64,000 nt of DNA from Filimonas sp. Lineage in GTDB: Bacteria > Bacteroidota > Bacteroidia > Chitinophagales > Chitinophagaceae. The notes below the pieces were generated by a model. That model had not been told where the DNA came from. It searched no databases and was given only the letters and a program-made list of their open reading frames with translations. This document shows, one piece after another, positions 1 to 64,000 of the stretch. The position numbers and the translations under genes were made by a program. Numbering within the stretch: position 1 is the stretch's first letter; each line of letters begins with the position of its first letter. The DNA lies in assembly GCA_017306865.1 (NCBI GenBank), contig JAFKHH010000012.1, forward strand, positions 124,001 through 188,000. Direction: 5' to 3'.

Positions 1-3
1 AAG

Positions 4-576
4 CTATTTGTAGTATCCGTTATTCTCTATTTCAGCCCTTACTGCATCTGGTACAATATAACGAATTGATTTTCCTTCCTTTATAGTCTTCCTGATACCT
101 GTTGCGGAAATGTCCAGTAAAGGCGCACTTACAATGCTATAATTGATACCGGCCAGATCGTTAGGAACAATAAATCCCGGTCTTTGGTACACTATAAACG
201 TATAATCGCGAGCCAAGAGCTCGTAATTCTTCCATTTTGGCAAATTTTGGAAGCTATCAGAACCCATTATTATAGAGAAATTATGCGTTGGGTATTTCTC
301 TGTGAGGTAGGTAAGTGTATCAATTGTATAAGAAGGACGGGGTAATTTAAACTCTACATCGGATGATCGAAGCTTTTCATTTCCTTCAATTGCAACATTT
401 ACCAGGTGCAGGCGGTTATATTCATTCAGAAGTACATTAGATGGTTTGAATGGATTTTGCGGTGTTACCACAAACCAAACCTGCTCAAGGGAGGTATGTT
501 CAACCACGTGGTTAGCAATGATCAGGTGCCCGATATGGATAGGATTGAAGGAGCCGAAGTAGAGTCCGATATTCAT
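4..576 (-). CDS. nadD: nicotinate-nucleotide adenylyltransferase
   Basis: NadD transfers AMP from ATP to nicotinate mononucleotide, the step before NAD synthetase in cytoplasmic NAD synthesis. The 190-residue protein has the nucleotidyltransferase signature GSFNPIHIGH at residues 8-17 and the C-terminal ISATGIR element (family ISSTxIR) that binds the nucleotide phosphates. Length is normal for the family. The ATG start leaves 13 bases to the upstream feoA stop, so the two are probably co-transcribed. A second NAD gene, nadA, lies about 4 kb away on the same strand but in a separate unit. Confident call. Confidence 0.95.
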   Translation of the reverse strand: MNIGLYFGSFNPIHIGHLIIANHVVEHTSLEQVWFVVTPQNPFKPSNVLLNEYNRLHLVNVAIEGNEKLRSSDVEFKLPRPSYTIDTLTYLTEKYPTHNFSIIMGSDSFQNLPKWKNYELLARDYTFIVYQRPGFIVPNDLAGINYSIVSAPLLDISATGIRKTIKEGKSIRYIVPDAVRAEIENNGYYK

Positions 577-589
577 GTGAGCTTTATAT

Positions 590-817
590 TTAGATAACCT
601 CTTCTACGAATATATGAGAAGCTTCATTCAATCTAAGGCTAAGATTGTATCCTGCAACGGTAATAGAGATAGGATCTCCCAAGGGAGCTACCTGTTCCAC
701 ACGTACTTTTTCACCAGGTACGCAACCCATTTCCATTAGTTTGATGAAAAGATCATCACTTTCAAAAGACTTAATTACTACTATTTTACCTATGCCGATC
801 TCTGATAAGCGCTTCAT
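590..817 (-). CDS. feoA: FeoA-domain ferrous iron transport protein
   Basis: This 75-residue protein is a stand-alone FeoA SH3-like domain, the small cytoplasmic partner of the FeoB ferrous iron permease. Family features seen are the LSEIGIGK start, the MEMGCVPGEKVRVEQVAPLGDPI core and a conserved hydrophobic end. I start it at the ATG at 817; the frame stays open to a TTG two codons upstream. No feoB is adjacent, so either FeoB lies elsewhere or this FeoA acts independently. It lies just ahead of nadD on the same strand. Confidence 0.85.
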   Translation of the reverse strand: MKRLSEIGIGKIVVIKSFESDDLFIKLMEMGCVPGEKVRVEQVAPLGDPISITVAGYNLSLRLNEASHIFVEEVI

Positions 818-894
818 ACACAATAAATATTTGCAAAAATACCTATAAGCCCCCGATATTTATTACGAATTTTGGAACCGTAAAACATTTAACA

Positions 895-1323
895 GTGAAC
901 AAGGTATCATTTAACTACGCTGACAGGAAGCTAAACCTGGCAAATAAAACCAAACTAAAGGCATTTATCCCATCCATATTTAAGAAGGAAGGGAAGAAGC
1001 TGGAAGCTATTAACTATGTCTTCTGCTCAGATGAGTACCTCTTGCAGATTAATAAAGACTTTTTACAGCATGATTATTATACAGACATCATCACTTTTGA
1101 CCTAAGTGAGAGTGACGCAACTACCTCAGAAGTCTATATAAGCACAGATAGAATAAAGGATAATAGTCTTCAATTGGAAACCTCATTTGAACAGGAAGCA
1201 TTACGGGTAATATTTCATGGGGCACTTCACTTATGTGGGTATAAGGATAAGTCCAAAAAGGACATTGAAATAATGCGCTCCATGGAAGAAAAGTATATTA
1301 AACTCTATTTTAAAAACAAGTAA
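895..1323 (+). CDS. ybeY: endoribonuclease YbeY (rRNA maturation factor)
   Basis: YbeY is a metal-dependent endoribonuclease acting in 16S rRNA 3'-end maturation and ribosome quality control. The 142-residue protein starts with GTG at 895; no better ATG is in frame. The metal-binding block is HGALHLCGYKD at residues 108-118. The two canonical histidines (H108, H112) are present, but the third ligand of the E. coli motif (HxxxHxxxxxH) is an aspartate, D118. I recall this substitution as common in Bacteroidota. It is followed by two parS-like palindromes and then mnmG. Confidence 0.92.
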   Translation: MNKVSFNYADRKLNLANKTKLKAFIPSIFKKEGKKLEAINYVFCSDEYLLQINKDFLQHDYYTDIITFDLSESDATTSEVYISTDRIKDNSLQLETSFEQEALRVIFHGALHLCGYKDKSKKDIEIMRSMEEKYIKLYFKNK

Positions 1324-1339
1324 GGTTCCACGTGGAACC
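1324..1339. promoter_or_regulatory. parS-like palindrome 1
   Basis: GGTTCCACGTGGAACC is a perfect 16-base palindrome starting right after the ybeY stop codon. It matches the Pseudomonas-type parS (TGTTCCACGTGGAACA/C), the centromere-like site of the chromosomal ParB protein. A second copy with the same 14-base core lies 59 bases downstream. Alternative reading: with the T-rich run that follows it could act as a short terminator for ybeY, but the duplicated core argues for parS. Confidence 0.72.
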
Positions 1340-1382
1340 TTTTCTTTTATGTTTCACACGCATGTGTGTCACATTATATTTC

Positions 1383-1398
1383 ACGTTCCACGTGGAAC
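1383..1398. promoter_or_regulatory. parS-like palindrome 2
   Basis: The core GTTCCACGTGGAAC (1384-1397) is identical to the core of the palindrome at 1324-1339. No T-run follows this copy, so a terminator role is unlikely. A GTTTCAC half-site (1351-1357) lies between the two. Pairs of parS sites near mnmG/gidA are typical of chromosomal origin regions. Confidence 0.72.
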
Positions 1399-1459
1399 AT
1401 CAGAGGCTATATAAACCTACACTAATGCTTTCTTAAGTGCATTATCCTTTTCTCCGTCC

Positions 1460-1467
1460 TATCTTTG
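1460..1467 (+). promoter_or_regulatory. mnmG promoter -7 element
   Basis: TATCTTTG matches the Bacteroidota -7 consensus TAnnTTTG and lies 20 bases before the mnmG start codon. I see no convincing -33 TTTG at the usual distance, so the assignment is tentative. Confidence 0.45.
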
Positions 1468-1487
1468 CAGCTCAAATTGATAAATAA

Positions 1488-3356
1488 ATGTTTTCTCAGT
1501 ACGATGTTATAGTAGTTGGAGCAGGGCATGCAGGTTGTGAAGCTGCTGCTGCTGCTGCCAATATGGGTAGTAAAGTTTTATTGATCACCATGAACATGCA
1601 GACTATTGCTCAAATGAGTTGTAATCCTGCTATGGGTGGTATAGCTAAAGGACAAATAGTTAGGGAAATAGATGCATTAGGTGGGTACAGTGGAATCGTA
1701 ACTGATGAAAGTATGATCCAGTTCCGTATGCTAAACAGGAGTAAAGGTCCTGCTATGTGGAGTCCAAGATCTCAAAATGATAGAATGCTCTTTGCAGCTA
1801 CCTGGAGAGAGAAGTTAGAGATGACCCCTAATGTTCATTTCTACCAGGACATGGTACAATCAATCATTATTAAAAATGGTAAGGCTTGTGGAGTAGTTAC
1901 GGGATTAGGCCATTCCATAGAATCTAAATCTGTAGTGGTAACTAGCGGTACATTTCTAAATGGTGTAATACATATAGGAGAGAAGCGGTTTGGTGGAGGG
2001 CGTGTAGCGGAGAAAGCAGCCACTGGTATTACAGAACAATTGGTAGAACTAGGCCTCGAAAGTGACCGCTTAAAAACCGGTACACCTCCACGTATAGATG
2101 GCAGAAGCCTGGACTATTCTAAAATGGAAGAACAAAAAGGAGATGAAGAGGTAACAGGTTTCTCTTATCTCGACTCAAAGAAAATAAAACCAGACCAGCA
2201 AAGAAGCTGCTTCATTACTTATACCAATACACAAGTACACGATATTCTTAAAACCGGTTTTGACAGAAGTCCCATGTACACGGGAAGAATAGAAGGTGTA
2301 GGCCCAAGATATTGTCCAAGCATAGAAGATAAGATCAACCGCTTTGCTGAAAGAGATCGTCACCAGATATTCGTAGAGCCGGAAGGTTTCAATACAGTAG
2401 AAATATATGTAAACGGGTTTTCTACTTCATTACCGGAAGACGTACAACACAAAGCTTTAACCTCTATACCAGGGTTTGAAAATGCAAGAATGTTCAGACC
2501 AGGTTATGCAATAGAGTATGATTATTTTCCACCTACGCAGTTAACACACTCCCTCGAAACAAAACAGATAGCCAACCTATTTTTTGCAGGCCAGATAAAT
2601 GGAACCACTGGTTACGAAGAAGCAGCTTGCCAGGGAATAATGGCCGGTATGAATGCCCATTTAAAAGCATTCAATAATGATCCATTTATACTGAAAAGGA
2701 GTGAAGCATATATTGGTGTATTGATAGATGACCTTATCAGTAAAGGAACGGATGAACCGTACCGTATGTTTACCAGTCGCGCAGAATACAGGACTCTATT
2801 AAGGCAAGACAATGCTGACCTTAGATTAACAGAAATGAGTTACAGGTTAGGCCTGGCTTCACAAGAAAGAATGGACCGTGTGATTGAGAAAAGAAAAGCA
2901 GTAGAAAGAATAAAAAAAGCGTTGTCTGAATTTTCCTTTGAACCATCTGAAGTAAATCATTATCTCGAAAGTATTGGCTCTGCTTCCTTAACAGAAAAAC
3001 AAAAAGCAGCTAAAGTTTTACTCAGGCCCGGAATAGATTTAGTTTCTCTTTTATCAAATGTTGAGCGATTGAAAACAACATTTGAAAATGAAAACAGGGA
3101 ATCACTGGAGCAGGCAGAAATCCAAATTAAGTACGAACGTTATATTGAGAAAGAGCAAGAGCTGGTAACAAAAATGGGCCAGATGGAAGACGCCATCATC
3201 CCACAAACTTTCGACTATGATAAAGTGGCTTCACTCAGTAATGAAGCACTACAAAAATTCAAAAAAATAAAACCAAGAACACTTGGCCAGGCAAGCCGCA
3301 TTAGCGGGGTTAATCCAAGTGATGTACAGATATTGATGGTGTATATGGGGAGATAA
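1488..3356 (+). CDS. mnmG: tRNA uridine-5-carboxymethylaminomethyl modification enzyme MnmG (GidA)
   Basis: MnmG, with MnmE, installs the carboxymethylaminomethyl group on wobble U34 of several tRNAs, using FAD and methylene-tetrahydrofolate. The 622-residue protein opens with the FAD dinucleotide fold VVGAGHAGCEA. It then shows the GidA signatures CNPAMGGIAKG and LKTGTPPRIDGRS, the second FAD motif FAGQINGTTGYEEAA, and the C-terminal helical domain ending in GVNPSDVQILMVY. Length is normal. gidA is classically an origin-proximal gene, which fits the parS-like sites just upstream and the DnaA-box cluster 2 kb downstream. Confidence 0.97.
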   Translation: MFSQYDVIVVGAGHAGCEAAAAAANMGSKVLLITMNMQTIAQMSCNPAMGGIAKGQIVREIDALGGYSGIVTDESMIQFRMLNRSKGPAMWSPRSQNDRMLFAATWREKLEMTPNVHFYQDMVQSIIIKNGKACGVVTGLGHSIESKSVVVTSGTFLNGVIHIGEKRFGGGRVAEKAATGITEQLVELGLESDRLKTGTPPRIDGRSLDYSKMEEQKGDEEVTGFSYLDSKKIKPDQQRSCFITYTNTQVHDILKTGFDRSPMYTGRIEGVGPRYCPSIEDKINRFAERDRHQIFVEPEGFNTVEIYVNGFSTSLPEDVQHKALTSIPGFENARMFRPGYAIEYDYFPPTQLTHSLETKQIANLFFAGQINGTTGYEEAACQGIMAGMNAHLKAFNNDPFILKRSEAYIGVLIDDLISKGTDEPYRMFTSRAEYRTLLRQDNADLRLTEMSYRLGLASQERMDRVIEKRKAVERIKKALSEFSFEPSEVNHYLESIGSASLTEKQKAAKVLLRPGIDLVSLLSNVERLKTTFENENRESLEQAEIQIKYERYIEKEQELVTKMGQMEDAIIPQTFDYDKVASLSNEALQKFKKIKPRTLGQASRISGVNPSDVQILMVYMGR

Positions 3357-3432
3357 GTTTAATTGTTTAATTGTTTAATTGTTTAATTGTTTAATTGTTT
3401 AATTGTTTAATTGTTTAATTGTTTAATTGTTT
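3357..3432. repeat. tandem octamer repeat (AATTGTTT)x9
   Basis: Nine perfect head-to-tail copies of AATTGTTT occupy 3361-3432, preceded by a half unit that starts directly after the mnmG stop codon. The array is purely A/T apart from one G per unit. The perfect copies suggest recent slippage expansion. The same word recurs in the dispersed AT-rich intergenic repeats at 3487-3530 and elsewhere. Confidence 0.95.
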
Positions 3433-3486
3433 TTGCAAAAAACTTTCTTTCAAACAAAAAAATGTTTTTTGTCATTTTCGTAATAA

Positions 3487-3530
3487 CAATTTAACCATGT
3501 AGCAATTAAACAATTATCAGTTTAACAATT
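3487..3530. repeat. dispersed AT-rich repeat, family A
   Basis: This stretch contains AATTTAACCATGTAGCAATT followed by AAACAATT words. Close relatives occur at 33455-33482, 34131-34164 (inverted), 34252-34283, 59501-59596 (both orientations) and 59770-59805. Each copy lies between genes. Confidence 0.7.
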
Positions 3531-3573
3531 TTTATTTGCAAAGGCTTTGTAATATTACATCAAACAAATCGTC

Positions 3574-4350
3574 TTGTTTTTACATATTATAAGAAAATAT
3601 AATTTAATATTACTTTTCTTTGTCTTCCCTTCCCTTGCTAATGCTCAAACCACGACCATAGAAGGAAGAGTTACGGACTTTGAAAACAGGAGGCCTTTGG
3701 AAGCCGTTGCCGTTATTACCACTGCCGGTAAGGGAACAATTACAGATTCTCTCGGCAGGTTCTCTATGCAGGTAAATAAAAAGGATTCGGTATATTTTTC
3801 TTACCTGGGCAAAAATACCAGGCCAATGCCTGCAGATACTATTGCCAATTCCCCCGCATTTGAATTAGGCCTTCATATAGATTCCCGCTGGTTACCTAGC
3901 GTAACGGTGAAGAACAGAAGCTATACGATGGACTCTATACAAAACAGGCGTGACTATGAAAAATACTTCAACTTTAAAAAACCAGGGATAGCGCTTAGCT
4001 CCAACCCACCTTCCACTTATACAAACGGTAGCCTGACTGTAGGGTTAGACCTTGACGAATTCATCAACATGTTCCGCTTTAAGCGTAATCGTTCACTTGC
4101 CCTGCTCCAGCAAAGATTGTTACAGGATGAACAGGATAAATACATCAATCACCGGTTCACTAAATTATTCGTAAGAAAGCTTACGGGCCTGGAAGGGGAG
4201 CAGCAGGAAACGTTTATGAAGATCTACAGGCCGCAGTACGATGTACTGCTCCAGATGAATGATCTGGAGCTTGGTTACTACATCGAAATATGTTACAAGA
4301 AATTTAAACAGACGTCAGAAAAATTCTATTCTCCGTTAAAACTCAATTAG
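3574..4350 (+). CDS. secreted protein with carboxypeptidase-regulatory-like domain, function unknown
   Basis: This 258-residue protein has a signal peptide (hydrophobic run ending LANAQ, about residue 25). Next comes a carboxypeptidase D regulatory-like beta-sandwich ([21 protein letters not shown], then GRFSM), the type common at the N-termini of Bacteroidota surface proteins. The C-terminal half is charged and helical and I do not recognise it; no barrel or enzyme motif is visible. The only usable start is TTG at 3574, as no ATG occurs before the mature region. Its stop overlaps the convergent nadA stop by three bases. Probably periplasmic or surface-associated. Confidence 0.75.
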
Positions 4351-5363
4351 CCCCCGATAAGGCCTGCTTTTCTACTAATATCAAGCATCCGTTCTATCGG
4401 TTTTAAAGAAGCTACACGAAGGTTTTCTTCCATAGTTATTTCCGGCATCTCATACTCCATACACAAATACAGCTTTTCCAGCGTATTTAGCTTCATATGC
4501 GGGCAATCGTTGCACGCACAGGCATTATCCGGCGGAGCAGGAATAAAAGTCTTATTTGGGGCGTCTTTTTGCATTTGGTGCAATATGCCTGTTTCCGTAG
4601 CTACAATAAACTCGTTTGCAGCATCCGTAACTGCATATTTCAACAACTGGGTAGTACTGCCTACAAAATCGGCAATTCTGAGGATTGCATCTTCACATTC
4701 CGGGTGAGCAATCAATTTAGCGTTCGGATTACGCATTTTAAGCTTCGTAATCTTCTCCAAACTGAAAATCTCATGTACCATGCAGGCGCCGTTCCAGAGG
4801 ACCATATTTCGCCCCGTAATCTTATTTAGGTAAGCACCCAGGTTTTTGTCCGGTGCGAAGATGATCGGCTGGTCTTCAGGAACACTTTCTATGATCTTGA
4901 TCGCATTGCTGCTTGTGCAGATAATATCGCTCAGCGCTTTTATTTCTGCAGTGCAGTTTATGTACGAGATCACAATATGGTCAGGATACTTTTCTTTAAA
5001 CTTTTTAAACAACCCGGCAGGTGCACTATCAGCCAATGAGCAGCCGGCATTCAGATCCGGTAACAACACCTTTTTGTTTGGGTTAAGAATCTTCGCCGTC
5101 TCAGCCATGAAATGGACACCTGCAAAAACGATGATGTCCGCATCTGTTTTTGCAGCCGCTTGCGCAAGGCCCAGGCTATCCCCAATATAATCTGCCACAT
5201 CCTGTATATCCGGCTCCTGGTAATAGTGGGCCAACACAATTGCATTTTTTTCTTTTTTCAATCTTTCGATCTCATGAAACAAATCTATCGTAGGGTCAAC
5301 GTCCACATCCAGAAATCCTTTCTTTTCAATATTTGCGCTTGCTTCAACAATGTTCATATCCAT
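4347..5363 (-). CDS. nadA: quinolinate synthase NadA
   Basis: NadA condenses iminoaspartate with dihydroxyacetone phosphate to quinolinate in de novo NAD synthesis, using a [4Fe-4S] cluster. The 338-residue protein has the start [22 protein letters not shown]. Cluster cysteine regions are visible at NAGCSLADS (C108), NGACMVHE (C194) and the CxCxxC block near residues 282-287 before PHM. Two in-frame ATGs lie close together and I take the first. No nadB or nadC is adjacent. Its 5' end borders the gene-free origin candidate, so its promoter must lie within or beside that region. Confidence 0.96.
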
Positions 5364-5370
5364 CGTAATA

Positions 5371-5395
5371 TTCTTTAATAATTAATTATTTATAT
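5371..5395. other. AT-rich block, possible DNA-unwinding element
   Basis: The 25 bases at 5371-5395 are A/T except for a single C. They sit at the nadA edge of the DnaA-box cluster, where an unwinding element would be expected. They also overlap the likely nadA promoter region, so the role is ambiguous. Confidence 0.4.
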
Positions 5396-5714
5396 AACCC
5401 ACTACTATTATTAGGGCTGTGGAAATCAGGATAACTTACTTATCCCCAGAGTACAAAGTTAATTATATCATCACTATCCACCTTAATCCACAAATAACCC
5501 ACATTGCAAAATTGAGTCCTGTTATGGATTTGAGCTGCTTTCCCACAAGAGTGGAAAATCTAAACCTGGTTTATACCCATCCACTAGTTAACACGAAATC
5601 CACTGTTAATTAACGGGGAGTAAAAAGTGGGGATAAATGTGGATTTCCGAAAATCTCCAAAAACTGTCCAAATTATTCCACCAGTTTCCACACCAGCCGA
5701 TGAAAAAAGTAAGC

Positions 5715-5723
5715 TTTTCCACA
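5715..5723 (+). promoter_or_regulatory. DnaA box TTTTCCACA
   Basis: This is an exact match to the relaxed DnaA consensus TTWTnCACA, in the middle of the candidate origin, with one-mismatch boxes on both sides. Confidence 0.6.
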
Positions 5724-5843
5724 CAAAATGAGGGTTCTTCACAGATTTGTGTTAAAACATGTTCCACGAATTCCACACCCACCCGGAACAAGCCTAAAAT
5801 CGACCAGAACTTACAAAACCCTGAAAACCTTTGAAAATGGCGG

Positions 5844-5852
5844 TTATCCACA
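5844..5852 (+). promoter_or_regulatory. high-affinity DnaA box TTATCCACA
   Basis: This is identical to the strongest E. coli DnaA boxes. It lies at the ppiD edge of the candidate origin, one base before the -33 element of the downstream promoter, so DnaA bound here could also affect ppiD transcription. Confidence 0.7.
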
Positions 5853-5853
5853 A

Positions 5854-5884
5854 TTTGTTCAAATATTATATTCCCCTATTTTTG
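5854..5884 (+). promoter_or_regulatory. promoter of the ppiD-like gene
   Basis: TTTG (5854-5857), a 19-base spacer and TATTTTTG (5877-5884) match the Bacteroidota sigma-ABfr promoter consensus (TTTG, 17-23 bases, TAnnTTTG). The start codon follows 30 bases later. This is the best promoter match I found in the window. Confidence 0.65.
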
Positions 5885-5914
5885 CCATCCTTATTGTAAA
5901 CTTATAAATATAGT

Positions 5915-8029
5915 ATGTCAGTTATTCAAAGAATTCGTGACAAAGCCGCCTGGATTATTTTCGGAGCGATTGCCCTTGCCCTTATTGCCTTTATAGTACA
6001 GGATGCTTCATTCAGAAGAGGTAATGTATTTAGCAATTCTTCCACTATCGGAAAAGTAAACGGCCAGAGTATAGATAAAAAAGAGTTGGACGAAAAAATT
6101 GCATTGGTAGAACAGATGCAACAGGCACAGGGTGTGCAACGTGACCAGCTAATTTCAAGTGTATGGAACTTTATGGTAGACGAGACTGTGTTAAAACAAC
6201 AGTATCAAAAACTCGGACTGGCATTTAGTGCGAAAGAATTAAACGACATCCTGTTTGGTAATAATCCACCAGCATGGTTAAGACAGCAGTTTACTGATCC
6301 TGCGACCGGTGTATTTAATGTAGACCAGGCAAAACAATATTTTGCCCAGATCAAAAAACAAAAAGACAATCCGAACGTATCATTATTTTATAATGCATAC
6401 ATACAGCCAACGATTGATCAGACACTTCGCCAGAAATACAATGAGCTAATCTCTGGTGCTGTGTATGTTCCAAAATGGATGGCAGAAAAAACAAGTACAG
6501 ACAACAACGGTATTGCTAACATATCTTATGTATATGTACCATACGCAAGCGTTAGCGACAGTGCTGTAAAAGTAAGCGACGATGAAATTGCTGCTTATCT
6601 GAGCAAGCATCCAAATGATTTTAAACAAGACGAAGAAACAAGACAGGTTTCTTATGTAACATTTGATGCAACGCCAAGCGCACAGGACTCTGTAGCAGTG
6701 TTCAACCAATTGTCTACCCTGAAAAGCGAAATGGCTACAAATAGCGATATGAAAACTTTCATAGGTGTGAAAGGTTCTGAAGCGCCGTTTTTTGATGGTT
6801 ACGTTACAAGCGTAAATATGAAAATGCCAAATGCTGATACGTTGAAAAGATTAGCTGACGGCCAGGTATATGGTCCTTACCTCGATGGTCAAAACTACGT
6901 GGTTGCTAAAATGGTGGGACGCCGCGAAATGCCGGATTCTGTAAAAGTTCGTCACATATTGGTGAAAACTGCTGACAGAGGCCAGCCAGTTTTAGCTGAC
7001 AGTGTAGCTAAAGCACGTATCGACAGTATTGCAAATGCTATTAAAGCAGGTGCAAGCTTTGAAGCAATGGTTGCTAAATATTCTGATGATGATGGCAGCA
7101 AAGGAACTAAAGGTGAATATGAATTCCCTTCTTCACAATTTGGTGGCTTAACAAAAGAATTTGCTGAAACAGCATTTTATGGTAACGCCGGCGATAAAAA
7201 AGTAGTGAAGGTAGAAAGCGGTGGATATTCTGGTTATCACTATATAGAAGTATTGCAACAGAAAAACAGGCAGACTGCATATAAAGTAGCTTACTTATCT
7301 AAACCAATTGCAGCAAGCCAGGAAACAATCAGCGCAGCAAGCAGTGCATCACAACAGTTTGCAGCAGCAAGCAGAAGCAAAAAACAATTTGAAGAAACTG
7401 CTACTAAGCAAAATAAAGCGCCGATCTTCTCCCCAGAACTTAGAGAAAATGATTTCTCTATCCCGGGTCTTGGTGAAAACAGAACATTTATCAAATGGAT
7501 ATTTGAACACAATACAGGCGATATTTCTGAACCAACAGAAATTGGCGAACACTACGTTGTAGCATTGATTAATTCTGTGAATAAAGCAGGTTTACTGTCT
7601 GCAGCAGCAGCTCGTCCAATGGTTGAGCCAATTCTTAAAAACGAGAAGAAAGCACAGCAGATCATTGCTGCTAAGTTTAAAGGAAATACACTGGAGGCAT
7701 ATGCTCAAAGCGCGGGTACAACTGTTCAGCGTGCTGACAGCATTTCATTCCAATCACCTGTTATTAACGGTGTAGGTAATGAGCCAAAAGTAATTGGTGT
7801 AGCATTTAATAAAAATATCCAGGGCAAAGTATCTGAACCAATAGCAGGAAATACGGGTGTATTTGCTGTAAAAGGTGAAGGTATCAGCGCAAGAGCATCT
7901 ATGTCTGCTTCACCTGACGATCAGCGCAAAGCTATTGAAAACAATATGCGTGCACAGATCCGTTACAGGTCAATGGATGCTATCCGCAGAGCGGCTGAAG
8001 TAAAAGATTTCCGTTCTAAATTTTTCTAG
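5915..8029 (+). CDS. ppiD: PpiD/SurA-type peptidyl-prolyl cis-trans isomerase
   Basis: This is a 704-residue membrane-anchored periplasmic folding factor. One transmembrane helix lies near residues 13-30 (AAWIIFGAIALALIAFIV) after a short cytoplasmic start. A SurA-N-like chaperone domain follows, then one parvulin (PpiC) domain at about residues 342-445, from VKVRHILVKT through YSDDDGSKGTKGEYEF to YHYIEVL, and a long C-terminal region. The architecture matches PpiD, which helps newly exported outer-membrane proteins fold. It has a clear promoter at 5854-5884 and a strong terminator at 8050-8082, so it is probably monocistronic. The exact symbol is by architecture only. Confidence 0.88.
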   Translation: MSVIQRIRDKAAWIIFGAIALALIAFIVQDASFRRGNVFSNSSTIGKVNGQSIDKKELDEKIALVEQMQQAQGVQRDQLISSVWNFMVDETVLKQQYQKLGLAFSAKELNDILFGNNPPAWLRQQFTDPATGVFNVDQAKQYFAQIKKQKDNPNVSLFYNAYIQPTIDQTLRQKYNELISGAVYVPKWMAEKTSTDNNGIANISYVYVPYASVSDSAVKVSDDEIAAYLSKHPNDFKQDEETRQVSYVTFDATPSAQDSVAVFNQLSTLKSEMATNSDMKTFIGVKGSEAPFFDGYVTSVNMKMPNADTLKRLADGQVYGPYLDGQNYVVAKMVGRREMPDSVKVRHILVKTADRGQPVLADSVAKARIDSIANAIKAGASFEAMVAKYSDDDGSKGTKGEYEFPSSQFGGLTKEFAETAFYGNAGDKKVVKVESGGYSGYHYIEVLQQKNRQTAYKVAYLSKPIAASQETISAASSASQQFAAASRSKKQFEETATKQNKAPIFSPELRENDFSIPGLGENRTFIKWIFEHNTGDISEPTEIGEHYVVALINSVNKAGLLSAAAARPMVEPILKNEKKAQQIIAAKFKGNTLEAYAQSAGTTVQRADSISFQSPVINGVGNEPKVIGVAFNKNIQGKVSEPIAGNTGVFAVKGEGISARASMSASPDDQRKAIENNMRAQIRYRSMDAIRRAAEVKDFRSKFF

Positions 8030-8049
8030 CATATTTATAAGTGAATTAT

Positions 8050-8083
8050 AAAAAACCCGGTGTTTAAAACACCGGGTTTTTTA
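8050..8083. terminator. bidirectional terminator
   Basis: AACCCGGTGTT and AACACCGGGTT form a GC-rich stem around a short AA-rich loop, with A-runs before and T-runs after. It serves the convergent ppiD-like and lipoprotein genes. Confidence 0.85.
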
Positions 8084-8099
8084 TTTGATAGAACTCTTA

Positions 8100-8699
8100 T
8101 TACTTTAAAAATCCTTCTTTCTTCATGCGTTTACTCACAGCATTAATAACACTGCCAAACAAATCGCTGCGGCTTGTCGGATTCATTGTGGAAGTAACAC
8201 CACTCCAGATCAATCCTTCTTTCCTGGTTGAATAAACGTTTACTTCTACATAATATGTTTTATCTGTGGTATAATAGCCGGGATCATAATACATAGGCCA
8301 TGCGTAACGGTAGTATCCCCACCATGTACCGTAATAAGTAGGGTAGGTGCCGGGTACATAGCGTTTTTCCTGTTCTACATTTACCAGTCGCATAATCACA
8401 ATACCATCGTACCCGCTGCTTTGCAAGAGTTTTTTATATTCGTCGTCCGACTTGTCCAAAGCCTTATTGCTAAAAACGCTGTAAGATGGAACGGCTTTTC
8501 CCGGGTACAATGCAGCCATCTGATCTTCTACGCTGCGACGTGTAGCCTCATTCTTTAATAATGCAGCAACAAGAAATTTATTAAGTGTAGTAGCATCTAC
8601 CTTTGCGGAAGGATCCCGCCAACTATTTTCTATATGTGTTGTCGTGCCACAAGAAAGTAATAGCACGACAAGGAAAACAGATAAAATGGCTTTTTTCAT
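8100..8699 (-). CDS. DUF4136-like lipoprotein, function unknown
   Basis: This 199-residue protein has a lipoprotein signal peptide with lipobox LLSC (Cys at about residue 17), so it is probably anchored to the outer or inner membrane facing the periplasm. The mature part includes a tyrosine- and tryptophan-rich segment (YPTYYGTWWGYYRYAWPMYYDPGYY is split here by positions 119-143) and a strand-rich C-terminus (YYVEVNVYSTRKEGLIWSG) typical of DUF4136-like Bacteroidota lipoproteins. No catalytic motif is visible. It is convergent with the ppiD-like gene and divergent from the methyltransferase. Confidence 0.72.
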   Translation of the reverse strand: MKKAILSVFLVVLLLSCGTTTHIENSWRDPSAKVDATTLNKFLVAALLKNEATRRSVEDQMAALYPGKAVPSYSVFSNKALDKSDDEYKKLLQSSGYDGIVIMRLVNVEQEKRYVPGTYPTYYGTWWGYYRYAWPMYYDPGYYTTDKTYYVEVNVYSTRKEGLIWSGVTSTMNPTSRSDLFGSVINAVSKRMKKEGFLK

Positions 8700-8809
8700 A
8701 TAAATGGTTTTTATAAGAAATGAATAAAAGGTGTGCGGAAAGCATCCAATTTTTGCGAAAACCTATTTATAACAAAACCAGGTATAGCAATGTTTAAAAC
8801 CGGCTGGAA

Positions 8810-9460
8810 ATGAATGAACATATAGCTTTAAGGGAATTTAATTACAATGGACAGTCATTACTGTTATATGTGCCGGAAGAAAAATATGTGCAACAGGCAT
8901 ATTATAAGGAGAAACAAGAAAATCCCAAGGCAGATTTTCCTTATTGGGCAAAATTGTGGCCATCGGCTCTGGCACTTGCAGATTTTATAGCCCATAACAC
9001 GGATTATGTAAAAAATAAAAGAGTAGTGGAGTTAGCTGCAGGTCTGGGATTACCGTCCTTTGTGGCGGCACCGTATGCGCTTAGTGTATATGCAAGTGAT
9101 TACCTGGAGGAGGCGGTAGATGTGATGGAAATGTCACGGATAAAGAATGATTATTCGAATGTGCAATGCAGTTTGCTGAACTGGCATCATTTACCAGAAA
9201 ATCTTTCAGCAGATATATTGCTGATGAGTGATGTGAATTATGACCCCGTGGAATTTGAACAATTATTAAAAGTCTTTGAACGTTTTTTATCCAAAGGCAC
9301 CACGATTATATTGGCGACACCGCAACGCCTGATGGCAAAGCCTTTTGTTGAAAGATTATTGAAATACGTTGTAGAGCAGGAACAAAAAGTAATAAATGGC
9401 ACAGGTATCAGCATATTTGTGCTGCGCTTATTCCAAATTGGTAATCAACATATTGTATAA
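8810..9460 (+). CDS. class I SAM-dependent methyltransferase (METTL21-like)
   Basis: This 216-residue protein has a Rossmann methyltransferase core. Motif I VVELAAGLGLPS (about residues 72-83) binds S-adenosylmethionine. It is preceded by FPYWAKLWPSALALADF, a pattern of the METTL21/nicotinamide-N-methyltransferase-like group, many of which methylate protein lysines. An acidic residue follows in VYASDY, and motif IV-like LLMSDVNYDP comes later. The substrate cannot be told from sequence. ATG start; the gene stands alone before a terminator and the convergent tRNA-Phe. Confidence 0.8.
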   Translation: MNEHIALREFNYNGQSLLLYVPEEKYVQQAYYKEKQENPKADFPYWAKLWPSALALADFIAHNTDYVKNKRVVELAAGLGLPSFVAAPYALSVYASDYLEEAVDVMEMSRIKNDYSNVQCSLLNWHHLPENLSADILLMSDVNYDPVEFEQLLKVFERFLSKGTTIILATPQRLMAKPFVERLLKYVVEQEQKVINGTGISIFVLRLFQIGNQHIV

Positions 9461-9474
9461 AACTGATATAACGA

Positions 9475-9505
9475 AAAAAGACCCGGAATATACCGAGTCT
9501 TTTCG
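9475..9505 (-). terminator. tRNA-Phe terminator
   Basis: On the minus strand AAAGACTCGG and CCGGGTCTTT pair around a short A/T loop, followed by a T-run. This lies just past the 3' end of tRNA-Phe and could also stop the methyltransferase transcript from the other side. Confidence 0.75.
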
Positions 9506-9578
9506 TGGTGTGGGCCGGGATCGAACCGGCGACACAAGGATTTTCAGTCCTTTGCTCTACCGACTGAGCTACCGCACC
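9506..9578 (-). tRNA. tRNA-Phe (anticodon GAA)
   Basis: The 73-nt cloverleaf is complete: D arm GCTC/GAGC, anticodon stem AAGGA/TCCTT with loop CTGAAAA (anticodon GAA), variable loop GTGTC, T arm GCCGG-TTCGATC-CCGGC, discriminator A. CCA is not encoded. One oddity is a C5-A68 mismatch in the acceptor stem (GGTGCGG against CCACACC). Confidence 0.95.
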
Positions 9579-9656
9579 ATCCCGTTTGGGGTTGCAAATA
9601 TACGCGCAATATTGAAATAAGAAAATTTAATCTAAAAAATTCTAAAAATTAAACTG

Positions 9657-10430
9657 TTACGCTAACTGTTGATGTATCCCATCCCATAATAATTTCCTGT
9701 ATTGAAGCGCTTGCTTTGCTGCATTTGTTGCTTCCTGCCATTTATTATCATCTTCACCACATAGCACAGAAACCATATCCATTCCTAAGTGGCTATGATG
9801 ATCTCCGTCTACTTCAATGTGTCTTTCAAGATAATATTTAAACGTCGCCAGTTTTTCAGGATGTGATGTAGCCAATTTTTGGACAATGCTGATAAACATA
9901 CCAGGAATAAGATCTTCCCGTCCGAAAGTAAATACTGCCGCCTGCACATGTACCGGTAACTGTTCAATTACATAAAATGTATGGTTTACAAAATCCTGCA
10001 CAGGTTGAGGTAATTGTAATTTCGCCATTGCTTCACCTACAGGAACGTTGTTCACAATAAGTGTGATTAACTGCTCCATTGCCGAAACATCACTACCCAT
10101 TTCTGTCATAGCTTTTAAGTACAATTCAAAATGGCTCATACGGATACCATTTGCGTCTACATCTGTTTCTTCGCCTAAAACAATTTCATTGATCAGGTAT
10201 CTGCTGTTTGCATCGCCTGCAGGAACCCATGGTGTTTTTACGCAAGTAAGTTTTTGTTGAAGTGATTTTAGCAGGCTCATAAAATCCCACACAGCAAATA
10301 CATGGTGAGAAGTAAATACTTTAATCTGATCTATGTTTTGCAGGGATAAATAAAGTGGATGATTGATCAGTATGGCACGGTCTTCTTCTAAAGAAGATTT
10401 CAGTTGATTAATACGTATTTCGTTGTTCAT
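9657..10430 (-). CDS. DUF3050 protein, possible heme-oxygenase-like diiron oxygenase
   Basis: This 257-residue, largely helical protein matches the DUF3050 family. I see HHVFAVWDFM near residue 42, the acidic EIVLGEE (82-88), HFELYL (100-105) and HIEVDGDH at 204-211. The last fits the HxxxDxxH ligand motif of heme-oxygenase-like diiron oxidases (CADD/TenA-fold enzymes), and the earlier Glu and His residues could supply the rest of a diiron site. The family's function is not established to my knowledge. It lies downstream of asnS on the same strand with a terminator-like hairpin between, so it may have its own promoter. Confidence 0.75.
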   Translation of the reverse strand: MNNEIRINQLKSSLEEDRAILINHPLYLSLQNIDQIKVFTSHHVFAVWDFMSLLKSLQQKLTCVKTPWVPAGDANSRYLINEIVLGEETDVDANGIRMSHFELYLKAMTEMGSDVSAMEQLITLIVNNVPVGEAMAKLQLPQPVQDFVNHTFYVIEQLPVHVQAAVFTFGREDLIPGMFISIVQKLATSHPEKLATFKYYLERHIEVDGDHHSHLGMDMVSVLCGEDDNKWQEATNAAKQALQYRKLLWDGIHQQLA

Positions 10431-10442
10431 ATATGGATTTAA

Positions 10443-10469
10443 AAAAAGGAGATTTTAAAATCTCCTTTT
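10443..10469 (-). terminator. asnS terminator
   Basis: GGAGATTT and AAATCTCC form a short stem, followed on the minus strand by a T-run. It lies between the asnS stop codon and the DUF3050 start. Confidence 0.75.
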
Positions 10470-10487
10470 CAATTTATGTTCATCAAA

Positions 10488-11927
10488 TTAGAATTCGCAG
10501 TTCTTCGGTGTTCTTGCAAAAGGTATTACATCGCGAATATTCGTCATACCTGTAACAAATAGCACAATACGCTCGAAGCCTAAGCCAAAGCCAGCGTGTG
10601 GCACAGAACCAAAGCGGCGCGTATCGAGGAACCAGTTCATTTCTTCAACAGGGATGTGCATTTCGCGCATACGCTGTTCCAGTCTTTCCAGTCTTTCCTC
10701 ACGCTGAGAGCCGCCAACGATCTCGCCAATACCCGGTGCCAGAATATCCATTGCCGCTACTGTTTTACCATCATCATTCTGACGCATGTAAAAGGCTTTG
10801 ATGTCTTTAGGATAGTTGGTAACAATAACAGGTTTTTTAAAATGTTTCTCTACCAGGTAACGTTCATGTTCACTTTGCAGATCTATGCCCCATTTTACTT
10901 CGTACTGGAATTTCTTTTTCTTATATGCGGGGCTGTTCAGCAAAATATCGATTGCCTCTGTATAAGTAATTCTTTCAAAGCCATTGTTCAGTACAAACTC
11001 CAATTTTTCTATCAGGCCAAATTCGCTACGCTTATCCTGTGGCAAAGCTTTCTCTTCTTCTACTAAACGTTGTGCAAGAAACTCCAGGTCCTCGCGGTTA
11101 TTATCCATAGCAAAACGAATGATATACTGTATGAACTCTTCAGCAAGATTCATATTGTCTTCCAGGTCGGAGAAAGCCATTTCCGGTTCTATCATCCAGA
11201 ACTCTGCAAGGTGGCGTGTTGTATTTGAATTCTCTGCACGGAAAGTAGGTCCGAATGTATAGATCTCGCCTAATGCAGTTGCACCCAACTCGCCTTCCAA
11301 TTGACCGCTAACGGTAAGGTTCGTGCTTTTACCAAAGAAATCTTCTTTGAAATCGATACTGCCGTCTGTGTTACGTGGAGGATTGTCCATAGATAACGTA
11401 GTAACACGGAACATTTCGCCAGCGCCTTCTGCATCGCTTGCTGTAATGATCGGCGTATGCAGATATACAAAGCCTTTCTCATGGAAAAATTTATGCACTG
11501 CATGTGCCAGCGAATGACGTACGCGGAACACTGCTCCGAATGTATTGGTACGAAAACGCAGGTGAGCGATCTCTCTTAAATATTCCAGGCTTGGCCTGTT
11601 CTTTAATTGCAGCGGGTACTTCTCAGGATCGCAATCTCCCAAGATCTCTACTGTACCAGCTTTTACTTCTACCTTCTGTCCTTTACCAAGGCTTTCTATC
11701 AAGGTACCTGTAACTTTAAGAGAAGCACCAGTTGTAATACGTTTCAGTGTCGCGTCATCCAGTTGTCCCAGTTCTATTACTACCTGGATATTATTATTCG
11801 TACTGCCATCATTCAAAGCTATAAACTGGTTGTTACGGAATGTACGTACCCATCCCATTACAATTACTTCCTGTCCTGTTGCTTCTGTTGCTAGAAGCTT
11901 TTTGATTTTAACCCTCTTGTTAAACAT
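10488..11927 (-). CDS. asnS: asparaginyl-tRNA synthetase
   Basis: AsnRS charges tRNA-Asn directly. The 479-residue protein has an N-terminal OB-fold anticodon-binding domain ([19 protein letters not shown]). The class IIb catalytic core follows: motif 2 [21 protein letters not shown] and the C-terminal motif 3 [15 protein letters not shown], then [17 protein letters not shown], an ending diagnostic of AsnRS rather than AspRS. Length is normal. A TATCTTTG promoter element lies about 80 bases upstream. The terminator at 10443-10469 follows. Confidence 0.97.
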
Positions 11928-12378
11928 GATGATCAGTTTGAAATTGGTTTTTAAAAAGCATTGTCAAAAGATGACAGACAGCTCTCTGTCCAAATTTTAA
12001 CGGTGGGCAAAGATAACCCAAGAAGAGGCTCTCTATTACACTGTTTGCAGAACATTATAATATTTAGGCAGGAATTTTGTAAAAGCTATACCGATTGCAT
12101 GATTTGCCTGTATATCAAAAGGTTTTTGAGAAAAAAGTTGGTGAAAATGAGGGAATTCGGATAACGAAAAAATTTGGTTAAAACCAAACGAACAATAATT
12201 TTTTATTTTGTTTTTGAACATTTTACTGTAACATTGCAATGGAAACAAGCTGATATGTTCTACGCCCATTACCTCTCAGCACACCTGTTTTCTATTAATC
12301 AATCGAATTTTTTCTTCAATTAAGACCGGATTTTTAAAGCTAAAGCATAAAATCTTCATCTCTTTTTAGACCCACTTT
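11928..12378. other. 451-base intergenic region between asnS and rho
   Basis: This divergent spacer holds the asnS promoter side (TATCTTTG on the minus strand) and the rho leader. The roughly 360 bases before rho are AT-rich and contain no credible gene. A long rho leader would fit the autoregulation known for rho in other bacteria, but I see no defined structure. Confidence 0.5.
12008..12015 (-). promoter_or_regulatory. asnS promoter -7 element
   Basis: TATCTTTG on the minus strand matches TAnnTTTG and lies about 80 bases upstream of the asnS start. The -33 element is not clear. Confidence 0.4.
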
Positions 12379-14028
12379 ATGTACGACATTTTGCAATTGA
12401 ATGATATGTTAGTTCCTGAGTTGCTGGATATTGCGGAGCAACTAAACATAGCAGGCGCCAAAAAATTAAACAAACAGGAACTTATTTATAAGATACTAGA
12501 CAAACAAGCTGTTATGGCAAGCGAAAAAAAAGAAACTGCACCTGAAAAAGGAAAACGTAAACGAATCGTAAAAGCTAATACGACGAACACCACAGAAGAA
12601 GCAGAAGTGATGACTGAAGCGCCAAAAGCTGAACCCGTTACCCCTCCTCCTGCAGATGCTGCAAAAAAACAAAGAGCACCAAGAAAAACAAAAACACAAG
12701 ACCAGGAACACAAACAAGAAAACGGCTCCGAGTCTCCTTCGGAAGAATCTACCGAAGAATACAAAGACCCGCTTTATGCTGATGATGGGCCATTGATCAC
12801 ATCACCTGAATTATCAGCGATGCTTGCAGAACTATCAGATCCTATAGATGATATTGTTCCTACACCAACACGTCAGCAATACACAAAGAAAGAACCAGCA
12901 TTTAATATAGAGTTTGATGGTATCATTCAATCGGAAGGCGTATTAGAAATGATGCCGGATGGTTATGGTTTCCTTCGCTCATCTGATTATAATTATTTGT
13001 CTTCTCCGGATGATGTGTATGTATCTCCATCACAGATAAAACTGTTCGGTCTTAAAACTGGTGACACGGTATGTGGCGCTGTTCGTCCGCCGAAAGAAGG
13101 AGAGAAATATTTTGCATTATTAAAAGTAGAAACCATCAATGGTAAAAGCCCGGATGAAGTACGTGACCGCGTACCATTCGATTACCTTACACCATTGTTC
13201 CCATACGAGAAACTGAACCTCTTTACAACGCCGTCTAACTACAGTACACGTATTATGGACCTCTTTACACCAATAGGTAAAGGTCAGCGTGGATTGATCG
13301 TAGCGCAACCTAAAGTAGGTAAAACAATGTTGCTGAAAGAAGTGGCAAATGCAATTGCGCAAAACCACCCGGAATGTTATCTCATGGTCGTATTGATCGA
13401 CGAACGTCCGGAAGAGGTGACAGATATGGAAAGAAGCGTAAAGGCAGAAGTGATTGCATCTACATTTGATGAGCCGGCAGAGAAACACGTAAAAGTTTCA
13501 ACGATCGCTTTGCAAAAAGCAAAACGCCTGGTGGAATGTGGTCATGATGTTGTGATCCTGTTAGATTCTATCACACGTCTTGCACGTGCGCACAATACAG
13601 TAGCTCCTGCATCCGGTAAAGTATTATCCGGTGGTGTGGAAGCAAACGCAATGCAGAAACCAAAACAATTCTTTGGTGCTGCACGTAAAATAGAACATGG
13701 CGGATCATTGACTATTCTTGCAACTGCACTGATCGAAACAGGTTCTAAAATGGATGAGGTGATCTTTGAAGAATTCAAAGGTACGGGTAACATGGAATTG
13801 CAACTTGACAGAAGACTTGGAAACAAGCGTATCTTCCCTGCAATAGATCTGGTGGCATCTTCTACTCGTCGTGACGACCTGTTGCTGGACAGAGATGTAT
13901 TACAGAGAATGAATATCCTGCGTTTATACATCAATGATATGAATACGGAAGAAGCAATGAGCGAATTGCTGAAACGCATGCGCGGAACGAAAAACAATGA
14001 AGAGTTCCTTGCAAGCATGAATGGATAA
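12379..14028 (+). CDS. rho: transcription termination factor Rho
   Basis: Rho is a hexameric RNA-dependent ATPase that ends transcription of untranslated RNA. The 549-residue protein has the SAP-like Rho_N domain (1-45). A long low-complexity insert rich in Lys, Glu, Pro and Thr (about 46-150) follows, as usual in Bacteroidota. Then come the cold-shock-like RNA-binding domain ([15 protein letters not shown], about 190-265) and the RecA-like ATPase with Walker A AQPKVGKT near residue 310 and [16 protein letters not shown]. The C-terminus is complete. A strong terminator follows at 14051-14085. Confidence 0.97.
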
Positions 14029-14050
14029 AACCGGATAGTTTACTATATTA

Positions 14051-14085
14051 AAAGCCAGATGCATTATTCGCATCTGGCTTTTTTG
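14051..14085 (+). terminator. rho terminator
   Basis: AAGCCAGATGC and GCATCTGGCTT form an 11-bp stem with a 7-nt loop, followed by a T-run. Confidence 0.85.
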
Positions 14086-14194
14086 TTTCTAACAACTTGT
14101 TAAAACAGGAAGGAAATAAAGTGTTTGAAATAATTTGTACACCTCATTGTATGTAAATGCAATGACAGAAACATCTTAAAAACAAAATAGTAAT

Positions 14195-15847
14195 ATGAAT
14201 AAGATTATTGCTGCCCTGCTAGCCGGAAGTTGTGCAATGTTACAAGTACAGGCACAACAAAAACTAAATGTAAAATCCATATCGATATTTAAAAATGGAA
14301 AATCGTTTGTAGTAAAAGAAGGAACAGTAAGTACAAACGATAAAGTGTATGTAATGAAAGAAATACCGGATGCACTATATGGAACGCTATGGTTTTCGGG
14401 GCTACAATCGGACATTATGAAAGTGGTGAGTAAACAAGATACGGTAACCGAGTCGACAGAATCTAAAGCAACAACCTTCGGCGAAATATTGTACGCAAAC
14501 AAGGGGAAACAAATAACCATTACAACGAACAACAACACAACCTATACTGGTGTGGTAGAAGACTTTTCTTTTTCTGAAACGACTAAACCTAAAGGAGCTG
14601 CTCCTTCTGATGACGGAGCAAACCAATCTTCAAAATTCTTCCCATCCTTTACCCGTACCGTATTAATAAAAACAAGTGGGAAATGGGTAACAATTAATCC
14701 CAACGATGTAAGAACAATTGAGTTTGCAGATAAACCAACACAAACACTCATAACAACACAGGAAAAAAAGAAACCGGTTATTAAAATATTTTTTACGCAG
14801 GGAGGAGAACAAAAATTAAACATGATGTATTTGGAAAATGGTATATCATGGGCTCCTGTGTACGCATTGGAGTTATTGTCGGATACAGAAGCCCGGTTGA
14901 AGCTGCAGGCAGAGGTATCCAATAATGCGGAGGATATAGTAAACACAGAGATAAACTTTGTAGTAGGTGTGCCTAATTTCAAATTTGCAAATGCGCCGGC
15001 AACACTTACTTCGTTTGTGGAAAAACTGGTTCGCTCAGATGATTACAGCGCTGGTTATTTATCTAACGCAATAGTTTCTTCGCAGCAATACAGGTATAGA
15101 GCAAGCGAAGCTGTTAAAGACGAAGAGGCCGCAGCACCACCAATGGAAAATGTAGATGCACAACCATCAGAAGACCTGCATTTCTACAATCTAAAAAATG
15201 TATCGCTGGAAAATGGCGCCCGTGCGCACTATCAACTACTGAATACGACCATTAAAATAAAACACTTTTACGAGTGTAGTTTACCTGCATCGAATGCTGC
15301 CGTTTATAATAGTGATGATGATAATGCAAATAGCGATAACGATTATTCATTCAACACACAATATTGTAATGTCTACCATACCATAGAGTTGAAAAATGAT
15401 ACACAGTCTCCATTTACCACAGGCCCGGTAATGATTACTACAGGACCTTCTCAAACCCCGCTGGCACAAGACATGATCAAGTACACAGGAAAAGGCCTTA
15501 CAAGCTGTATACAGCTAACGGAAGCACCTGATGTAAGAGTGGAAGAAAAAGAAAAGATCATTGCTACATCAAAAGACATAAAAAAGAAAGATGGCTATAC
15601 CTATAATATGGTAACTATGCAAGGGGAAGTAACTGTTGTAAACAGCAAAGCAAAAGAGATAGAGCTGCACATCAGTAAAAACATTGCCGGTAAAATACAG
15701 GCAGCAAGTATAAAATATCAAAGCTCATCCCGTATTATAAAAAATGATACAAACCCTGCAACAAACTTAAAATTTGAAATAAAAGTGAAACAAGGAGAGA
15801 AGACAAAATTCACATATACATACCAGGTATTGACACGCAATTCATAA
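14195..15847 (+). CDS. DUF4139 domain secreted protein, function unknown
   Basis: This 550-residue protein has a signal peptide ending near VQAQQ (residue 21). The N-terminal part (SIFKNGKSFVVKEGTV) resembles the DUF4140-like strand region, and the rest matches DUF4139, with the recognisable ISWAPVYALELL and NTEINFVVGVPNF segments and a beta-rich C-terminus. These proteins are exported and widespread, but their role is not known to me. No catalytic residues can be named. It is a single-gene unit between the rho terminator and a strong bidirectional terminator. Confidence 0.78.
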   Translation: MNKIIAALLAGSCAMLQVQAQQKLNVKSISIFKNGKSFVVKEGTVSTNDKVYVMKEIPDALYGTLWFSGLQSDIMKVVSKQDTVTESTESKATTFGEILYANKGKQITITTNNNTTYTGVVEDFSFSETTKPKGAAPSDDGANQSSKFFPSFTRTVLIKTSGKWVTINPNDVRTIEFADKPTQTLITTQEKKKPVIKIFFTQGGEQKLNMMYLENGISWAPVYALELLSDTEARLKLQAEVSNNAEDIVNTEINFVVGVPNFKFANAPATLTSFVEKLVRSDDYSAGYLSNAIVSSQQYRYRASEAVKDEEAAAPPMENVDAQPSEDLHFYNLKNVSLENGARAHYQLLNTTIKIKHFYECSLPASNAAVYNSDDDNANSDNDYSFNTQYCNVYHTIELKNDTQSPFTTGPVMITTGPSQTPLAQDMIKYTGKGLTSCIQLTEAPDVRVEEKEKIIATSKDIKKKDGYTYNMVTMQGEVTVVNSKAKEIELHISKNIAGKIQAASIKYQSSSRIIKNDTNPATNLKFEIKVKQGEKTKFTYTYQVLTRNS

Positions 15848-15860
15848 GAGATTGTGCAGA

Positions 15861-15903
15861 AGCAAAGAGGCCGTGAAAATCTTCACGGCCTCTCTGCTTT
15901 TAT
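15861..15903. terminator. bidirectional terminator
   Basis: GAGGCCGTGAA and TTCACGGCCTC pair around a 4-nt loop, extended by AGCA/TGCT flanks and a T-run. It lies between the convergent DUF4139 and MORN/TonB-like genes and slightly overlaps the end of the latter. Confidence 0.85.
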
Positions 15904-16649
15904 TTATCAGCAACCACAAACGTAACACCTTGTTTTAAACTATACTTTACAGGTATGTTATTTTGAATAGCAGGTTCCCATTTAGGGCCATCAAAAATTA
16001 CTCTGACAGCTTCGTTTGCACAAGCCCTGCAATCCTTTGGATATTGAGCTGCTTTTACATTGCTCAGGCTACCATCTTCCAAAACAATAAAACTTACAAT
16101 TACAGTGTATTTGCCTGCTGGCAAACCTTCTTTTATAGGAATGGTTCTATCCAGTTTTTTTTCAAGATATCTTCTCCAGGAGTCGTCGCCACCACGAAAA
16201 CGTCCGGGCTGCCGTACAATAAAACCTTTAATCTCATTGCCGGCTTCATCCCAGCCGGTTTGTTCTTTTGTTATACCCTTGTCATCAAAAGTCGCATGCG
16301 ATCTTTTATTGCCATTTTTATAAAACCACGTAATCTCCCGTTGCTTTCCATCTTCATATACGGCAATGTTTTCAAGTACGCCGGATTTGGAATAATTCCT
16401 GAAAGAGCCGACCGGCTTTTCGGAGTTCATATCAGCATAAGCACCTTCTGATTGAAGTATATTCGTTTTACTATAAAATGTTTTTCCCTGCCAGAGATTT
16501 CCTGCTTTTTTAAAAACGGTATAAATAAATGCACTATCGGCTGTTGTGCTTTTTCCCTCTTTATTATAATAAACAACAGTACTATCTGTTTGTGCCGTAC
16601 TGTTGAAACATATTCCGCTTGCAACAACAAGCAGGCTGAGCCATTTCAT
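15900..16649 (-). CDS. secreted MORN-like/TonB-C-like protein, paralogue 1
   Basis: This 249-residue exported protein has a signal peptide (ending NSTAQ). The middle has MORN/YwqK-type repeats (GSFRNYSKSGVLENIAVYEDGK, then WFYKNGNKRSHATFDDKG). The C-terminal domain resembles the TonB C-terminus (GKYTVIVSFIVLEDGSLSN, then ANEAVRVIFDGPKWEPA). It lacks the membrane anchor and Pro-rich spacer of a true TonB, so energy transduction is doubtful; a periplasmic binding role is likelier. It lies 34 bases downstream of a clear paralogue with the same layout, a tandem duplication. Confidence 0.75.
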   Translation of the reverse strand: MKWLSLLVVASGICFNSTAQTDSTVVYYNKEGKSTTADSAFIYTVFKKAGNLWQGKTFYSKTNILQSEGAYADMNSEKPVGSFRNYSKSGVLENIAVYEDGKQREITWFYKNGNKRSHATFDDKGITKEQTGWDEAGNEIKGFIVRQPGRFRGGDDSWRRYLEKKLDRTIPIKEGLPAGKYTVIVSFIVLEDGSLSNVKAAQYPKDCRACANEAVRVIFDGPKWEPAIQNNIPVKYSLKQGVTFVVADK

Positions 16650-16683
16650 AAATGTTAGTTTTTAGAACTATAGTATAATATAC

Positions 16684-17427
16684 TTATTCTACTACGAATG
16701 AGATTTTTTGGCGCTGGTGTGTCATTATTGCTTCATTGTTCAGTATAGCCGGTTGCCAGTAAGGTGAAGACTGTACAATGCGTATCGCTTCTACAACACA
16801 GGCATTACAATTTTCAGGATAAGCAACAGGAGTTACCTGCGCAACGCCGCCATGCGGTAGTATTGCAAAATCTACTACTACAGTGTACACACCCTTACTC
16901 ATCCCGGAACGGGTAGCAACATCTGCCCGTAAATTTTTTGAGAGATATTTTAACCACGCTGCTTTGCCACCATCAAAACTTACCTCTCTATATACAGTGT
17001 AATTCGGATTTACACTGCCGTTTTCACGCCAGGCTTTTTGTTGTGGATTGTCGGTCCCTTTTCTTAAAGAGACCCAGGCTTTTTTATTTCCGTTTGGGTA
17101 ATACCAGGTCATCTCCATGCGTTGGCCATCTGCATAAATAATATTTTGCTCCAGTAAACCATTAATCGCGTAATAATTGAAAGACCCGTTTTGCCTGTTA
17201 GGAAAAACGTCTAAGTAATTTCCTTCTGTGTATAATGTCTGTCTTTTTTTATAGTACGTCTTTCCGTACCAGGAACTATCTGTTTTTTTAAACACGAGAT
17301 AGTAATAGCTACTGTCAGCAGTAGTAATACGGCCGCTCTGGTGCAGGTACACAACAGTACTATCTGCTTGTGCAGAAGAACGGGTATAACAGATAGCGAG
17401 GATAAATATGAGTAAAAGCCTATTCAT
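16684..17427 (-). CDS. secreted MORN-like/TonB-C-like protein, paralogue 2
   Basis: This 247-residue exported protein (signal peptide ending RSSAQ) has the same architecture as its downstream neighbour. Both start the mature part with a DSTVVY segment, followed by MORN-like WYYPNGNKKAWVS and TonB-C-like GVYTVVVDFAILPHGGVAQ. A matched cysteine pair (CNAC here, CRAC there) lies just before the final helix, suggesting a conserved disulphide or metal site. The pair is probably co-transcribed from the region upstream of this copy, which is shared with the divergent mgtC-like gene. Confidence 0.75.
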   Translation of the reverse strand: MNRLLLIFILAICYTRSSAQADSTVVYLHQSGRITTADSSYYYLVFKKTDSSWYGKTYYKKRQTLYTEGNYLDVFPNRQNGSFNYYAINGLLEQNIIYADGQRMEMTWYYPNGNKKAWVSLRKGTDNPQQKAWRENGSVNPNYTVYREVSFDGGKAAWLKYLSKNLRADVATRSGMSKGVYTVVVDFAILPHGGVAQVTPVAYPENCNACVVEAIRIVQSSPYWQPAILNNEAIMTHQRQKISFVVE

Positions 17428-17523
17428 GGGCGTAAGGGTTTATATACCGAAAATAGGGAATAGAATCCGAAAAAGGAGTCGCTAAAATAAACTAGTTTTA
17501 ATGTTTTAAACATACATGCTACC

Positions 17524-18153
17524 ATGAATACAGAAGATCTCACCAGCCTTTTAATTTCTCTTTTATTGGGTAGTATTCTCGGCTTTGAGCGCGAGTATAA
17601 AAGTAAGGCTGCCGGGCTCAGAACAATAGCATTGATCTGTGTCGGCGCCACATTATTTACCCTTATGTCCAAGCATATATCTTTTTATCAGAATGCGGAT
17701 AGGATGGCTTCTAATATTGTAACAGGCATCGGTTTTTTGGGTGCGGGTGTTATTTACAAAGAGGGATTTAATGTAGCGGGACTTACTACGGCAGCTACCA
17801 TCTGGATGGGGGCCGCTATTGGCGTTACAGTGGGTGGGGGCGAATATACCCTGGGTGTTATTTCGCTGGTGATCTCCCTCGTTATCTTATCTATTTTAGA
17901 ATACGTGCAAGCGTGGATAGGCAGGATACATCAAAAAAGGACATACCGCATAACCTTTCAGTCAATGCACTTCACGCTAAAAGACCTGGAACTATTTTTT
18001 AAAGAAAACTGCCTGGAGTTCAGAAAACGTAAAGAAGCAAGAAATGTAACCAGTATTACCTGTATCTACGATGTATTTGGAAAAGAAGCTGTACTGGATA
18101 AAGTAAATGAAAAATTGATAAACCTCGATGCAATCGAGTCTTTCGATTTCTAA
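17524..18153 (+). CDS. MgtC/SapB-family membrane protein
   Basis: This 209-residue protein matches the MgtC family. Four to five transmembrane helices fill the first two thirds, with the typical LLLGSILGFEREYKSKAAGLRTIALICVGATLF split over residues 12-44 and TGIGFLGAGVIYK. A soluble ACT-like C-terminal domain follows. MgtC proteins affect growth at low magnesium and ATP-synthase activity in pathogens; the role in free-living Bacteroidota is unclear. Its stop overlaps the convergent merC-like stop by four bases. Confidence 0.88.
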   Translation: MNTEDLTSLLISLLLGSILGFEREYKSKAAGLRTIALICVGATLFTLMSKHISFYQNADRMASNIVTGIGFLGAGVIYKEGFNVAGLTTAATIWMGAAIGVTVGGGEYTLGVISLVISLVILSILEYVQAWIGRIHQKRTYRITFQSMHFTLKDLELFFKENCLEFRKRKEARNVTSITCIYDVFGKEAVLDKVNEKLINLDAIESFDF

Positions 18154-18545
18154 TCGTGCGCACAATCATGCTCGTGGCAATGGGCTGCTTTTCTGCAAAG
18201 ACGATAGTTGATATAATGGCCTGAAACGATCAGGATAACTGCAGGAATTAAAAGAACCAACTGCCAGCTATGCCAGATCTGCTTGCCTACAAGGCAAAGA
18301 ATACCCACAGTAAAAGTCAGGAAAGGAACCCAGCTATGATGATGCCTCTTCCAGCCATGATATAGCGCATACGCTCCAATAGCAAAGGCAAGAAAGATCA
18401 TAAAATATTCAAAGAAGTCATTGTGAATCAATTCAACTCCGAAGATTGGCAAGCTGCTTAAAAATAGTGGCAGCAAGGCACAATGTATAGCGCAGGCAAC
18501 TGAAGCTGTAATACCCAATGCATCCCAATTAATCTTGAACCCCAT
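18150..18545 (-). CDS. MerC-domain membrane protein, probable metal transporter
   Basis: This 131-residue protein has four predicted transmembrane helices and the MerC pattern SVACAIHCALLPL near residue 15, where Cys and His would bind metal. The C-terminal tail is rich in Cys and His (CRKAAHCHEHDCAHD), a likely cytoplasmic metal-binding tail. MerC was defined for mercury uptake, but there are no mer genes here. The divergent neighbours are an SCO protein and a Fur-family regulator, with a palindrome between them, so zinc, copper or iron handling is more likely. Confidence 0.82.
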   Translation of the reverse strand: MGFKINWDALGITASVACAIHCALLPLFLSSLPIFGVELIHNDFFEYFMIFLAFAIGAYALYHGWKRHHHSWVPFLTFTVGILCLVGKQIWHSWQLVLLIPAVILIVSGHYINYRLCRKAAHCHEHDCAHD

Positions 18546-18578
18546 AGTATCATCACATTAAGACCACAAAAATATGAG

Positions 18579-18597
18579 TTTGCAACTTTGTTGCAAA
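18579..18597. promoter_or_regulatory. palindromic operator candidate for the Fur/Zur-type regulator
   Basis: TTTGCAAC, three bases, GTTGCAAA is a perfect inverted repeat between the divergent merC-like and sco-fur transcription units. It is 34 bases from the merC-like start and about 80 from sco. Size and symmetry fit a Fur-family dimer site, and the cognate regulator could be encoded in the sco-fur unit. Confidence 0.6.
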
Positions 18598-18646
18598 ATA
18601 AAAGTTAAGCAAAATTGTTAAACCACTAAATCCCCTTCGACTATCG

Positions 18647-18654
18647 TAACTTTG
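18647..18654 (+). promoter_or_regulatory. sco-fur promoter -7 element
   Basis: TAACTTTG matches TAnnTTTG and lies 22 bases before the ATG chosen for sco. It overlaps the TTG that would be the alternative start, supporting the ATG. No clear -33 element. Confidence 0.4.
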
Positions 18655-18675
18655 ACACGGCAAAATTATACAGGT

Positions 18676-19332
18676 ATGAGCAAAAAACTGATAGGCTATG
18701 TATTGTTTTTCATTGTGTTAACTGGCGGATTTCTCTTTTTTGCATTTAGGGGAACGGACAACTGGAAAAAGAAATCGCCCATTATCAGTTATGTAAAGCC
18801 CTTTTCATTCACCAACCAGGATGGGGTAAACTTTACAGAACACAATATGGATGGTAAAGTGACCGTGGTGGAATACTTCTTTACAACATGTAAAGGCATT
18901 TGCCCTAAGCTAAACACAAACATGAAGAAGGTATATGAGGAATTTAAAGATGAGCCGGATTTTCAGATAGTATCGCATACCTGTGACCCGGAAACAGATT
19001 CTGTTCCTGTATTGAAACATTATTCAGACTCATTGAAAGTAGATAATAAGAAATGGGTTTTCCTGACGGGAAGAAAAGACAGTCTTTATAGCGCAGCAAG
19101 AATTAGCTACCTGTTGGATGATCCTAAAAACAGTGTAAAAAATATAAGTGACCAGTTTATCCATACGCAGTTTTTTGCGGTGGTAGATAAACAAGGGCAG
19201 GTGAGAGGGGAGATATACGACGGACTAAAAGAAAATGATCTGAACAGGTTGAAAGAAACGGTAAAATCATTGCTAAAAGAAAAACAAGGAAAGAGCGGGT
19301 TCTCTAATAATATGTTTGGTTCAAACCCATAA
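18676..19332 (+). CDS. SCO1/SenC-family copper chaperone/thioredoxin-like protein
   Basis: This 218-residue protein is membrane-anchored (one helix near the N-terminus) with a thioredoxin fold facing the periplasm. The SCO copper/redox motif is CKGICP, and the distal histidine is in FIHTQFFAVVD. SCO proteins deliver copper to the CuA centre of cytochrome oxidase or act as thiol reductases. I use the ATG at 18676; an upstream in-frame TTG overlaps a promoter-like element. It is 15 bases upstream of a Fur-family gene, so the two form an operon. Confidence 0.87.
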   Translation: MSKKLIGYVLFFIVLTGGFLFFAFRGTDNWKKKSPIISYVKPFSFTNQDGVNFTEHNMDGKVTVVEYFFTTCKGICPKLNTNMKKVYEEFKDEPDFQIVSHTCDPETDSVPVLKHYSDSLKVDNKKWVFLTGRKDSLYSAARISYLLDDPKNSVKNISDQFIHTQFFAVVDKQGQVRGEIYDGLKENDLNRLKETVKSLLKEKQGKSGFSNNMFGSNP

Positions 19333-19336
19333 CAAA

Positions 19337-19342
19337 AGGAGG
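19337..19342 (+). promoter_or_regulatory. strong Shine-Dalgarno site before the Fur-family gene
   Basis: AGGAGG five bases before the ATG is a consensus ribosome-binding site. Most genes here lack one, so this is unusual and may boost regulator translation within the operon. Confidence 0.55.
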
Positions 19343-19347
19343 TTTTT

Positions 19348-19767
19348 ATGATTGAAAATATAAACGAGATACTGAAGAAAAACCAATTGAGCGTAACTGA
19401 TAGCAGGCGTAAAATATTGGAGATGTTTCAACATACAAGTGGCGCACTGGCGCATGCAGATATAGAAAAACAATCCGGTACTTTATTTGATCGTGTAACA
19501 ATCTATCGCACACTACAAACGTTTGTAGAAAAGGGAATTATACATACTATACCAACAATAGATAATTCTGTAAAATATGCACTGTGCAAAGATGCCTGCC
19601 AGGCAGGACATCACCATGACAACCACGTGCATTTTATGTGCGATGAATGTGGCACTACGTATTGCTTAAATAACATCAGCATACCACAGGTGCAATTACC
19701 TGAAGGCTTCAGATCTACCCAAACGGATGTTGTGGTGAGTGGTATTTGTAAGAATTGTAATGATTAA
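19348..19767 (+). CDS. Fur-family metal-responsive transcriptional regulator (Zur-like)
   Basis: This 139-residue protein has the Fur winged-helix domain (SVTDSRRKILEMFQ, then DRVTIYRTLQTFVEKGII) and a C-terminal dimer domain. The structural zinc site is complete: C98/C101 (CDEC) and C134/C137 (CKNC). Regulatory-site histidines include HHHDNHVHF (88-96). It could be a Zur or a Fur; the merC-like and sco context favours Zur or a related metal sensor. A perfect palindrome at 18579-18597 is the likely operator. A strong terminator ends the operon. Confidence 0.88.
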   Translation: MIENINEILKKNQLSVTDSRRKILEMFQHTSGALAHADIEKQSGTLFDRVTIYRTLQTFVEKGIIHTIPTIDNSVKYALCKDACQAGHHHDNHVHFMCDECGTTYCLNNISIPQVQLPEGFRSTQTDVVVSGICKNCND

Positions 19768-19785
19768 TACTACTTGAATTATAAG

Positions 19786-19818
19786 AAAAGGCCGGATCAA
19801 CCTGATCCGGCCTTTTTT
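19786..19818. terminator. terminator
   Basis: AAAGGCCGGATCA and TGATCCGGCCTTT form a long stem with a T-run, between the fur-like gene and the convergent PKD gene. It probably works in both directions. Confidence 0.88.
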
Positions 19819-19837
19819 ATGAATAGATGTATAATCC

Positions 19838-22800
19838 CTATCGTATCAACACCACCGTGCCTTTGAAGAATACACTTTTGCCTTCCGCACAAATAACCTC
19901 GGCCGTGTACACAAACGTGGTGGATTGAGAAACGTGCCTGCCGTCTACCAATCCATTCCACCCGGCATTACGATCGTTTGCATTGCAGTTTTGTTTATGA
20001 AAAACCATTTTACCCCAGCGGTCAAAGACAGAAAAGTTTTTAATAGATTGTATCCCATACCCCATAATATAAAACACATCATTCTTGCCATCTCCATTAG
20101 GCGTAAATGCGTCAGGAATAAACACACTGCTTTTATTACACAATACATAGATATTAATATTATCAGCAGCTTTACACCCTTCCTTTGTGCTTACAGTCAA
20201 AGTATAAGCTGTATTTGCATTGGCTGTAAAATTTGGCTTGGCGCAGTCACTACAACTTAGCCCTGTGGCAGGATACCAGTTATAAGAAGATATATTGCCT
20301 GTAATAGTGGGTTGCAGCGTTATAGCTGTGCCGGCTGGTGTAGTTATATCAGGTCCCAGATCCACTGTTGGCATTTGTACAACAGTAACCAACACCGAAT
20401 CCGTTTCGTCCGGGCAAACATTGTTGCTAAATCCTTTTACCACATAGCTGGTTGTAACCAATGGCGAAGCAACAGGAGTGGGGCTTTGTGCATTGCTCAG
20501 CGAACTTGCATTAGACCATAAAAACTGGTTGGTATTGCCTTTTACCCACAAGCGTGTACGATCACCTGCGCAAATAGTAACAGGCGGCGATACAGAAAGA
20601 TTAGCCGGTTCGGCAACTTTTACCAATACGCCCGAATCTTTTACACAACCGTAGTCATTTACTGCATGTATCAAATAACGTGCATCCGTTGCCGGTGTTA
20701 TAATAGGGCTTGCAGTGTTTGCATTTTGTATAAAAGTATTTCCGTCTGTTGTCCAGAGATATGTAGTAGCACCGGATGCCGACAAAATAATCGTACTGTT
20801 TTTACAGATGGTTGTATCATTGTTTAATAGCAATGCGGGCAGCGGATGAATGACAAGGCTTTGCATAGCGGAGTCTTTACAACCATGTTGTGTTTCTACT
20901 ACATAAGCCAGTGTATAAGACCCCGTAGGCAATGGGAAATTTTGTACAAGATTAGAGGCATCATATATATACAAGCCCTGCTGCACTATGGCATCTTCAG
21001 ACACTACAGTTTGTGAATAGTTAACCAGATCCTTTAAACATTTTTCTGTATCAGATATAAGACTAATCACCGGCTTATTATAAATGAGCGCAGCTTGTTG
21101 CTTCGTCACCTGGTCTACACAATTATTTTCTGTCTTTACCTGTAGGGTTACAGCATAGTCGCCGGTAGCTACATAGCTATGCTGCGCAGAACCCGTATTT
21201 CCCGTTTCACCATCACCAAATTGCCAGAGATATTCTGCTACCGCGTATGCTGAAGACGAATTGTTTATAAAATCAAAAATTCTGTTATCTCCACACTTAA
21301 TAGAATCCAATACGGAAAAATCCACATATACCGAATCGATAATGATTTTTTTTGTAACCGTATCCGCACAATTGTTGTTTGTAATGGCGATCAATTGTAT
21401 ATTATGCGTACCACTTATTCTGAAATCATTGTACAAGTCTTGTGAGCTAGTCACAGTGGCATTATCTATTTTCCACAGATAATTTGTAACAGGATCTACG
21501 CTATTTATACTTGCTTTATAATCTAAAGCTGTATTACCAGGTTGCAGGCAAATAATGTCACTGCCTGTGATGCCCGCAACAGGATTGTTATGAACTACTA
21601 TCTTTTGTGGCTCGCTGGTAGCCTCACACCCATTTTCATTTTTTATATAAAGCGTTACATCGTAATTGTCCGGTGTGTTGTATGTATGTGTGCCAGGCTG
21701 GTTAAGCAAGCTACCTGTATTATCACCGAAGAGCCAGCTATATTCTGTAAATGGTGATGCAGAAGTAGAGTTGTTAGTAAATTCTGGATTACCACGGCCA
21801 CAGAAAATAGTTTTGTCAATAGAAAAATCCACGGCAACAGAGTCAATAATGATCTGCTTTGTTATGGTATCGGCACAATTATTATTGGTCGTAACGATTA
21901 GTTGTATATCATGTGCGCCACTTGTTCTGAAGTCAAGACTTAAATTCTGCTCAGTACTTACATCGATATTGTCGATCTTCCACAAATAGGTGGTGATAGG
22001 ATCGACACTGGTACCGTTATATGTATAGTTTAAAGCTGACGACAGGGTTGACTGTAAACAATTAATTGCTTTTCCATCAATGCCCGCAATCGGGTTGTTA
22101 TAGACTATAATTTTTTGCGGTTCGCTCGTTGCCTCACATCCATTTTCTGTTTTGGCATATAGTGTTACCGCATAAGTACCCGGCACACCATAGTAGTGAG
22201 TGCCCGGATCGGCTTGCATACTGTTTGTATTATCTCCAAAGTTCCACTGGTATGTTGTGATAGAAGATGTAGCTGCAACGGATGAGAGATTTGTAAAAGC
22301 CGGATCACCATTACCACAAAAGTGATTTTTATCAATGGTAAAGTCGGCCCTTATAGAATCAATGATGATATTTTTTGTTACGGTAGAATCGCATCCATTA
22401 ATTGTTGTAACCATCAACGAAATAACGTGATTGCCCGGAATGCGAAAGTCCAAGGACAAACTAGCTTCCGAGCCTACAGTATTGTCATCTATCTTCCACT
22501 CGTAAGAAGAAATAGCATCATCACTTGTACCTGTATTGCTGTATTGCAACAGTGGGCCCTGCGCTGCTAAACAGATTATATCATCACCGGTTATAGCAGG
22601 CGTCGGAACCGGGTGAATGGTAACTACAGTCTTTGTAGTAGTATCTGTACAGCCATACTTGCTTTTTACTGCAAGCGTAGCATTGTATGTACCGGCAGTA
22701 GCATAAAGATGTGTTCCCGGATTGGCGGTAACATCCGTTGCGCCATCACCAAATGTCCATAAGTAATCTGTAATGGATGAAAATGATGCAACGGTAGAAT

Positions 22801-25800
22801 TGTTTGTAAAAGAAACTAACCCTTCTTTGCAGAAAACACTTTTATCGATAGAGAATGCTGAATGAATTTCATCTACAATAACTTTATCGCCTGGCTTCAT
22901 TTGAACTGTATAAGTACAGCCGTCTGTACTTGATAAAATGACATTGGGCTGGTATATGCCAGCTTGTGTATAAGTATGAGTCAGCGTAGTAGTTGTGGAA
23001 GGTGTTATGTCTAACGTACCGTCTCTAAAATCCCATGCAAAAGTATTCACATTTGTGCCTGATACTTTTGCTGTAAACGTGAAAGGATTACAACCCACCA
23101 GTTCACCATAGCTAAAATTGCCATTCGGCCCTTTAATGTGTATTACGCTGTCTATTGTATTGGTACAACCATTTGGACCCGTTACGGTTAATATGATGTG
23201 ATAATCGCCCCCCACGCGGTATATATGTCCCGAAGGATTGGTTAATGTGGAGCCAGCGCCACCATCGCCAAAAGCCCATGAAGAACTGTTTGCGTACAAA
23301 GACGTATTGGTAAAGGTTACGGCTATAGGTGCGCACTCCGCCAAGCTGCTTGTCGTAAAATTTGCTGTGGGTTTAATAAGTTGTATGAGGTTTAATTTGG
23401 TAGTTGTATCGGCACATTTAGGTAATGCTGTTTCCGTTGCAATTAATGTAACATTATAAGCACCATCTTGCGTAGGATAAGTATGAGAAGGAGATGTTTG
23501 AGTAGAAATAGGACTGCCATCTCCGAAATCCCATTGATAAGTTGGGTTTGGAGTAACTGATCCGTTAGAAAATCCAAATGTGTAATTGTTGCAAGTAACA
23601 ATAGGGGACGTATTTATAACGGCTTTGGGCCAATAACTTTTTACAATAGCGCTTTGGGTATAGGGTGCGGAGCTGCACCCGTTAATATCTTTGACAATCA
23701 ATTTAACACTGTACTGTGTATATGCATTGTTTGTATTTGTAAATGGCAATTGAACAGGGTCTGTTACAGTATTTACGTTAAAACTTTTGGTAGGCGTTGA
23801 CGGAACGGAGCTACCTGTAGCCCAAACGTACCAATCCCATTGAACAATAGGTGCGGTAATGGGATCGAGCGGCGTAGATGCATCCGTAAAAGGTTTGGTG
23901 AAATTTTGTGCTTTGCAACTTAACAAGTCTGTTGCGGTAAAACTTGCCGTAGGCCCGCCTATCTCTATCGGCAAATCCAACGATTTAGCGCTTATACAAC
24001 CATTCTTATCGGTAATGGTAAGCATAGGTGTATAACTGCCGGTAAAACCATACATGTGTGTAGTACCGGTATTAAAGGTTGCCGCCGGCGGATTACTGTT
24101 GTTAAGTGTTTTCGTATTGTTATCCCCAAAGTCCCACGTAACGGATTTTATATACAAATTGTTTAATCCTGAAGTCGAAAACGTAATGCTTTGCTGCGTA
24201 CATGCCGATGCTTGGCTTACACTAAAGGCTGCTTTCTCATTAACGACGGGAATGTCTATCGAATAACTTGTAACTACTCCTGTAACAGTATTTTTCCTTG
24301 TAACGGTCACTGTATAAATTGTTGATGGAGCGTTAGGGAACGTATGTGTTATGGTAATGGGTACCGGAGTGGTATTGACAACAGGGCTCCCATCTCCAAA
24401 GTCCCAGGAAGTAACAACCGTAGTGGCTTGGTTTTGACTTGCCGTGTCTGTAAATGTAAAGGTAAATGGGGTACTGCAAGCGCCGCCGCTAAAGGTAAAA
24501 CCTCCACCTCCACCACCACCTCCTCCACCTCCGGGATCGGGAGGCGGGCAGGGTTGAATAACGGTTACGGGCAACGTATTAGATGTTGCGGTACAGCCCG
24601 ATGCTGTTGTAATGCTTACGAAAACATTTTTGGTGCCTGCCGTAGTATAAGTAAAACTTGCAGTATTGGTAGTAGTTGTTACAATACCGTCATCAAAATT
24701 CCACAGATATGTTACGGTACCTACGTCGGCAGTAGAAACCGATGCCGTTGCAGTAACCGGCAGGGTACCGCAACCCGAATTTGGTGTTACGTTTTGCAAT
24801 GTTACTTGAGGAGGGCCTATCCTCAAGTAACTAAAAGTCTTTGTATTGGAACATCCTGTAATGTTGTCTGTAACGGTTAATGTTACATATCTTGACCCAG
24901 TTCCTGTTGCGGCATCATACGTATGCCCGGGACTTTCTGTTGTGCTTGTAACTCCGTCTCCAAAGTTCCAAAAGTAACTATAGCTGCCACCGGTAGAGCC
25001 TGTATTTGTAAAATTCGCTGTGTACGGCTGCTTGCACAAAACGGTGTTATCAATATTGAAATTTGCTACAGGTGTTTGCTTTATCGTAATTGTTTTTGTG
25101 ATAGGATCGGAAACGCAACCACCCCCATTTGTAATGGTTAAAGTAACTGTATAAGTGCCGGGCGTTGAAAATGACTTGTAAAATGAAGCACTGGAAGCAG
25201 TGCTACCATCAGAAAAGACCCACTGATAGGTACATCCGGTGAAAGATGCCGGAAGTACAGATGCGCTGAAATATACGGACGTTCCTGTACACGCGGCATC
25301 CGGCACATTCATGTTGCTGATCTGTGGCGTACCTACATATATTGTTTTAGTGGGGCTCGTGTTACTGCAATTAGTGCCGTTTACTACTTTTAATGAAACA
25401 TTGTATTGTCCTGCTGTAGTATATGGGTGTATGGGGCTTGTTGTGTTATCAGGGGTAGAGAGATCTCCAAAATTCCATGTATAGTTTTTGACGCCTTGTC
25501 CTGTAGATGTATTGGTGAAAGTAAAATTAGAAGGAGCTGTACAGTCTGTTGTTTTGTCAACCGAAAAAGATGCAACAGCATTGTCATATACATTTATATC
25601 CTTTGTAACAGCCTCGCTTTTACAGCCAAAACTATTGTAAACAATTAAGGATACATGGTTCACTCCGTTGGTTGTATATGTAGTGCTCGGGTTTTGTGAT
25701 GTAGTAGGCGTTCCGTCTCCCAAGTCCCACAACCAGGCTGTTATGACACCGTCGCCAGGGATGGAGTTGTCCATAAAGTTTACCGCTAAAGATTTACAAC

Positions 25801-26146
25801 CTGCATAAGTAGAGGCTGTAAAGCTTGCAACAGGCGCGGGTCTTACTTCTACAGTTTTAGTAGCAGACTGTTTGGTGTGATCGCTAAATTCTACGGTAAG
25901 CGTTACGGTAAAAGTACCTGTAGGACTTGCGGTTATATAATTATGCCCAGCCGTAGCCAATGTTGTGGTTGCACTACCTTCTCCGGCACCGAAATCCCAA
26001 ACACGGCTTATGATAGTGCCAGATGTATTATCTGTAAAAGTTGTAAATACAGGCGTACATATACCTGATTTGACAACCGAAAAATCGACCTGGCCCCAAC
26101 TGCACAGGCCAATACACAACAAGGCCATTGTTAATAACAAACGCAT
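19838..26146 (-). CDS. giant PKD-repeat surface protein with T9SS type B sorting domain
   Basis: This 2,102-residue secreted protein starts with a signal peptide (MRLLLTMALLCIGLCSWGQ). The frame continues upstream to a TTG at 26236, but this ATG gives a clean signal and is preceded by a GGGAGG sequence. About 18-20 tandem PKD-like beta-sandwich repeats follow, marked by WxFGDG-type motifs. An 11-glycine linker sits near residues 538-548 (24502-24534). Three Ig-like modules come next, then a type B C-terminal domain (FIPDAFTPNGDGKNDVF, FDRWGKMVF, W/G pattern, ending VVLIR) that directs export by the type IX system and surface attachment. Likely an adhesin or matrix protein. Sorting domains of this kind are called gliding motility-associated in databases. 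Confidence 0.93.
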   Translation of the reverse strand: MRLLLTMALLCIGLCSWGQVDFSVVKSGICTPVFTTFTDNTSGTIISRVWDFGAGEGSATTTLATAGHNYITASPTGTFTVTLTVEFSDHTKQSATKTVEVRPAPVASFTASTYAGCKSLAVNFMDNSIPGDGVITAWLWDLGDGTPTTSQNPSTTYTTNGVNHVSLIVYNSFGCKSEAVTKDINVYDNAVASFSVDKTTDCTAPSNFTFTNTSTGQGVKNYTWNFGDLSTPDNTTSPIHPYTTAGQYNVSLKVVNGTNCSNTSPTKTIYVGTPQISNMNVPDAACTGTSVYFSASVLPASFTGCTYQWVFSDGSTASSASFYKSFSTPGTYTVTLTITNGGGCVSDPITKTITIKQTPVANFNIDNTVLCKQPYTANFTNTGSTGGSYSYFWNFGDGVTSTTESPGHTYDAATGTGSRYVTLTVTDNITGCSNTKTFSYLRIGPPQVTLQNVTPNSGCGTLPVTATASVSTADVGTVTYLWNFDDGIVTTTTNTASFTYTTAGTKNVFVSITTASGCTATSNTLPVTVIQPCPPPDPGGGGGGGGGGGFTFSGGACSTPFTFTFTDTASQNQATTVVTSWDFGDGSPVVNTTPVPITITHTFPNAPSTIYTVTVTRKNTVTGVVTSYSIDIPVVNEKAAFSVSQASACTQQSITFSTSGLNNLYIKSVTWDFGDNNTKTLNNSNPPAATFNTGTTHMYGFTGSYTPMLTITDKNGCISAKSLDLPIEIGGPTASFTATDLLSCKAQNFTKPFTDASTPLDPITAPIVQWDWYVWATGSSVPSTPTKSFNVNTVTDPVQLPFTNTNNAYTQYSVKLIVKDINGCSSAPYTQSAIVKSYWPKAVINTSPIVTCNNYTFGFSNGSVTPNPTYQWDFGDGSPISTQTSPSHTYPTQDGAYNVTLIATETALPKCADTTTKLNLIQLIKPTANFTTSSLAECAPIAVTFTNTSLYANSSSWAFGDGGAGSTLTNPSGHIYRVGGDYHIILTVTGPNGCTNTIDSVIHIKGPNGNFSYGELVGCNPFTFTAKVSGTNVNTFAWDFRDGTLDITPSTTTTLTHTYTQAGIYQPNVILSSTDGCTYTVQMKPGDKVIVDEIHSAFSIDKSVFCKEGLVSFTNNSTVASFSSITDYLWTFGDGATDVTANPGTHLYATAGTYNATLAVKSKYGCTDTTTKTVVTIHPVPTPAITGDDIICLAAQGPLLQYSNTGTSDDAISSYEWKIDDNTVGSEASLSLDFRIPGNHVISLMVTTINGCDSTVTKNIIIDSIRADFTIDKNHFCGNGDPAFTNLSSVAATSSITTYQWNFGDNTNSMQADPGTHYYGVPGTYAVTLYAKTENGCEATSEPQKIIVYNNPIAGIDGKAINCLQSTLSSALNYTYNGTSVDPITTYLWKIDNIDVSTEQNLSLDFRTSGAHDIQLIVTTNNNCADTITKQIIIDSVAVDFSIDKTIFCGRGNPEFTNNSTSASPFTEYSWLFGDNTGSLLNQPGTHTYNTPDNYDVTLYIKNENGCEATSEPQKIVVHNNPVAGITGSDIICLQPGNTALDYKASINSVDPVTNYLWKIDNATVTSSQDLYNDFRISGTHNIQLIAITNNNCADTVTKKIIIDSVYVDFSVLDSIKCGDNRIFDFINNSSSAYAVAEYLWQFGDGETGNTGSAQHSYVATGDYAVTLQVKTENNCVDQVTKQQAALIYNKPVISLISDTEKCLKDLVNYSQTVVSEDAIVQQGLYIYDASNLVQNFPLPTGSYTLAYVVETQHGCKDSAMQSLVIHPLPALLLNNDTTICKNSTIILSASGATTYLWTTDGNTFIQNANTASPIITPATDARYLIHAVNDYGCVKDSGVLVKVAEPANLSVSPPVTICAGDRTRLWVKGNTNQFLWSNASSLSNAQSPTPVASPLVTTSYVVKGFSNNVCPDETDSVLVTVVQMPTVDLGPDITTPAGTAITLQPTITGNISSYNWYPATGLSCSDCAKPNFTANANTAYTLTVSTKEGCKAADNINIYVLCNKSSVFIPDAFTPNGDGKNDVFYIMGYGIQSIKNFSVFDRWGKMVFHKQNCNANDRNAGWNGLVDGRHVSQSTTFVYTAEVICAEGKSVFFKGTVVLIR
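21330..22450. repeat. DNA-level tandem PKD modules within the giant gene
   Basis: Three consecutive PKD pairs here share long near-identical runs at DNA level, for example the TTGTAACCGTATC/TTGTTATGGTATC blocks with CACAATT and TTGTATAT words spaced about 480-540 bases apart. This points to recent internal duplication or homogenisation. Confidence 0.65.
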
Positions 26147-26281
26147 ACGCTCCCTCCCGGAAAAATAGTTGACCGTTAAAAAACTGTTTAGATAAAAAAT
26201 TCCGAGAAGAGATAGGTTGCGCAAATATGGAGACAAACAAATATAGTAAAACCCAGGGTTTGTGCCTTATGCTTATTTTTA

Positions 26282-27244
26282 ATGTACCAATCCGTTATTA
26301 CCATGCTTAAAGCCACAACTATACTGATTTTGCTACTCTACGCCTGCCTTGCTGCCCATGCGCAAGACAGTACTGTTATTACCAGGTTTACCATGCACGA
26401 TGATGTATTTATAACCATAGACCAGCCGGCAAATATGAACCCGCGTAACGAAACCATCATTATATTGTATGCGCTGCCAAACGGAAACACTACAGCGCAA
26501 ACAATGGGCAAGCAGATGCAGCCAGGCGACGACTGGCACTATAACATTCAGCACATAGCGGCGCAAACAAAGTTTGTACGCCACGCGCTGCCCGCACAAA
26601 ATATTATTACCATCTATCTTGAAAACAAGTATAAAAGCTGGCCTGCGTGGCGACAAAAAAGTAGTGATGCAGCTACTTTTATTCCGCACATAATAGACTC
26701 GCTATATAGCATGATACCCGCTAAAAGAAAAGTGCTGTATCTGAATGGGCATAGCGGAGGTGGCAGCTTTATTTTCGGTTACCTGAAAACACAAACATCC
26801 ATTCCTGCCTTTATCAAACGCATTAGTTTCCTGGATAGCGAGTACGGTTACGACAGTAGCCTCGCAACATTATTCAAACAATGGTTGCTGCACAACACAA
26901 AAGCGTACCTGAGCGTATTTGCTTACAATGACAGCATTGCCCTGTACAATGGCAAGCCTGTTGTCTCTGCAACCGGCGGTACGTGGTACAGGTCTAAGCT
27001 GATGTTGAAAGACCTTTCGGAAAATATACCTTTCCAGGAAACACAAACAGATAGTGTTACAGCATACATTTCTAAGGATAAGCGCGTGCAATTTTTCTTT
27101 AAACAAAACCTGGATAGGGGCATTTACCATACACAGCAGGTAGAGCGGAATGGATTTATTCATTCTGTGCTGTGTGGCACATCACAAGATTCTAAAGGGT
27201 ATAAGTATTATGACACAGCCGCATACCGGAAATGGATAAAATAA
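26282..27244 (+). CDS. secreted alpha/beta-hydrolase-like protein
   Basis: This 320-residue protein has a signal peptide ending AHAQ. The nucleophile elbow GHSGGG (about residues 157-162), following a hydrophobic strand VLYLN, supports a serine hydrolase of the alpha/beta fold. A candidate catalytic His lies near the C-terminus (GFIHSVL). The substrate is unknown. Two ATGs are possible, 26282 and 26303; the second gives the shorter and more typical signal peptide. It is divergent from the giant PKD gene and may share its control region, and is followed by a terminator at 27393-27428. Confidence 0.75.
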   Translation: MYQSVITMLKATTILILLLYACLAAHAQDSTVITRFTMHDDVFITIDQPANMNPRNETIIILYALPNGNTTAQTMGKQMQPGDDWHYNIQHIAAQTKFVRHALPAQNIITIYLENKYKSWPAWRQKSSDAATFIPHIIDSLYSMIPAKRKVLYLNGHSGGGSFIFGYLKTQTSIPAFIKRISFLDSEYGYDSSLATLFKQWLLHNTKAYLSVFAYNDSIALYNGKPVVSATGGTWYRSKLMLKDLSENIPFQETQTDSVTAYISKDKRVQFFFKQNLDRGIYHTQQVERNGFIHSVLCGTSQDSKGYKYYDTAAYRKWIK

Positions 27245-27392
27245 CCTGTCAGACACTATGCGGACTCTTACATTCACAAACATAGGAGTCAGCATTCCTC
27301 AAAGGCCTTGAGCGTGTCCTCTCGCGCCAAAGCGCAAAGCCTGTCAGGATTATACAGTCAGACACCTATCGCAAAGGCGGCAAAGGTTGAGA

Positions 27393-27428
27393 AAAGCAGC
27401 CTGCTACCGTGAAGCAGGCCGCTTTTAG
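27393..27428. terminator. terminator between convergent genes
   Basis: AAAAGCAGCCTGCT and AGCAGGCCGCTTTT pair with one mismatch around a 7-nt loop, followed by a short T-containing tail. It lies between the hydrolase and the convergent reductase. Confidence 0.7.
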
Positions 27429-27457
27429 TTTCCGGCAATAATAAACACCCCATATAA

Positions 27458-28108
27458 CTATGCCTTAGCTGCTAATGCACTTAGCGTAATGGTTTTACCC
27501 AATGCGCCAAACTCGTGCAGATCACCAAACACTTCTATTTTAATAGACTTGTCTATACCACCCACATAGGCAGGCGCAAACCCACTGTCTTTAATCAGTA
27601 ACTCTACTGCATCTGCCACGGAAGTATTGTCTGTAGCATAAAACAAAACAGCCGCTTCCGGTTTCTGAAACGCGGCACCGGCAAGAGAGGCAGCAGATAA
27701 CGTACCCAATGCTTTTACAAATGTGGCGTTCTTAGGTGCAACGGCAGACAAAACTTCACCAGCAGAAGTATGCTCATCTATAATTTTTTTAAAGCCACCT
27801 TTATCATCTGGTGCAATCGGGTTAGACGGATCAATAATAATTTTTCCCTGCAGCTCGCTTGCATACTGCGCCAGCAGTTCCTTTATAGCACTAAACCATA
27901 CAGCCAGTACTACAATGTCTGCTTCCTTTATTGCATCCACAATTGTTTTAGGGGTTGCCAGCGGGCCAAGTTTTTTTGCAAGGCCGGCAGCTTTTTCCGC
28001 TGTACGGTCTGCAACTATAACGGCGCGATTACCTTTTACAAGATTGGTGGCAACAATACTTCCAATGTTACCAAGACCAATAACGGCGATTGTTGATTTC
28101 TGTGTCAT
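27458..28108 (-). CDS. NADP-binding oxidoreductase (F420-dependent NADP reductase-like)
   Basis: This 216-residue protein begins with a Rossmann fold (IAVIGLGNIGSIVATNLV, glycine pattern GxGxxG at about residues 11-16) and DRTAEKA after beta-2. The layout matches the NADP oxidoreductase/F420-dependent reductase-like family, including ADIVVLAVWF and IIIDPSNPI. Such proteins are widespread in organisms without F420, so the real substrate is unknown. The upstream gene on the same strand is a Crp/Fnr regulator 247 bases away; such pairs are frequent, hinting at regulation of this enzyme. Confidence 0.82.
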   Translation of the reverse strand: MTQKSTIAVIGLGNIGSIVATNLVKGNRAVIVADRTAEKAAGLAKKLGPLATPKTIVDAIKEADIVVLAVWFSAIKELLAQYASELQGKIIIDPSNPIAPDDKGGFKKIIDEHTSAGEVLSAVAPKNATFVKALGTLSAASLAGAAFQKPEAAVLFYATDNTSVADAVELLIKDSGFAPAYVGGIDKSIKIEVFGDLHEFGALGKTITLSALAAKA

Positions 28109-28355
28109 AACTATTTCTTTTTTGTATAATGAATTTGATACAGCAAAGATCAGCCGGCAACAGGGCCATTACCAATGACCTGCTTTAAGAAATAGTCTTG
28201 ATCTGGTTTAAGATTTTTGATGATGGTACCAGCAGTAGTATCTTATCTCATCTTCGTTGCGTCGCACCCTTCAGCTACATAACTCCACTAACCCTGACTG
28301 GTCTCTAAGACCTGTCTGGGTTTTGGAATATCTTTCCTGGTGCCTGTCCGATTTG
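28109..28355. other. 247-base intergenic region
   Basis: This spacer lies between the Crp/Fnr gene and the reductase gene. It contains no ORF. It includes GACTGGTCTCTAAGACC, with a GGTC/GACC inverted pair, and a GTTGCGTCGCAC word also seen in part near 29208. A promoter is likely but I cannot place it. Confidence 0.35.
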
Positions 28356-28964
28356 CTACGACTTCGGCTTGCTCATTTTATTGCGCAAGCGGCTTAGAAA
28401 TTCCGGCGTTATTCCCAGGAATGAAGCGATCTGTACTTGCGACAGGCGATTGGTTAAATGTGGATATACGTCTATAAAAGACTGGTATCTTTCTTCGGCA
28501 GTAGAGCTGATGTTTTGCAACAGCCGCTCCTGTAGTTGTACAAAGCTATTTTCTGTAAGCACGCGAAAAATGCGATTAAACTTCAGCGCATGTGTATATA
28601 AGTGTATCAGGTCGTCCCGCCTGATCTGTAATACCACTGTATCCTCTATAGCATCTATATTCAGCATAGAAGGCTTCTGGCTATGAAAGCTACCCAGGTC
28701 ATTGATCCAGTAGTTTTCCGCAGCAAACTGTAAAATGTGCGTATTGCCCACATTATCTATCTTATACATACGCAGGCAACCCCGGAGCACAAAGTAAAAT
28801 TGTGAGCAAACATCGCCCTCCTGTAGCAGGTATTGCCGTTTGCGAAACAAGCGCGGATGAAATAGTTTCGTAACCATTTCCCTCTCCGTCTCATCCAGCG
28901 GTAGCAGGCGGTCAAAGTATTGTAATAAAGGTTCTATAGCGTCTTCCAGTTGTGCATCTTTCAT
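28356..28964 (-). CDS. Crp/Fnr-family transcriptional regulator
   Basis: This 202-residue protein has an N-terminal cyclic-nucleotide-binding-like jelly roll (YLLQEGDVCSQFYFVLRGCLRMY, about residues 44-66) and a C-terminal helix-turn-helix (LSQVQIASFLGITPEFLSRLRNK) typical of the Bacteroidota Crp group. The four-cysteine Fe-S motif of FNR is absent, and the strict cAMP-binding residues are not obvious, so the ligand is unknown. It is on the same strand as the downstream reductase, its plausible target. Confidence 0.88.
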   Translation of the reverse strand: MKDAQLEDAIEPLLQYFDRLLPLDETEREMVTKLFHPRLFRKRQYLLQEGDVCSQFYFVLRGCLRMYKIDNVGNTHILQFAAENYWINDLGSFHSQKPSMLNIDAIEDTVVLQIRRDDLIHLYTHALKFNRIFRVLTENSFVQLQERLLQNISSTAEERYQSFIDVYPHLTNRLSQVQIASFLGITPEFLSRLRNKMSKPKS

Positions 28965-29039
28965 AAGAATAGTAAGTTATTCTATTTCTTTAGAAAAACA
29001 GCGCAATTAAAGGAGGTTTACTATAGCGAAACGATGCGT

Positions 29040-29086
29040 AACTATAAGGGTGGTCCACTTTCTAAAAGTGGGCCACCCTTATAGTT
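29040..29086. repeat. palindromic repeat, GGTGGTCCACTTT family, copy 1
   Basis: A 22-bp stem with one mismatch surrounds a 3-nt loop (29062-29064). The core is GGTGGTCCACTTT on one arm and AAAGTGGGCCACC on the other. The same core occurs at 29141-29183 and, in a longer-looped form, at 34167-34236. Confidence 0.85.
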
Positions 29087-29140
29087 AAAGCCCCGGCGCG
29101 TGTCCTCACGAACCTGGGCGAAAGCGGCAATGATGCGTAA

Positions 29141-29183
29141 CAAAAAAGGTGGTCCACTTTTTAAAAGTGGACCACCTTTTTTG
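29141..29183. repeat. palindromic repeat, GGTGGTCCACTTT family, copy 2
   Basis: This is a perfect 21-bp inverted repeat with a single central base (29162). The core GGTGGTCCACTTTT and its complement match copy 1. Ends in a T-run on one side and an A-run on the other. Confidence 0.88.
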
Positions 29184-29262
29184 ATAAATATTCTATAGAT
29201 GAATGGAGCGTCGCAAGTGAAGGTCAACCAGGGAACTATTGCTGGCTCAACGAGGCTTCCGA

Positions 29263-29293
29263 GATATTCCATTTCTTAAAGAAATGGAATATC
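29263..29293. repeat. perfect 15-bp inverted repeat
   Basis: GATATTCCATTTCTT, one base, AAGAAATGGAATATC. Perfect and unrelated to the GGTGGTCCACTTT core. It is 40 bases past the 3' end of the oligoendopeptidase gene and could be a structured 3' end or a protein site. Confidence 0.8.
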
Positions 29294-29332
29294 CATAAAA
29301 TCACTGCACCATCTCTCCGTCTCTGTGGTTAA

Positions 29333-31051
29333 CTACAGTTTTTCCATTTCTTCCTTCACAAACTCCATCAGCGATTTGATGTGAGAAGGAGAGAAGTCAA
29401 ACTTCAGGCCTGCGGCATCATACAACTCAGGTAATGTTTTAGTACCGCCCAGGCTTAACGCATTCATATAATTATTCAACGCCTGTTCAGGGTCTTTCTT
29501 GTATTGCATCCACATACCAATAGCGCCCAACTGTGCAATACCGTATTCTATATAATAAAATGGAACTTCGAACAAATGCAACTGGCGCTGCCAGCTATAT
29601 TCACGATATTTTTCTAACCCGCTGAAGTCAATAGCAGTAGTTGAAAATTCATTCAGTATTTCCTGCCATTTTGCGGTACGCTCTACTACGGTATGCGATG
29701 GATTTTCATAAACCCAATGTTGAAACTTATCTATCGTAGCGATCCATGGGAAGATAGTAATTACGCGTTCCAACTGATGCTCTTTTGCACGCTTCAGTTC
29801 TTCAGCATCATCAAAAAAGGCCTCCCAATGGTTCATAGTAAACAGTTCCATACTCATGCTTGCCACCTCTGCTATCTCCATCGGGTACTCTTTAAACGCA
29901 CTCAATGCCAGCGGATGTGCGAGGAACGAGTGTATGGCGTGGCCACCTTCGTGTACCATAGTAGTAACATCGCCCATTTGCCCCGCTGCGTTCATAAAAA
30001 TGAATGGTGCACCGCTTTCTGCCAAAGGACAGTTGTAGCCACCTGGCGCCTTACCCTTGCGGCTTTCCAGGTCCAGGTGACCCAGGTGCTGCATCTTTTG
30101 CAGGCAGGCTGCAAAGAAGGGGTTCAGCTCTGAAAAACACTGTACCGTTTTTTCCAATAGCTCTTTGCCAGTATGGAAAGGGTGTAAAGGTTTTATGCCC
30201 TCGGCTTCCGCCTCTGTATCCCACGGACGAAGTGTATCAAGACCCAGTTTTTCTTTTTTGCGTTCATATATTTTTTGTACCAGTGGCAACACATGCAGCT
30301 TTACAGCTTCGTGAAACTGGAAGCAATCTTCTTTTGTATAGTCGAAACGTCCCAGCTCTTCAAACTTATAATCGCGATAATTTTTAAAACCTGCATTCTT
30401 TGCTACTTCATTACGCCTGTCTATCAGTTGGGAATACAGCTCATTCATTGCGTCTTTGTCCTGCAGTCTTCTTTCCTGTATTTTTCTGTACACCTCTTCA
30501 CGCAGGCCCCTGTCGTGGCTTTCTAAAAACTTAGCCGCTTGTTGCAGGGTATATTCCTGTCCTGCAACCTCTACCGTCATTTTGCCGGCAATAGCGCCGT
30601 ACTGCTGTTGCATTACGCTTAGCTCTGCCTGTATAGGAATGTTCTGCTCGCGGAACAGCTCTATATTCTTCTTTACATTTCTCAAATAAGTAAAATACAA
30701 ATGCTCGTCCAGCTCCTTTGTAAATGCGCTATCAATTAGCTTACGGTTTAGCAGGTCTGCATACGGTTGCAGCTTAGGCTGTATCTCCATGCAGAAATAA
30801 GTGAAAGCCTCTTCCAGGCTTTTGTCTGTAGTGTCACAGGTCATTTTTATCTGGCGCCAGCAGGCATCTTCGCTCACAGCCGCCTCTACCTCGCTTACAT
30901 CTTTCAGCCATTGCTCCAGGTCCGACTTGCTATTGAATGCACGCTCTGTCAGTTCTTTAAAATAAGGCTCCAGTGCCTCCCACGTAGTTACCTTAAAGTC
31001 TCCAGGTAAATAATGCCTTTCCAGTTTTTTAATGTCTGCACTATGTTCCAT
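29333..31051 (-). CDS. M3-family oligoendopeptidase (PepF-like)
   Basis: This 572-residue cytoplasmic zinc peptidase of the thimet/oligopeptidase F family degrades short peptides. The catalytic motif is HEGGHAIH at about residues 362-369 (HExxH form), with the third ligand region EVASMSMELF downstream. Length and ATG start are normal. It is downstream of the DUF5606 gene on the same strand, separated by a terminator-like hairpin. A palindrome-rich spacer follows its stop codon. Confidence 0.93.
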   Translation of the reverse strand: MEHSADIKKLERHYLPGDFKVTTWEALEPYFKELTERAFNSKSDLEQWLKDVSEVEAAVSEDACWRQIKMTCDTTDKSLEEAFTYFCMEIQPKLQPYADLLNRKLIDSAFTKELDEHLYFTYLRNVKKNIELFREQNIPIQAELSVMQQQYGAIAGKMTVEVAGQEYTLQQAAKFLESHDRGLREEVYRKIQERRLQDKDAMNELYSQLIDRRNEVAKNAGFKNYRDYKFEELGRFDYTKEDCFQFHEAVKLHVLPLVQKIYERKKEKLGLDTLRPWDTEAEAEGIKPLHPFHTGKELLEKTVQCFSELNPFFAACLQKMQHLGHLDLESRKGKAPGGYNCPLAESGAPFIFMNAAGQMGDVTTMVHEGGHAIHSFLAHPLALSAFKEYPMEIAEVASMSMELFTMNHWEAFFDDAEELKRAKEHQLERVITIFPWIATIDKFQHWVYENPSHTVVERTAKWQEILNEFSTTAIDFSGLEKYREYSWQRQLHLFEVPFYYIEYGIAQLGAIGMWMQYKKDPEQALNNYMNALSLGGTKTLPELYDAAGLKFDFSPSHIKSLMEFVKEEMEKL

Positions 31052-31066
31052 ACTGTAAAAATTTAA

Positions 31067-31120
31067 AAATCCGGGTCCGAAATCCGAATATACACTACTC
31101 AGCTTCCGACACCCGGATTT
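31067..31120 (-). terminator. long-loop terminator downstream of the DUF5606 gene
   Basis: AAATCCGGGT and ACCCGGATTT form a 10-bp stem with a loop of about 34 bases, followed on the minus strand by T-rich sequence. It may reduce read-through into the peptidase gene. Confidence 0.55.
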
Positions 31121-31142
31121 ATTATCTTAAATAATTAAAAAC

Positions 31143-31730
31143 TTACTCTTCAGTTTTCTTCTTCTTAGGAGCTGCTTTCTTTTTAGGCGCCGCTTCTTCT
31201 GTAGCTGTTGCTTCCCCATCTTCAGCCTTAGGTTTAGCCGCTTTTTTAGGAGCTGCTTTTTTCTTTGGCTTTTCTTCTGCTGCTTCTTCCACAGCCGGTG
31301 CTGCTACGGTAGCAGTTTCTTCCAACAACTCTTCTTCCTCTTCCACTTCTCTTATTTTAAACTCTACATCGTTGCTTTTTAAGATGCTAAACCATTTTAC
31401 CATCTTCTTCATGTCGCTGCCATACACTTTTTCAAAATCCATGTCTGGATATACTTTTTGAAAGTATCCTTTAACGCTAGAAGCATCTTTTTCTGCTGGT
31501 AAAGCTTCTTTGCTTTTGTCCATTACCTGGAACACTTCTACCAGGTTCACATTGTCACGTTCTGTATATACTTCAATGCTTTCCAGGTGAGAAAAGCTAT
31601 GTACGCGAGAGCTCACAAATTTTGTGCTTTTGTCTTCCAGGGAGCGAACAATAGCTCCGTCAGACTTACTACCAACTAACTCAAATAAACCGCTAAGGCC
31701 GGTTACTGCAATGATTTTGCTGTATTCCAT
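31143..31730 (-). CDS. DUF5606 protein with histone H1-like Lys/Ala tail
   Basis: This 195-residue protein has an N-terminal globular domain (MEYSKIIAVTGLSGLFELVGSKSDGAIVRSL begins the conserved DUF5606 block, residues 1-31) of about 130 residues and an acidic linker (EEEEELLEE). The C-terminal tail is built of AAPKKAAKPK-type repeats resembling histone H1 or bacterial nucleoid-binding tails. The true start is the ATG at 31730; upstream codons to a TTG lack support. A TATATTTG promoter element lies about 25 bases upstream. Function unknown; nucleic-acid binding is an inference from the tail. Confidence 0.8.
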   Translation of the reverse strand: MEYSKIIAVTGLSGLFELVGSKSDGAIVRSLEDKSTKFVSSRVHSFSHLESIEVYTERDNVNLVEVFQVMDKSKEALPAEKDASSVKGYFQKVYPDMDFEKVYGSDMKKMVKWFSILKSNDVEFKIREVEEEEELLEETATVAAPAVEEAAEEKPKKKAAPKKAAKPKAEDGEATATEEAAPKKKAAPKKKKTEE

Positions 31731-31754
31731 GGTCAAAAATAATTTGAAAGACTG

Positions 31755-31762
31755 CAAATATA
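31755..31762 (-). promoter_or_regulatory. DUF5606 promoter -7 element
   Basis: TATATTTG on the minus strand matches TAnnTTTG, 25 bases before the ATG at 31730. Confidence 0.4.
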
Positions 31763-31922
31763 GGTTTGTGTTACGAAATTACCCGTTAAAGTTAGGACAG
31801 ACCCAAATAGCCCGCAGAAGGGCTGTTTGGCCGAAAAAAAGGCCGAACCCAGGGATTTTACTAAAACAAAAACAATCAACCATATGTTTCTACTATACCT
31901 TAGTTTCGAAACCTTCAGCATT

Positions 31923-32654
31923 ATGAAAAAGCATACCATTCTCTCATTAGCCTTGTTCGCTGTATTACTATCATGTCAAAATGCTGCTGATAAGAACAAG
32001 GATAAGGATTCCCTTGCGGTAACTATTTCTTCACCATTTTCCGTAAAAGATATGTCTGGCGTTTACACAGACACTATACCATGCGCTGACTGTGCGGGCA
32101 TAGTTACAACATTACGCTTGCGCAAGGATTCTAATTTTATAATGCAGCAGGAGTATGTAGGGCTGAAGGATAGCAGTGGTGAGCATATCTTTTATCAACT
32201 GGGTAAATGGTCCTTGCTGGATAGTACGCTTAAACTAAACGAAATAACAGAAGGTCCGCGCCAGTTCAAAGTGGTGAACCCTGGCGAGCTGAATATACTG
32301 GATAACGAAGGCAGTGTGATCACCGAAACCAAACTGAATTATACGCTTCACAAAAAAGAGATGCTGTTTATACCTAAAAAGAATATACCCGTAAGAGGTA
32401 TGTTCATGTACTTTGCAGATGTGGCCCGCATAAAACTATGCGCATGGGGCAAAGATTTTCCGGTAGCGCTAACGCCTGCGTCTGTGAAGATGGAAACAGA
32501 GTATGGTAAAATACAAAAAGCGGATCAGCAGCGCATACTGGCAGAGGTGGAGGGTCGGCTGGAAATGCGCCCGGGAATGGAAGAAGGCAAAAAAGAAGAA
32601 ACATACGTGATCTATAAGTTCAATAAATTTTTACCGGCAGATAGTTGTAAGTAA
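31923..32654 (+). CDS. NlpE-like copper-resistance lipoprotein
   Basis: This 243-residue lipoprotein has lipobox LLSC (Cys about residue 18). The NlpE N-terminal domain follows, with the metal-associated IPCADCAGI motif, the family hallmark, and YQLGKWSLLDSTLKL. A C-terminal OB-like domain has the conserved FMYFADVARIKLCAWGKDFPV. In E. coli NlpE senses lipoprotein trafficking and surface stress through Cpx; Bacteroidota homologues are simply predicted outer-membrane lipoproteins. The frame runs upstream to 31827, but the ATG at 31923 gives the lipoprotein signal. Confidence 0.86.
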   Translation: MKKHTILSLALFAVLLSCQNAADKNKDKDSLAVTISSPFSVKDMSGVYTDTIPCADCAGIVTTLRLRKDSNFIMQQEYVGLKDSSGEHIFYQLGKWSLLDSTLKLNEITEGPRQFKVVNPGELNILDNEGSVITETKLNYTLHKKEMLFIPKKNIPVRGMFMYFADVARIKLCAWGKDFPVALTPASVKMETEYGKIQKADQQRILAEVEGRLEMRPGMEEGKKEETYVIYKFNKFLPADSCK

Positions 32655-32686
32655 AATTGATTAATTGTTGATTGATTATATTGTTG

Positions 32687-32709
32687 AAGGCCGCTGTGAA
32701 GCGGCCTTT
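32687..32709 (+). terminator. weak terminator
   Basis: AAGGCCGCT, a 4-nt loop, AGCGGCCTT. The stem is strong but the T-run is short. It follows the NlpE-like gene. Confidence 0.5.
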
Positions 32710-32792
32710 GTCATATTTAGTTTTATCCCTGGCATCGTGCTTAAGAGTGGTTTGATTATTGCTGAATGATCTACGCTTTAAATAATCTAACC

Positions 32793-33452
32793 ATGTATCC
32801 ATTAAACACACTTGGCAATGTTGCGATCAAACGCCTGTTTTTCTTTTCCTGCCTTCTTGTTGCAGTAACGACTCAAGCCCAACAACAACCCTCCGCTTTC
32901 GAGAAAAAATTGCAGGATTTCAGGTATTCTTTTTTCGCAGTCTTTGATCAAAAAGATTCAACGGGTACACTTCGCAGTCGTGTTTTAGATAAAATACAGC
33001 ACTTCGTAACAGAAAACGAGGCAGATATAAAAACGTACAGGAAACAACACCTGGAAAAAAATCTTGAAAACCAATTTTCGTTTGCTGCTTATAACATAGA
33101 TACGGAGAGCGAATTGCCTAAAGAGGTTGCTTTTGGTATGAAAGGTTATCCCGGCGATGATTATACGGATGCGGAAATGAATACTTTGCTTGAATATGCG
33201 CTAATGACACCGGATGTACTATTCGGCGGAATAGTTTCCAGTGACTATATGATGCGCATGCAAAAAAAAGAAATGACTATAAAAGAAATATCCATACGTG
33301 TTGCAATAGCTAGCCCTAAAGAAAGAGTGATAAAACTGGATGATACACGCTACCAGATCATTTTTGATTATTATACAGTTGTCTACAGCGCAGAGTACTC
33401 CGTAACAGAAAACAGTTTAAGGGGAATAAAAGTGTGGGAGAGGAGGAAGTAA
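32793..33452 (+). CDS. exported hypothetical protein
   Basis: This 219-residue protein has a signal peptide (RLFFFSCLLVAVTTQAQ). I do not recognise the mature part; it has a charged helical start and a beta-rich C-terminus (YQIIFDYYTVVYSAEYSVT). I use the ATG at 32793. An ATG at 32766 is in frame, but the sequence there (CTAACCATGTATCCATTAAA) resembles the family A intergenic repeat, so the upstream part may not be coding. The stop is just before another family A repeat. Confidence 0.65.
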   Translation: MYPLNTLGNVAIKRLFFFSCLLVAVTTQAQQQPSAFEKKLQDFRYSFFAVFDQKDSTGTLRSRVLDKIQHFVTENEADIKTYRKQHLEKNLENQFSFAAYNIDTESELPKEVAFGMKGYPGDDYTDAEMNTLLEYALMTPDVLFGGIVSSDYMMRMQKKEMTIKEISIRVAIASPKERVIKLDDTRYQIIFDYYTVVYSAEYSVTENSLRGIKVWERRK

Positions 33453-33454
33453 AA

Positions 33455-33482
33455 ACAATTTAACCATGTAACAATTCAACAT
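33455..33482. repeat. dispersed AT-rich repeat, family A
   Basis: It contains AATTTAACCATGTAACAATT followed by CAAC, the same word order as at 3487-3530. It lies between the stops of two convergent genes. Confidence 0.7.
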
Positions 33483-34125
33483 ATCTACTCACATACTCAC
33501 TCTTCTGCTTTAGCTTGTATTGCATTATAAACCGTGGATGTGGTAATGCTTCTACCCGGTCAAACCATTTATGTTCATCGTTTAGCTTACGCAGGTACTT
33601 TACATTTTCACCTTCGCCAATACAAAAACACACATCAGTTTTAATGCCCCAGGAAAGTTGCTTTTCCATGCAATCAATAACAAAAGGCGTGATGTCTTTC
33701 AGTAGCGCTTTATCATCGTAATAATTCAGGTTCTTTCCGTTCTTTACAAAACCCAGCGGGCTTACTGCCGTTATATAGTAATCGTGATAAAAAGCCTTTG
33801 CACCACCGTAAGCTTCTATCATCTCATACATAAATACAGAAGATAATTCCTGCTTTGCAGGAAAGCTATTTTCGATACCACAGTTAATTTTTAGCCGAAT
33901 AGGATCTGTAAAAGGGATACCGGTAATACCACCGCCAAAGCGTCCGGGATTAATACCTACCAGTAAATGCCGCTTGTGATTATCGTTGTAAAATTTTTTA
34001 TAGAAAGTACTCGCGATTTCTTTGATGGTTTCATCCGCATAAGCATCTAAAACGCCAACACCTGCAGGTAAAGTAAACGGCATTTTTAAATGAAAGAGAA
34101 AAGGAAGGATTTTGTCAACGAGCAT
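33460..34125 (-). CDS. SMUG2-type uracil-DNA glycosylase (DUF4918)
   Basis: This 221-residue protein belongs to the uracil-DNA glycosylase superfamily. Motif 1 is GINPGRFGGGITGIPFTDP (residues 57-75), in the SMUG2/DUF4918 form, and motif 2 is LPHPRF near 194-199, placing the DNA-intercalating loop. It excises uracil and related deaminated bases to start base-excision repair. It lies downstream of polA on the same strand, a sensible repair pairing. The ~160-base spacer between them holds a long inverted repeat. Confidence 0.85.
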   Translation of the reverse strand: MLVDKILPFLFHLKMPFTLPAGVGVLDAYADETIKEIASTFYKKFYNDNHKRHLLVGINPGRFGGGITGIPFTDPIRLKINCGIENSFPAKQELSSVFMYEMIEAYGGAKAFYHDYYITAVSPLGFVKNGKNLNYYDDKALLKDITPFVIDCMEKQLSWGIKTDVCFCIGEGENVKYLRKLNDEHKWFDRVEALPHPRFIMQYKLKQKSEYVSRYVELLHG

Positions 34126-34130
34126 AGAAG

Positions 34131-34283
34131 AATTGTTTAATTGTTAGATGGTAAAATTGTTGGGGAGAAGAGTGGGCCACTTTTGCGAGATATTTTTTTT
34201 GAAAATCACCTGCTTTTTAAAGTGGTCCACTCTTTCTATATGTTCAATAAAACAATTCAACCATATAACAATGTAACAATTTA
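34131..34283. repeat. composite inverted repeat between polA and the SMUG2 gene
   Basis: The outer arms are family A repeats in opposite orientation (34131-34164 and 34252-34283). The inner arms are GGTGGTCCACTTT-family sequences: GAAGAGTGGGCCACTTTT at 34167-34184 against AAAGTGGTCCACTCTTTC at 34219-34236. Between them lie about 34 bases of AT-rich loop. Two repeat families found separately elsewhere are nested here. Confidence 0.82.
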
Positions 34284-34287
34284 TCTG

Positions 34288-37098
34288 TTAATGTGCCTCC
34301 AGCCAGTTATCACCCACGCCTACCTCTGCTTCTGCTGGTACACCGTGTGGCAATATCAATGCGCCACGCATATTTTCCAGGATCAAAGGCTTTAAATCAT
34401 CCAGCTCATCCAATGCTGCATCAAACACCAACTCATCATGCACCTGTAAAAGCATTTTGCTGCGCATGTTTTGTTTTTTCATTGCTGCATGTATTTTTAT
34501 CATCGCCAGTTTGATCATATCTGCTGCAGTACCCTGTATAGGAGAGTTGATCGCATTTCGTTCTGCAAAGCCGCGTACAGTGAAGTTGGCAGAGTTAATA
34601 TCTTTCAGCCAGCGCTTTCTGCCCATTAATGTTTCTACATAACCATTCTCCTTTGCGAAGTTGATCGTATCATCCATGTATTTGGTAATGCCGCTGAATT
34701 CCTTTTTATAATTATCAATGATCTCTTTAGCCTCCGTTCTGCTTATACCTAAATTGTCCGCAAGGCCAAACGCCCCTTGCCCATAGATGATACCAAAGTT
34801 TACGCTCTTGGCTTTATAACGCATCTCCTTTGTTACCTCTGCTTCAGCCACGCTATACACCTTAGCAGCAGTAGCCGTATGAATGTCCTTTCCTGATTTA
34901 AAAGCATCCACCATATTCGCATCACCACTAATGCCGGCTACAATACGCAGTTCTATTTGTGAGTAGTCCGCGCTTACCAGTATATGATTCTTATCGCGCG
35001 GCACAAAAGCCTTACGTATTTCCTTTCCGCGTTCGGTACGGATAGGAATGTTTTGCAGGTTTGGATTATTGCTGCTTAGCCTTCCCGTAACAGCAACCGC
35101 CTGCGCGTATGAAGTATGCACACGACCCGTTTTCCGATTGATCATTTGTGGTAGCGCATCTACGTACGTGGACTTCAGCTTTGTTAGCTCGCGGAACGCA
35201 AGAATATCTGTTACGATAGGATTATTATGGGCTAACTTCTGTAATACATCTTCCCCGGTAGCGTATTGCCCTGTTTTTGTTTTTTTTGCTTTAGCGTCCA
35301 GCTTTAGTTTTTCAAACAATACCTCGCCCAACTGCTTTGGTGAGGCAAGATTAAAGCGAACGCCGGCTCCTGCATATACATTTTCCTCACTATTCTTTGC
35401 CTCATGCTCCAGTTGTTTGCTATAGTCCGTCAAAAAGCCTTCATCTATCCTGATACCCTCATACTCCATATCTGTCAGCACTTTTACCAGGGGATTTTCT
35501 ACCTCATAAAACACACGGCCAACTTCTCTCTCGGCAATTAACGGGTGTAGCGCATGCTTCAGTTGTAGTGTAATGTCAGCATCTTCGGCTGCATAATCTT
35601 TTATTTTATCAAAAGGCACATCACGCATAGTGCCCTGGCCTTTTCCTTTCTTACCGATCAGCTCCTCTATATGTACCGGCTCGTATTGCAAGTACTGCGC
35701 ACTTAGCAGGTCCATGCCTCGCTTACCTTCCGGCTCCACCACATAATGCGCCAGCATAGTGTCATAGATATTGCCCTTTAGCTCTACCCCATACCACTTC
35801 AGTACAAGCAGGTCAAACTTCAGGTTTTGCCCAATCCATAATACATCTGTACGATCAAAGAGCGGCCTGCATATGTCTAATATTTTTTTCGTTTCCTCCT
35901 GGTCAGCAGGGCATGGTATATAGAATGCTTCTGTTGGTTTAAACGAAAAACTCATACCCACCAGTTCACAGTCATTTGCGTCAAGCCCGGTTGTTTCCGT
36001 ATCAAAGCAAATTTCTTTCTGATCCAATAAGATATTAACAAGCGATTGAATTTCTTCGTGCGATTGTACCAGTGAGTAATGATGTTCAGTATTCGTAATA
36101 TTCCTGTCTGCAAGCAGTCCCGAGGTTTCTGCCGGCTCAATAACAACCGGGGCTTTCGTTTCTACCACATTGCCAAACAGATCAGTCTGCACGCCTTGTG
36201 GCGCTGTTTGAAACGCATTGAAATCATCTCCCAATATGCGTTTACCCAATGTTTTAAATTCCAGTTCAGTAAATACATCTACCAGTTCTGCTCTGTTCCA
36301 TTCCTTTAGTTTAAAATCCTCTTCATGGAACTGAACCGGCACATCAGTAATAATCGTAGCCAGCTTTTTACTCATGATAGCCGACTCTTTGCCGTTTCGT
36401 ACTTTTTCTCCCAATGCACCCTTAATGCTATCGGCATTTGCAATTACGTTTTCCAACGTATCATATTCCTTCAGCAGCTTTGCCGCAGTTTTTTCTCCGA
36501 CTCCGGGAATACCCGGAATGTTATCAACCGCATCGCCCATCAGGCCCAGTATATCTATTACCTGCTCTACACGCGCTATATCCCATTTCTCACACACCTT
36601 TTTAGCATCCAGTATTTCTTCCTTACTGCCCAGGTACGGCGGTTTGTAAATGAACACATTAGGATGTATCAATAACTGTCCATAGTCTTTATCCGGCGTT
36701 ACCATATACACCTCATAGCCAGCGTCTGCGGCCTGCCATGCAAGCGTTCCGATCACATCATCCGCCTCATAACCGTCCAGCTCCATTACAGGTATATTGA
36801 ACCCGCGTATAATGCGTTGAATATCCGGAATGGAATCCACCAGGTCTTCCGGCGCTTCCTGCCTGTTGGCCTTATAGTCTGAGAAATCTGTATGCCGCTC
36901 AGTAGGGGCATGCGTATCAAAACACACCGCCAGGTGTGTTGGCTTTTCTTTATTGATCAGGTCAAACAACGTGTTTGTAAAACCAAACTGTGCATTCGTA
37001 TTTCTTCCCTTCGAGGTAATGCGCGGACTACGGATCAGCGCATAATAGGCGCGATAAATCAACGCCATGGCATCCAGCAAAAACAATTTTTTACTCAT
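34288..37098 (-). CDS. polA: DNA polymerase I
   Basis: This 936-residue protein has three domains. The 5'-3' exonuclease/flap domain starts LFLLDAMALIYRAYYALI (1-about 290). The 3'-5' proofreading domain keeps the DxE motif in FDTETTGLD (about residue 370), so proofreading is probably active, unlike the degenerate form in some phyla. The polymerase domain has SADYSQIELRI (about 710) and HDELVFD near the end. It fills repair gaps and removes Okazaki primers. I use the ATG at 37098; the 29 upstream codons to a non-ATG start are unsupported. The SMUG2 glycosylase is downstream. Confidence 0.96.
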   Translation of the reverse strand: MSKKLFLLDAMALIYRAYYALIRSPRITSKGRNTNAQFGFTNTLFDLINKEKPTHLAVCFDTHAPTERHTDFSDYKANRQEAPEDLVDSIPDIQRIIRGFNIPVMELDGYEADDVIGTLAWQAADAGYEVYMVTPDKDYGQLLIHPNVFIYKPPYLGSKEEILDAKKVCEKWDIARVEQVIDILGLMGDAVDNIPGIPGVGEKTAAKLLKEYDTLENVIANADSIKGALGEKVRNGKESAIMSKKLATIITDVPVQFHEEDFKLKEWNRAELVDVFTELEFKTLGKRILGDDFNAFQTAPQGVQTDLFGNVVETKAPVVIEPAETSGLLADRNITNTEHHYSLVQSHEEIQSLVNILLDQKEICFDTETTGLDANDCELVGMSFSFKPTEAFYIPCPADQEETKKILDICRPLFDRTDVLWIGQNLKFDLLVLKWYGVELKGNIYDTMLAHYVVEPEGKRGMDLLSAQYLQYEPVHIEELIGKKGKGQGTMRDVPFDKIKDYAAEDADITLQLKHALHPLIAEREVGRVFYEVENPLVKVLTDMEYEGIRIDEGFLTDYSKQLEHEAKNSEENVYAGAGVRFNLASPKQLGEVLFEKLKLDAKAKKTKTGQYATGEDVLQKLAHNNPIVTDILAFRELTKLKSTYVDALPQMINRKTGRVHTSYAQAVAVTGRLSSNNPNLQNIPIRTERGKEIRKAFVPRDKNHILVSADYSQIELRIVAGISGDANMVDAFKSGKDIHTATAAKVYSVAEAEVTKEMRYKAKSVNFGIIYGQGAFGLADNLGISRTEAKEIIDNYKKEFSGITKYMDDTINFAKENGYVETLMGRKRWLKDINSANFTVRGFAERNAINSPIQGTAADMIKLAMIKIHAAMKKQNMRSKMLLQVHDELVFDAALDELDDLKPLILENMRGALILPHGVPAEAEVGVGDNWLEAH

Positions 37099-37242
37099 GG
37101 TGCTAAGGTAAAAGTAAATGTGGAGAAGATTACAAACCACCCGGCGTAAATCAGAGAGATTAATCCGCGATGTTTCTTTAAGCAATCCGGCGTTGTGGAT
37201 AACTGTACAGTGTCCTATTAGTTCATTGTAATCGATACAATT

Positions 37243-37665
37243 ATGAAAAAGACGATTCCATATTTATTAGGCTTATTGTTTTGCGCCGTTCCATTTATAG
37301 GAGGAGCGCAACAGGTGAAAAATGTACGGCCCGGGGTTGTAGGCTCGTGGAGAGAGCTTGGCACAACCGTGGTCAATTTTACCGTGGACCACGATGGTAT
37401 TGTTGTGGCAGGGGCGGATGCCTTTAGGAGGCTAAAATTTCATGTATTTGACGCGCCCGTGGAAATGATCAGGATGAATGTGGTCTACGAAAACGGTGCG
37501 CCGGACAATATACCGCTCAGCTTTGTTATTCCGGCGGGTGGCGAAAGCCGTATTATAGACCTGCGGGGCTCTGAGCGCAGGCTCAGGCGCGTAGACTTCT
37601 GGTACAAAACCGGCCGGCCGGGCTTCCGCGGCAGAGCCAAGGTGGTGCTGTGGGGGATAAAATAG
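37243..37665 (+). CDS. exported DUF2541-like protein
   Basis: This 140-residue protein has a signal peptide (ending GGAQQ). The compact beta-rich domain (SWRELGTTVVNFTVDHDGIVV, split at residues 35-55; then RIIDLRGSERRLRRVDFWYKT) resembles the DUF2541 family of small exported proteins with no known activity. The gene is noticeably more GC-rich than its neighbours. Divergent from polA; a family B inverted repeat begins just after its stop codon. Confidence 0.7.
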   Translation: MKKTIPYLLGLLFCAVPFIGGAQQVKNVRPGVVGSWRELGTTVVNFTVDHDGIVVAGADAFRRLKFHVFDAPVEMIRMNVVYENGAPDNIPLSFVIPAGGESRIIDLRGSERRLRRVDFWYKTGRPGFRGRAKVVLWGIK

Positions 37666-37667
37666 TG

Positions 37668-37792
37668 AGTGGTGAATGGTCAATGGTGAAGTCCGCAACC
37701 CCCGATTCCTATAGTCTGCCGGTTTCGTTTATTTCTTACCATTTATCAGGTTCCCTGCAAGTTTCACCATTGACCATTCACAATTCACCACT
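37668..37792. repeat. dispersed inverted repeat, family B
   Basis: The left arm (37668-37690) contains GTGAATGGTCAATGGTGAA; the right arm (37763-37792) contains TTCACCATTGACCATTCAC, its reverse complement, separated by about 72 bases. A related inverted repeat lies at 56938-57003. It starts three bases after a stop codon and ends before the gcvT promoter. Confidence 0.8.
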
Positions 37793-37812
37793 GACAACTG
37801 TTTGTTTTCTCC

Positions 37813-37820
37813 TATTTTTG
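37813..37820 (+). promoter_or_regulatory. gcvT promoter -7 element
   Basis: TATTTTTG matches TAnnTTTG, 22 bases before the gcvT start. The region upstream is the right arm of a family B repeat. Confidence 0.4.
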
Positions 37821-37842
37821 CGCACACAAAAAGAAAACAGGA

Positions 37843-38934
37843 ATGAAGAATACTCCGTTTACACAAATTCACATTGGCCTGGGCGCAAAAATGGCCGAAT
37901 TCGCAGGTTACAACATGCCGATCAGTTATAGCGGTATTAATGATGAACATGCAACCGTTCGCAACAATGCCGGTGTTTTTGATGTAAGCCACATGGGAGA
38001 ATTTATCCTGAAAGGCGCAGACGCACTGGACCTGATTCAGCGTGTAACAACAAACGACGCATCTAAACTTACAACCGGAAAGGCACAGTATAGTGCTTTG
38101 ATGAATGAAGAAGGCGGCATTGTAGATGACCTGATCGTGTATTGCATAGAGCCGAATAGCGTATATATGCTGGTGGTGAATGCATCTAATATTGAAAAGG
38201 ACTGGAACTGGATTTCCAAATACAATACGAAGAATGTAGAAATGCACAACATCAGTGACAAGACTGCATTACTGGCAATACAAGGTCCGAACGCATGTAA
38301 AATATTGCAGACACTGACGGAAGAAGATATTCTGAACCTGAAATACTACACGTTCGTAAAAGGTACGTTTGCAGGCGTAGAAAATGTACTGATCAGTGCA
38401 ACGGGTTATACCGGTGCGGGTGGTGTAGAAATATATTTTGAAGATAAAGATGGCGATGCAGAAAAAATATGGAACGCGATCTTTGAAGCTGGTAAATCAG
38501 CAGGCATTAAACCAATAGGCCTTGGCGCGCGCGATACCTTGCGCCTGGAAATGGGCTACTGCCTCTACGGAAACGACATTGACGATACCACTTCTCCGCT
38601 GGAAGCAGGACTTGGCTGGATCACAAAGCTGAATAAAGAAACAGCGTTTACAGCTAAAGAGATTCTTGAAAAACAAAAAGCTGCAGGAGCAAAACGTAAG
38701 CTGATCGGTTTTGAAATGATAGACCGCGGTATTCCAAGACATGACTATGTGATCAAAGATGCTGCAGGAAACGTAATAGGAAAAGTAACCAGCGGCACAC
38801 AAGCCCCATCCCTGAACAAGGCTGTTGGCCTGGGCTATGTAGATGTAGCACATGCCGGCATTGACAACGAAATTTTTATTGAAATAAGGAATACACCGGT
38901 TAAAGCCCGTATTGCAAAATTTCCGTTTGTATAA
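37843..38934 (+). CDS. gcvT: glycine cleavage system T protein (aminomethyltransferase)
   Basis: GcvT transfers the aminomethyl carbon from lipoylated H-protein to tetrahydrofolate, giving methylene-THF and ammonia. The 363-residue protein has [34 protein letters not shown] (TGYTGE-like) and the second-domain [15 protein letters not shown], all standard. Length is normal. gcvH and gcvP are not nearby, so the system is split. Transcription ends at the hairpin at 38957-38990. Confidence 0.96.
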
Positions 38935-38956
38935 ATTATATAACAAATAATTGGTT

Positions 38957-38990
38957 AAGGAGAAAGGTGAAAATCTTTCTCCTTTATTTT
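38957..38990 (+). terminator. gcvT terminator
   Basis: AAGGAGAAAG and CTTTCTCCTT pair around an 8-nt loop, followed by a T-rich tail. Confidence 0.75.
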
Positions 38991-39022
38991 TGTATATACC
39001 CCACGTTAAAAAACAACTTATT

Positions 39023-39421
39023 ATGAGGCATCTCTCTTTCCTGCTTTTTGTTTGCGCATTTTTTACGCTGGCATCCTGTAGCAGGAAGTCTCATCCTTCC
39101 GGTAGTGAAGACAACGGGAAGATGGTTACAGAAAAAGGGCAAGCCTCTTACTATGGAGATAAATTTGAAGGAAGAAAAACAGCTAACGGAGAGATCTTTA
39201 GCCAGCAAAAAATGACAGCCGCACATCGCACACTTCCATTCGGAACGATAGTATTAGTAAAAAATATTTCTAATGGCAAAACGGTAAAGGTGCGCATTAA
39301 CGATCGTGGGCCTTTTGTAAGTGGTCGCATCATAGATCTAAGTAGGGCAGCAGCTTCTGCACTTGGTTATATTAATGCAGGTCTTGCGTCGGTAGAAATA
39401 AGTTATTTAAAGGCGAAATAA
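39023..39421 (+). CDS. rlpA: RlpA-like septal ring lipoprotein
   Basis: This 132-residue lipoprotein (lipobox LASC) has a double-psi beta-barrel RlpA domain: GQASYYGDKFEGRKTANGE, AAHRTLPFGT and VRINDRGPFVSGRIIDLS. The catalytic-type NDRGPF is intact, so it may act as a lytic transglycosylase on denuded peptidoglycan glycan as shown for Pseudomonas RlpA. It lacks the C-terminal SPOR domain of the longer forms. I use the ATG at 39023, which gives the lipoprotein signal. A degenerate relative follows 118 bases downstream. Confidence 0.88.
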   Translation: MRHLSFLLFVCAFFTLASCSRKSHPSGSEDNGKMVTEKGQASYYGDKFEGRKTANGEIFSQQKMTAAHRTLPFGTIVLVKNISNGKTVKVRINDRGPFVSGRIIDLSRAAASALGYINAGLASVEISYLKAK

Positions 39422-39454
39422 ATTCCACTTGTAGAATCAGTATGAAGTTTACGT

Positions 39455-39491
39455 GAAAGCGATTTTTCACATTGTGATAGTCGCTTTTTTT
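39455..39491 (+). terminator. rlpA terminator
   Basis: AAAGCGA and TCGCTTT enclose TCACA/TGTGA, followed by eight T residues. Confidence 0.75.
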
Positions 39492-39539
39492 TATTTCCTT
39501 TGGCCTATAGAAAAAAACACCAAATAAACCGAACCTTTT

Positions 39540-39836
39540 ATGAGACATTTGCCCCTCGCTGCCTCATTGCTTTTTATAGCAAGCGCCTTCGCCTGCCGGT
39601 CATCACAAGCGTATGAATCTGCACAAGCTGTTCTTTGTGTTGGTAAAACGCCTGATAGTTTGTCAAACCTACGGGTGGTAACATTAACCAATCTCATGAA
39701 CGGGAAGACAACACGCGGCAAGCTCCTCTACAAAAAAACAATCAATAACGCCACGTACGTTGGCATAGACAAAGAAACAGCTACCAAGCTGCGAATGCAA
39801 TACACGGGACTTGCACCCGTAGAAATACGACAATAA
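39540..39836 (+). CDS. small lipoprotein, degenerate RlpA-like paralogue
   Basis: This 98-residue protein begins like the upstream RlpA gene (MRHLPLAASLLF versus MRHLSFLLF) with a lipobox-like FACR. The rest aligns to the RlpA C-terminal half: VVTLTNLMNGKT versus IVLVKNISNGKT, and YTGLAPVEIRQ versus NAGLASVEIS. The NDRGPF catalytic segment is replaced and the GQASYYG part is missing. It looks like a tandem duplicate that lost its enzyme function yet kept an open frame. My alignment is by eye. Confidence 0.65.
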   Translation: MRHLPLAASLLFIASAFACRSSQAYESAQAVLCVGKTPDSLSNLRVVTLTNLMNGKTTRGKLLYKKTINNATYVGIDKETATKLRMQYTGLAPVEIRQ

Positions 39837-39965
39837 AACAATTTGCTGACTAGCAATACATTTTAAATATAAATAAAATCATTTCGATTGCACGTATAGT
39901 CAAAGTGATGTCGTGTTTTCACAATTTTAAAGGGTTTCAGCGTTTTTATTGAAGCGCCAGACCAT

Positions 39966-39973
39966 TATCTTTG
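39966..39973 (+). promoter_or_regulatory. comB promoter -7 element
   Basis: TATCTTTG matches TAnnTTTG, seven bases before the comB start codon. This would give a nearly leaderless message. Confidence 0.35.
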
Positions 39974-39980
39974 CGCCCTT

Positions 39981-40709
39981 ATGAGCAATAAGCCGTCCTT
40001 GAATACTGTGTTGTCTCCGCGTGTGCTGGACTTATATGATGTTAGCAACAGTATAGTAGTTATTATAGATGTTTTTCGCGCCACCTCTACCATTGCAACT
40101 GCACTGTATAACGGCGCTGCAAAAGTGATACCTGTAGATAGTGTTGCAAAATGTATAGAATTAGGCAAGATCACAGAAGGCATTACTGCCGGTGAGCGTG
40201 ATGGTAAAGTAGTAGAGGGCCTGCAACATGGCAACTCTCCTGCTGAGTATCCCCGCGAGTTTATAGAAGGCCAGACACTTGTGTTAACCACAACTAATGG
40301 AACACGCTTGCTCCACATGGCATTGGAAAGAGGTGCGTCTGAAGTGATTACAGGCTCTTTCCCGAATCTCTCTGCGGTATGCGACCACCTGGTGAAAGAA
40401 AATAAAAATGTGATCCTTGGTTGTTCTGCGTGGAAAGACAAGTTCAACCTGGAAGACACTTTATTTGCAGGCGCAGTTATCCATCGCATACAGGAACACT
40501 TTACCATTCACTGCGATAGCAGCCTGATGGCAGAGAATATGTACAACCTGCATAAAGACGATATGTACCAGTTTATAAGGAAAACAACACACTGGCACAG
40601 GCTGGCAGCTTTTGGATTGGAAAAAGACCTTGAATACTGTGTTACGAAAGATGTAGCAAATGTGTTACCGGTGTATAGAAACGGTGCATTGATTGCAGCA
40701 GAAATATAA
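39981..40709 (+). CDS. comB: 2-phosphosulfolactate phosphatase family protein (ComB)
   Basis: ComB hydrolyses 2-phosphosulfolactate to sulfolactate. The 242-residue protein has VVIIDVFRATSTIATAL, AGERDGKVVEGLQHGNSPAE, VLTTTNGTR and GCSAWKDKFNLEDTLFAG (within residues 146-164), all family-conserved. In methanogens this leads to coenzyme M; in bacteria it is linked to sulfolactate or other sulfonates. Sulfonolipids are common in gliding Bacteroidota, but a link is only a guess. No comA or comC is adjacent. ATG start. Confidence 0.9.
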   Translation: MSNKPSLNTVLSPRVLDLYDVSNSIVVIIDVFRATSTIATALYNGAAKVIPVDSVAKCIELGKITEGITAGERDGKVVEGLQHGNSPAEYPREFIEGQTLVLTTTNGTRLLHMALERGASEVITGSFPNLSAVCDHLVKENKNVILGCSAWKDKFNLEDTLFAGAVIHRIQEHFTIHCDSSLMAENMYNLHKDDMYQFIRKTTHWHRLAAFGLEKDLEYCVTKDVANVLPVYRNGALIAAEI

Positions 40710-40801
40710 AATAGTTTCAGCGGTTTCAAACCGTTTCAATGTTTCATAAGTGAAATGAAACGTACAAACCCCTGGAACACTAAAACTATCTTGAACGAAC
40801 T

Positions 40802-40832
40802 GGGAAATATGCTAAAATATTTCCCTTTTTTA
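40802..40832 (+). terminator. terminator
   Basis: GGGAAATAT and ATATTTCCC pair around a short loop, followed by a T-run. It ends the comB transcript. Confidence 0.75.
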
Positions 40833-40907
40833 TTGTTTTTCATGGATTTAACAAACGCTTCATGGTTATTTCGGCTTTTTTCGGCCGTTTTCTGCCCGTA
40901 ATTCCTT

Positions 40908-40915
40908 TACTTTTG
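40908..40915 (+). promoter_or_regulatory. SNF2 gene promoter -7 element
   Basis: TACTTTTG matches TAnnTTTG, about 45 bases before the start codon. Confidence 0.4.
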
Positions 40916-40959
40916 CAAATTGCCCTTTTCTGAACCAACCCGGGTGATGTAAAATGTAA

Positions 40960-43900
40960 ATGGCGCTACCACATCTTATAAAGTATATTTATAACAACGG
41001 CACAGATGAAGTTATCCGTCGGGGGAAAAAGATTCATGCCATTGGGAATGTAGAACTGATAGAGTATGATGTATTACTGGGGTCTGTAACCTTCAGGGTA
41101 AAGGATGATGCTTACGCAACATATTATAAAGTACACATTTCAAAATTTAAAGATCCACAAACCTTATCGCTCCGTTGCGGATGTCCTTACAACCTGGGAG
41201 AAATATGTCGCCACGAATCCGCCGCACTGTTCCAGTTACAGGAATTGGTAGATAAGAACATGCTGGGTGAAAAAGAAATCGTGTACGACCAACGCCACAC
41301 GGTTGTAAAGATGAAGCAGTTGGATCAGAAGCTGATAAAAATGCTGACAGCGCCGAATGCAGTTTTACAGGCAGAAGAGTTTTTAAAAAAATCCAGGGCA
41401 GAAGTTGTTTCCGCAAAAGACGAAAGAATACTTGCTGAAGTAAAGCAGGATGGGGAAGTATATAAAGTAGTGATTCAGAAAAATGAAGAACGCAACTTTG
41501 ATACAAGCTGTACCTGCCACTCCGATACACTACATCCACTGTGTGTACATAAGGCAATTGTATTCCTGCAGTTATTTAACGCACATGGTGCTTTTTATTT
41601 TGATACTATAAGAAACTGGGATAAAGAGAAAGATAAATTATTATCTCTTTATGGCTATTCCTTACAGGATGATATTGAAGGAAAGTTTGAGTTTACGTAT
41701 AAAGATGGCAAGCCATTCTTACGTGTGTTAGACGCCTCTATTAAGCGTGTGGCAATAACGCCAAGTGCAACTGTTGCGCCAAAGCCTAAATTACAACCAC
41801 AACCGGAAGAGGCAAGTGTAGTAGTTGAGGAAGAAGAGCAGGATCCGGCAACCAGGCCAAAGTATAAAGCAGGTATTGTGTTTAGCAACAATATGCACCA
41901 ATACCCGTATATACAGGCAGACATTGTGCAGGGCGAGCCAAATGAGGCTGGCGATGGTATTGTGGGTAAGGTGGAAAAACTGGATCTTGGCAAATTTATT
42001 AATACAGAAGTTTTTGATGATAATGATAAATCACTTGTGCAGCAATTACGAAAATTGTTGCCAGGTGAAGTAAGCCGCTATCTTAACAGGAACTCTCCGT
42101 TTAGCGGTATCTGGGAAAATATTATTCAGCAGCATGATGACGAACTGCCGGAAGAAACAAGACATCTTATTATAGAATACCTGCACCCGAAGTATAAGAA
42201 GCTGGTAACAGATATAGCAGGTTCTTCTTCTATTTATTTTCTTCCATCGCGCAAAGCGTTTCAGACAGCAAACCTGGAAATGGTAGTGCCTTCTGATAAC
42301 TATATAACACCGGAATTTTCTGTAAGCTTTACAGATGGTCAATATATTGTAGAATGCCAGGTGCAGCTTCCTGATGCAAAAGTTAATGTGGCTGATAATG
42401 AGATCAGTTCTTCATTACTTTTCCGTCAGAATGGTGCGCTATACATTTGGAAAAAACCAGAAGACGTAACATTGGTCGAGCGTTTTCTTCCATCTGGTAA
42501 AGTTGTTATTGAACAGGAGAATTGGGGTACGCAATTACAACAGCTCGTATTGCCGTTGTCTAAAGATTACACTGTTCAATTCAACAATGTACAGAAAGAA
42601 GAGGTTAAAGACCTGAAGCCGGAAGTAAAAGTAATGTTGAAAGAGAAAGGTGATTATCTTTTATTCCAGCCGGTATTTAACTATAAAGGGTATGACGTAA
42701 AACCATCAGACAAGCAAAAGATCATTTTGCCTGTACTGGATAAACTGCTGATCATACACAGAAACCAGGAAGCAGAGCAGCTTGTATTTGACAAAATAGA
42801 AAACCTCCATTCCAACTTTATAAAGCCGGAAGAAGGAAATACGCTTGCGCTGAAAGGAAGTGATGTTTTAAAGAACAATTGGTTTTTCCTGTTTATTGAT
42901 GCTATAAAAGATTTAAATATTCCTGTATATGGATTTGAAGCATTGAAAAACTTCAGGTTCAATACAGCCAAGCCATCTACTAAAATTTACATTAGCAGTC
43001 ATACAGACTGGTTTGACGCAAAAATAGATGTGCACTTTGGTGAACAGAAAGTAACCATTGCAGATATTAAGAAAGCGCTGGCTAATAAACAGCAATATGT
43101 ACAACTGCAAGATGGTACGCTGGGTATTCTTCCCGAAGAGTGGATCAAGAAATATTCGTTGCTCTTCCGTGTAGGAGATGGAAAAGTAAGCAATATGAAG
43201 CTCAGCAAATATCACTTTAGTGTGATAGAAGAATTGTATGAGCAGCGGGATGAAGAAGAATTACAGTTTCAGTTAGAAACGAAGTATGAAAAATTGCGCG
43301 AGCATCACGACATAAAAGAAGTGGATGCACCCGATCATCTGCGCCCCATCCTTCGCCCATACCAGGTATCTGGCTTCCAATGGCTAAACTATCTGAATGA
43401 TGTGCAATGGGGTGGTATTTTGGCGGATGACATGGGTCTTGGTAAAACCATCCAGACATTATCTTTCCTGCATCATATAAAGCATGCAAAAGAGAACGGT
43501 AAACTGCGTGCATTGGTTGTATGCCCGACCACGCTGATGTATAACTGGGAAAATGAGATTAAGAAATTTACGCCTTCCATCAGTTATTATATACATCATG
43601 GCGGTTCAAGGTCCAAAGACACACTGAAAGATCACGATATAGATGTGATCATTACAACATATGGTACATTACGTAGCGATATCAAGCAATTTGTAGAAAT
43701 AGAATTCGACTACGTAGTGCTGGATGAAAGCCAGGCAATCAAAAACCCGGCTAGTAAAGTGACAAAAGCTGCAAGCCTGATAAAAGCGAAAAGCAGGTTG
43801 TGTCTAAGTGGTACGCCGCTACAGAACAATACGTTTGATATTTATGCACAAATGAATTTCCTGAACCCTGGCATGCTTGGTTCTATGGAGTTCTTTAAGC

Positions 43901-44745
43901 AGGAGTTTGCTGTTCCTATCGATAAGTTTGGAGAGAAAGAGCAGAAAGAACATTTGCGTAAGCTACTATATCCATTCATTCTTCGCAGAACAAAAGAGCA
44001 GGTTGCAAAAGACCTTCCGTCTAAATCGGAGATGATCCTTTTCTGTGAAATGGGTAAAGAGCAGCGTGAAATATATGACGCATACAGAAACGATTATCGC
44101 GATAAAATATTAGGTGTTGTAGATTCACAAGGCGTACAAAAGTCGCAGCTTACCATTTTACAAGGTTTGATGAAGCTTCGCCAGATCTGCGATAGCCCCG
44201 CTATCATCAAAGAAGAAGAACGCTTCCCGAATGTATCTGTAAAACTGGAAGAGCTGGGCCGTGAGATCACAGAAAATATCAGTAACCACAAGGCGCTCGT
44301 CTTCTCCCAGTTCTTAGGAATGCTGGGCCTGATCAAAGAAAAGCTGAAAGAGTTGGGTGTAGATTATGAATACTTCGACGGTAGTACGTCTGCTCCGGAT
44401 AGGGAAAAAGCAATACAGCGTTTTCAGTCAGACGAAAACTGCCGGGTATTCCTTATTTCATTGAAAGCGGGTGGTGTTGGTCTTAACCTTACGGCTGCGG
44501 ATTATGTGTATATAGTTGACCCTTGGTGGAATCCGGCGGTGGAACAACAGGCGATTGACCGTACGCACCGTATTGGGCAAACGAAGAACATTTTTGCCTA
44601 CCGCATGATCTGTAAAGACACCGTAGAAGATAAAATATTATTGTTGCAGGAAAAGAAACGCGCATTGGCTGCAGACCTCATTACAGATGATACAGGATTT
44701 GTGAAGAGCCTGACGCGAGAAGATATTGAATACCTTTTTAGCTAA
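40960..44745 (+). CDS. SWIM-domain SNF2-family helicase
   Basis: This 1,261-residue ATP-dependent DNA translocase has two zinc-chelating SWIM-like motifs near the N-terminus: CGCPYNLGEICRH (about residue 73) and CTCHSDTLHPLCVH (about 183). A long middle region follows, then the SNF2 motor: motif I DDMGLGKT (about 825), motif II DESQ, SGTPLQNN, and helicase C-terminal GGVGLNLTAADYVYIVDP and DRTHRIGQ. The nucleic-acid target is unknown; bacterial members are thought to remodel protein-DNA or RNA polymerase complexes. It stands alone, with no restriction or defence partner beside it. ATG start. Confidence 0.92.
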   Translation: MALPHLIKYIYNNGTDEVIRRGKKIHAIGNVELIEYDVLLGSVTFRVKDDAYATYYKVHISKFKDPQTLSLRCGCPYNLGEICRHESAALFQLQELVDKNMLGEKEIVYDQRHTVVKMKQLDQKLIKMLTAPNAVLQAEEFLKKSRAEVVSAKDERILAEVKQDGEVYKVVIQKNEERNFDTSCTCHSDTLHPLCVHKAIVFLQLFNAHGAFYFDTIRNWDKEKDKLLSLYGYSLQDDIEGKFEFTYKDGKPFLRVLDASIKRVAITPSATVAPKPKLQPQPEEASVVVEEEEQDPATRPKYKAGIVFSNNMHQYPYIQADIVQGEPNEAGDGIVGKVEKLDLGKFINTEVFDDNDKSLVQQLRKLLPGEVSRYLNRNSPFSGIWENIIQQHDDELPEETRHLIIEYLHPKYKKLVTDIAGSSSIYFLPSRKAFQTANLEMVVPSDNYITPEFSVSFTDGQYIVECQVQLPDAKVNVADNEISSSLLFRQNGALYIWKKPEDVTLVERFLPSGKVVIEQENWGTQLQQLVLPLSKDYTVQFNNVQKEEVKDLKPEVKVMLKEKGDYLLFQPVFNYKGYDVKPSDKQKIILPVLDKLLIIHRNQEAEQLVFDKIENLHSNFIKPEEGNTLALKGSDVLKNNWFFLFIDAIKDLNIPVYGFEALKNFRFNTAKPSTKIYISSHTDWFDAKIDVHFGEQKVTIADIKKALANKQQYVQLQDGTLGILPEEWIKKYSLLFRVGDGKVSNMKLSKYHFSVIEELYEQRDEEELQFQLETKYEKLREHHDIKEVDAPDHLRPILRPYQVSGFQWLNYLNDVQWGGILADDMGLGKTIQTLSFLHHIKHAKENGKLRALVVCPTTLMYNWENEIKKFTPSISYYIHHGGSRSKDTLKDHDIDVIITTYGTLRSDIKQFVEIEFDYVVLDESQAIKNPASKVTKAASLIKAKSRLCLSGTPLQNNTFDIYAQMNFLNPGMLGSMEFFKQEFAVPIDKFGEKEQKEHLRKLLYPFILRRTKEQVAKDLPSKSEMILFCEMGKEQREIYDAYRNDYRDKILGVVDSQGVQKSQLTILQGLMKLRQICDSPAIIKEEERFPNVSVKLEELGREITENISNHKALVFSQFLGMLGLIKEKLKELGVDYEYFDGSTSAPDREKAIQRFQSDENCRVFLISLKAGGVGLNLTAADYVYIVDPWWNPAVEQQAIDRTHRIGQTKNIFAYRMICKDTVEDKILLLQEKKRALAADLITDDTGFVKSLTREDIEYLFS

Positions 44746-45088
44746 AGCGTATATAGGGATTACATAATGTATATAGGGTTTATAAGGTTAAGCAACTTTA
44801 TAAACCCTATTTTATTTGTGGTGAAGCCATCAGGAAATATTTTTTTAAACAATTAAAAAAAATAAGATATGAATGATCGGGTGATGAGAGACTGTTTATA
44901 TACCTGCCCGGCGCTTTTACAAATACAATTAACGTGAAAGCGCCTCCGGAATCAATGTGGTGACTATAGTTTTACACAATTTCAGCAATGAGACCGGAAA
45001 TTGAAAAATCCAGGGCGCAGGCTCACCTGTTTTGTTAGAAAACAAACGTTTGTGATCTTTGTTACATTGTAGTCTAAATGTGTGTTTT
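44746..45088. other. 343-base intergenic region
   Basis: A terminator (44773-44816) follows the SNF2 gene. The rest (44817-45088) has no clear gene or repeat and contains the promoter region of the next lipoprotein gene. Confidence 0.5.
44773..44816 (+). terminator. SNF2 gene terminator
   Basis: ATAGGGTTTATAA and TTATAAACCCTAT form a perfect 13-bp stem around a 12-nt loop, followed by T-rich sequence. Confidence 0.75.
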
Positions 45089-45775
45089 ATGGAAAGGGTT
45101 AGTAAAGTGCTGCTGCGCACAAGTGTTGTCTTTTTGAGCCTTAGTATTGTTTTTATCTCCTGTAGTGTTCCGGTCTCTTCGTTCCAGACACCCAATGATG
45201 TTGCGGATATGCGAGCAACAGTTTACATGAATGATAATAGTAGTGTACTGGCATATATGTCCTTAAATACAAAAGAAACCGATGATATCCAACTTCGTAT
45301 TCCCCCCAATCGCAGAACAGAAACAATTCATGTAGACTCCATTAAAGGATATGAGTTGGAGACAGGCTATTATGCAAGAAAATATTTAAACCAGGGCGAT
45401 CAGTTGTTTGGATTTGTACATGCACAACCGCGTGGGTATAGCTTTGTAAAGCAATTGACACCACAGGATTATGAAATGAATGTGTTTGAACACATCATTA
45501 AAGTAAAAGAGCAGAAAAGCCCATTGATGACCACGCAGAAGAAATATTATATAGAGGTTCCCGGAGCAAAAGATACCATCTGGTCATTACAAAGCAATTA
45601 TATAAAAAAACAACTTCAACCTGTTGAGCTTGCACTGAAAGAACAGGCACAGAGCGATGAAGCATTACGCACTTCATTGCAAAAACTGCAACGTATTCCT
45701 GACCGTGTAAATTATATGATGCAACTCGCAAAGCTGTATCAGGTGTACATTGTACATAAACAACGACCTGCATAA
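45089..45775 (+). CDS. putative lipoprotein, function unknown
   Basis: This 228-residue protein has a lipoprotein signal (VFISC, Cys near residue 25). The mature part has a beta-rich first half (RIPPNRRTETIHVDSIKGYELETGYYARKYL, residues 71-101) and a helical C-terminus with coiled-coil character (PVELALKEQAQSDEALRTSLQKLQ). I do not recognise a family. I use the ATG at 45089 rather than an upstream TTG. It lies 125 bases upstream of a large outer-membrane barrel gene and may be transcribed with it. Confidence 0.65.
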   Translation: MERVSKVLLRTSVVFLSLSIVFISCSVPVSSFQTPNDVADMRATVYMNDNSSVLAYMSLNTKETDDIQLRIPPNRRTETIHVDSIKGYELETGYYARKYLNQGDQLFGFVHAQPRGYSFVKQLTPQDYEMNVFEHIIKVKEQKSPLMTTQKKYYIEVPGAKDTIWSLQSNYIKKQLQPVELALKEQAQSDEALRTSLQKLQRIPDRVNYMMQLAKLYQVYIVHKQRPA

Positions 45776-45900
45776 TAAATAACCACGGCGATTTTCGTAC
45801 ACACCTATCTCTACGGGTTTCTTACCGATAATACGATTTCAATGACGGGCGATCATTTATTTTTACTTACCCCCCGTTTCATAAATTATCGGAGACCCTT

Positions 45901-48840
45901 ATGAGTAAGAAACCAATTCTGCTATTTGTAGCATTTGCGCTATTCGTTCTTTATGCCTCTGCACAAGGAGTAAATCCCGGAAGTGTAAAAGGACGATTGA
46001 TCGATTCGACCAGCAAGCAAGTAATGAAAGCTGCGACCATTACTATAATGGAAGCAAAAGATTCTTCTATTGTTACCTACGCTATTTCAGATTCCACCGG
46101 CCGTTTCAATTTTGATAAGCTGGATGCAAATACATACTTGTTCACAATCACATTCCAGGGATATGATGATGTTGTAAAACGTGTGACCGTAGCTAATGGT
46201 ACAGCAGGTGTTGATCTTGGCAACGTGTATATGAAGCCAAGCGCCAATGTGCTGCAGGAAGTGATAGTACAATCTACACCGCCTATTTCGTTAAAGAAAG
46301 ATACTGTTGAGTTTAATGCAGGAAGCTTTAAAACAAAACCTAACGCAGTAGCAGAAGACCTGTTGAAAAAATTGCCGGGCGTAGAAGTGGATAAAGATGG
46401 AAATATTAAAGCACAGGGCGAGTCTGTATCAAGAATATTGGTGGATGGAAAAAGATTTTTTTCAGATGATCCTAAACTGGCAACTAAAAATTTACCTCCT
46501 GATGTAATAGATAAGATCCAGGTATTTGATGCGCTTAGTGACCAAAGCGCGTTTACTGGCTTTGATGATGGCAACAGGGTAAAGACCATTAACATCGTTA
46601 CCAAAAAAGATAAACGCAAAGGGTACTTTGGACGGGCTGTAGCTGGAGTAGGTGATAAAGATCTATACCAGGCAAGTGTGAACGTCAACAGGTTTAACGG
46701 TAATCAGCAAATGTCTTTAGTTGGACAAGGTAATAATACTAACCAACAGCTCTTTTCCGTACAAGACCAGCTAGGCTCATTCTCCGGAGGCGGTGGTCGT
46801 GGCGGTAGTGGAGGAGGTGGTGGTGGCGGAAGCCGCGGCGGTGGTGGAGGAGGTGGTGGAAACCGTGGCAGTAGTGTTTCCACAACGAACGGCAACAATG
46901 GCCTTACTACTACATGGGCCGGTGGTCTCAACTATCGTGATGTATGGAGTAAAAAAACAGAAGTATATGGTAGCTATTTCTATAATAACCTGCAAGTAGT
47001 AAAAGACCAGAAAATAGCAACAGAAAACTTTATCAAAGGAGACTCATCTATTTATAATAACCAGGACCAGAATTCAAAAACAACGAATCAAAACCATCGC
47101 TTCAATTTTAATATTGAACAGCAGTTTGATTCTTCAAACTCCATGATCTTCCGTACCAACGTAAGTTATCAGAATACGGATGCGGGATCAAACCAGCAAA
47201 GTGTTTCTACAAAAGGTAAAACGCTCGCTTATGGCAATTCAAATTCTATTACAACGCGTGAAAATGATGGTTATAGCGGAACTGGTCAATTAACCTTACG
47301 CCATAAATTCAAAGCTCCTGGCAGAACATTGTCTCTTGATATGAATTTTAATGGCAGTACCAATGATGGAGATGGAACCAGTTATTCTGTAAATACTTCG
47401 TTCGATAAAAATGGCCTTAACCCAACAATAAAAACAGTAAACCAGCGATACGATAGTAAATCCAACAACAATAGCTATAGCGGTACACTCTCTTATACAG
47501 AGCCCGTAGGAAAAGGGCAGTTAATAGAGCTGGCATACAACGCCACGCTCAGCAAAAACAACTCTAGCAGGTTAACATATAACTACGATAGTACAACGCA
47601 CGGCTATACAATGATAGACTCTGGTCTTACCAACAACTTTGAGAACACAAATACGCAGAACCGTTTTACACTTAGCTATCGTATGCAGCAGGCTAAATTT
47701 AATTTTAGCGTAGGCTCAGGTGTTTTATTTTCCACACAGGAGAGTGATAACCTTTCGAAAAGTATATTCCTGAAACAGAACTTTGTAAACTTATACCCAA
47801 CAGCCAACTTCAACTACCAGTTTACAAAATCGAACCAGATCCGTTTCTTTTATACAGGAAGAACGAGTCAGCCTTCTGTAACGCAATTACAACCTGTAAC
47901 AGACTATAGCAATCCGAATAGTATAACGCAGGGTAACCCTGACCTGAAACAGGAAATGACGCACTCGTTCCGTTTGTTGTACAACAAATATGATCAGCAA
48001 ACATTCAGAAGTATGTTTGCTTCTGTGAATGCAAGTTTTGTAGCCAATAATATTGTGAACGCAGTAACGTACGTACAACCGGGTAAACCTCTTCCGCCGG
48101 GCGTACCTACAGGCACGCCAAATGGTGCAACAGTTACTAAGCCGATCAATCTGAACGGAACCTTCAATATAGTGGGTTATTTCAACTACAGCTTCCCGCT
48201 AAAAAAACCAAAATCCAACCTGAACTTTGCTTCCAACGTAAGTTATAGCACAACACCTGGCCTGGTAAACGATACGCTGAACACTACAAGAAATACTGCG
48301 TTGGGGGAAACGATCAGGTGGACAACAAACCTGTCTAGTAACTTTGACATGAACTTCTCTTCCACATCTACGTACAACATTGCGCGCTATTCTATTCAGC
48401 CGGACCAGAATGCAAACTATTTCTCACAGGCATTGAATGTGGAAGCAACAGCGTATACAAACAATGGTTGGTTAATTGCCAGCGACTTTGATTTTACGGC
48501 TTATACAGGACGAGCAGATGGTTACAACACAGTTGTTCCTTTGTGGAATGCCAGTGTAGCAAAACAGTTCCTCAAAAACAAAGCTGCTGAAATTCGTTTC
48601 TCTGTATTTGACCTGTTAAACCAGAACGTAAGTATAACACGTAACACAACAGAGAACTATGTACAAGACGTTCAGACAAAAGTATTGACAAGATATTTCC
48701 TGGTAACCTTTACCTATAACCTGCGCAATTTTGCCGGTGGTCAAGGCCAGCGTATGCCGGGCTTCTTCCGTGGTAACGGTGGCGGAGGCCGCAACGGCTT
48801 CGGCGGCGGTAATGGCGGTGGCGGGTTTAGAAAGCAGTAG
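45901..48840 (+). CDS. TonB-dependent-receptor-like outer-membrane beta-barrel protein with Gly-rich inserts
   Basis: This 979-residue outer-membrane protein has a signal peptide (ending YASAQ). A carboxypeptidase-regulatory-like domain follows (GSVKGRLIDSTSKQVMKAATI), then a plug-like region (DLLKKLPGVEVDKDGNIKAQG, VSRILVDGKRFFSDDPKLAT) and a long beta-barrel of the OMP_b-brl type. A Gly/Arg/Ser-rich insert (about residues 296-325, DNA 46787-46875) and a Gly-rich C-terminal tail are unusual. The substrate is unknown. A paralogue at 59897 has the same layout without the Gly-rich insert. Confidence 0.85.
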   Translation: MSKKPILLFVAFALFVLYASAQGVNPGSVKGRLIDSTSKQVMKAATITIMEAKDSSIVTYAISDSTGRFNFDKLDANTYLFTITFQGYDDVVKRVTVANGTAGVDLGNVYMKPSANVLQEVIVQSTPPISLKKDTVEFNAGSFKTKPNAVAEDLLKKLPGVEVDKDGNIKAQGESVSRILVDGKRFFSDDPKLATKNLPPDVIDKIQVFDALSDQSAFTGFDDGNRVKTINIVTKKDKRKGYFGRAVAGVGDKDLYQASVNVNRFNGNQQMSLVGQGNNTNQQLFSVQDQLGSFSGGGGRGGSGGGGGGGSRGGGGGGGGNRGSSVSTTNGNNGLTTTWAGGLNYRDVWSKKTEVYGSYFYNNLQVVKDQKIATENFIKGDSSIYNNQDQNSKTTNQNHRFNFNIEQQFDSSNSMIFRTNVSYQNTDAGSNQQSVSTKGKTLAYGNSNSITTRENDGYSGTGQLTLRHKFKAPGRTLSLDMNFNGSTNDGDGTSYSVNTSFDKNGLNPTIKTVNQRYDSKSNNNSYSGTLSYTEPVGKGQLIELAYNATLSKNNSSRLTYNYDSTTHGYTMIDSGLTNNFENTNTQNRFTLSYRMQQAKFNFSVGSGVLFSTQESDNLSKSIFLKQNFVNLYPTANFNYQFTKSNQIRFFYTGRTSQPSVTQLQPVTDYSNPNSITQGNPDLKQEMTHSFRLLYNKYDQQTFRSMFASVNASFVANNIVNAVTYVQPGKPLPPGVPTGTPNGATVTKPINLNGTFNIVGYFNYSFPLKKPKSNLNFASNVSYSTTPGLVNDTLNTTRNTALGETIRWTTNLSSNFDMNFSSTSTYNIARYSIQPDQNANYFSQALNVEATAYTNNGWLIASDFDFTAYTGRADGYNTVVPLWNASVAKQFLKNKAAEIRFSVFDLLNQNVSITRNTTENYVQDVQTKVLTRYFLVTFTYNLRNFAGGQGQRMPGFFRGNGGGGRNGFGGGNGGGGFRKQ

Positions 48841-49302
48841 GAGAAAAGGCCCAAGGATTAAGGTGTGAAGTATGAGGTAAGAGAGCCTTTAACCTCACAC
48901 CTTTTCTTATACCTTATTGCATTACACCTCAATCCTTACGCCCCATCCTATCGCTTGTTAGCAACTTTCTTTCGACTTAACCAAATTTTCATAAAAAAAT
49001 ATCCACATTTTCTTCAAACAACATTAATTTTACGCCTTCAAAACTTTTTGGATCACCTTTTCATTTTGAACTGAAGTTGAAACAATACACCACCCATAGT
49101 CACTTATCAGCAAACCATCCTTCATTGGTGGGTGATTTCCATTTTGTGGGTAACCTCTCTTTCTCTTATTTGATCCGACGACCAAGAATCTGATAGTCCC
49201 TAATTCTAACAGCATTGGGATAAGTGTATTTGCAGGGGAGAAGTGTACCTGCGATAAAGCATTCGTATATAACATTCTATCATCTTTTTTCAACAGCATA
49301 TA
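48841..49302. other. 462-base intergenic region before the arginine cluster
   Basis: The first 100 bases are a family D inverted repeat (48852-48940). The remainder (48941-49302) has no convincing gene and should contain the promoter for the arginine cluster. I see no clear ArgR-box-like palindrome, though CACCACCCAT and GGTGGGTG (around 49088 and 49119) form an imperfect inverted pair. Confidence 0.5.
48852..48940. repeat. dispersed inverted repeat, family D
   Basis: The left arm has AAGGATTAAGGTGTGAAG; the right arm has AACCTCACACC and CACCTCAATCCTTA, roughly complementary. A related CACCTTATACCTTACTCC stretch lies at 52800-52840. Confidence 0.65.
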
Positions 49303-50007
49303 GTGGAACAGTCTAATATAATTGTAAGGGTAGCAACAAAGGCAGATACGCATTATGCCGCCACCATCACAGACGAGATGGAAGCGTCGGCCAAAGCGCG
49401 AGGAACAGGTATTGCCAAACGCTCCCCCGATTATGTAGCCATGAAAATGGAAGAAGGAAAAGCCGTAATAGCCCTTACCACAGATGGTGCTTGGGTTGGC
49501 TTCTGCTACATCGAAGAATGGAGCCATGGCAAGTTTGTGGCAAACAGCGGCCTGATCGTTTCCCCGGAATTTAGAAAAAGCGGTGTGGCAAAAGAGATTA
49601 AAAAGCGCATCTTCAATCTTTCCAGGGAGAAATACCCGGAAGCAAAAATATTTGGCCTCACCACCGGTCTCGCAGTGATGAAAATCAACTCCGAGCTTGG
49701 TTATGAGCCGGTTACCTATTCTGAACTTACAGATGACGAACAGTTTTGGGCAGGTTGTAAAAGCTGCGTGAACTACGACATACTCATGAGTAAAGAAAGG
49801 AAAAACTGTATGTGTACTGCCATGCTATTTGACCCGGCAGACCACTATGAGCCAAAAGAAACAACGGAGTATTTTGAAAAGAACAGCAAACTCTACGAAA
49901 GACTCCTGAGAATAAAGCAATTATTCCGGAAAAAAGACGGAAAGGGAGGCAATGGGTCAGGTGGAGGAAAACCAAGATCTTTTTTTAGCTCTTTTTTTCA
50001 TCTGTAG
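49303..50007 (+). CDS. GNAT acyltransferase, probable N-acylglutamate synthase of the arginine pathway
   Basis: This 234-residue protein has a GNAT fold (IIVRVATKADTHYA, then VGFCYIEEW, and the acyl-CoA loop SPEFRKSGVAKEIKKRIF). It heads a complete arginine cluster that otherwise lacks an enzyme for step one, so it is the likely N-acylation enzyme for glutamate; similar GNAT proteins lead arg clusters in Bacteroides. Acetyl- or succinyl-CoA is the donor, and ArgF' suggests succinyl. It starts with GTG at 49303. The C-terminal tail is Gly/Lys-rich and low complexity. The next gene is argG. Confidence 0.72.
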   Translation: MEQSNIIVRVATKADTHYAATITDEMEASAKARGTGIAKRSPDYVAMKMEEGKAVIALTTDGAWVGFCYIEEWSHGKFVANSGLIVSPEFRKSGVAKEIKKRIFNLSREKYPEAKIFGLTTGLAVMKINSELGYEPVTYSELTDDEQFWAGCKSCVNYDILMSKERKNCMCTAMLFDPADHYEPKETTEYFEKNSKLYERLLRIKQLFRKKDGKGGNGSGGGKPRSFFSSFFHL

Positions 50008-50148
50008 CTGGCAAATAACCTAAGGGTACAAATGTGGCACATTACGTTTACGTTACCCCCGGAGAGAACACTAAACAAATACGGGAATATTTTTTATAAT
50101 AGAGAATGATACGCAACGGGTATCAGCATAAATTTTAAATAATTCGTC

Positions 50149-51348
50149 ATGGCAAAAAAAATAGTACTTGGTTTCAGCGGTGGCTTAGACACTACTTATT
50201 GCGTGAAATACCTGGGTGAGGATAAAGGTTATGAAGTGCACAGTGTGATTGTAAATACTGGCGGCTTCGATGAAGAAGAACTGAAAAAGATAGAAGCACA
50301 TGCATATAAACTGGGTGTAAAAACACATACAACAGTAGACGCTGTAAAAGGCTATTATGACAGGATTATAAAATACCTTGTTTTTGGTAACGTATTAAAA
50401 AACAATACTTATCCGTTAAGCGTAAGTGCTGAACGTCTTGTACAGGCATTACATATTGCCGATCATGTAAAAGCATTGAATGCCGATGCTGTTGCGCACG
50501 GCAGTACAGGCGCAGGTAACGACCAGGTAAGATTTGACATGGTGTTCAACATCGTTATTCCTGGTGTGGAGATCATAACGCCGATCCGTGATTTAAAACT
50601 CAGCCGCGAAGCGGAAATCGAGTATCTCAAATCGAAAGGCGTAGAGATGAATTTTGAAAAAGCAGCATACTCTATCAACAAAGGTTTGTGGGGTACAAGC
50701 GTAGGTGGCAAAGAAACATTGTCATCAAAAGGATTGTTGCCGGAAGAAGCTTGGCCTACACAGGTAACTAAAACAGACGGTGAAGAAGTAAAACTTTCTT
50801 TTACCAAAGGTGAATTGACCGCTATAAATGATAAAACATTCGCACATCCTTCAGAAGCTATTCAATACTTACAGGCAATAGCCGGCGCTTATGGCATTGG
50901 CAGAGATATACATGTGGGTGATACGATCATTGGTATCAAAGGTCGTGTAGGTTTTGAAGCTGCTGCGCCAATGGTTATTTTGAAAGCACACCATGCTTTG
51001 GAAAAACATACATTGACTAAATGGCAACTAAGCTGGAAAGACAATATTGCAAACTTCTATGGTAACTGGATGCACGAAGGCCAGATCCTCGATCCGGTAA
51101 TGCGCGATATAGAAGCGTTCCTGCAAAGCTCACAGGAAACAGTGACCGGTAATGTATTTGTACAGTTACAACCATATCGCTTCCAGGTGATAGGCATCGA
51201 GTCTAAATATGACCTGATGAACAGCAAGTTTGGCAAGTACGGTGAAATGAATAACGGCTGGTCTGGTGAAGACGTTCGCGGTTTCAGCAAAATATTTGGT
51301 AACCAGACTGCCATGTTCCATTTAGTAAAAGCAGACGCTGAAAAATAA
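50149..51348 (+). CDS. argG: argininosuccinate synthase
   Basis: ArgG joins citrulline and aspartate with ATP. The 399-residue protein has the PP-loop GFSGGLDTT at residues 8-16, the signature AHGSTGAGNDQVRFD and the GKxTLSSKG-like region. Length is normal. ATG start. It lies 141 bases after the GNAT gene and seven bases before the cupin gene. Confidence 0.96.
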   Translation: MAKKIVLGFSGGLDTTYCVKYLGEDKGYEVHSVIVNTGGFDEEELKKIEAHAYKLGVKTHTTVDAVKGYYDRIIKYLVFGNVLKNNTYPLSVSAERLVQALHIADHVKALNADAVAHGSTGAGNDQVRFDMVFNIVIPGVEIITPIRDLKLSREAEIEYLKSKGVEMNFEKAAYSINKGLWGTSVGGKETLSSKGLLPEEAWPTQVTKTDGEEVKLSFTKGELTAINDKTFAHPSEAIQYLQAIAGAYGIGRDIHVGDTIIGIKGRVGFEAAAPMVILKAHHALEKHTLTKWQLSWKDNIANFYGNWMHEGQILDPVMRDIEAFLQSSQETVTGNVFVQLQPYRFQVIGIESKYDLMNSKFGKYGEMNNGWSGEDVRGFSKIFGNQTAMFHLVKADAEK

Positions 51349-51354
51349 TAAGTC

Positions 51355-51696
51355 ATGCGCTTCTCCAAAGACAATGCAATAAAGCATTACAAATGGGGCG
51401 ATAATTGTGACGGCTGGGTGTATGTAGAGAATGACCAGCTATCTGTAAAGCAGGAGTTAATGCCAGCAGGTACAGCAGAAGCGTTACATTATCACCAGAA
51501 AGCGCAACAGTTCTTTTATATCATCAATGGCACTGCCACCTTTGAGTTAGACGGTGAATTGTTTGAAGTAAAAAGTGGCAATGCTTTCTATATAGATGCC
51601 GGGAAAAAGCATCGTATTGTGAATAATACAACAGAGCCGCTGGAGTTTATATTAAGCTCACAGCCCTCTACAAATAATGACAGGTTTAATTTGTAA
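51355..51696 (+). CDS. cupin-domain protein in the arginine cluster
   Basis: This 113-residue protein is a single cupin barrel. Motif 1 is ALHYHQKAQQFFYIINGTATFEL (HxH plus E-like region, about residues 43-65) and motif 2 is GNAFYIDAGKKHRIVN, with candidate metal histidines H45, H47 and H85-ish. It is packed between argG (6-base gap) and argC (5-base gap), so it is certainly co-transcribed. Its role is unknown: it may sense or bind an intermediate or act as a small isomerase or dioxygenase. Confidence 0.82.
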   Translation: MRFSKDNAIKHYKWGDNCDGWVYVENDQLSVKQELMPAGTAEALHYHQKAQQFFYIINGTATFELDGELFEVKSGNAFYIDAGKKHRIVNNTTEPLEFILSSQPSTNNDRFNL

Positions 51697-51701
51697 TTGA
51701 C

Positions 51702-52682
51702 ATGAAGAAAGTACGCGTTGGAATTATAGGCGGAGCGGGATATACCGGTGGCGAATTGATCCGCTTATTGGTTAATCACCCTCATGCTGTTATTTCTTTT
51801 GTACATAGCAAAAGTAATGCTAGCAACCTGCTGTCTAAAGTACACCAGGACCTGGTTGGCGAAACGGACCTGACCTTTACAGGAGAGCTATCTGATGAAG
51901 TAGATGTACTTTTCTTATGCACGGGTCATGGTGAGGCAAAGAAATTTTTAGAAGCAAATCCTGTTGCATCACACATTAAAGTCATCGACCTTTCCAACGA
52001 CTTCCGTCTTTCTCAACATGCGCAAATAGGCGACCGGAAATTTGTTTACGGCCTGCCTGAATTAAACAAAGAAGCAATAAAGGACGCAAATAATATTGCA
52101 AATCCTGGCTGCTTCGCCACTGCTATACAAGTGGGCCTATTGCCTCTTGCAAAAGCTGGTCTGCTACACGATATATACACAACAGGTATTACCGGTTCTA
52201 CTGGCGCAGGCCAGGGGCTGGCAGCCACTTCGCACTTTAGCTGGCGTGCAAACAATATACAGGCGTATAAGACACTAACACATCAGCACCTTGGCGAGAT
52301 AGGTCAGTCTCTATTACAATTACAACCTGAGGGAAATGTTGACCTCAGCTTTGTACCTTGGCGCGGAGATTTTACACGCGGAATTTTCATCAGTTCAACG
52401 ATCAGGACAGATAAATCTTACGAAGAACTGGTTGCGTTGTATAAAGCGTTTTATAAAGGACAACCATTTACCATTGTTACAGAAGAACCTGTGTTCCTGA
52501 AACAAGTTGTGAATACTAATAAAGCAATTGTGCAGTTAGAAAAAGTAGGAGATAAATTAGTTGTTCACTCAGCTATAGATAACTTATTAAAAGGGGCATC
52601 AGGACAAGCGGTTCAAAACATGAACCTGATGTTTGGATTGGATGAAACAGCAGGATTGAAACTGAAGGCGAACTTTTTTTAG
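51702..52682 (+). CDS. argC: N-acetyl-gamma-glutamyl-phosphate reductase
   Basis: ArgC reduces N-acyl-glutamyl phosphate to the semialdehyde with NADPH. The 326-residue protein has the Rossmann start VGIIGGAGYTGGELIRLL and the catalytic cysteine in NPGCFATAIQVGLLPL, followed by GITGSTGAGQ. ATG start, tight to the cupin gene. A family C repeat fills the 164-base gap to argD and starts at its stop codon. Confidence 0.95.
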   Translation: MKKVRVGIIGGAGYTGGELIRLLVNHPHAVISFVHSKSNASNLLSKVHQDLVGETDLTFTGELSDEVDVLFLCTGHGEAKKFLEANPVASHIKVIDLSNDFRLSQHAQIGDRKFVYGLPELNKEAIKDANNIANPGCFATAIQVGLLPLAKAGLLHDIYTTGITGSTGAGQGLAATSHFSWRANNIQAYKTLTHQHLGEIGQSLLQLQPEGNVDLSFVPWRGDFTRGIFISSTIRTDKSYEELVALYKAFYKGQPFTIVTEEPVFLKQVVNTNKAIVQLEKVGDKLVVHSAIDNLLKGASGQAVQNMNLMFGLDETAGLKLKANFF

Positions 52683-52790
52683 TCTTAGTGGTCTCTGCGT
52701 CTCCTTTGCAATACTTGGCGTCTTTGTGTGAAACCGTAGCCACCAAGACACGAAGAAACACAAAGGAAAAAGAAGAATAAAATTTTTACG
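52683..52790. repeat. dispersed inverted repeat, family C
   Basis: It begins at the argC stop. It contains CTGCGTCTCCTTTGC, TTGGCGTCTTTGTGTG and, inverted, CACCAAGACACGAAGAAACA. Related pieces occur at 29307-29334, 55052-55092 and 58117-58160, mostly at gene ends. Confidence 0.75.
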
Positions 52791-52846
52791 AAGGAGTAAC
52801 TAAAAGGATTTACACCTTATACCTTACTCCACAAACCTTTCTTTAT

Positions 52847-54004
52847 ATGAAACTTTTTGATGTCTATCCGGTAAATGATGTTACCATTACTAAGGCGCTC
52901 GGCTCTTATGTATGGGATGAGAATGGCGTACAATATTTAGACATGTACGGCGGTCACGCTGTTATCAGTATCGGACACACACATCCGCATTGGGTACGAA
53001 GAATAGAAGAGCAGTTGGAAAAAATAGCATTCTACTCCAACTCTGTAAATATTCCTATTCAGAAAGAACTGGCGGAGAAGCTTGGTAAAGTAAGTGGTAA
53101 AGAAGACTATCAATTGTTTCTCTGCAACAGTGGAGCGGAAGCAAATGAGAATGCGTTGAAGCTTGCGTCTTTTCACACTGGCAGAAAGAAGATCGTTGCC
53201 TTTAAAAAATCATTTCACGGCAGAACGTCACTGGCAGTAGCAGCAACAGACAATCCTGCAATTGTTGCCCCGGTGAATGAAACCGATAACGTAGACTTTT
53301 TACCATTCAACGATGAAGGTGCGCTGAAAACATACTTCCAGACAAAAGGAAAAGATGTAGCTGCGGTGATCGTTGAGGGCATACAAGGCGTTGGCGGTAT
53401 CAATATCGCAACAGAAAGTTTCCTGCAGTTGATCCGTCGTTTGTGTGACCAGAACGAAGCGGTATTTATTGCAGATAGTGTACAGTGTGGTTATGGTAGA
53501 AGCGGTAAGTTCTTCTCTCACGATTATGCTGGCGTAAATGCAGATATCTATACTATGGCAAAAGGTATGGGCAATGGATTTCCTATCGGCGGTATCCTGA
53601 TTGCACCATACATTCAACCAAAGCATGGCATGCTGGGTACAACATTTGGTGGTAACCAGTTGGCGTGCGCTGCTGCTTTAGCTGTACTGGAAGTAATAGA
53701 ACAAGATGGATTGGTAGAACAAGCAAGACAACGTGGTATGTATTTGCTGAACAGGCTGAAAGCGATCGACGGCATCGAAAACGTAAGAGGCCGCGGCCTG
53801 ATGATCGGTTTTGATGTACCTGCTGAGCTGAAAGACCTGCGTAAAAACCTGTTGAACAACCTGCAGGTATTTACAGGTGAAGCAAAACCAAATACCATTC
53901 GCTTGTTGCCTTCTCTGGCTATTACACGCAAACAGGTAGATGAGTTCCTGGAACTATTACAGGAAGAGATCGCTGCTATTAAAAATGAAAAAGTTCCCGA
54001 ATAG
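52847..54004 (+). CDS. argD: N-acylornithine aminotransferase
   Basis: ArgD is a PLP-dependent class III aminotransferase that makes N-acylornithine. The 385-residue protein has NSGAEANENALKLA, the aspartate DSVQCGYGRSGKFF, and the Schiff-base lysine K239 in TMAKGMGNGFPIGG. Length is normal. ATG start. argF' follows after 32 bases. Confidence 0.95.
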   Translation: MKLFDVYPVNDVTITKALGSYVWDENGVQYLDMYGGHAVISIGHTHPHWVRRIEEQLEKIAFYSNSVNIPIQKELAEKLGKVSGKEDYQLFLCNSGAEANENALKLASFHTGRKKIVAFKKSFHGRTSLAVAATDNPAIVAPVNETDNVDFLPFNDEGALKTYFQTKGKDVAAVIVEGIQGVGGINIATESFLQLIRRLCDQNEAVFIADSVQCGYGRSGKFFSHDYAGVNADIYTMAKGMGNGFPIGGILIAPYIQPKHGMLGTTFGGNQLACAAALAVLEVIEQDGLVEQARQRGMYLLNRLKAIDGIENVRGRGLMIGFDVPAELKDLRKNLLNNLQVFTGEAKPNTIRLLPSLAITRKQVDEFLELLQEEIAAIKNEKVPE

Positions 54005-54036
54005 GGTTTCTATACCATCCTTTAAATTGACACACA

Positions 54037-55029
54037 TTGAGAAACTTTATTTCCGTTCATGATGTAAAAGACATTAACGCACTTGTAGAAAAAGCGTTAG
54101 CGTACAAACACGATCCGTTTAAAGACAGAAACTTAGGTGCAGATAAACGAATTGGTTTGTTGTTTTTAAATCCAAGCCTGCGTACCCGGTTAAGCACACA
54201 GGTTGCAGCACGTAATCTTGGCCTTGAACCAATCGTGTTCAATGTAGACAAAGAAGGCTGGATGCTGGAATTTGAAGAAGGCGCTATCATGAGCGGTAAT
54301 ACAGTGGAACACATTAAAGATGCTGCACCGATCCTGGGACAGTATTTTGACATCTTGTGCATAAGGACATTCCCCTCGCTGAAAAATCGTGAAGACGATT
54401 ACAGCGAAATGTATATACAGCAGTTCATTAAATATGCAGGAGTTCCGGTGATCAGTTTGGAGAGTGCCACACTGCATCCATTGCAGAGCCTCACAGACAT
54501 TATCACCATGACGGAACACATACCTGTAACTACAGGAGAAACAGATGGTAAATTCCACACGGTTTCTGCAAAACCTAAAGTGGTTTTAACCTGGGCGCCC
54601 CATGTAAAAGCTTTACCGCAGTGTGTGGCAAACAGTTTTGCACAATGGGTGAACGCATGGGACGGGAAAGCTGAATTTGTTATTACACATCCGGAAGACT
54701 ATGAGCTGTCCGAAGAGTTTACAAAAGGAGCAACTATTATACATGACCAGGACGAAGCATTGAAAAATGCAGACTTCGTTTATGTGAAAAACTGGAGCAC
54801 GTTTAAAGACTACGGCAAGATCTATGAGAACGATCCTAAATGGATGCTCACAGAAGAAAAATTGAAACTGACAAACAATGCGAAAGTGATGCATTGCCTG
54901 CCGGTAAGAAGAAATGTAGAATTGAGTGATGAAGTGCTAGACGGTCCAAACAGCATTGTAACCCAGGAAGCGGGCAACCGCGTATGGGCTGCACAGGCGG
55001 TAATCAGCGAGATACTGAAGGGTGAGTAG
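54037..55029 (+). CDS. argF': N-acylornithine transcarbamylase (probably N-succinylornithine type)
   Basis: This 330-residue enzyme makes N-acylcitrulline. It is the ArgF' family rather than classical OTCase: it has FLNPSLRTRLSTQ (carbamoyl phosphate site), TFPSLKNRED, HPLQSLTDI and HCLPVRRNVELSDEV. At the specificity position (P90 in Bacteroides succinylornithine, E92 in Xanthomonas acetylornithine transcarbamylase) it has V90, in NTVEHI. It starts with TTG; a stop codon lies just upstream in frame, so no other start exists. Confidence 0.93.
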   Translation: MRNFISVHDVKDINALVEKALAYKHDPFKDRNLGADKRIGLLFLNPSLRTRLSTQVAARNLGLEPIVFNVDKEGWMLEFEEGAIMSGNTVEHIKDAAPILGQYFDILCIRTFPSLKNREDDYSEMYIQQFIKYAGVPVISLESATLHPLQSLTDIITMTEHIPVTTGETDGKFHTVSAKPKVVLTWAPHVKALPQCVANSFAQWVNAWDGKAEFVITHPEDYELSEEFTKGATIIHDQDEALKNADFVYVKNWSTFKDYGKIYENDPKWMLTEEKLKLTNNAKVMHCLPVRRNVELSDEVLDGPNSIVTQEAGNRVWAAQAVISEILKGE

Positions 55030-55139
55030 TGCATGTCAGTTGTGAGTGCTTTGTGAACTTTGCGTATTCTCTGCGTCCTTTGCGATACTTATTCTGCCTT
55101 AAGCGGATGAGACAAATAAATTAACCTTGAAAAACACCT
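55030..55139. repeat. family B/C repeat remnants between argF' and the nuclease gene
   Basis: It contains GTCAGTTGTGAGTGCTTTG (family B-like) and TTTGCGTATTCTCTGCGTCC (family C-like). The 110-base gap has no gene. Confidence 0.6.
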
Positions 55140-56144
55140 ATGGAAATCAGGAAAGAACTGGTTGCTGAAATAATTGAAATTATTAAGCAATCGAGAACAA
55201 ACGCAATCCGGACAGTAGACCATCAACGCGTCTTAATGTATTGGCATATTGGTAAAAAGATCTTTGAAGAAGAACAATTGGGACAAGATAGAGCGGCGTA
55301 TGGCGAATACCTGATAAAGACACTATCAAAAAGCTTAGTGGCAGATTTTGGGACAGGATTTGCTGTTCGCCAGTTAGAGCATTATCGCCAATTTTATCGT
55401 GCATTCCCAATTGCGACCGCACTGCGGTCGCAATTCACATGGACACATTTTAAAATGCTTAAGTCTATTGATAATCAGGATAAGATGTCGTTTTATATTG
55501 CAGAAGCAACTAAAAACAATTGGTCTGCCCGCCAACTGGAACGACAAATAAACAGCCAGCTTTTCGAGCGTTTGTTGGCAAGTAACGATGTGGAAAGCGT
55601 GCTTAAAGTTGCGAAGAACGAGAAACTCCCAGCAGATCCGAGAGACGTAATCAAAGACCCGATTGTATTGGAGTTTTTAGGGTTGAGGAGAGAGACTGCT
55701 TACTATGAAAAAGACCTTGAATCGGCGATCATCACCCATTTGCAAGACTTTTTATTAGAATTGGGAAATGGCTTTTCATTTGTTGCGAGGCAGAAAAGAA
55801 TACATTTAGACGGAGACGATTTTTTTGTTGATCTTGTATTATACAACAGGCTTCTGCAATGCTTTGTAATTGTAGAACTGAAAATGGACAAATTAACACA
55901 TCAGGATATTGGTCAGCTTCAGATGTATGTTAATTACTATGACAGGATAGAGAAATTGGATTTTGAAAACCCAACGATTGGTATCCTGCTTTGTGCAGAT
56001 AAAAACGATACTGTAGTGAAATTCTCGCTTCCTGAGAATAATAAAACAATTATTGCCAGTAAATACCAGTTGTATCTTCCGACAGAGAAGCAACTGATAG
56101 AAGAGGTTAAAAAAGAAATTGAAAATTCAGAAATTAAACAATAG
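55140..56144 (+). CDS. DUF1016/YhcG-type PD-(D/E)XK nuclease inside the arg cluster
   Basis: This 334-residue protein matches the YhcG/DUF1016 family. The N-terminal helical domain (VLMYWHIGKKIFEEEQLG, then WTHFKMLKSI) is DNA-binding-like. The C-terminal nuclease fold carries D231 and E246-x-K248 (FFVDLVLYN, IVELKM). Such proteins are linked in other genomes to mobile elements and DNA processing. It ends three bases before argB and starts 110 after argF', so it is co-transcribed with arginine genes, which is unusual. No restriction partner is nearby. Confidence 0.87.
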   Translation: MEIRKELVAEIIEIIKQSRTNAIRTVDHQRVLMYWHIGKKIFEEEQLGQDRAAYGEYLIKTLSKSLVADFGTGFAVRQLEHYRQFYRAFPIATALRSQFTWTHFKMLKSIDNQDKMSFYIAEATKNNWSARQLERQINSQLFERLLASNDVESVLKVAKNEKLPADPRDVIKDPIVLEFLGLRRETAYYEKDLESAIITHLQDFLLELGNGFSFVARQKRIHLDGDDFFVDLVLYNRLLQCFVIVELKMDKLTHQDIGQLQMYVNYYDRIEKLDFENPTIGILLCADKNDTVVKFSLPENNKTIIASKYQLYLPTEKQLIEEVKKEIENSEIKQ

Positions 56145-56147
56145 ACC

Positions 56148-56939
56148 TTGAAAGAAAAACTGTTTATCATAAAAATTGGCGGAAATGTTATTGACAACGA
56201 TGCCGCATTGCAATCGTTTCTAAAAGATTTTGCTGCTATAAAAGGCAAAAAGATTTTGATACATGGCGGAGGTAAAATTGCAACCAAGATTGGTGATAAA
56301 CTGGGTGTAGAATCAAAGTATATTAATGGTAGAAGAATAACAGATGACGACACCATTGATATTGTTACAATGGTTTACGGAGGCTTAGTCAATAAGAAAG
56401 TTGTTGCACAGCTACAATCAATAGATTGCAATGCCATTGGACTAACTGGTGCAGATGCAAATATTATTCCTGCTACCAAACGCCCTGTAAAGGATGTGGA
56501 TTTCGGCTGGGTGGGAGATGTAGAAGCAAAACAGATACCTGCCAATAATCTTAAACTATTCTTAGAAAATAATATTGTCCCGGTCTTAGCACCATTAACA
56601 CATGATGGCGCCGGACACATTTTAAATACAAACGCAGATACCATTGCATCATCTATAGCAGTGGCATTGTCTACTCATTTTGATACAAGGCTCATCTATT
56701 GTTTTGAAAAGAAAGGTGTGTTGGAAAATGTAGAGGATGAAAATTCTGTCATCACATTGATCGACAAGCCAAAGTATGCGCAACTATTAGAAGAGAATAA
56801 ACTCTTTGCCGGCATACTGCCAAAAATAGATAACGCATTTGCTGCAATAGACGCAGGTGTGAAAGAAGTACTGATCGGCGACGCGCAAGACCTGTTACAA
56901 AATACAACCGATAATACATCGGGGACATTAATAAAGTGA
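56148..56939 (+). CDS. argB: N-acetylglutamate kinase
   Basis: ArgB phosphorylates N-acylglutamate. The 263-residue amino-acid kinase has IIKIGGNVIDND, HGGGKI and the conserved GLTGADANI. TTG start, three bases after the nuclease stop. The frame ends in a TGA that overlaps the left arm of a family B repeat. Confidence 0.93.
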   Translation: MKEKLFIIKIGGNVIDNDAALQSFLKDFAAIKGKKILIHGGGKIATKIGDKLGVESKYINGRRITDDDTIDIVTMVYGGLVNKKVVAQLQSIDCNAIGLTGADANIIPATKRPVKDVDFGWVGDVEAKQIPANNLKLFLENNIVPVLAPLTHDGAGHILNTNADTIASSIAVALSTHFDTRLIYCFEKKGVLENVEDENSVITLIDKPKYAQLLEENKLFAGILPKIDNAFAAIDAGVKEVLIGDAQDLLQNTTDNTSGTLIK

Positions 56940-57003
56940 GTGGCGAGAGGTCGGTTGTGAGTAAACATCATATCTTACTCACAACTGACCGTTCACAGCT
57001 CAC
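56938..57003. repeat. dispersed inverted repeat, family B
   Basis: The left arm (56938-56964) contains GGTCGGTTGTGAGTAA and the right arm (56975-57003) TTACTCACAACTGACC, with a 10-base loop. Starts on the argB stop codon and ends 17 bases before the argE ATG. Homologous to 37668-37792. Confidence 0.82.
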
Positions 57004-57019
57004 AACCAAAAACAATCTG

Positions 57020-58084
57020 ATGGAAACGGATCAATTATTTAAGGATGCTGTAGAGTTGCTGAAAGAGCTGATTGCAACGCAATCTTTTTCAAAAGAAGAA
57101 GACAACACCGCAGCTATCCTTGAAACATTCCTTACCACGCGCGGGGTAGAAACAAAGCGACATTTAAACAATGTATGGGCATTAAACAAATATTACGATG
57201 CTACAAAGCCCACAATCTTACTCAACTCTCACCACGACACAGTAAAGCCGAACCCGCAGTACACAAAAGATCCATACAATCCCATTATTGAAGATGGCAA
57301 ATTATTTGGACTAGGTAGCAACGATGCTGGTGGATGCCTGGTATCATTGATTGCAGCCTTTTTATATTTTTACGACAAACAAGATTTAAAATATAACGTT
57401 ATCCTCGGGGCAACTGCTGAAGAGGAAATTTCCGGATTCAATGGTATAGAAGCATTAGTGCCGGTATTACCACCAATCAATTTTGCAATAGTGGGCGAGC
57501 CCACACAAATGAATATGGCTATTGCAGAAAAGGGATTGATGGTCATTGATTGCGTAGCGCAAGGCAAGGCTGGACACGCAGCACGGGAAGAAGGCGTGAA
57601 TGCTATTTACAAAGCTATGAAAGATATAGAATGGTTCAGCTCGTTTGAGTTTCCAAAGGTATCTGAATGGCTAGGCAAAGTAAAGATGAGCGTGACCGTG
57701 ATCAATACAGAGAACAAAGCGCACAACGTAGTGCCAGCCCTTTGTAATTATGTTGTAGACGTACGCATTACGGATGCGTACACACACGAAGAAGTTTTAG
57801 CAATTATTCAAAGCAATATATCAGCAGATGCAAAACCGCGCAGCATGCGAATGCGTTCTACACGTATAGATGTAGACCATCCAATAGTGCAGGCAGGTTT
57901 GGCACTGGGTAAAACAACCTACGGCTCACCAACCTGTTCCGATAAAGCGTTGATGCCATTCGTCGCATTAAAATGTGGCCCCGGCGACAGCGCCCGCAGC
58001 CACACCGCAGATGAATATATATATGTGGATGAAATAAAAAGCGGGATAGAGGGGTATATAAAGATGATTGAAAAGATCATTTGA
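57020..58084 (+). CDS. argE: N-acylornithine/N-acylcitrulline deacylase (M20 family)
   Basis: This 354-residue metallopeptidase-like enzyme removes the acyl group from the arginine precursor. In the ArgF' pathway the substrate is N-acylcitrulline. M20 landmarks: NSHHDTVKPN (metal His), LGSNDAGG (bridging Asp), ATAEEEISG (catalytic Glu pair), GEPTQM. I use the ATG at 57020; the frame upstream to 56936 runs through the family B repeat and is not coding. A family C-like repeat separates it from argH. Confidence 0.92.
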   Translation: METDQLFKDAVELLKELIATQSFSKEEDNTAAILETFLTTRGVETKRHLNNVWALNKYYDATKPTILLNSHHDTVKPNPQYTKDPYNPIIEDGKLFGLGSNDAGGCLVSLIAAFLYFYDKQDLKYNVILGATAEEEISGFNGIEALVPVLPPINFAIVGEPTQMNMAIAEKGLMVIDCVAQGKAGHAAREEGVNAIYKAMKDIEWFSSFEFPKVSEWLGKVKMSVTVINTENKAHNVVPALCNYVVDVRITDAYTHEEVLAIIQSNISADAKPRSMRMRSTRIDVDHPIVQAGLALGKTTYGSPTCSDKALMPFVALKCGPGDSARSHTADEYIYVDEIKSGIEGYIKMIEKII

Positions 58085-58173
58085 GATTTTTGATTTGAAA
58101 TTTGAGATTATTCCCTTGGTGCTACTTTGTGTCTTCCTGTCTTTGTGGCCCTTGTGGTTAAAAATTATAGTTT
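58085..58173. repeat. family C-like repeat between argE and argH
   Basis: It contains TTTGTGTCTTCCTGTCTTTG and GATTTGAAATTTGAGATT words directly after the argE stop. No gene. Confidence 0.6.
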
Positions 58174-59502
58174 ATGAAGCTCTGGCAAAAAAACATAGCA
58201 TCTCTTAAAGAAGTAGAACAATTCACTGTTGGCAAAGACCGTGAATTTGATCTCTTGCTTGCGCCCTTTGATGTATTAGGCAATATCGCGCACGCTAAAA
58301 TGCTGGCGACAGTAGGCTTACTTACAAATGAAGAAGCAGATATTCTCTCAAAAGAGTTGCGTGAAATATACAAGACGACAGAATCAACCTTCAAAATTGA
58401 GGACAATATAGAAGACGTACACTCACAGATAGAATTTTTGCTGACGCAAAAATTAGGTGATGTTGGTAAAAAAATACACAGCGCCCGTAGCAGGAATGAC
58501 CAGGTTCTGGTAGACGTCAAATTATTCCTGAGAAGCGAACTCGAAAAAACTGTTCATTCTGTAGAGTCATTATTTGAACTGTTGATCAGCCAGAGCGATA
58601 AGTTTAAAGACGACCTGTTACCGGGTTATACACACCTGCAGCTTGCCATGCCTTCATCTTTTGGCTTGTGGTTTGGTGCGTATGCAGAAGGCCTCGTTGA
58701 CGATGCCATTACGCTGAAAGCGGCGTATGATGTAGTAAATAAAAACCCGCTTGGCTCTGCCGCTGGCTATGGCTCTTCCTTCCCTATCAACAGAACGTTG
58801 ACAACACAACTGTTAGGCTTTGCTGACCTCAATTACAACGTAGTGTATGCGCAAATGGGGCGCGGTAAAGCAGAACGCATTGTTGCAAGTGCATTGGCAA
58901 ACGTAGCGGACACATTGGCCAGGCTATCTATGGACGCATGCTTGTTCCTGAATCAGAACTTTGGCTTTGTTAGTTTCCCCGTAGAGCTTACAACGGGCAG
59001 CAGCATCATGCCACATAAGAAAAACCCGGACGTATTTGAACTCATCCGTTCTCATTGCAACCGAATCAAAGCATTGCCAAATGAGATCATGATGATGACA
59101 ACAAACCTGCCATCAGGGTATCATAGAGACTTACAGTTGTTGAAAGAGCATCTCTTCCCGGCATTAACCACGCTACGCTCTTGTATAGATATGGCAATAC
59201 TAATGCTGAGCAATATGGAAGTGAAGAAAGATATACTGGCAGATGAGAAATATAAATACCTTTTCAGTGTAGAAGAAGTGAACAAACTGGTGTTACAAGG
59301 CATTCCATTCCGTGATGCGTATAAGAAAATAGGATTAGACATAGAAGCCGGTGACTTTACCTACACCACACAAGTACATCATACACATGAAGGAAGCATC
59401 GGCAACCTTTGTAACAATAAGATTTTAGCTAATATGAACGAGGTGCTGGCCTCATTCAATTTTGAAGAATATCATAAGGCAGTAGCAGAGCTACTTGCTT
59501 AA
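58174..59502 (+). CDS. argH: argininosuccinate lyase
   Basis: ArgH splits argininosuccinate into arginine and fumarate, the last step. The 442-residue protein has EDVHSQIE, HSARSRNDQVLVD, PGYTHLQLAMP and the fumarase/lyase signature GSSIMPHKKNP (about residue 276, with the catalytic serine loop). ATG start. It ends the cluster; a strong hairpin and a terminator follow. Confidence 0.96.
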   Translation: MKLWQKNIASLKEVEQFTVGKDREFDLLLAPFDVLGNIAHAKMLATVGLLTNEEADILSKELREIYKTTESTFKIEDNIEDVHSQIEFLLTQKLGDVGKKIHSARSRNDQVLVDVKLFLRSELEKTVHSVESLFELLISQSDKFKDDLLPGYTHLQLAMPSSFGLWFGAYAEGLVDDAITLKAAYDVVNKNPLGSAAGYGSSFPINRTLTTQLLGFADLNYNVVYAQMGRGKAERIVASALANVADTLARLSMDACLFLNQNFGFVSFPVELTTGSSIMPHKKNPDVFELIRSHCNRIKALPNEIMMMTTNLPSGYHRDLQLLKEHLFPALTTLRSCIDMAILMLSNMEVKKDILADEKYKYLFSVEEVNKLVLQGIPFRDAYKKIGLDIEAGDFTYTTQVHHTHEGSIGNLCNNKILANMNEVLASFNFEEYHKAVAELLA

Positions 59503-59505
59503 TTG

Positions 59506-59583
59506 TTGCATTGCTGTATAGTTAAATTGTTAGTTGTTCTTATTTATAAAACATCCCAACAGTTTAACTATACAGCAATGCAA
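59506..59583. repeat. long hairpin of family A repeats
   Basis: The left stem (59506-59526, beginning TTGCATTGCTGTATAG) and right stem (59563-59583, ending CTATACAGCAATGCAA) are perfectly complementary over 21 bases, with a 36-base loop. Located three bases after the argH stop. Confidence 0.85.
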
Positions 59584-59603
59584 CCATATAATAATTAAAA
59601 ATC

Positions 59604-59629
59604 GAAAAGTCGCGAAGCGGCTTTTTTTA
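59604..59629 (+). terminator. arginine cluster terminator
   Basis: AAAGTCGC, GAA loop, GCGGCTTT, followed by a T-run. Confidence 0.75.
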
Positions 59630-59769
59630 TGTGTTCTATGTTCTCTTTGTTCAATCAAGGATAACTATTAATAATATCGCTCACAACTGTCCTATTTCTA
59701 TGTGCCTATCTTCCTACGCTTGCTATGTGTTTAAAAACCTCGCCTCGATAAACCGGACAACAACCCGAC

Positions 59770-59805
59770 AATTTAACCATGCAGCAATGCAACCATATAA
59801 CAATT
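59770..59805. repeat. dispersed AT-rich repeat, family A
   Basis: It contains AATTTAACCATGCAGCAATG followed by CAACCATATAACAATT. Matches the copies at 34252-34283 and 59563-59596. Confidence 0.75.
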
Positions 59806-59896
59806 CCCATTCTTTAACCTTCATTAACCTTTCACTAAAGTTGGTTAACCCATAATTCTTTCGGGCTGGAATATGTTTGTGACAAATACAACTGCT

Positions 59897-62698
59897 ATGC
59901 GTCACACTCTTGCCCTTTTGGCTTTTTGTTTTACAGCACTGCTCGCAAATGCGCAGCAAGCCACCATCAAAGGGCGCATATTTGACAGTACCCTCAACAG
60001 AGGCCTTGCTTACGCAAGCGTATCTCTTGTACATGCAAAAGATTCTACCCTTGTAACATATACAAAAGCGGACTCCTCCGGTTATTTTTCATTAAAACGC
60101 ATTGGGAAAGGCGATTACCTCATCTCCTCCTCTTATGTGGGGCATGTAACCGGTTGGCATCCCGTTTCTGTAAAAGAAGGTGAAACAGCAATAGAAGCAG
60201 GAAATGTTTACTTGCTTGACAATGCTGTGGCCTCCCATGTAACAGTCAATAGCCGTCGCCCACCAGTAACAATAAACAACGATACATTAGAGTTTAATAC
60301 AGAGAATTTTAAAACCCCGCCAAATTCTGTTGTTGAAGACATGCTGAAGAAAATGCCCGGCGTTACAATAGAAAGCGATGGTACAGTAAAAGTGAATGGA
60401 CAGGCCGTTCGCAAAGTATTGGTAAATGGGAAAGAGTTTTTTACCGGCGATCCTAAAATGGCTACAAAAAATTTACCTGCCGATGCAGTAGATAAAGTAC
60501 AGGTTTTTGATAAAAAAAGCGACCAATCAGAGTTTACCGGAGTTGATGATGGCAATACACAAAAGACCATTAACCTGAAGCTGAAATCGGACCGGGCTAA
60601 AGCATTGTTCGGCAAACTGACTGCTGGAGGTGGAACAAATGAGCGATACGATGCACAGGGAAATATTAACCGCTTCAATGGGGAAGAACAGATGTCGTTT
60701 CTTGGCATGGCGAATAACACGAATAGACAAGGCTTTACTTTTTCTGATGTCATGAACTTTACCGGTGAGCTTGCCCGGGGCTTGAAAAATGGCGGTGGCA
60801 TTACCATACGCAACTCAGATGAAACACCTCTGCCTGTTGCGGGACTTGGACAAAACCAGCAAGGTGTGGCTACAACTGTTGCAGGTGGCGTAAACTATAA
60901 CAATACCTGGAATAAAAAGACAGACCTTAACTCCAGCTATACAGGAAACGATATGTACCTCGTTACCAATAAACATACTGAAACACAAAACCTGTTGCCA
61001 AACAATACGTTTACAAGAATAGAGGATGCTGCAGGTACACGGGACTATACACAGCATCGCATTAATGCAGCGTGGGATCAAAAGATTGACAGCTCTTTCT
61101 CTTTCAAAATGACCCCATCACTCACGTTTCAAAATTCACAATCAGATCAGCGAAGTGTCTACCAGTCAGTAACGCCGGCTGGTGTTAAAATAAACGAAGG
61201 CACATCCGCAAATTATACAAACAATGAGGCGGTGAATTTTGTAAATAATATTTTGCTTCGCAAACGGTTTGCAAAGAAGGGGAGAACTATCTCTGCGAAT
61301 ATCTCAATGGCTTATAACCATAGCCAGTCTAAAGGAACAATGTATTCTAAAAACACCTACTACACCGGCACTGTTACACCGAAAGATTCTATTATAGATC
61401 AGCGTAACAGCCGTGATGCAGTAACGAAAAATGGTGGTGTAAACGTCGTTTATACGGAGCCTGCAGGAAAAAGATCACTGGTAGAGCTAAGCGGTTATAT
61501 AAACACAAATATTGGAGAAAGCGTTAAACAAACGTATGATCTGAATGGCAGCACGCAAAAGTATGATGCACTTAATACACGACTCAGTAATGATTTTAAT
61601 AGCCGTTATACATACACTGGCGGTGGACTAAACTACCGCACCAACCAGGAGCATTTTAATCTTACGGCAGGCGCTTCCTTTCAGGCTGCTACATTGGATG
61701 GAACAAATAACACGCACAATCAGAAGATCAATCAAAGCTTTAAGGATGTATTACCCAACCTTACGTTCCAATATATGTTTAGCCGGATGAAAAACCTGCG
61801 GTTTACCTATCTCACCTCTACAACACAGCCAAGCCTTGCGCAGCTACAACCGGTAGCAGATATTAGCGATCCGCTGAATATTACAACAGGTAACCCGGAT
61901 CTGAAAAGACAGTATAACCATACCGCTACGCTTAACTTTATGTCTGCTGATCTTACTTCAGGAACAAGCTTTTTTGCTTACCTGAACGGTACTAAGAACG
62001 TAACGGCAATTGTAAACGAGGATAGCATTAAGACAGATGGTACGAGAATAAGCCGCCCGGTTAATGCGGATGGAGTGTATAACCTGGTAGGTAGTGCTAA
62101 TTTTGCTTTTCGTGTAAAACCGCTTAAAGCGAGAATAGAAATCGGTGTAACTACATTTTACAGTCACAATATTTCATTCATCAACGGTGACAAGAACATT
62201 ATAGAAAACACGTCTATTGGTCCAAATTTTGCATATAATTTCTCTAAAGATAATGTGGTTGATCTCAGGCTGACTGCACGGTTAGCGATCAGTAAAGCTG
62301 CGTATTCACTACAGTCGCAACTGAATAGCAATTACCTGGCACAAACCTATGGCGGAGAAACGACCAACTATCTACCGTTTGGATTTATACTAAACAACCA
62401 GTTTACCTATACCATCAATTCCGGTAGGGCAGACGGTTTCAACAAAAATATACCGCTATGGACTGCATCTCTGGCAAAAGGTTTTTTGAAAAATAAACGT
62501 GCAGAGTTAAAATTAAGTGTGTACGATATTTTAAATCAGAATGTAGGCATCACCCGTAGCGCAAATCAGAACTATATAACAGACCAGCGCTATAATGTAC
62601 TTACCAGGTATGCATTGCTAAGCTTTACATACAGCCTGAATAAATCAGGCCTGGGTAATAAAACCGGCGGCCCGGCAGTATCGATCAGAACCTTTTAA
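59897..62698 (+). CDS. outer-membrane beta-barrel protein (TonB-receptor-like)
   Basis: This 933-residue protein is a paralogue of the one at 45901. A signal peptide ends LLANAQQ; then come a carboxypeptidase-regulatory-like domain (TIKGRIFDSTLNRGLAYASV), a plug-like region (VVEDMLKKMPGVTIESDG, VRKVLVNGKEFFTGDPKMAT) and a long barrel. It shares KSDQSEFTGVDDGNTQKTIN with the paralogue but lacks its Gly-rich insert. I use the ATG at 59897; another ATG at 59873 is possible. It ends at a terminator. Substrate unknown. Confidence 0.84.
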   Translation: MRHTLALLAFCFTALLANAQQATIKGRIFDSTLNRGLAYASVSLVHAKDSTLVTYTKADSSGYFSLKRIGKGDYLISSSYVGHVTGWHPVSVKEGETAIEAGNVYLLDNAVASHVTVNSRRPPVTINNDTLEFNTENFKTPPNSVVEDMLKKMPGVTIESDGTVKVNGQAVRKVLVNGKEFFTGDPKMATKNLPADAVDKVQVFDKKSDQSEFTGVDDGNTQKTINLKLKSDRAKALFGKLTAGGGTNERYDAQGNINRFNGEEQMSFLGMANNTNRQGFTFSDVMNFTGELARGLKNGGGITIRNSDETPLPVAGLGQNQQGVATTVAGGVNYNNTWNKKTDLNSSYTGNDMYLVTNKHTETQNLLPNNTFTRIEDAAGTRDYTQHRINAAWDQKIDSSFSFKMTPSLTFQNSQSDQRSVYQSVTPAGVKINEGTSANYTNNEAVNFVNNILLRKRFAKKGRTISANISMAYNHSQSKGTMYSKNTYYTGTVTPKDSIIDQRNSRDAVTKNGGVNVVYTEPAGKRSLVELSGYINTNIGESVKQTYDLNGSTQKYDALNTRLSNDFNSRYTYTGGGLNYRTNQEHFNLTAGASFQAATLDGTNNTHNQKINQSFKDVLPNLTFQYMFSRMKNLRFTYLTSTTQPSLAQLQPVADISDPLNITTGNPDLKRQYNHTATLNFMSADLTSGTSFFAYLNGTKNVTAIVNEDSIKTDGTRISRPVNADGVYNLVGSANFAFRVKPLKARIEIGVTTFYSHNISFINGDKNIIENTSIGPNFAYNFSKDNVVDLRLTARLAISKAAYSLQSQLNSNYLAQTYGGETTNYLPFGFILNNQFTYTINSGRADGFNKNIPLWTASLAKGFLKNKRAELKLSVYDILNQNVGITRSANQNYITDQRYNVLTRYALLSFTYSLNKSGLGNKTGGPAVSIRTF

Positions 62699-62738
62699 GA
62701 ATAAAGATTTTCAAGGGTGTTTTTAATTTAAGTGAAGT

Positions 62739-62768
62739 AGCCCATGGTCTCATGGGCTTTTTTCTTTT
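62739..62768 (+). terminator. terminator
   Basis: AGCCCATG, 4-nt loop, CATGGGCT, followed by a T-run. It stops the outer-membrane protein transcript before the convergent regulator gene. Confidence 0.82.
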
Positions 62769-63177
62769 ACTGGATTTCGTTGGCAAATATTGATTGAAGT
62801 TTGTCAAAAGGAAGCGGCTTAATAATGTAATTTTTAACTGCATCCAGTTGTTTTGCTCTTTCAATATCCCTGTCATCAATAGATGAGCTGATCATGTAAA
62901 TGATTATTTGCCTGGAAAGCTGCTTTTTAAGTAAGTCAAATGCCGTCAGGAACTGCCACCCATCCATTACCGGCATATTTATATCGAGGAAGATAATATC
63001 TGGCAACAACTCCGGTGAGTCAACCATTGTTTGTAATTTTCGAATGGCCTCTGATCCATTACTAAATTCCGTTATGCTGTCACAGCGCTTACTTATCTCT
63101 ATCATTTTGCGAAGCCCGAACAAGTATATCTTATCATCATCTATCAGCCAGGCCGAGCTAATTTTCTTTTGCTGCAT
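62767..63177 (-). CDS. single-domain response regulator
   Basis: This 136-residue receiver domain has the acidic pocket at D13-D15 (LIDDDKI), phospho-acceptor D65 in FLDINMP, switch serine near 97 and K120 in IIKPLPF. It has no output domain, so it acts by protein contact, as in CheY-type or phosphorelay proteins. It starts 21 bases downstream of the kinase stop, so the two form an operon and a probable cognate pair. Confidence 0.92.
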   Translation of the reverse strand: MQQKKISSAWLIDDDKIYLFGLRKMIEISKRCDSITEFSNGSEAIRKLQTMVDSPELLPDIIFLDINMPVMDGWQFLTAFDLLKKQLSRQIIIYMISSSIDDRDIERAKQLDAVKNYIIKPLPFDKLQSIFANEIQ

Positions 63178-63198
63178 GAGGGTTGATTTTTTATTCAG

Positions 63199-64000
63199 TT
63201 AAAATTCAACGATAAATACGGATCCCTTATCTGGCGTACTTTCTACCGAAACTGTACCACCCATAGCCTCCACCTGGTTTTTAGTGATAAATAATCCGAT
63301 ACCACGCGCATCTTTATTTTCATGAAATGTCTGGTACATACCAAATAAATGATCTCCTACTTTAACCAGGTCTATACCGAGACCGTTATCTGCAACGGTC
63401 ATTATTGTTTTGCCATTTTTTGAAAATGAGCGGATCAAAATTTCCGGTGCGCGGTCAGGGTGCCTGTACTTTACTGCATTCGATACAAGGTTTAGCATAA
63501 TGCTTTCTATATACGCCTGTACATATTCAATTTCCGGAGCGCCTGTAAAATCTGCATCTATAATGGCATTCGTTTCATCCAGCGTAGGAGCCAATATAGA
63601 AATTGTATCATCCAGCACATCTTCCAGTTGAATGGCCTTACGTGTGGTTTTTATCTCCGTCTGTATTTTTATTACATCTGCCAGGTGCTCTATTGTTTGT
63701 CCGAGAGAGTCAGACAGCTTATTCAGGTAACCAATGAAAACCTCTCTTTCTTCCTGGTCTGTTGTAACCCTGATCAGTTCCAATAGTGTTTTCAGGTTAC
63801 CGGAGTGTGAGCGCAGGTTGTGAGATACAATGTGAGCAAAGTTTAAGAGGCGTTTGTTCTGCTCGCTTATAATGATCACAGACTGTTGTAACTGTATCTG
63901 CTTTTTCTTTTCCTCATCTATGTCCTGTAGTGTGCCCCGGAGACCGCAAATCGCACCATCTTCTGCAATAACAGGCTTGCCTAACGCGCGCACCCACAGC
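63199..64000 (-). CDS. PAS-containing sensor histidine kinase, 5' end beyond the window
   Basis: The visible 267 residues are the C-terminal part of a larger kinase. They begin with the end of a PAS/PAC domain (WVRALGKPV, GLRGTLQDIDEEKK). A phospho-acceptor helix with NFAHIVSHNLRSHSGN (His in SHN) follows, then the HATPase domain: N box NLVSNAVKY, G1 VADNGLGID, F box and G2 RGIGLFITK. The frame stays open to the window edge, so the GTG at 63993 is not the start. It precedes the response regulator. Confidence 0.92.
   Translation of the reverse strand, partial: LWVRALGKPVIAEDGAICGLRGTLQDIDEEKKKQIQLQQSVIIISEQNKRLLNFAHIVSHNLRSHSGNLKTLLELIRVTTDQEEREVFIGYLNKLSDSLGQTIEHLADVIKIQTEIKTTRKAIQLEDVLDDTISILAPTLDETNAIIDADFTGAPEIEYVQAYIESIMLNLVSNAVKYRHPDRAPEILIRSFSKNGKTIMTVADNGLGIDLVKVGDHLFGMYQTFHENKDARGIGLFITKNQVEAMGGTVSVESTPDKGSVFIVEF

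Follow-up and report, generated by a model that had tools for sequence, protein, structure and literature searches.

The replication origin (oriC) of Escherichia coli lies away from dnaA and near mnmG, and has an AT-rich unwinding element at its edge, beside a DnaA box. Its address is the interval from gidA to mioC (PMC10225481). Origins with a basal unwinding system (BUS) follow a sequence rule: a DnaA box, a spacer of at most 16 bp, and at least three trinucleotides, or trios, with a central A (NAN) (PMC8287927). In these origins the better box most often lies 10–13 bp from the trios, the GC-rich gap averages 4 bp, and the boxes are arranged in tandem; the published BUS assays placed the trios on a 5′ tail (PMC8287927). 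Known dif sites are found close to the shift in skew that is located across from the origin (PMC3025954).

Here, we examined a 64,000-nucleotide stretch of a Filimonas sp. genome (the window), which comprises bases 124001–188000 of the 762-kb contig C29 in a draft assembly of 6.15 Mb and 42 contigs. A sequence-only reading of the window had proposed oriC in the gap that separates nadA from a ppiD-like gene. Our results support this proposal, and the gap is very likely the chromosomal replication origin. The assignment draws on a cluster of DnaA boxes, on a conserved module that is unique in the genome, and on relatives, in which the site lies nearly opposite dif (29 genomes) and coincides with a switch in strand skew (genome G203). 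The gap and the genes around it are as follows.

1488–3356, plus strand: mnmG (gidA), origin-proximal gene (Pfam GIDA, E 1.2e-166)
4347–5363, minus strand: nadA, quinolinate synthase, flanking gene (Pfam PF02445, NadA, E 3.6e-123)
5364–5914, no strand: proposed oriC, a gap of 551 bp between the divergent nadA and ppiD-like genes
5915–8029, plus strand: ppiD-like gene for a SurA_N/rotamase protein, flanking gene (Pfam SurA_N_2, Rotamase_3)

The gap fills exactly all of the space from nadA to the ppiD-like gene. The protein of the latter has its closest named matches in a Chitinophagaceae MAG, in Deminuibacter soli and in Filimonas zeae (67% identity over the best segment), which suggests that the genome belongs to Chitinophagaceae. 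The gap had been described as gene-free. Two open reading frames that reach 80 aa touch it, one within the gap (minus strand, GTG start, 5606–5851, 81 aa) and a second that begins inside nadA and extends 15 bases into the gap; neither of these frames was backed as a gene. At positions 4–576 of the window there is a cytidylyltransferase-like gene resembling nadD, which shares a stretch of 6 kb with mnmG and nadA. With the nadD-like gene and nadA so close by, two probable NAD-synthesis genes adjoin the proposed origin.

DnaA boxes were scored with a degenerate consensus, TTWTNCACA, and with a strict one, TTATCCACA. Under the degenerate consensus, the gap holds two exact boxes and ten with one mismatch, eight of the total on the plus strand and four on the minus strand. 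The sequence-only reading had listed exact boxes at 5715–5723 (TTTTCCACA) and 5844–5852 (TTATCCACA), together with at least eight one-mismatch boxes in both orientations. Both statements agree with the count under TTWTNCACA, while under the strict consensus only the box at 5844 is exact and that at 5715 has one mismatch. We then compared the gap with 660 kb of C29. For boxes with at most one mismatch, the gap holds 5, where the mean is 0.19 per 551 bp and the runner-up has 3; for boxes with at most two mismatches, it holds 15–16, where the mean is 2.2 per 551 bp and the runner-up has 9. The cluster is beyond chance, and nowhere else in these 660 kb are DnaA boxes packed as densely. Individual boxes are as follows.

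5418–5426, minus strand: DnaA box ATTTCCACA, inner box of an abutting pair (T and CACA invariant in a 57-sequence profile, the CACA by construction)
5426–5434, minus strand: DnaA box TTATCCTGA, outer box of the abutting pair, two mismatches (family consensus here TTATCCCC)
5440–5448, plus strand: DnaA box TTATCCCCA; several relatives have boxes at about this nadA offset (77)
5484–5492, plus strand: DnaA box TAATCCACA; many relatives have plus-strand boxes 110–129 bases from nadA
5571–5579, plus strand: DnaA box TTATACCCA
5628–5636, minus strand: DnaA box TTATCCCCA
5715–5723, plus strand: DnaA box TTTTCCACA, nadA offset of about 352, common to several relatives
5735–5743, plus strand: DnaA box TTCTTCACA, nadA offset of about 373, common to several relatives
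5844–5852, plus strand: DnaA box TTATCCACA, exact, 71 bp ahead of the ppiD-like start

The enrichment extends to the family. The gap between nadA and ppiD is kept in 45 family regions, with a mean of 10.2 boxes per gap compared to 2.0 after local shuffling, and 30 of the 45 have a plus-strand box 45–95 bp ahead of ppiD.

The most telling element of the gap is one missing from the earlier reading, namely an unwinding module at the A/T edge. The minus strand of this nadA-side edge reads GTTATCCTGATTTCCACAGCCCTAATAATAGTAGTGGGTTATATAAATAATTAATTATTA: two abutting boxes come first, followed by GCCC, by TAA/TAG repeats (TAATAATAGTAG), and by AT-rich DNA. Its parts, beyond the two boxes given above, are these.

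5414–5417, minus strand: GC spacer GCCC, from boxes to trios (family consensus GCCS)
5402–5413, minus strand: DnaA-trio-like repeats TAATAATAGTAG (family consensus TAATAGTAATAG)
5402–5421, minus strand: module core, 5′-CACAGCCCTAATAATAGTAG-3′, the only match to CACANNNNTARTARTARTRG in the 6.15-Mb genome
5366–5411, no strand: AT-rich unwinding element that overlaps the trios (nearest-neighbour instability at the 99.994th percentile for 660 kb of C29)

An A/T block at one edge of the gap had already been noted; it is the unwinding element on the nadA side, which the percentile of duplex instability identifies as an easily melted AT-rich element beside the boxes. The repeats are separated from the outer box by 12 bp and from the inner box by 4 bp. 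Thus, as in the BUS rule, the boxes at the nadA edge are followed within 16 bp by at least three NAN trios. Judged by sequence, the candidate trio strand may be either the box strand, on which the repeats read 3′-GAT/AAT-5′, or its complement, which reads 3′-GAT-TAT-TAT-CAT-5′ with a central A throughout, in a frame that begins one base inside the spacer.

Herein, we describe how initiation might proceed at such a module. DnaA, supplied from its gene on contig C38, would bind the box cluster of the 551-bp gap. Monomers would start at the abutting minus-strand boxes (5418–5434), cross the GCCC spacer, and reach the trios (5402–5413). DnaA on the trios would then open the neighbouring AT-rich DNA (5366–5411), and the helicase would be loaded there. 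Two forks would depart, one through nadA and mnmG and the other through ppiD.

To describe conservation of the module we used a 20-base search pattern, CACANNNNTARTARTARTRG. Upstream of nadA, the pattern was exact in 51 of 67 distinct Chitinophagaceae regions and present with at most one mismatch in 62; reversed or shuffled controls gave 0/67 at this threshold and always had at least three mismatches. The end of the motif usually lies 36–41 bp ahead of the nadA start in the 67 regions, and almost every one of the 45 family gaps shows the layout of box, spacer, repeat and AT-rich DNA. When whole genomes were searched, the pattern was present in 25 out of 31 family genomes, compared to 1/31 for the reversed control, and the genome studied here has a single match, at the gap. 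Beyond the family, 80 genomes from the order and more than 110 from the class contained the pattern at about the control rate, and no match adjoined nadA. Thus, this exact form of the module is a family feature, and different forms may exist in other families. Additional matches in four genomes (G128, G245, G257 and G102) and the sole match of a fifth (G132) adjoin neither nadA nor ppiD, and were rejected as chance matches.

Rearranged genomes separate the module from its neighbours. The genes nadA and ppiD lie apart in the three genomes of genus g20 (G019, G129, G217) and in G023, G219 and G270, and in all of these the module is found at nadA. In G153, a family member of 2.0 Mb without a nadA match, the module (L294, G153:C1:451433) adjoins ppiD. 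Since it follows nadA when ppiD has moved and ppiD when nadA has been lost, the module is more than the promoter of one neighbour, and it seems to be kept for its own sake.

Next, we considered the position of the site on the chromosome. The family dif was taken as TATAATTTATATTATGTTAA, which we infer to be dif because it resembles known XerCD sites and occurs only once. Most complete genomes have one copy at 0–1 mismatch; the closest copies in G102 and G257 differ at three positions and are less certain. In the draft studied here, a single copy with one mismatch lies at C3:316700–316719 (L201) and marks the probable terminus contig. Because this copy is on another contig, the position relative to dif was tested in relatives only. 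There, the site lies about opposite dif: the distance had a median of 0.451 of the chromosome and exceeded 0.40 in 24 of 29 complete relatives (KS p 4e-12 versus uniform, p values being guides, given that most lengths were rounded to 0.1 Mb and that the species share ancestry). The distance from dnaA to dif had a median of 0.306, exceeded 0.40 in 4/20 genomes, and was not distinguishable from uniform. One exception is G075, in which the site (G075:C1:4370983, L222) is only 0.22 from dif (G075:C1:2771865); a large inversion, a misassembly or a moved dif is suggested. Genus g20 is another exception, with a distance of 0.31–0.33 in all three genomes, which suggests that the genus shares replichores of unequal length or that dif has moved. 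The module sites of this genus are listed here.

G019:C1:2375598 (L218)
G129:C1:4046227 (L216)
G217:C1:2707403 (L217)

In G217, ppiD lies 543 kb from the module and is nearer to the antipode of dif.

In all 20 complete genomes checked, the gene mnmG lies no more than about 31 kb from the site, as expected from the earlier remark that gidA/mnmG is a frequent origin neighbour. In one complete genome, mnmG is broken across two frames (G121:C1:5559915–5561779), perhaps through a sequencing error. The same reading had allowed for an origin not adjacent to dnaA, and this is what we see: dnaA is encoded on C38 rather than beside the gap, and in complete relatives it is far from the site. In 7/20 complete relatives, dnaA lies inside the first kilobase of the record.

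A switch of strand skew and gene orientation at the site was clear in one relative, G203, confined to GC skew in G005 and G148, and weak in C29 itself. For G203 (complete, 3.72 Mb), we took 20 evenly spaced samples of 20 kb and divided them into the two arcs from the site to dif. The arcs differed in gene orientation (0.62 vs. 0.28, p 0.0003), GC skew (+0.030 vs. −0.047, p 0.0001) and AT skew (+0.010 vs. −0.043, p 0.0006). With dif held fixed, the top-scoring origin interval, 0.95–1.10 Mb, begins at the site (0.95 Mb). In G005 (p 0.004) and G148 (p 0.02) the arcs differed by GC skew, and not by AT skew or gene orientation. On C29, the sequences left and right of the gap differed in gene orientation (0.43 vs. 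0.61, p 0.03) and AT skew (−0.012 vs. +0.030, p 0.014), while GC skew across the gap fell short of significance; third-codon-position skews were weak and of mixed sign. The cumulative minima lie 11.7 kb (purine and AT) and about 31 kb (GC) from the gap, and the skew of the contig is so weak that skew alone places the origin only to about ±30 kb. According to the sequence-only reading, a distant skew minimum would have spoken against an origin here. Instead, the combined skew and orientation change points of C29 spread over about 110–170 kb and span the gap (129.4–129.9 kb), and in G203 the switch falls in the adjoining sampling interval.

These observations also bear on other explanations of the gap. 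By box count alone, a cluster in a conserved gap looks like datA or DARS of E. coli, a set of boxes that titrates or reactivates DnaA and regulates an origin elsewhere. Such an element requires neither a position opposite dif, nor a skew switch, nor a module of box, spacer, trio and AT-rich DNA, yet all of these are present. Moreover, a second module site is absent from the genome, and the site is not separate from the origin, as a datA or DARS element should be, but in relatives falls at the skew switch and at the dif antipode. We regard this explanation as very improbable. Slightly less probable again is a divergent promoter or regulatory region in which DnaA acts solely as a transcription factor. 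The gap must hold the promoters of the divergent genes on both its sides, but the promoter of one gene would not be found both at nadA when the genes are apart and at ppiD without nadA, and the position opposite dif and the skew switch would be left unexplained.

The least probable explanation, to which we give almost no weight, is that the true origin lies at dnaA on C38, as in many bacteria, and that the gap is a relic. In its favour, the records of several complete relatives start their numbering at dnaA, and the dnaA region of C38 has two exact copies of TTATCCACA. However, in relatives dnaA does not lie across the chromosome from dif (median 0.306), no comparably dense box cluster occurs in the 140 kb of C38 that were read, and the module is absent from the dnaA region.

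As oriC, the gap is very probably an origin of an ordinary kind whose address is not named in the open literature searched. There, we found no previous paper that ties the origin to nadA, whether in Bacteroidota or in Chitinophagaceae; DoriC was outside the search, and earlier single-species predictions are possible. More tentatively, the family may possess an origin design of its own, near-fixed as TTATCCCC, then NATNCACA, GCCS and TAATAGTAATAG, which is independent of its neighbours and from which dnaA has wandered; this might be an initiation arrangement of Bacteroidota not yet described, a suggestion that we consider possible rather than probable. The site offers a sequence-based oriC address for a whole family in which dnaA misleads, and the 20-base pattern locates the origin in draft genomes. 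Since the common family site is far from dnaA, records numbered from dnaA do not begin at the origin. Where position 1 of such a record is assumed to be the origin, maps, replichore analyses and coverage-based estimates of growth rate would be wrong. The 551-bp fragment is small enough for autonomous-replication testing.

Among described systems, the gap resembles the incC-type BUS oriC of Bacillus subtilis (PMC6669920, PMC8287927) in its tandem boxes, short GC-rich spacer, trinucleotides with a central A, AT-rich DNA beyond the trios, and further boxes at a distance. Unlike that origin, it is not beside dnaA, its two boxes overlap by one base, and only the first of its complement-strand trios (3′-GAT-TAT-TAT-CAT-5′) is the consensus GAT. 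It is like the E. coli oriC in lying away from dnaA and near mnmG, with an AT-rich unwinding element at one edge, and unlike it in being flanked by nadA and ppiD instead of gidA/mnmG and mioC. With datA and DARS of E. coli it shares a box cluster, while its position opposite dif, the skew switch and the module fit an origin instead.
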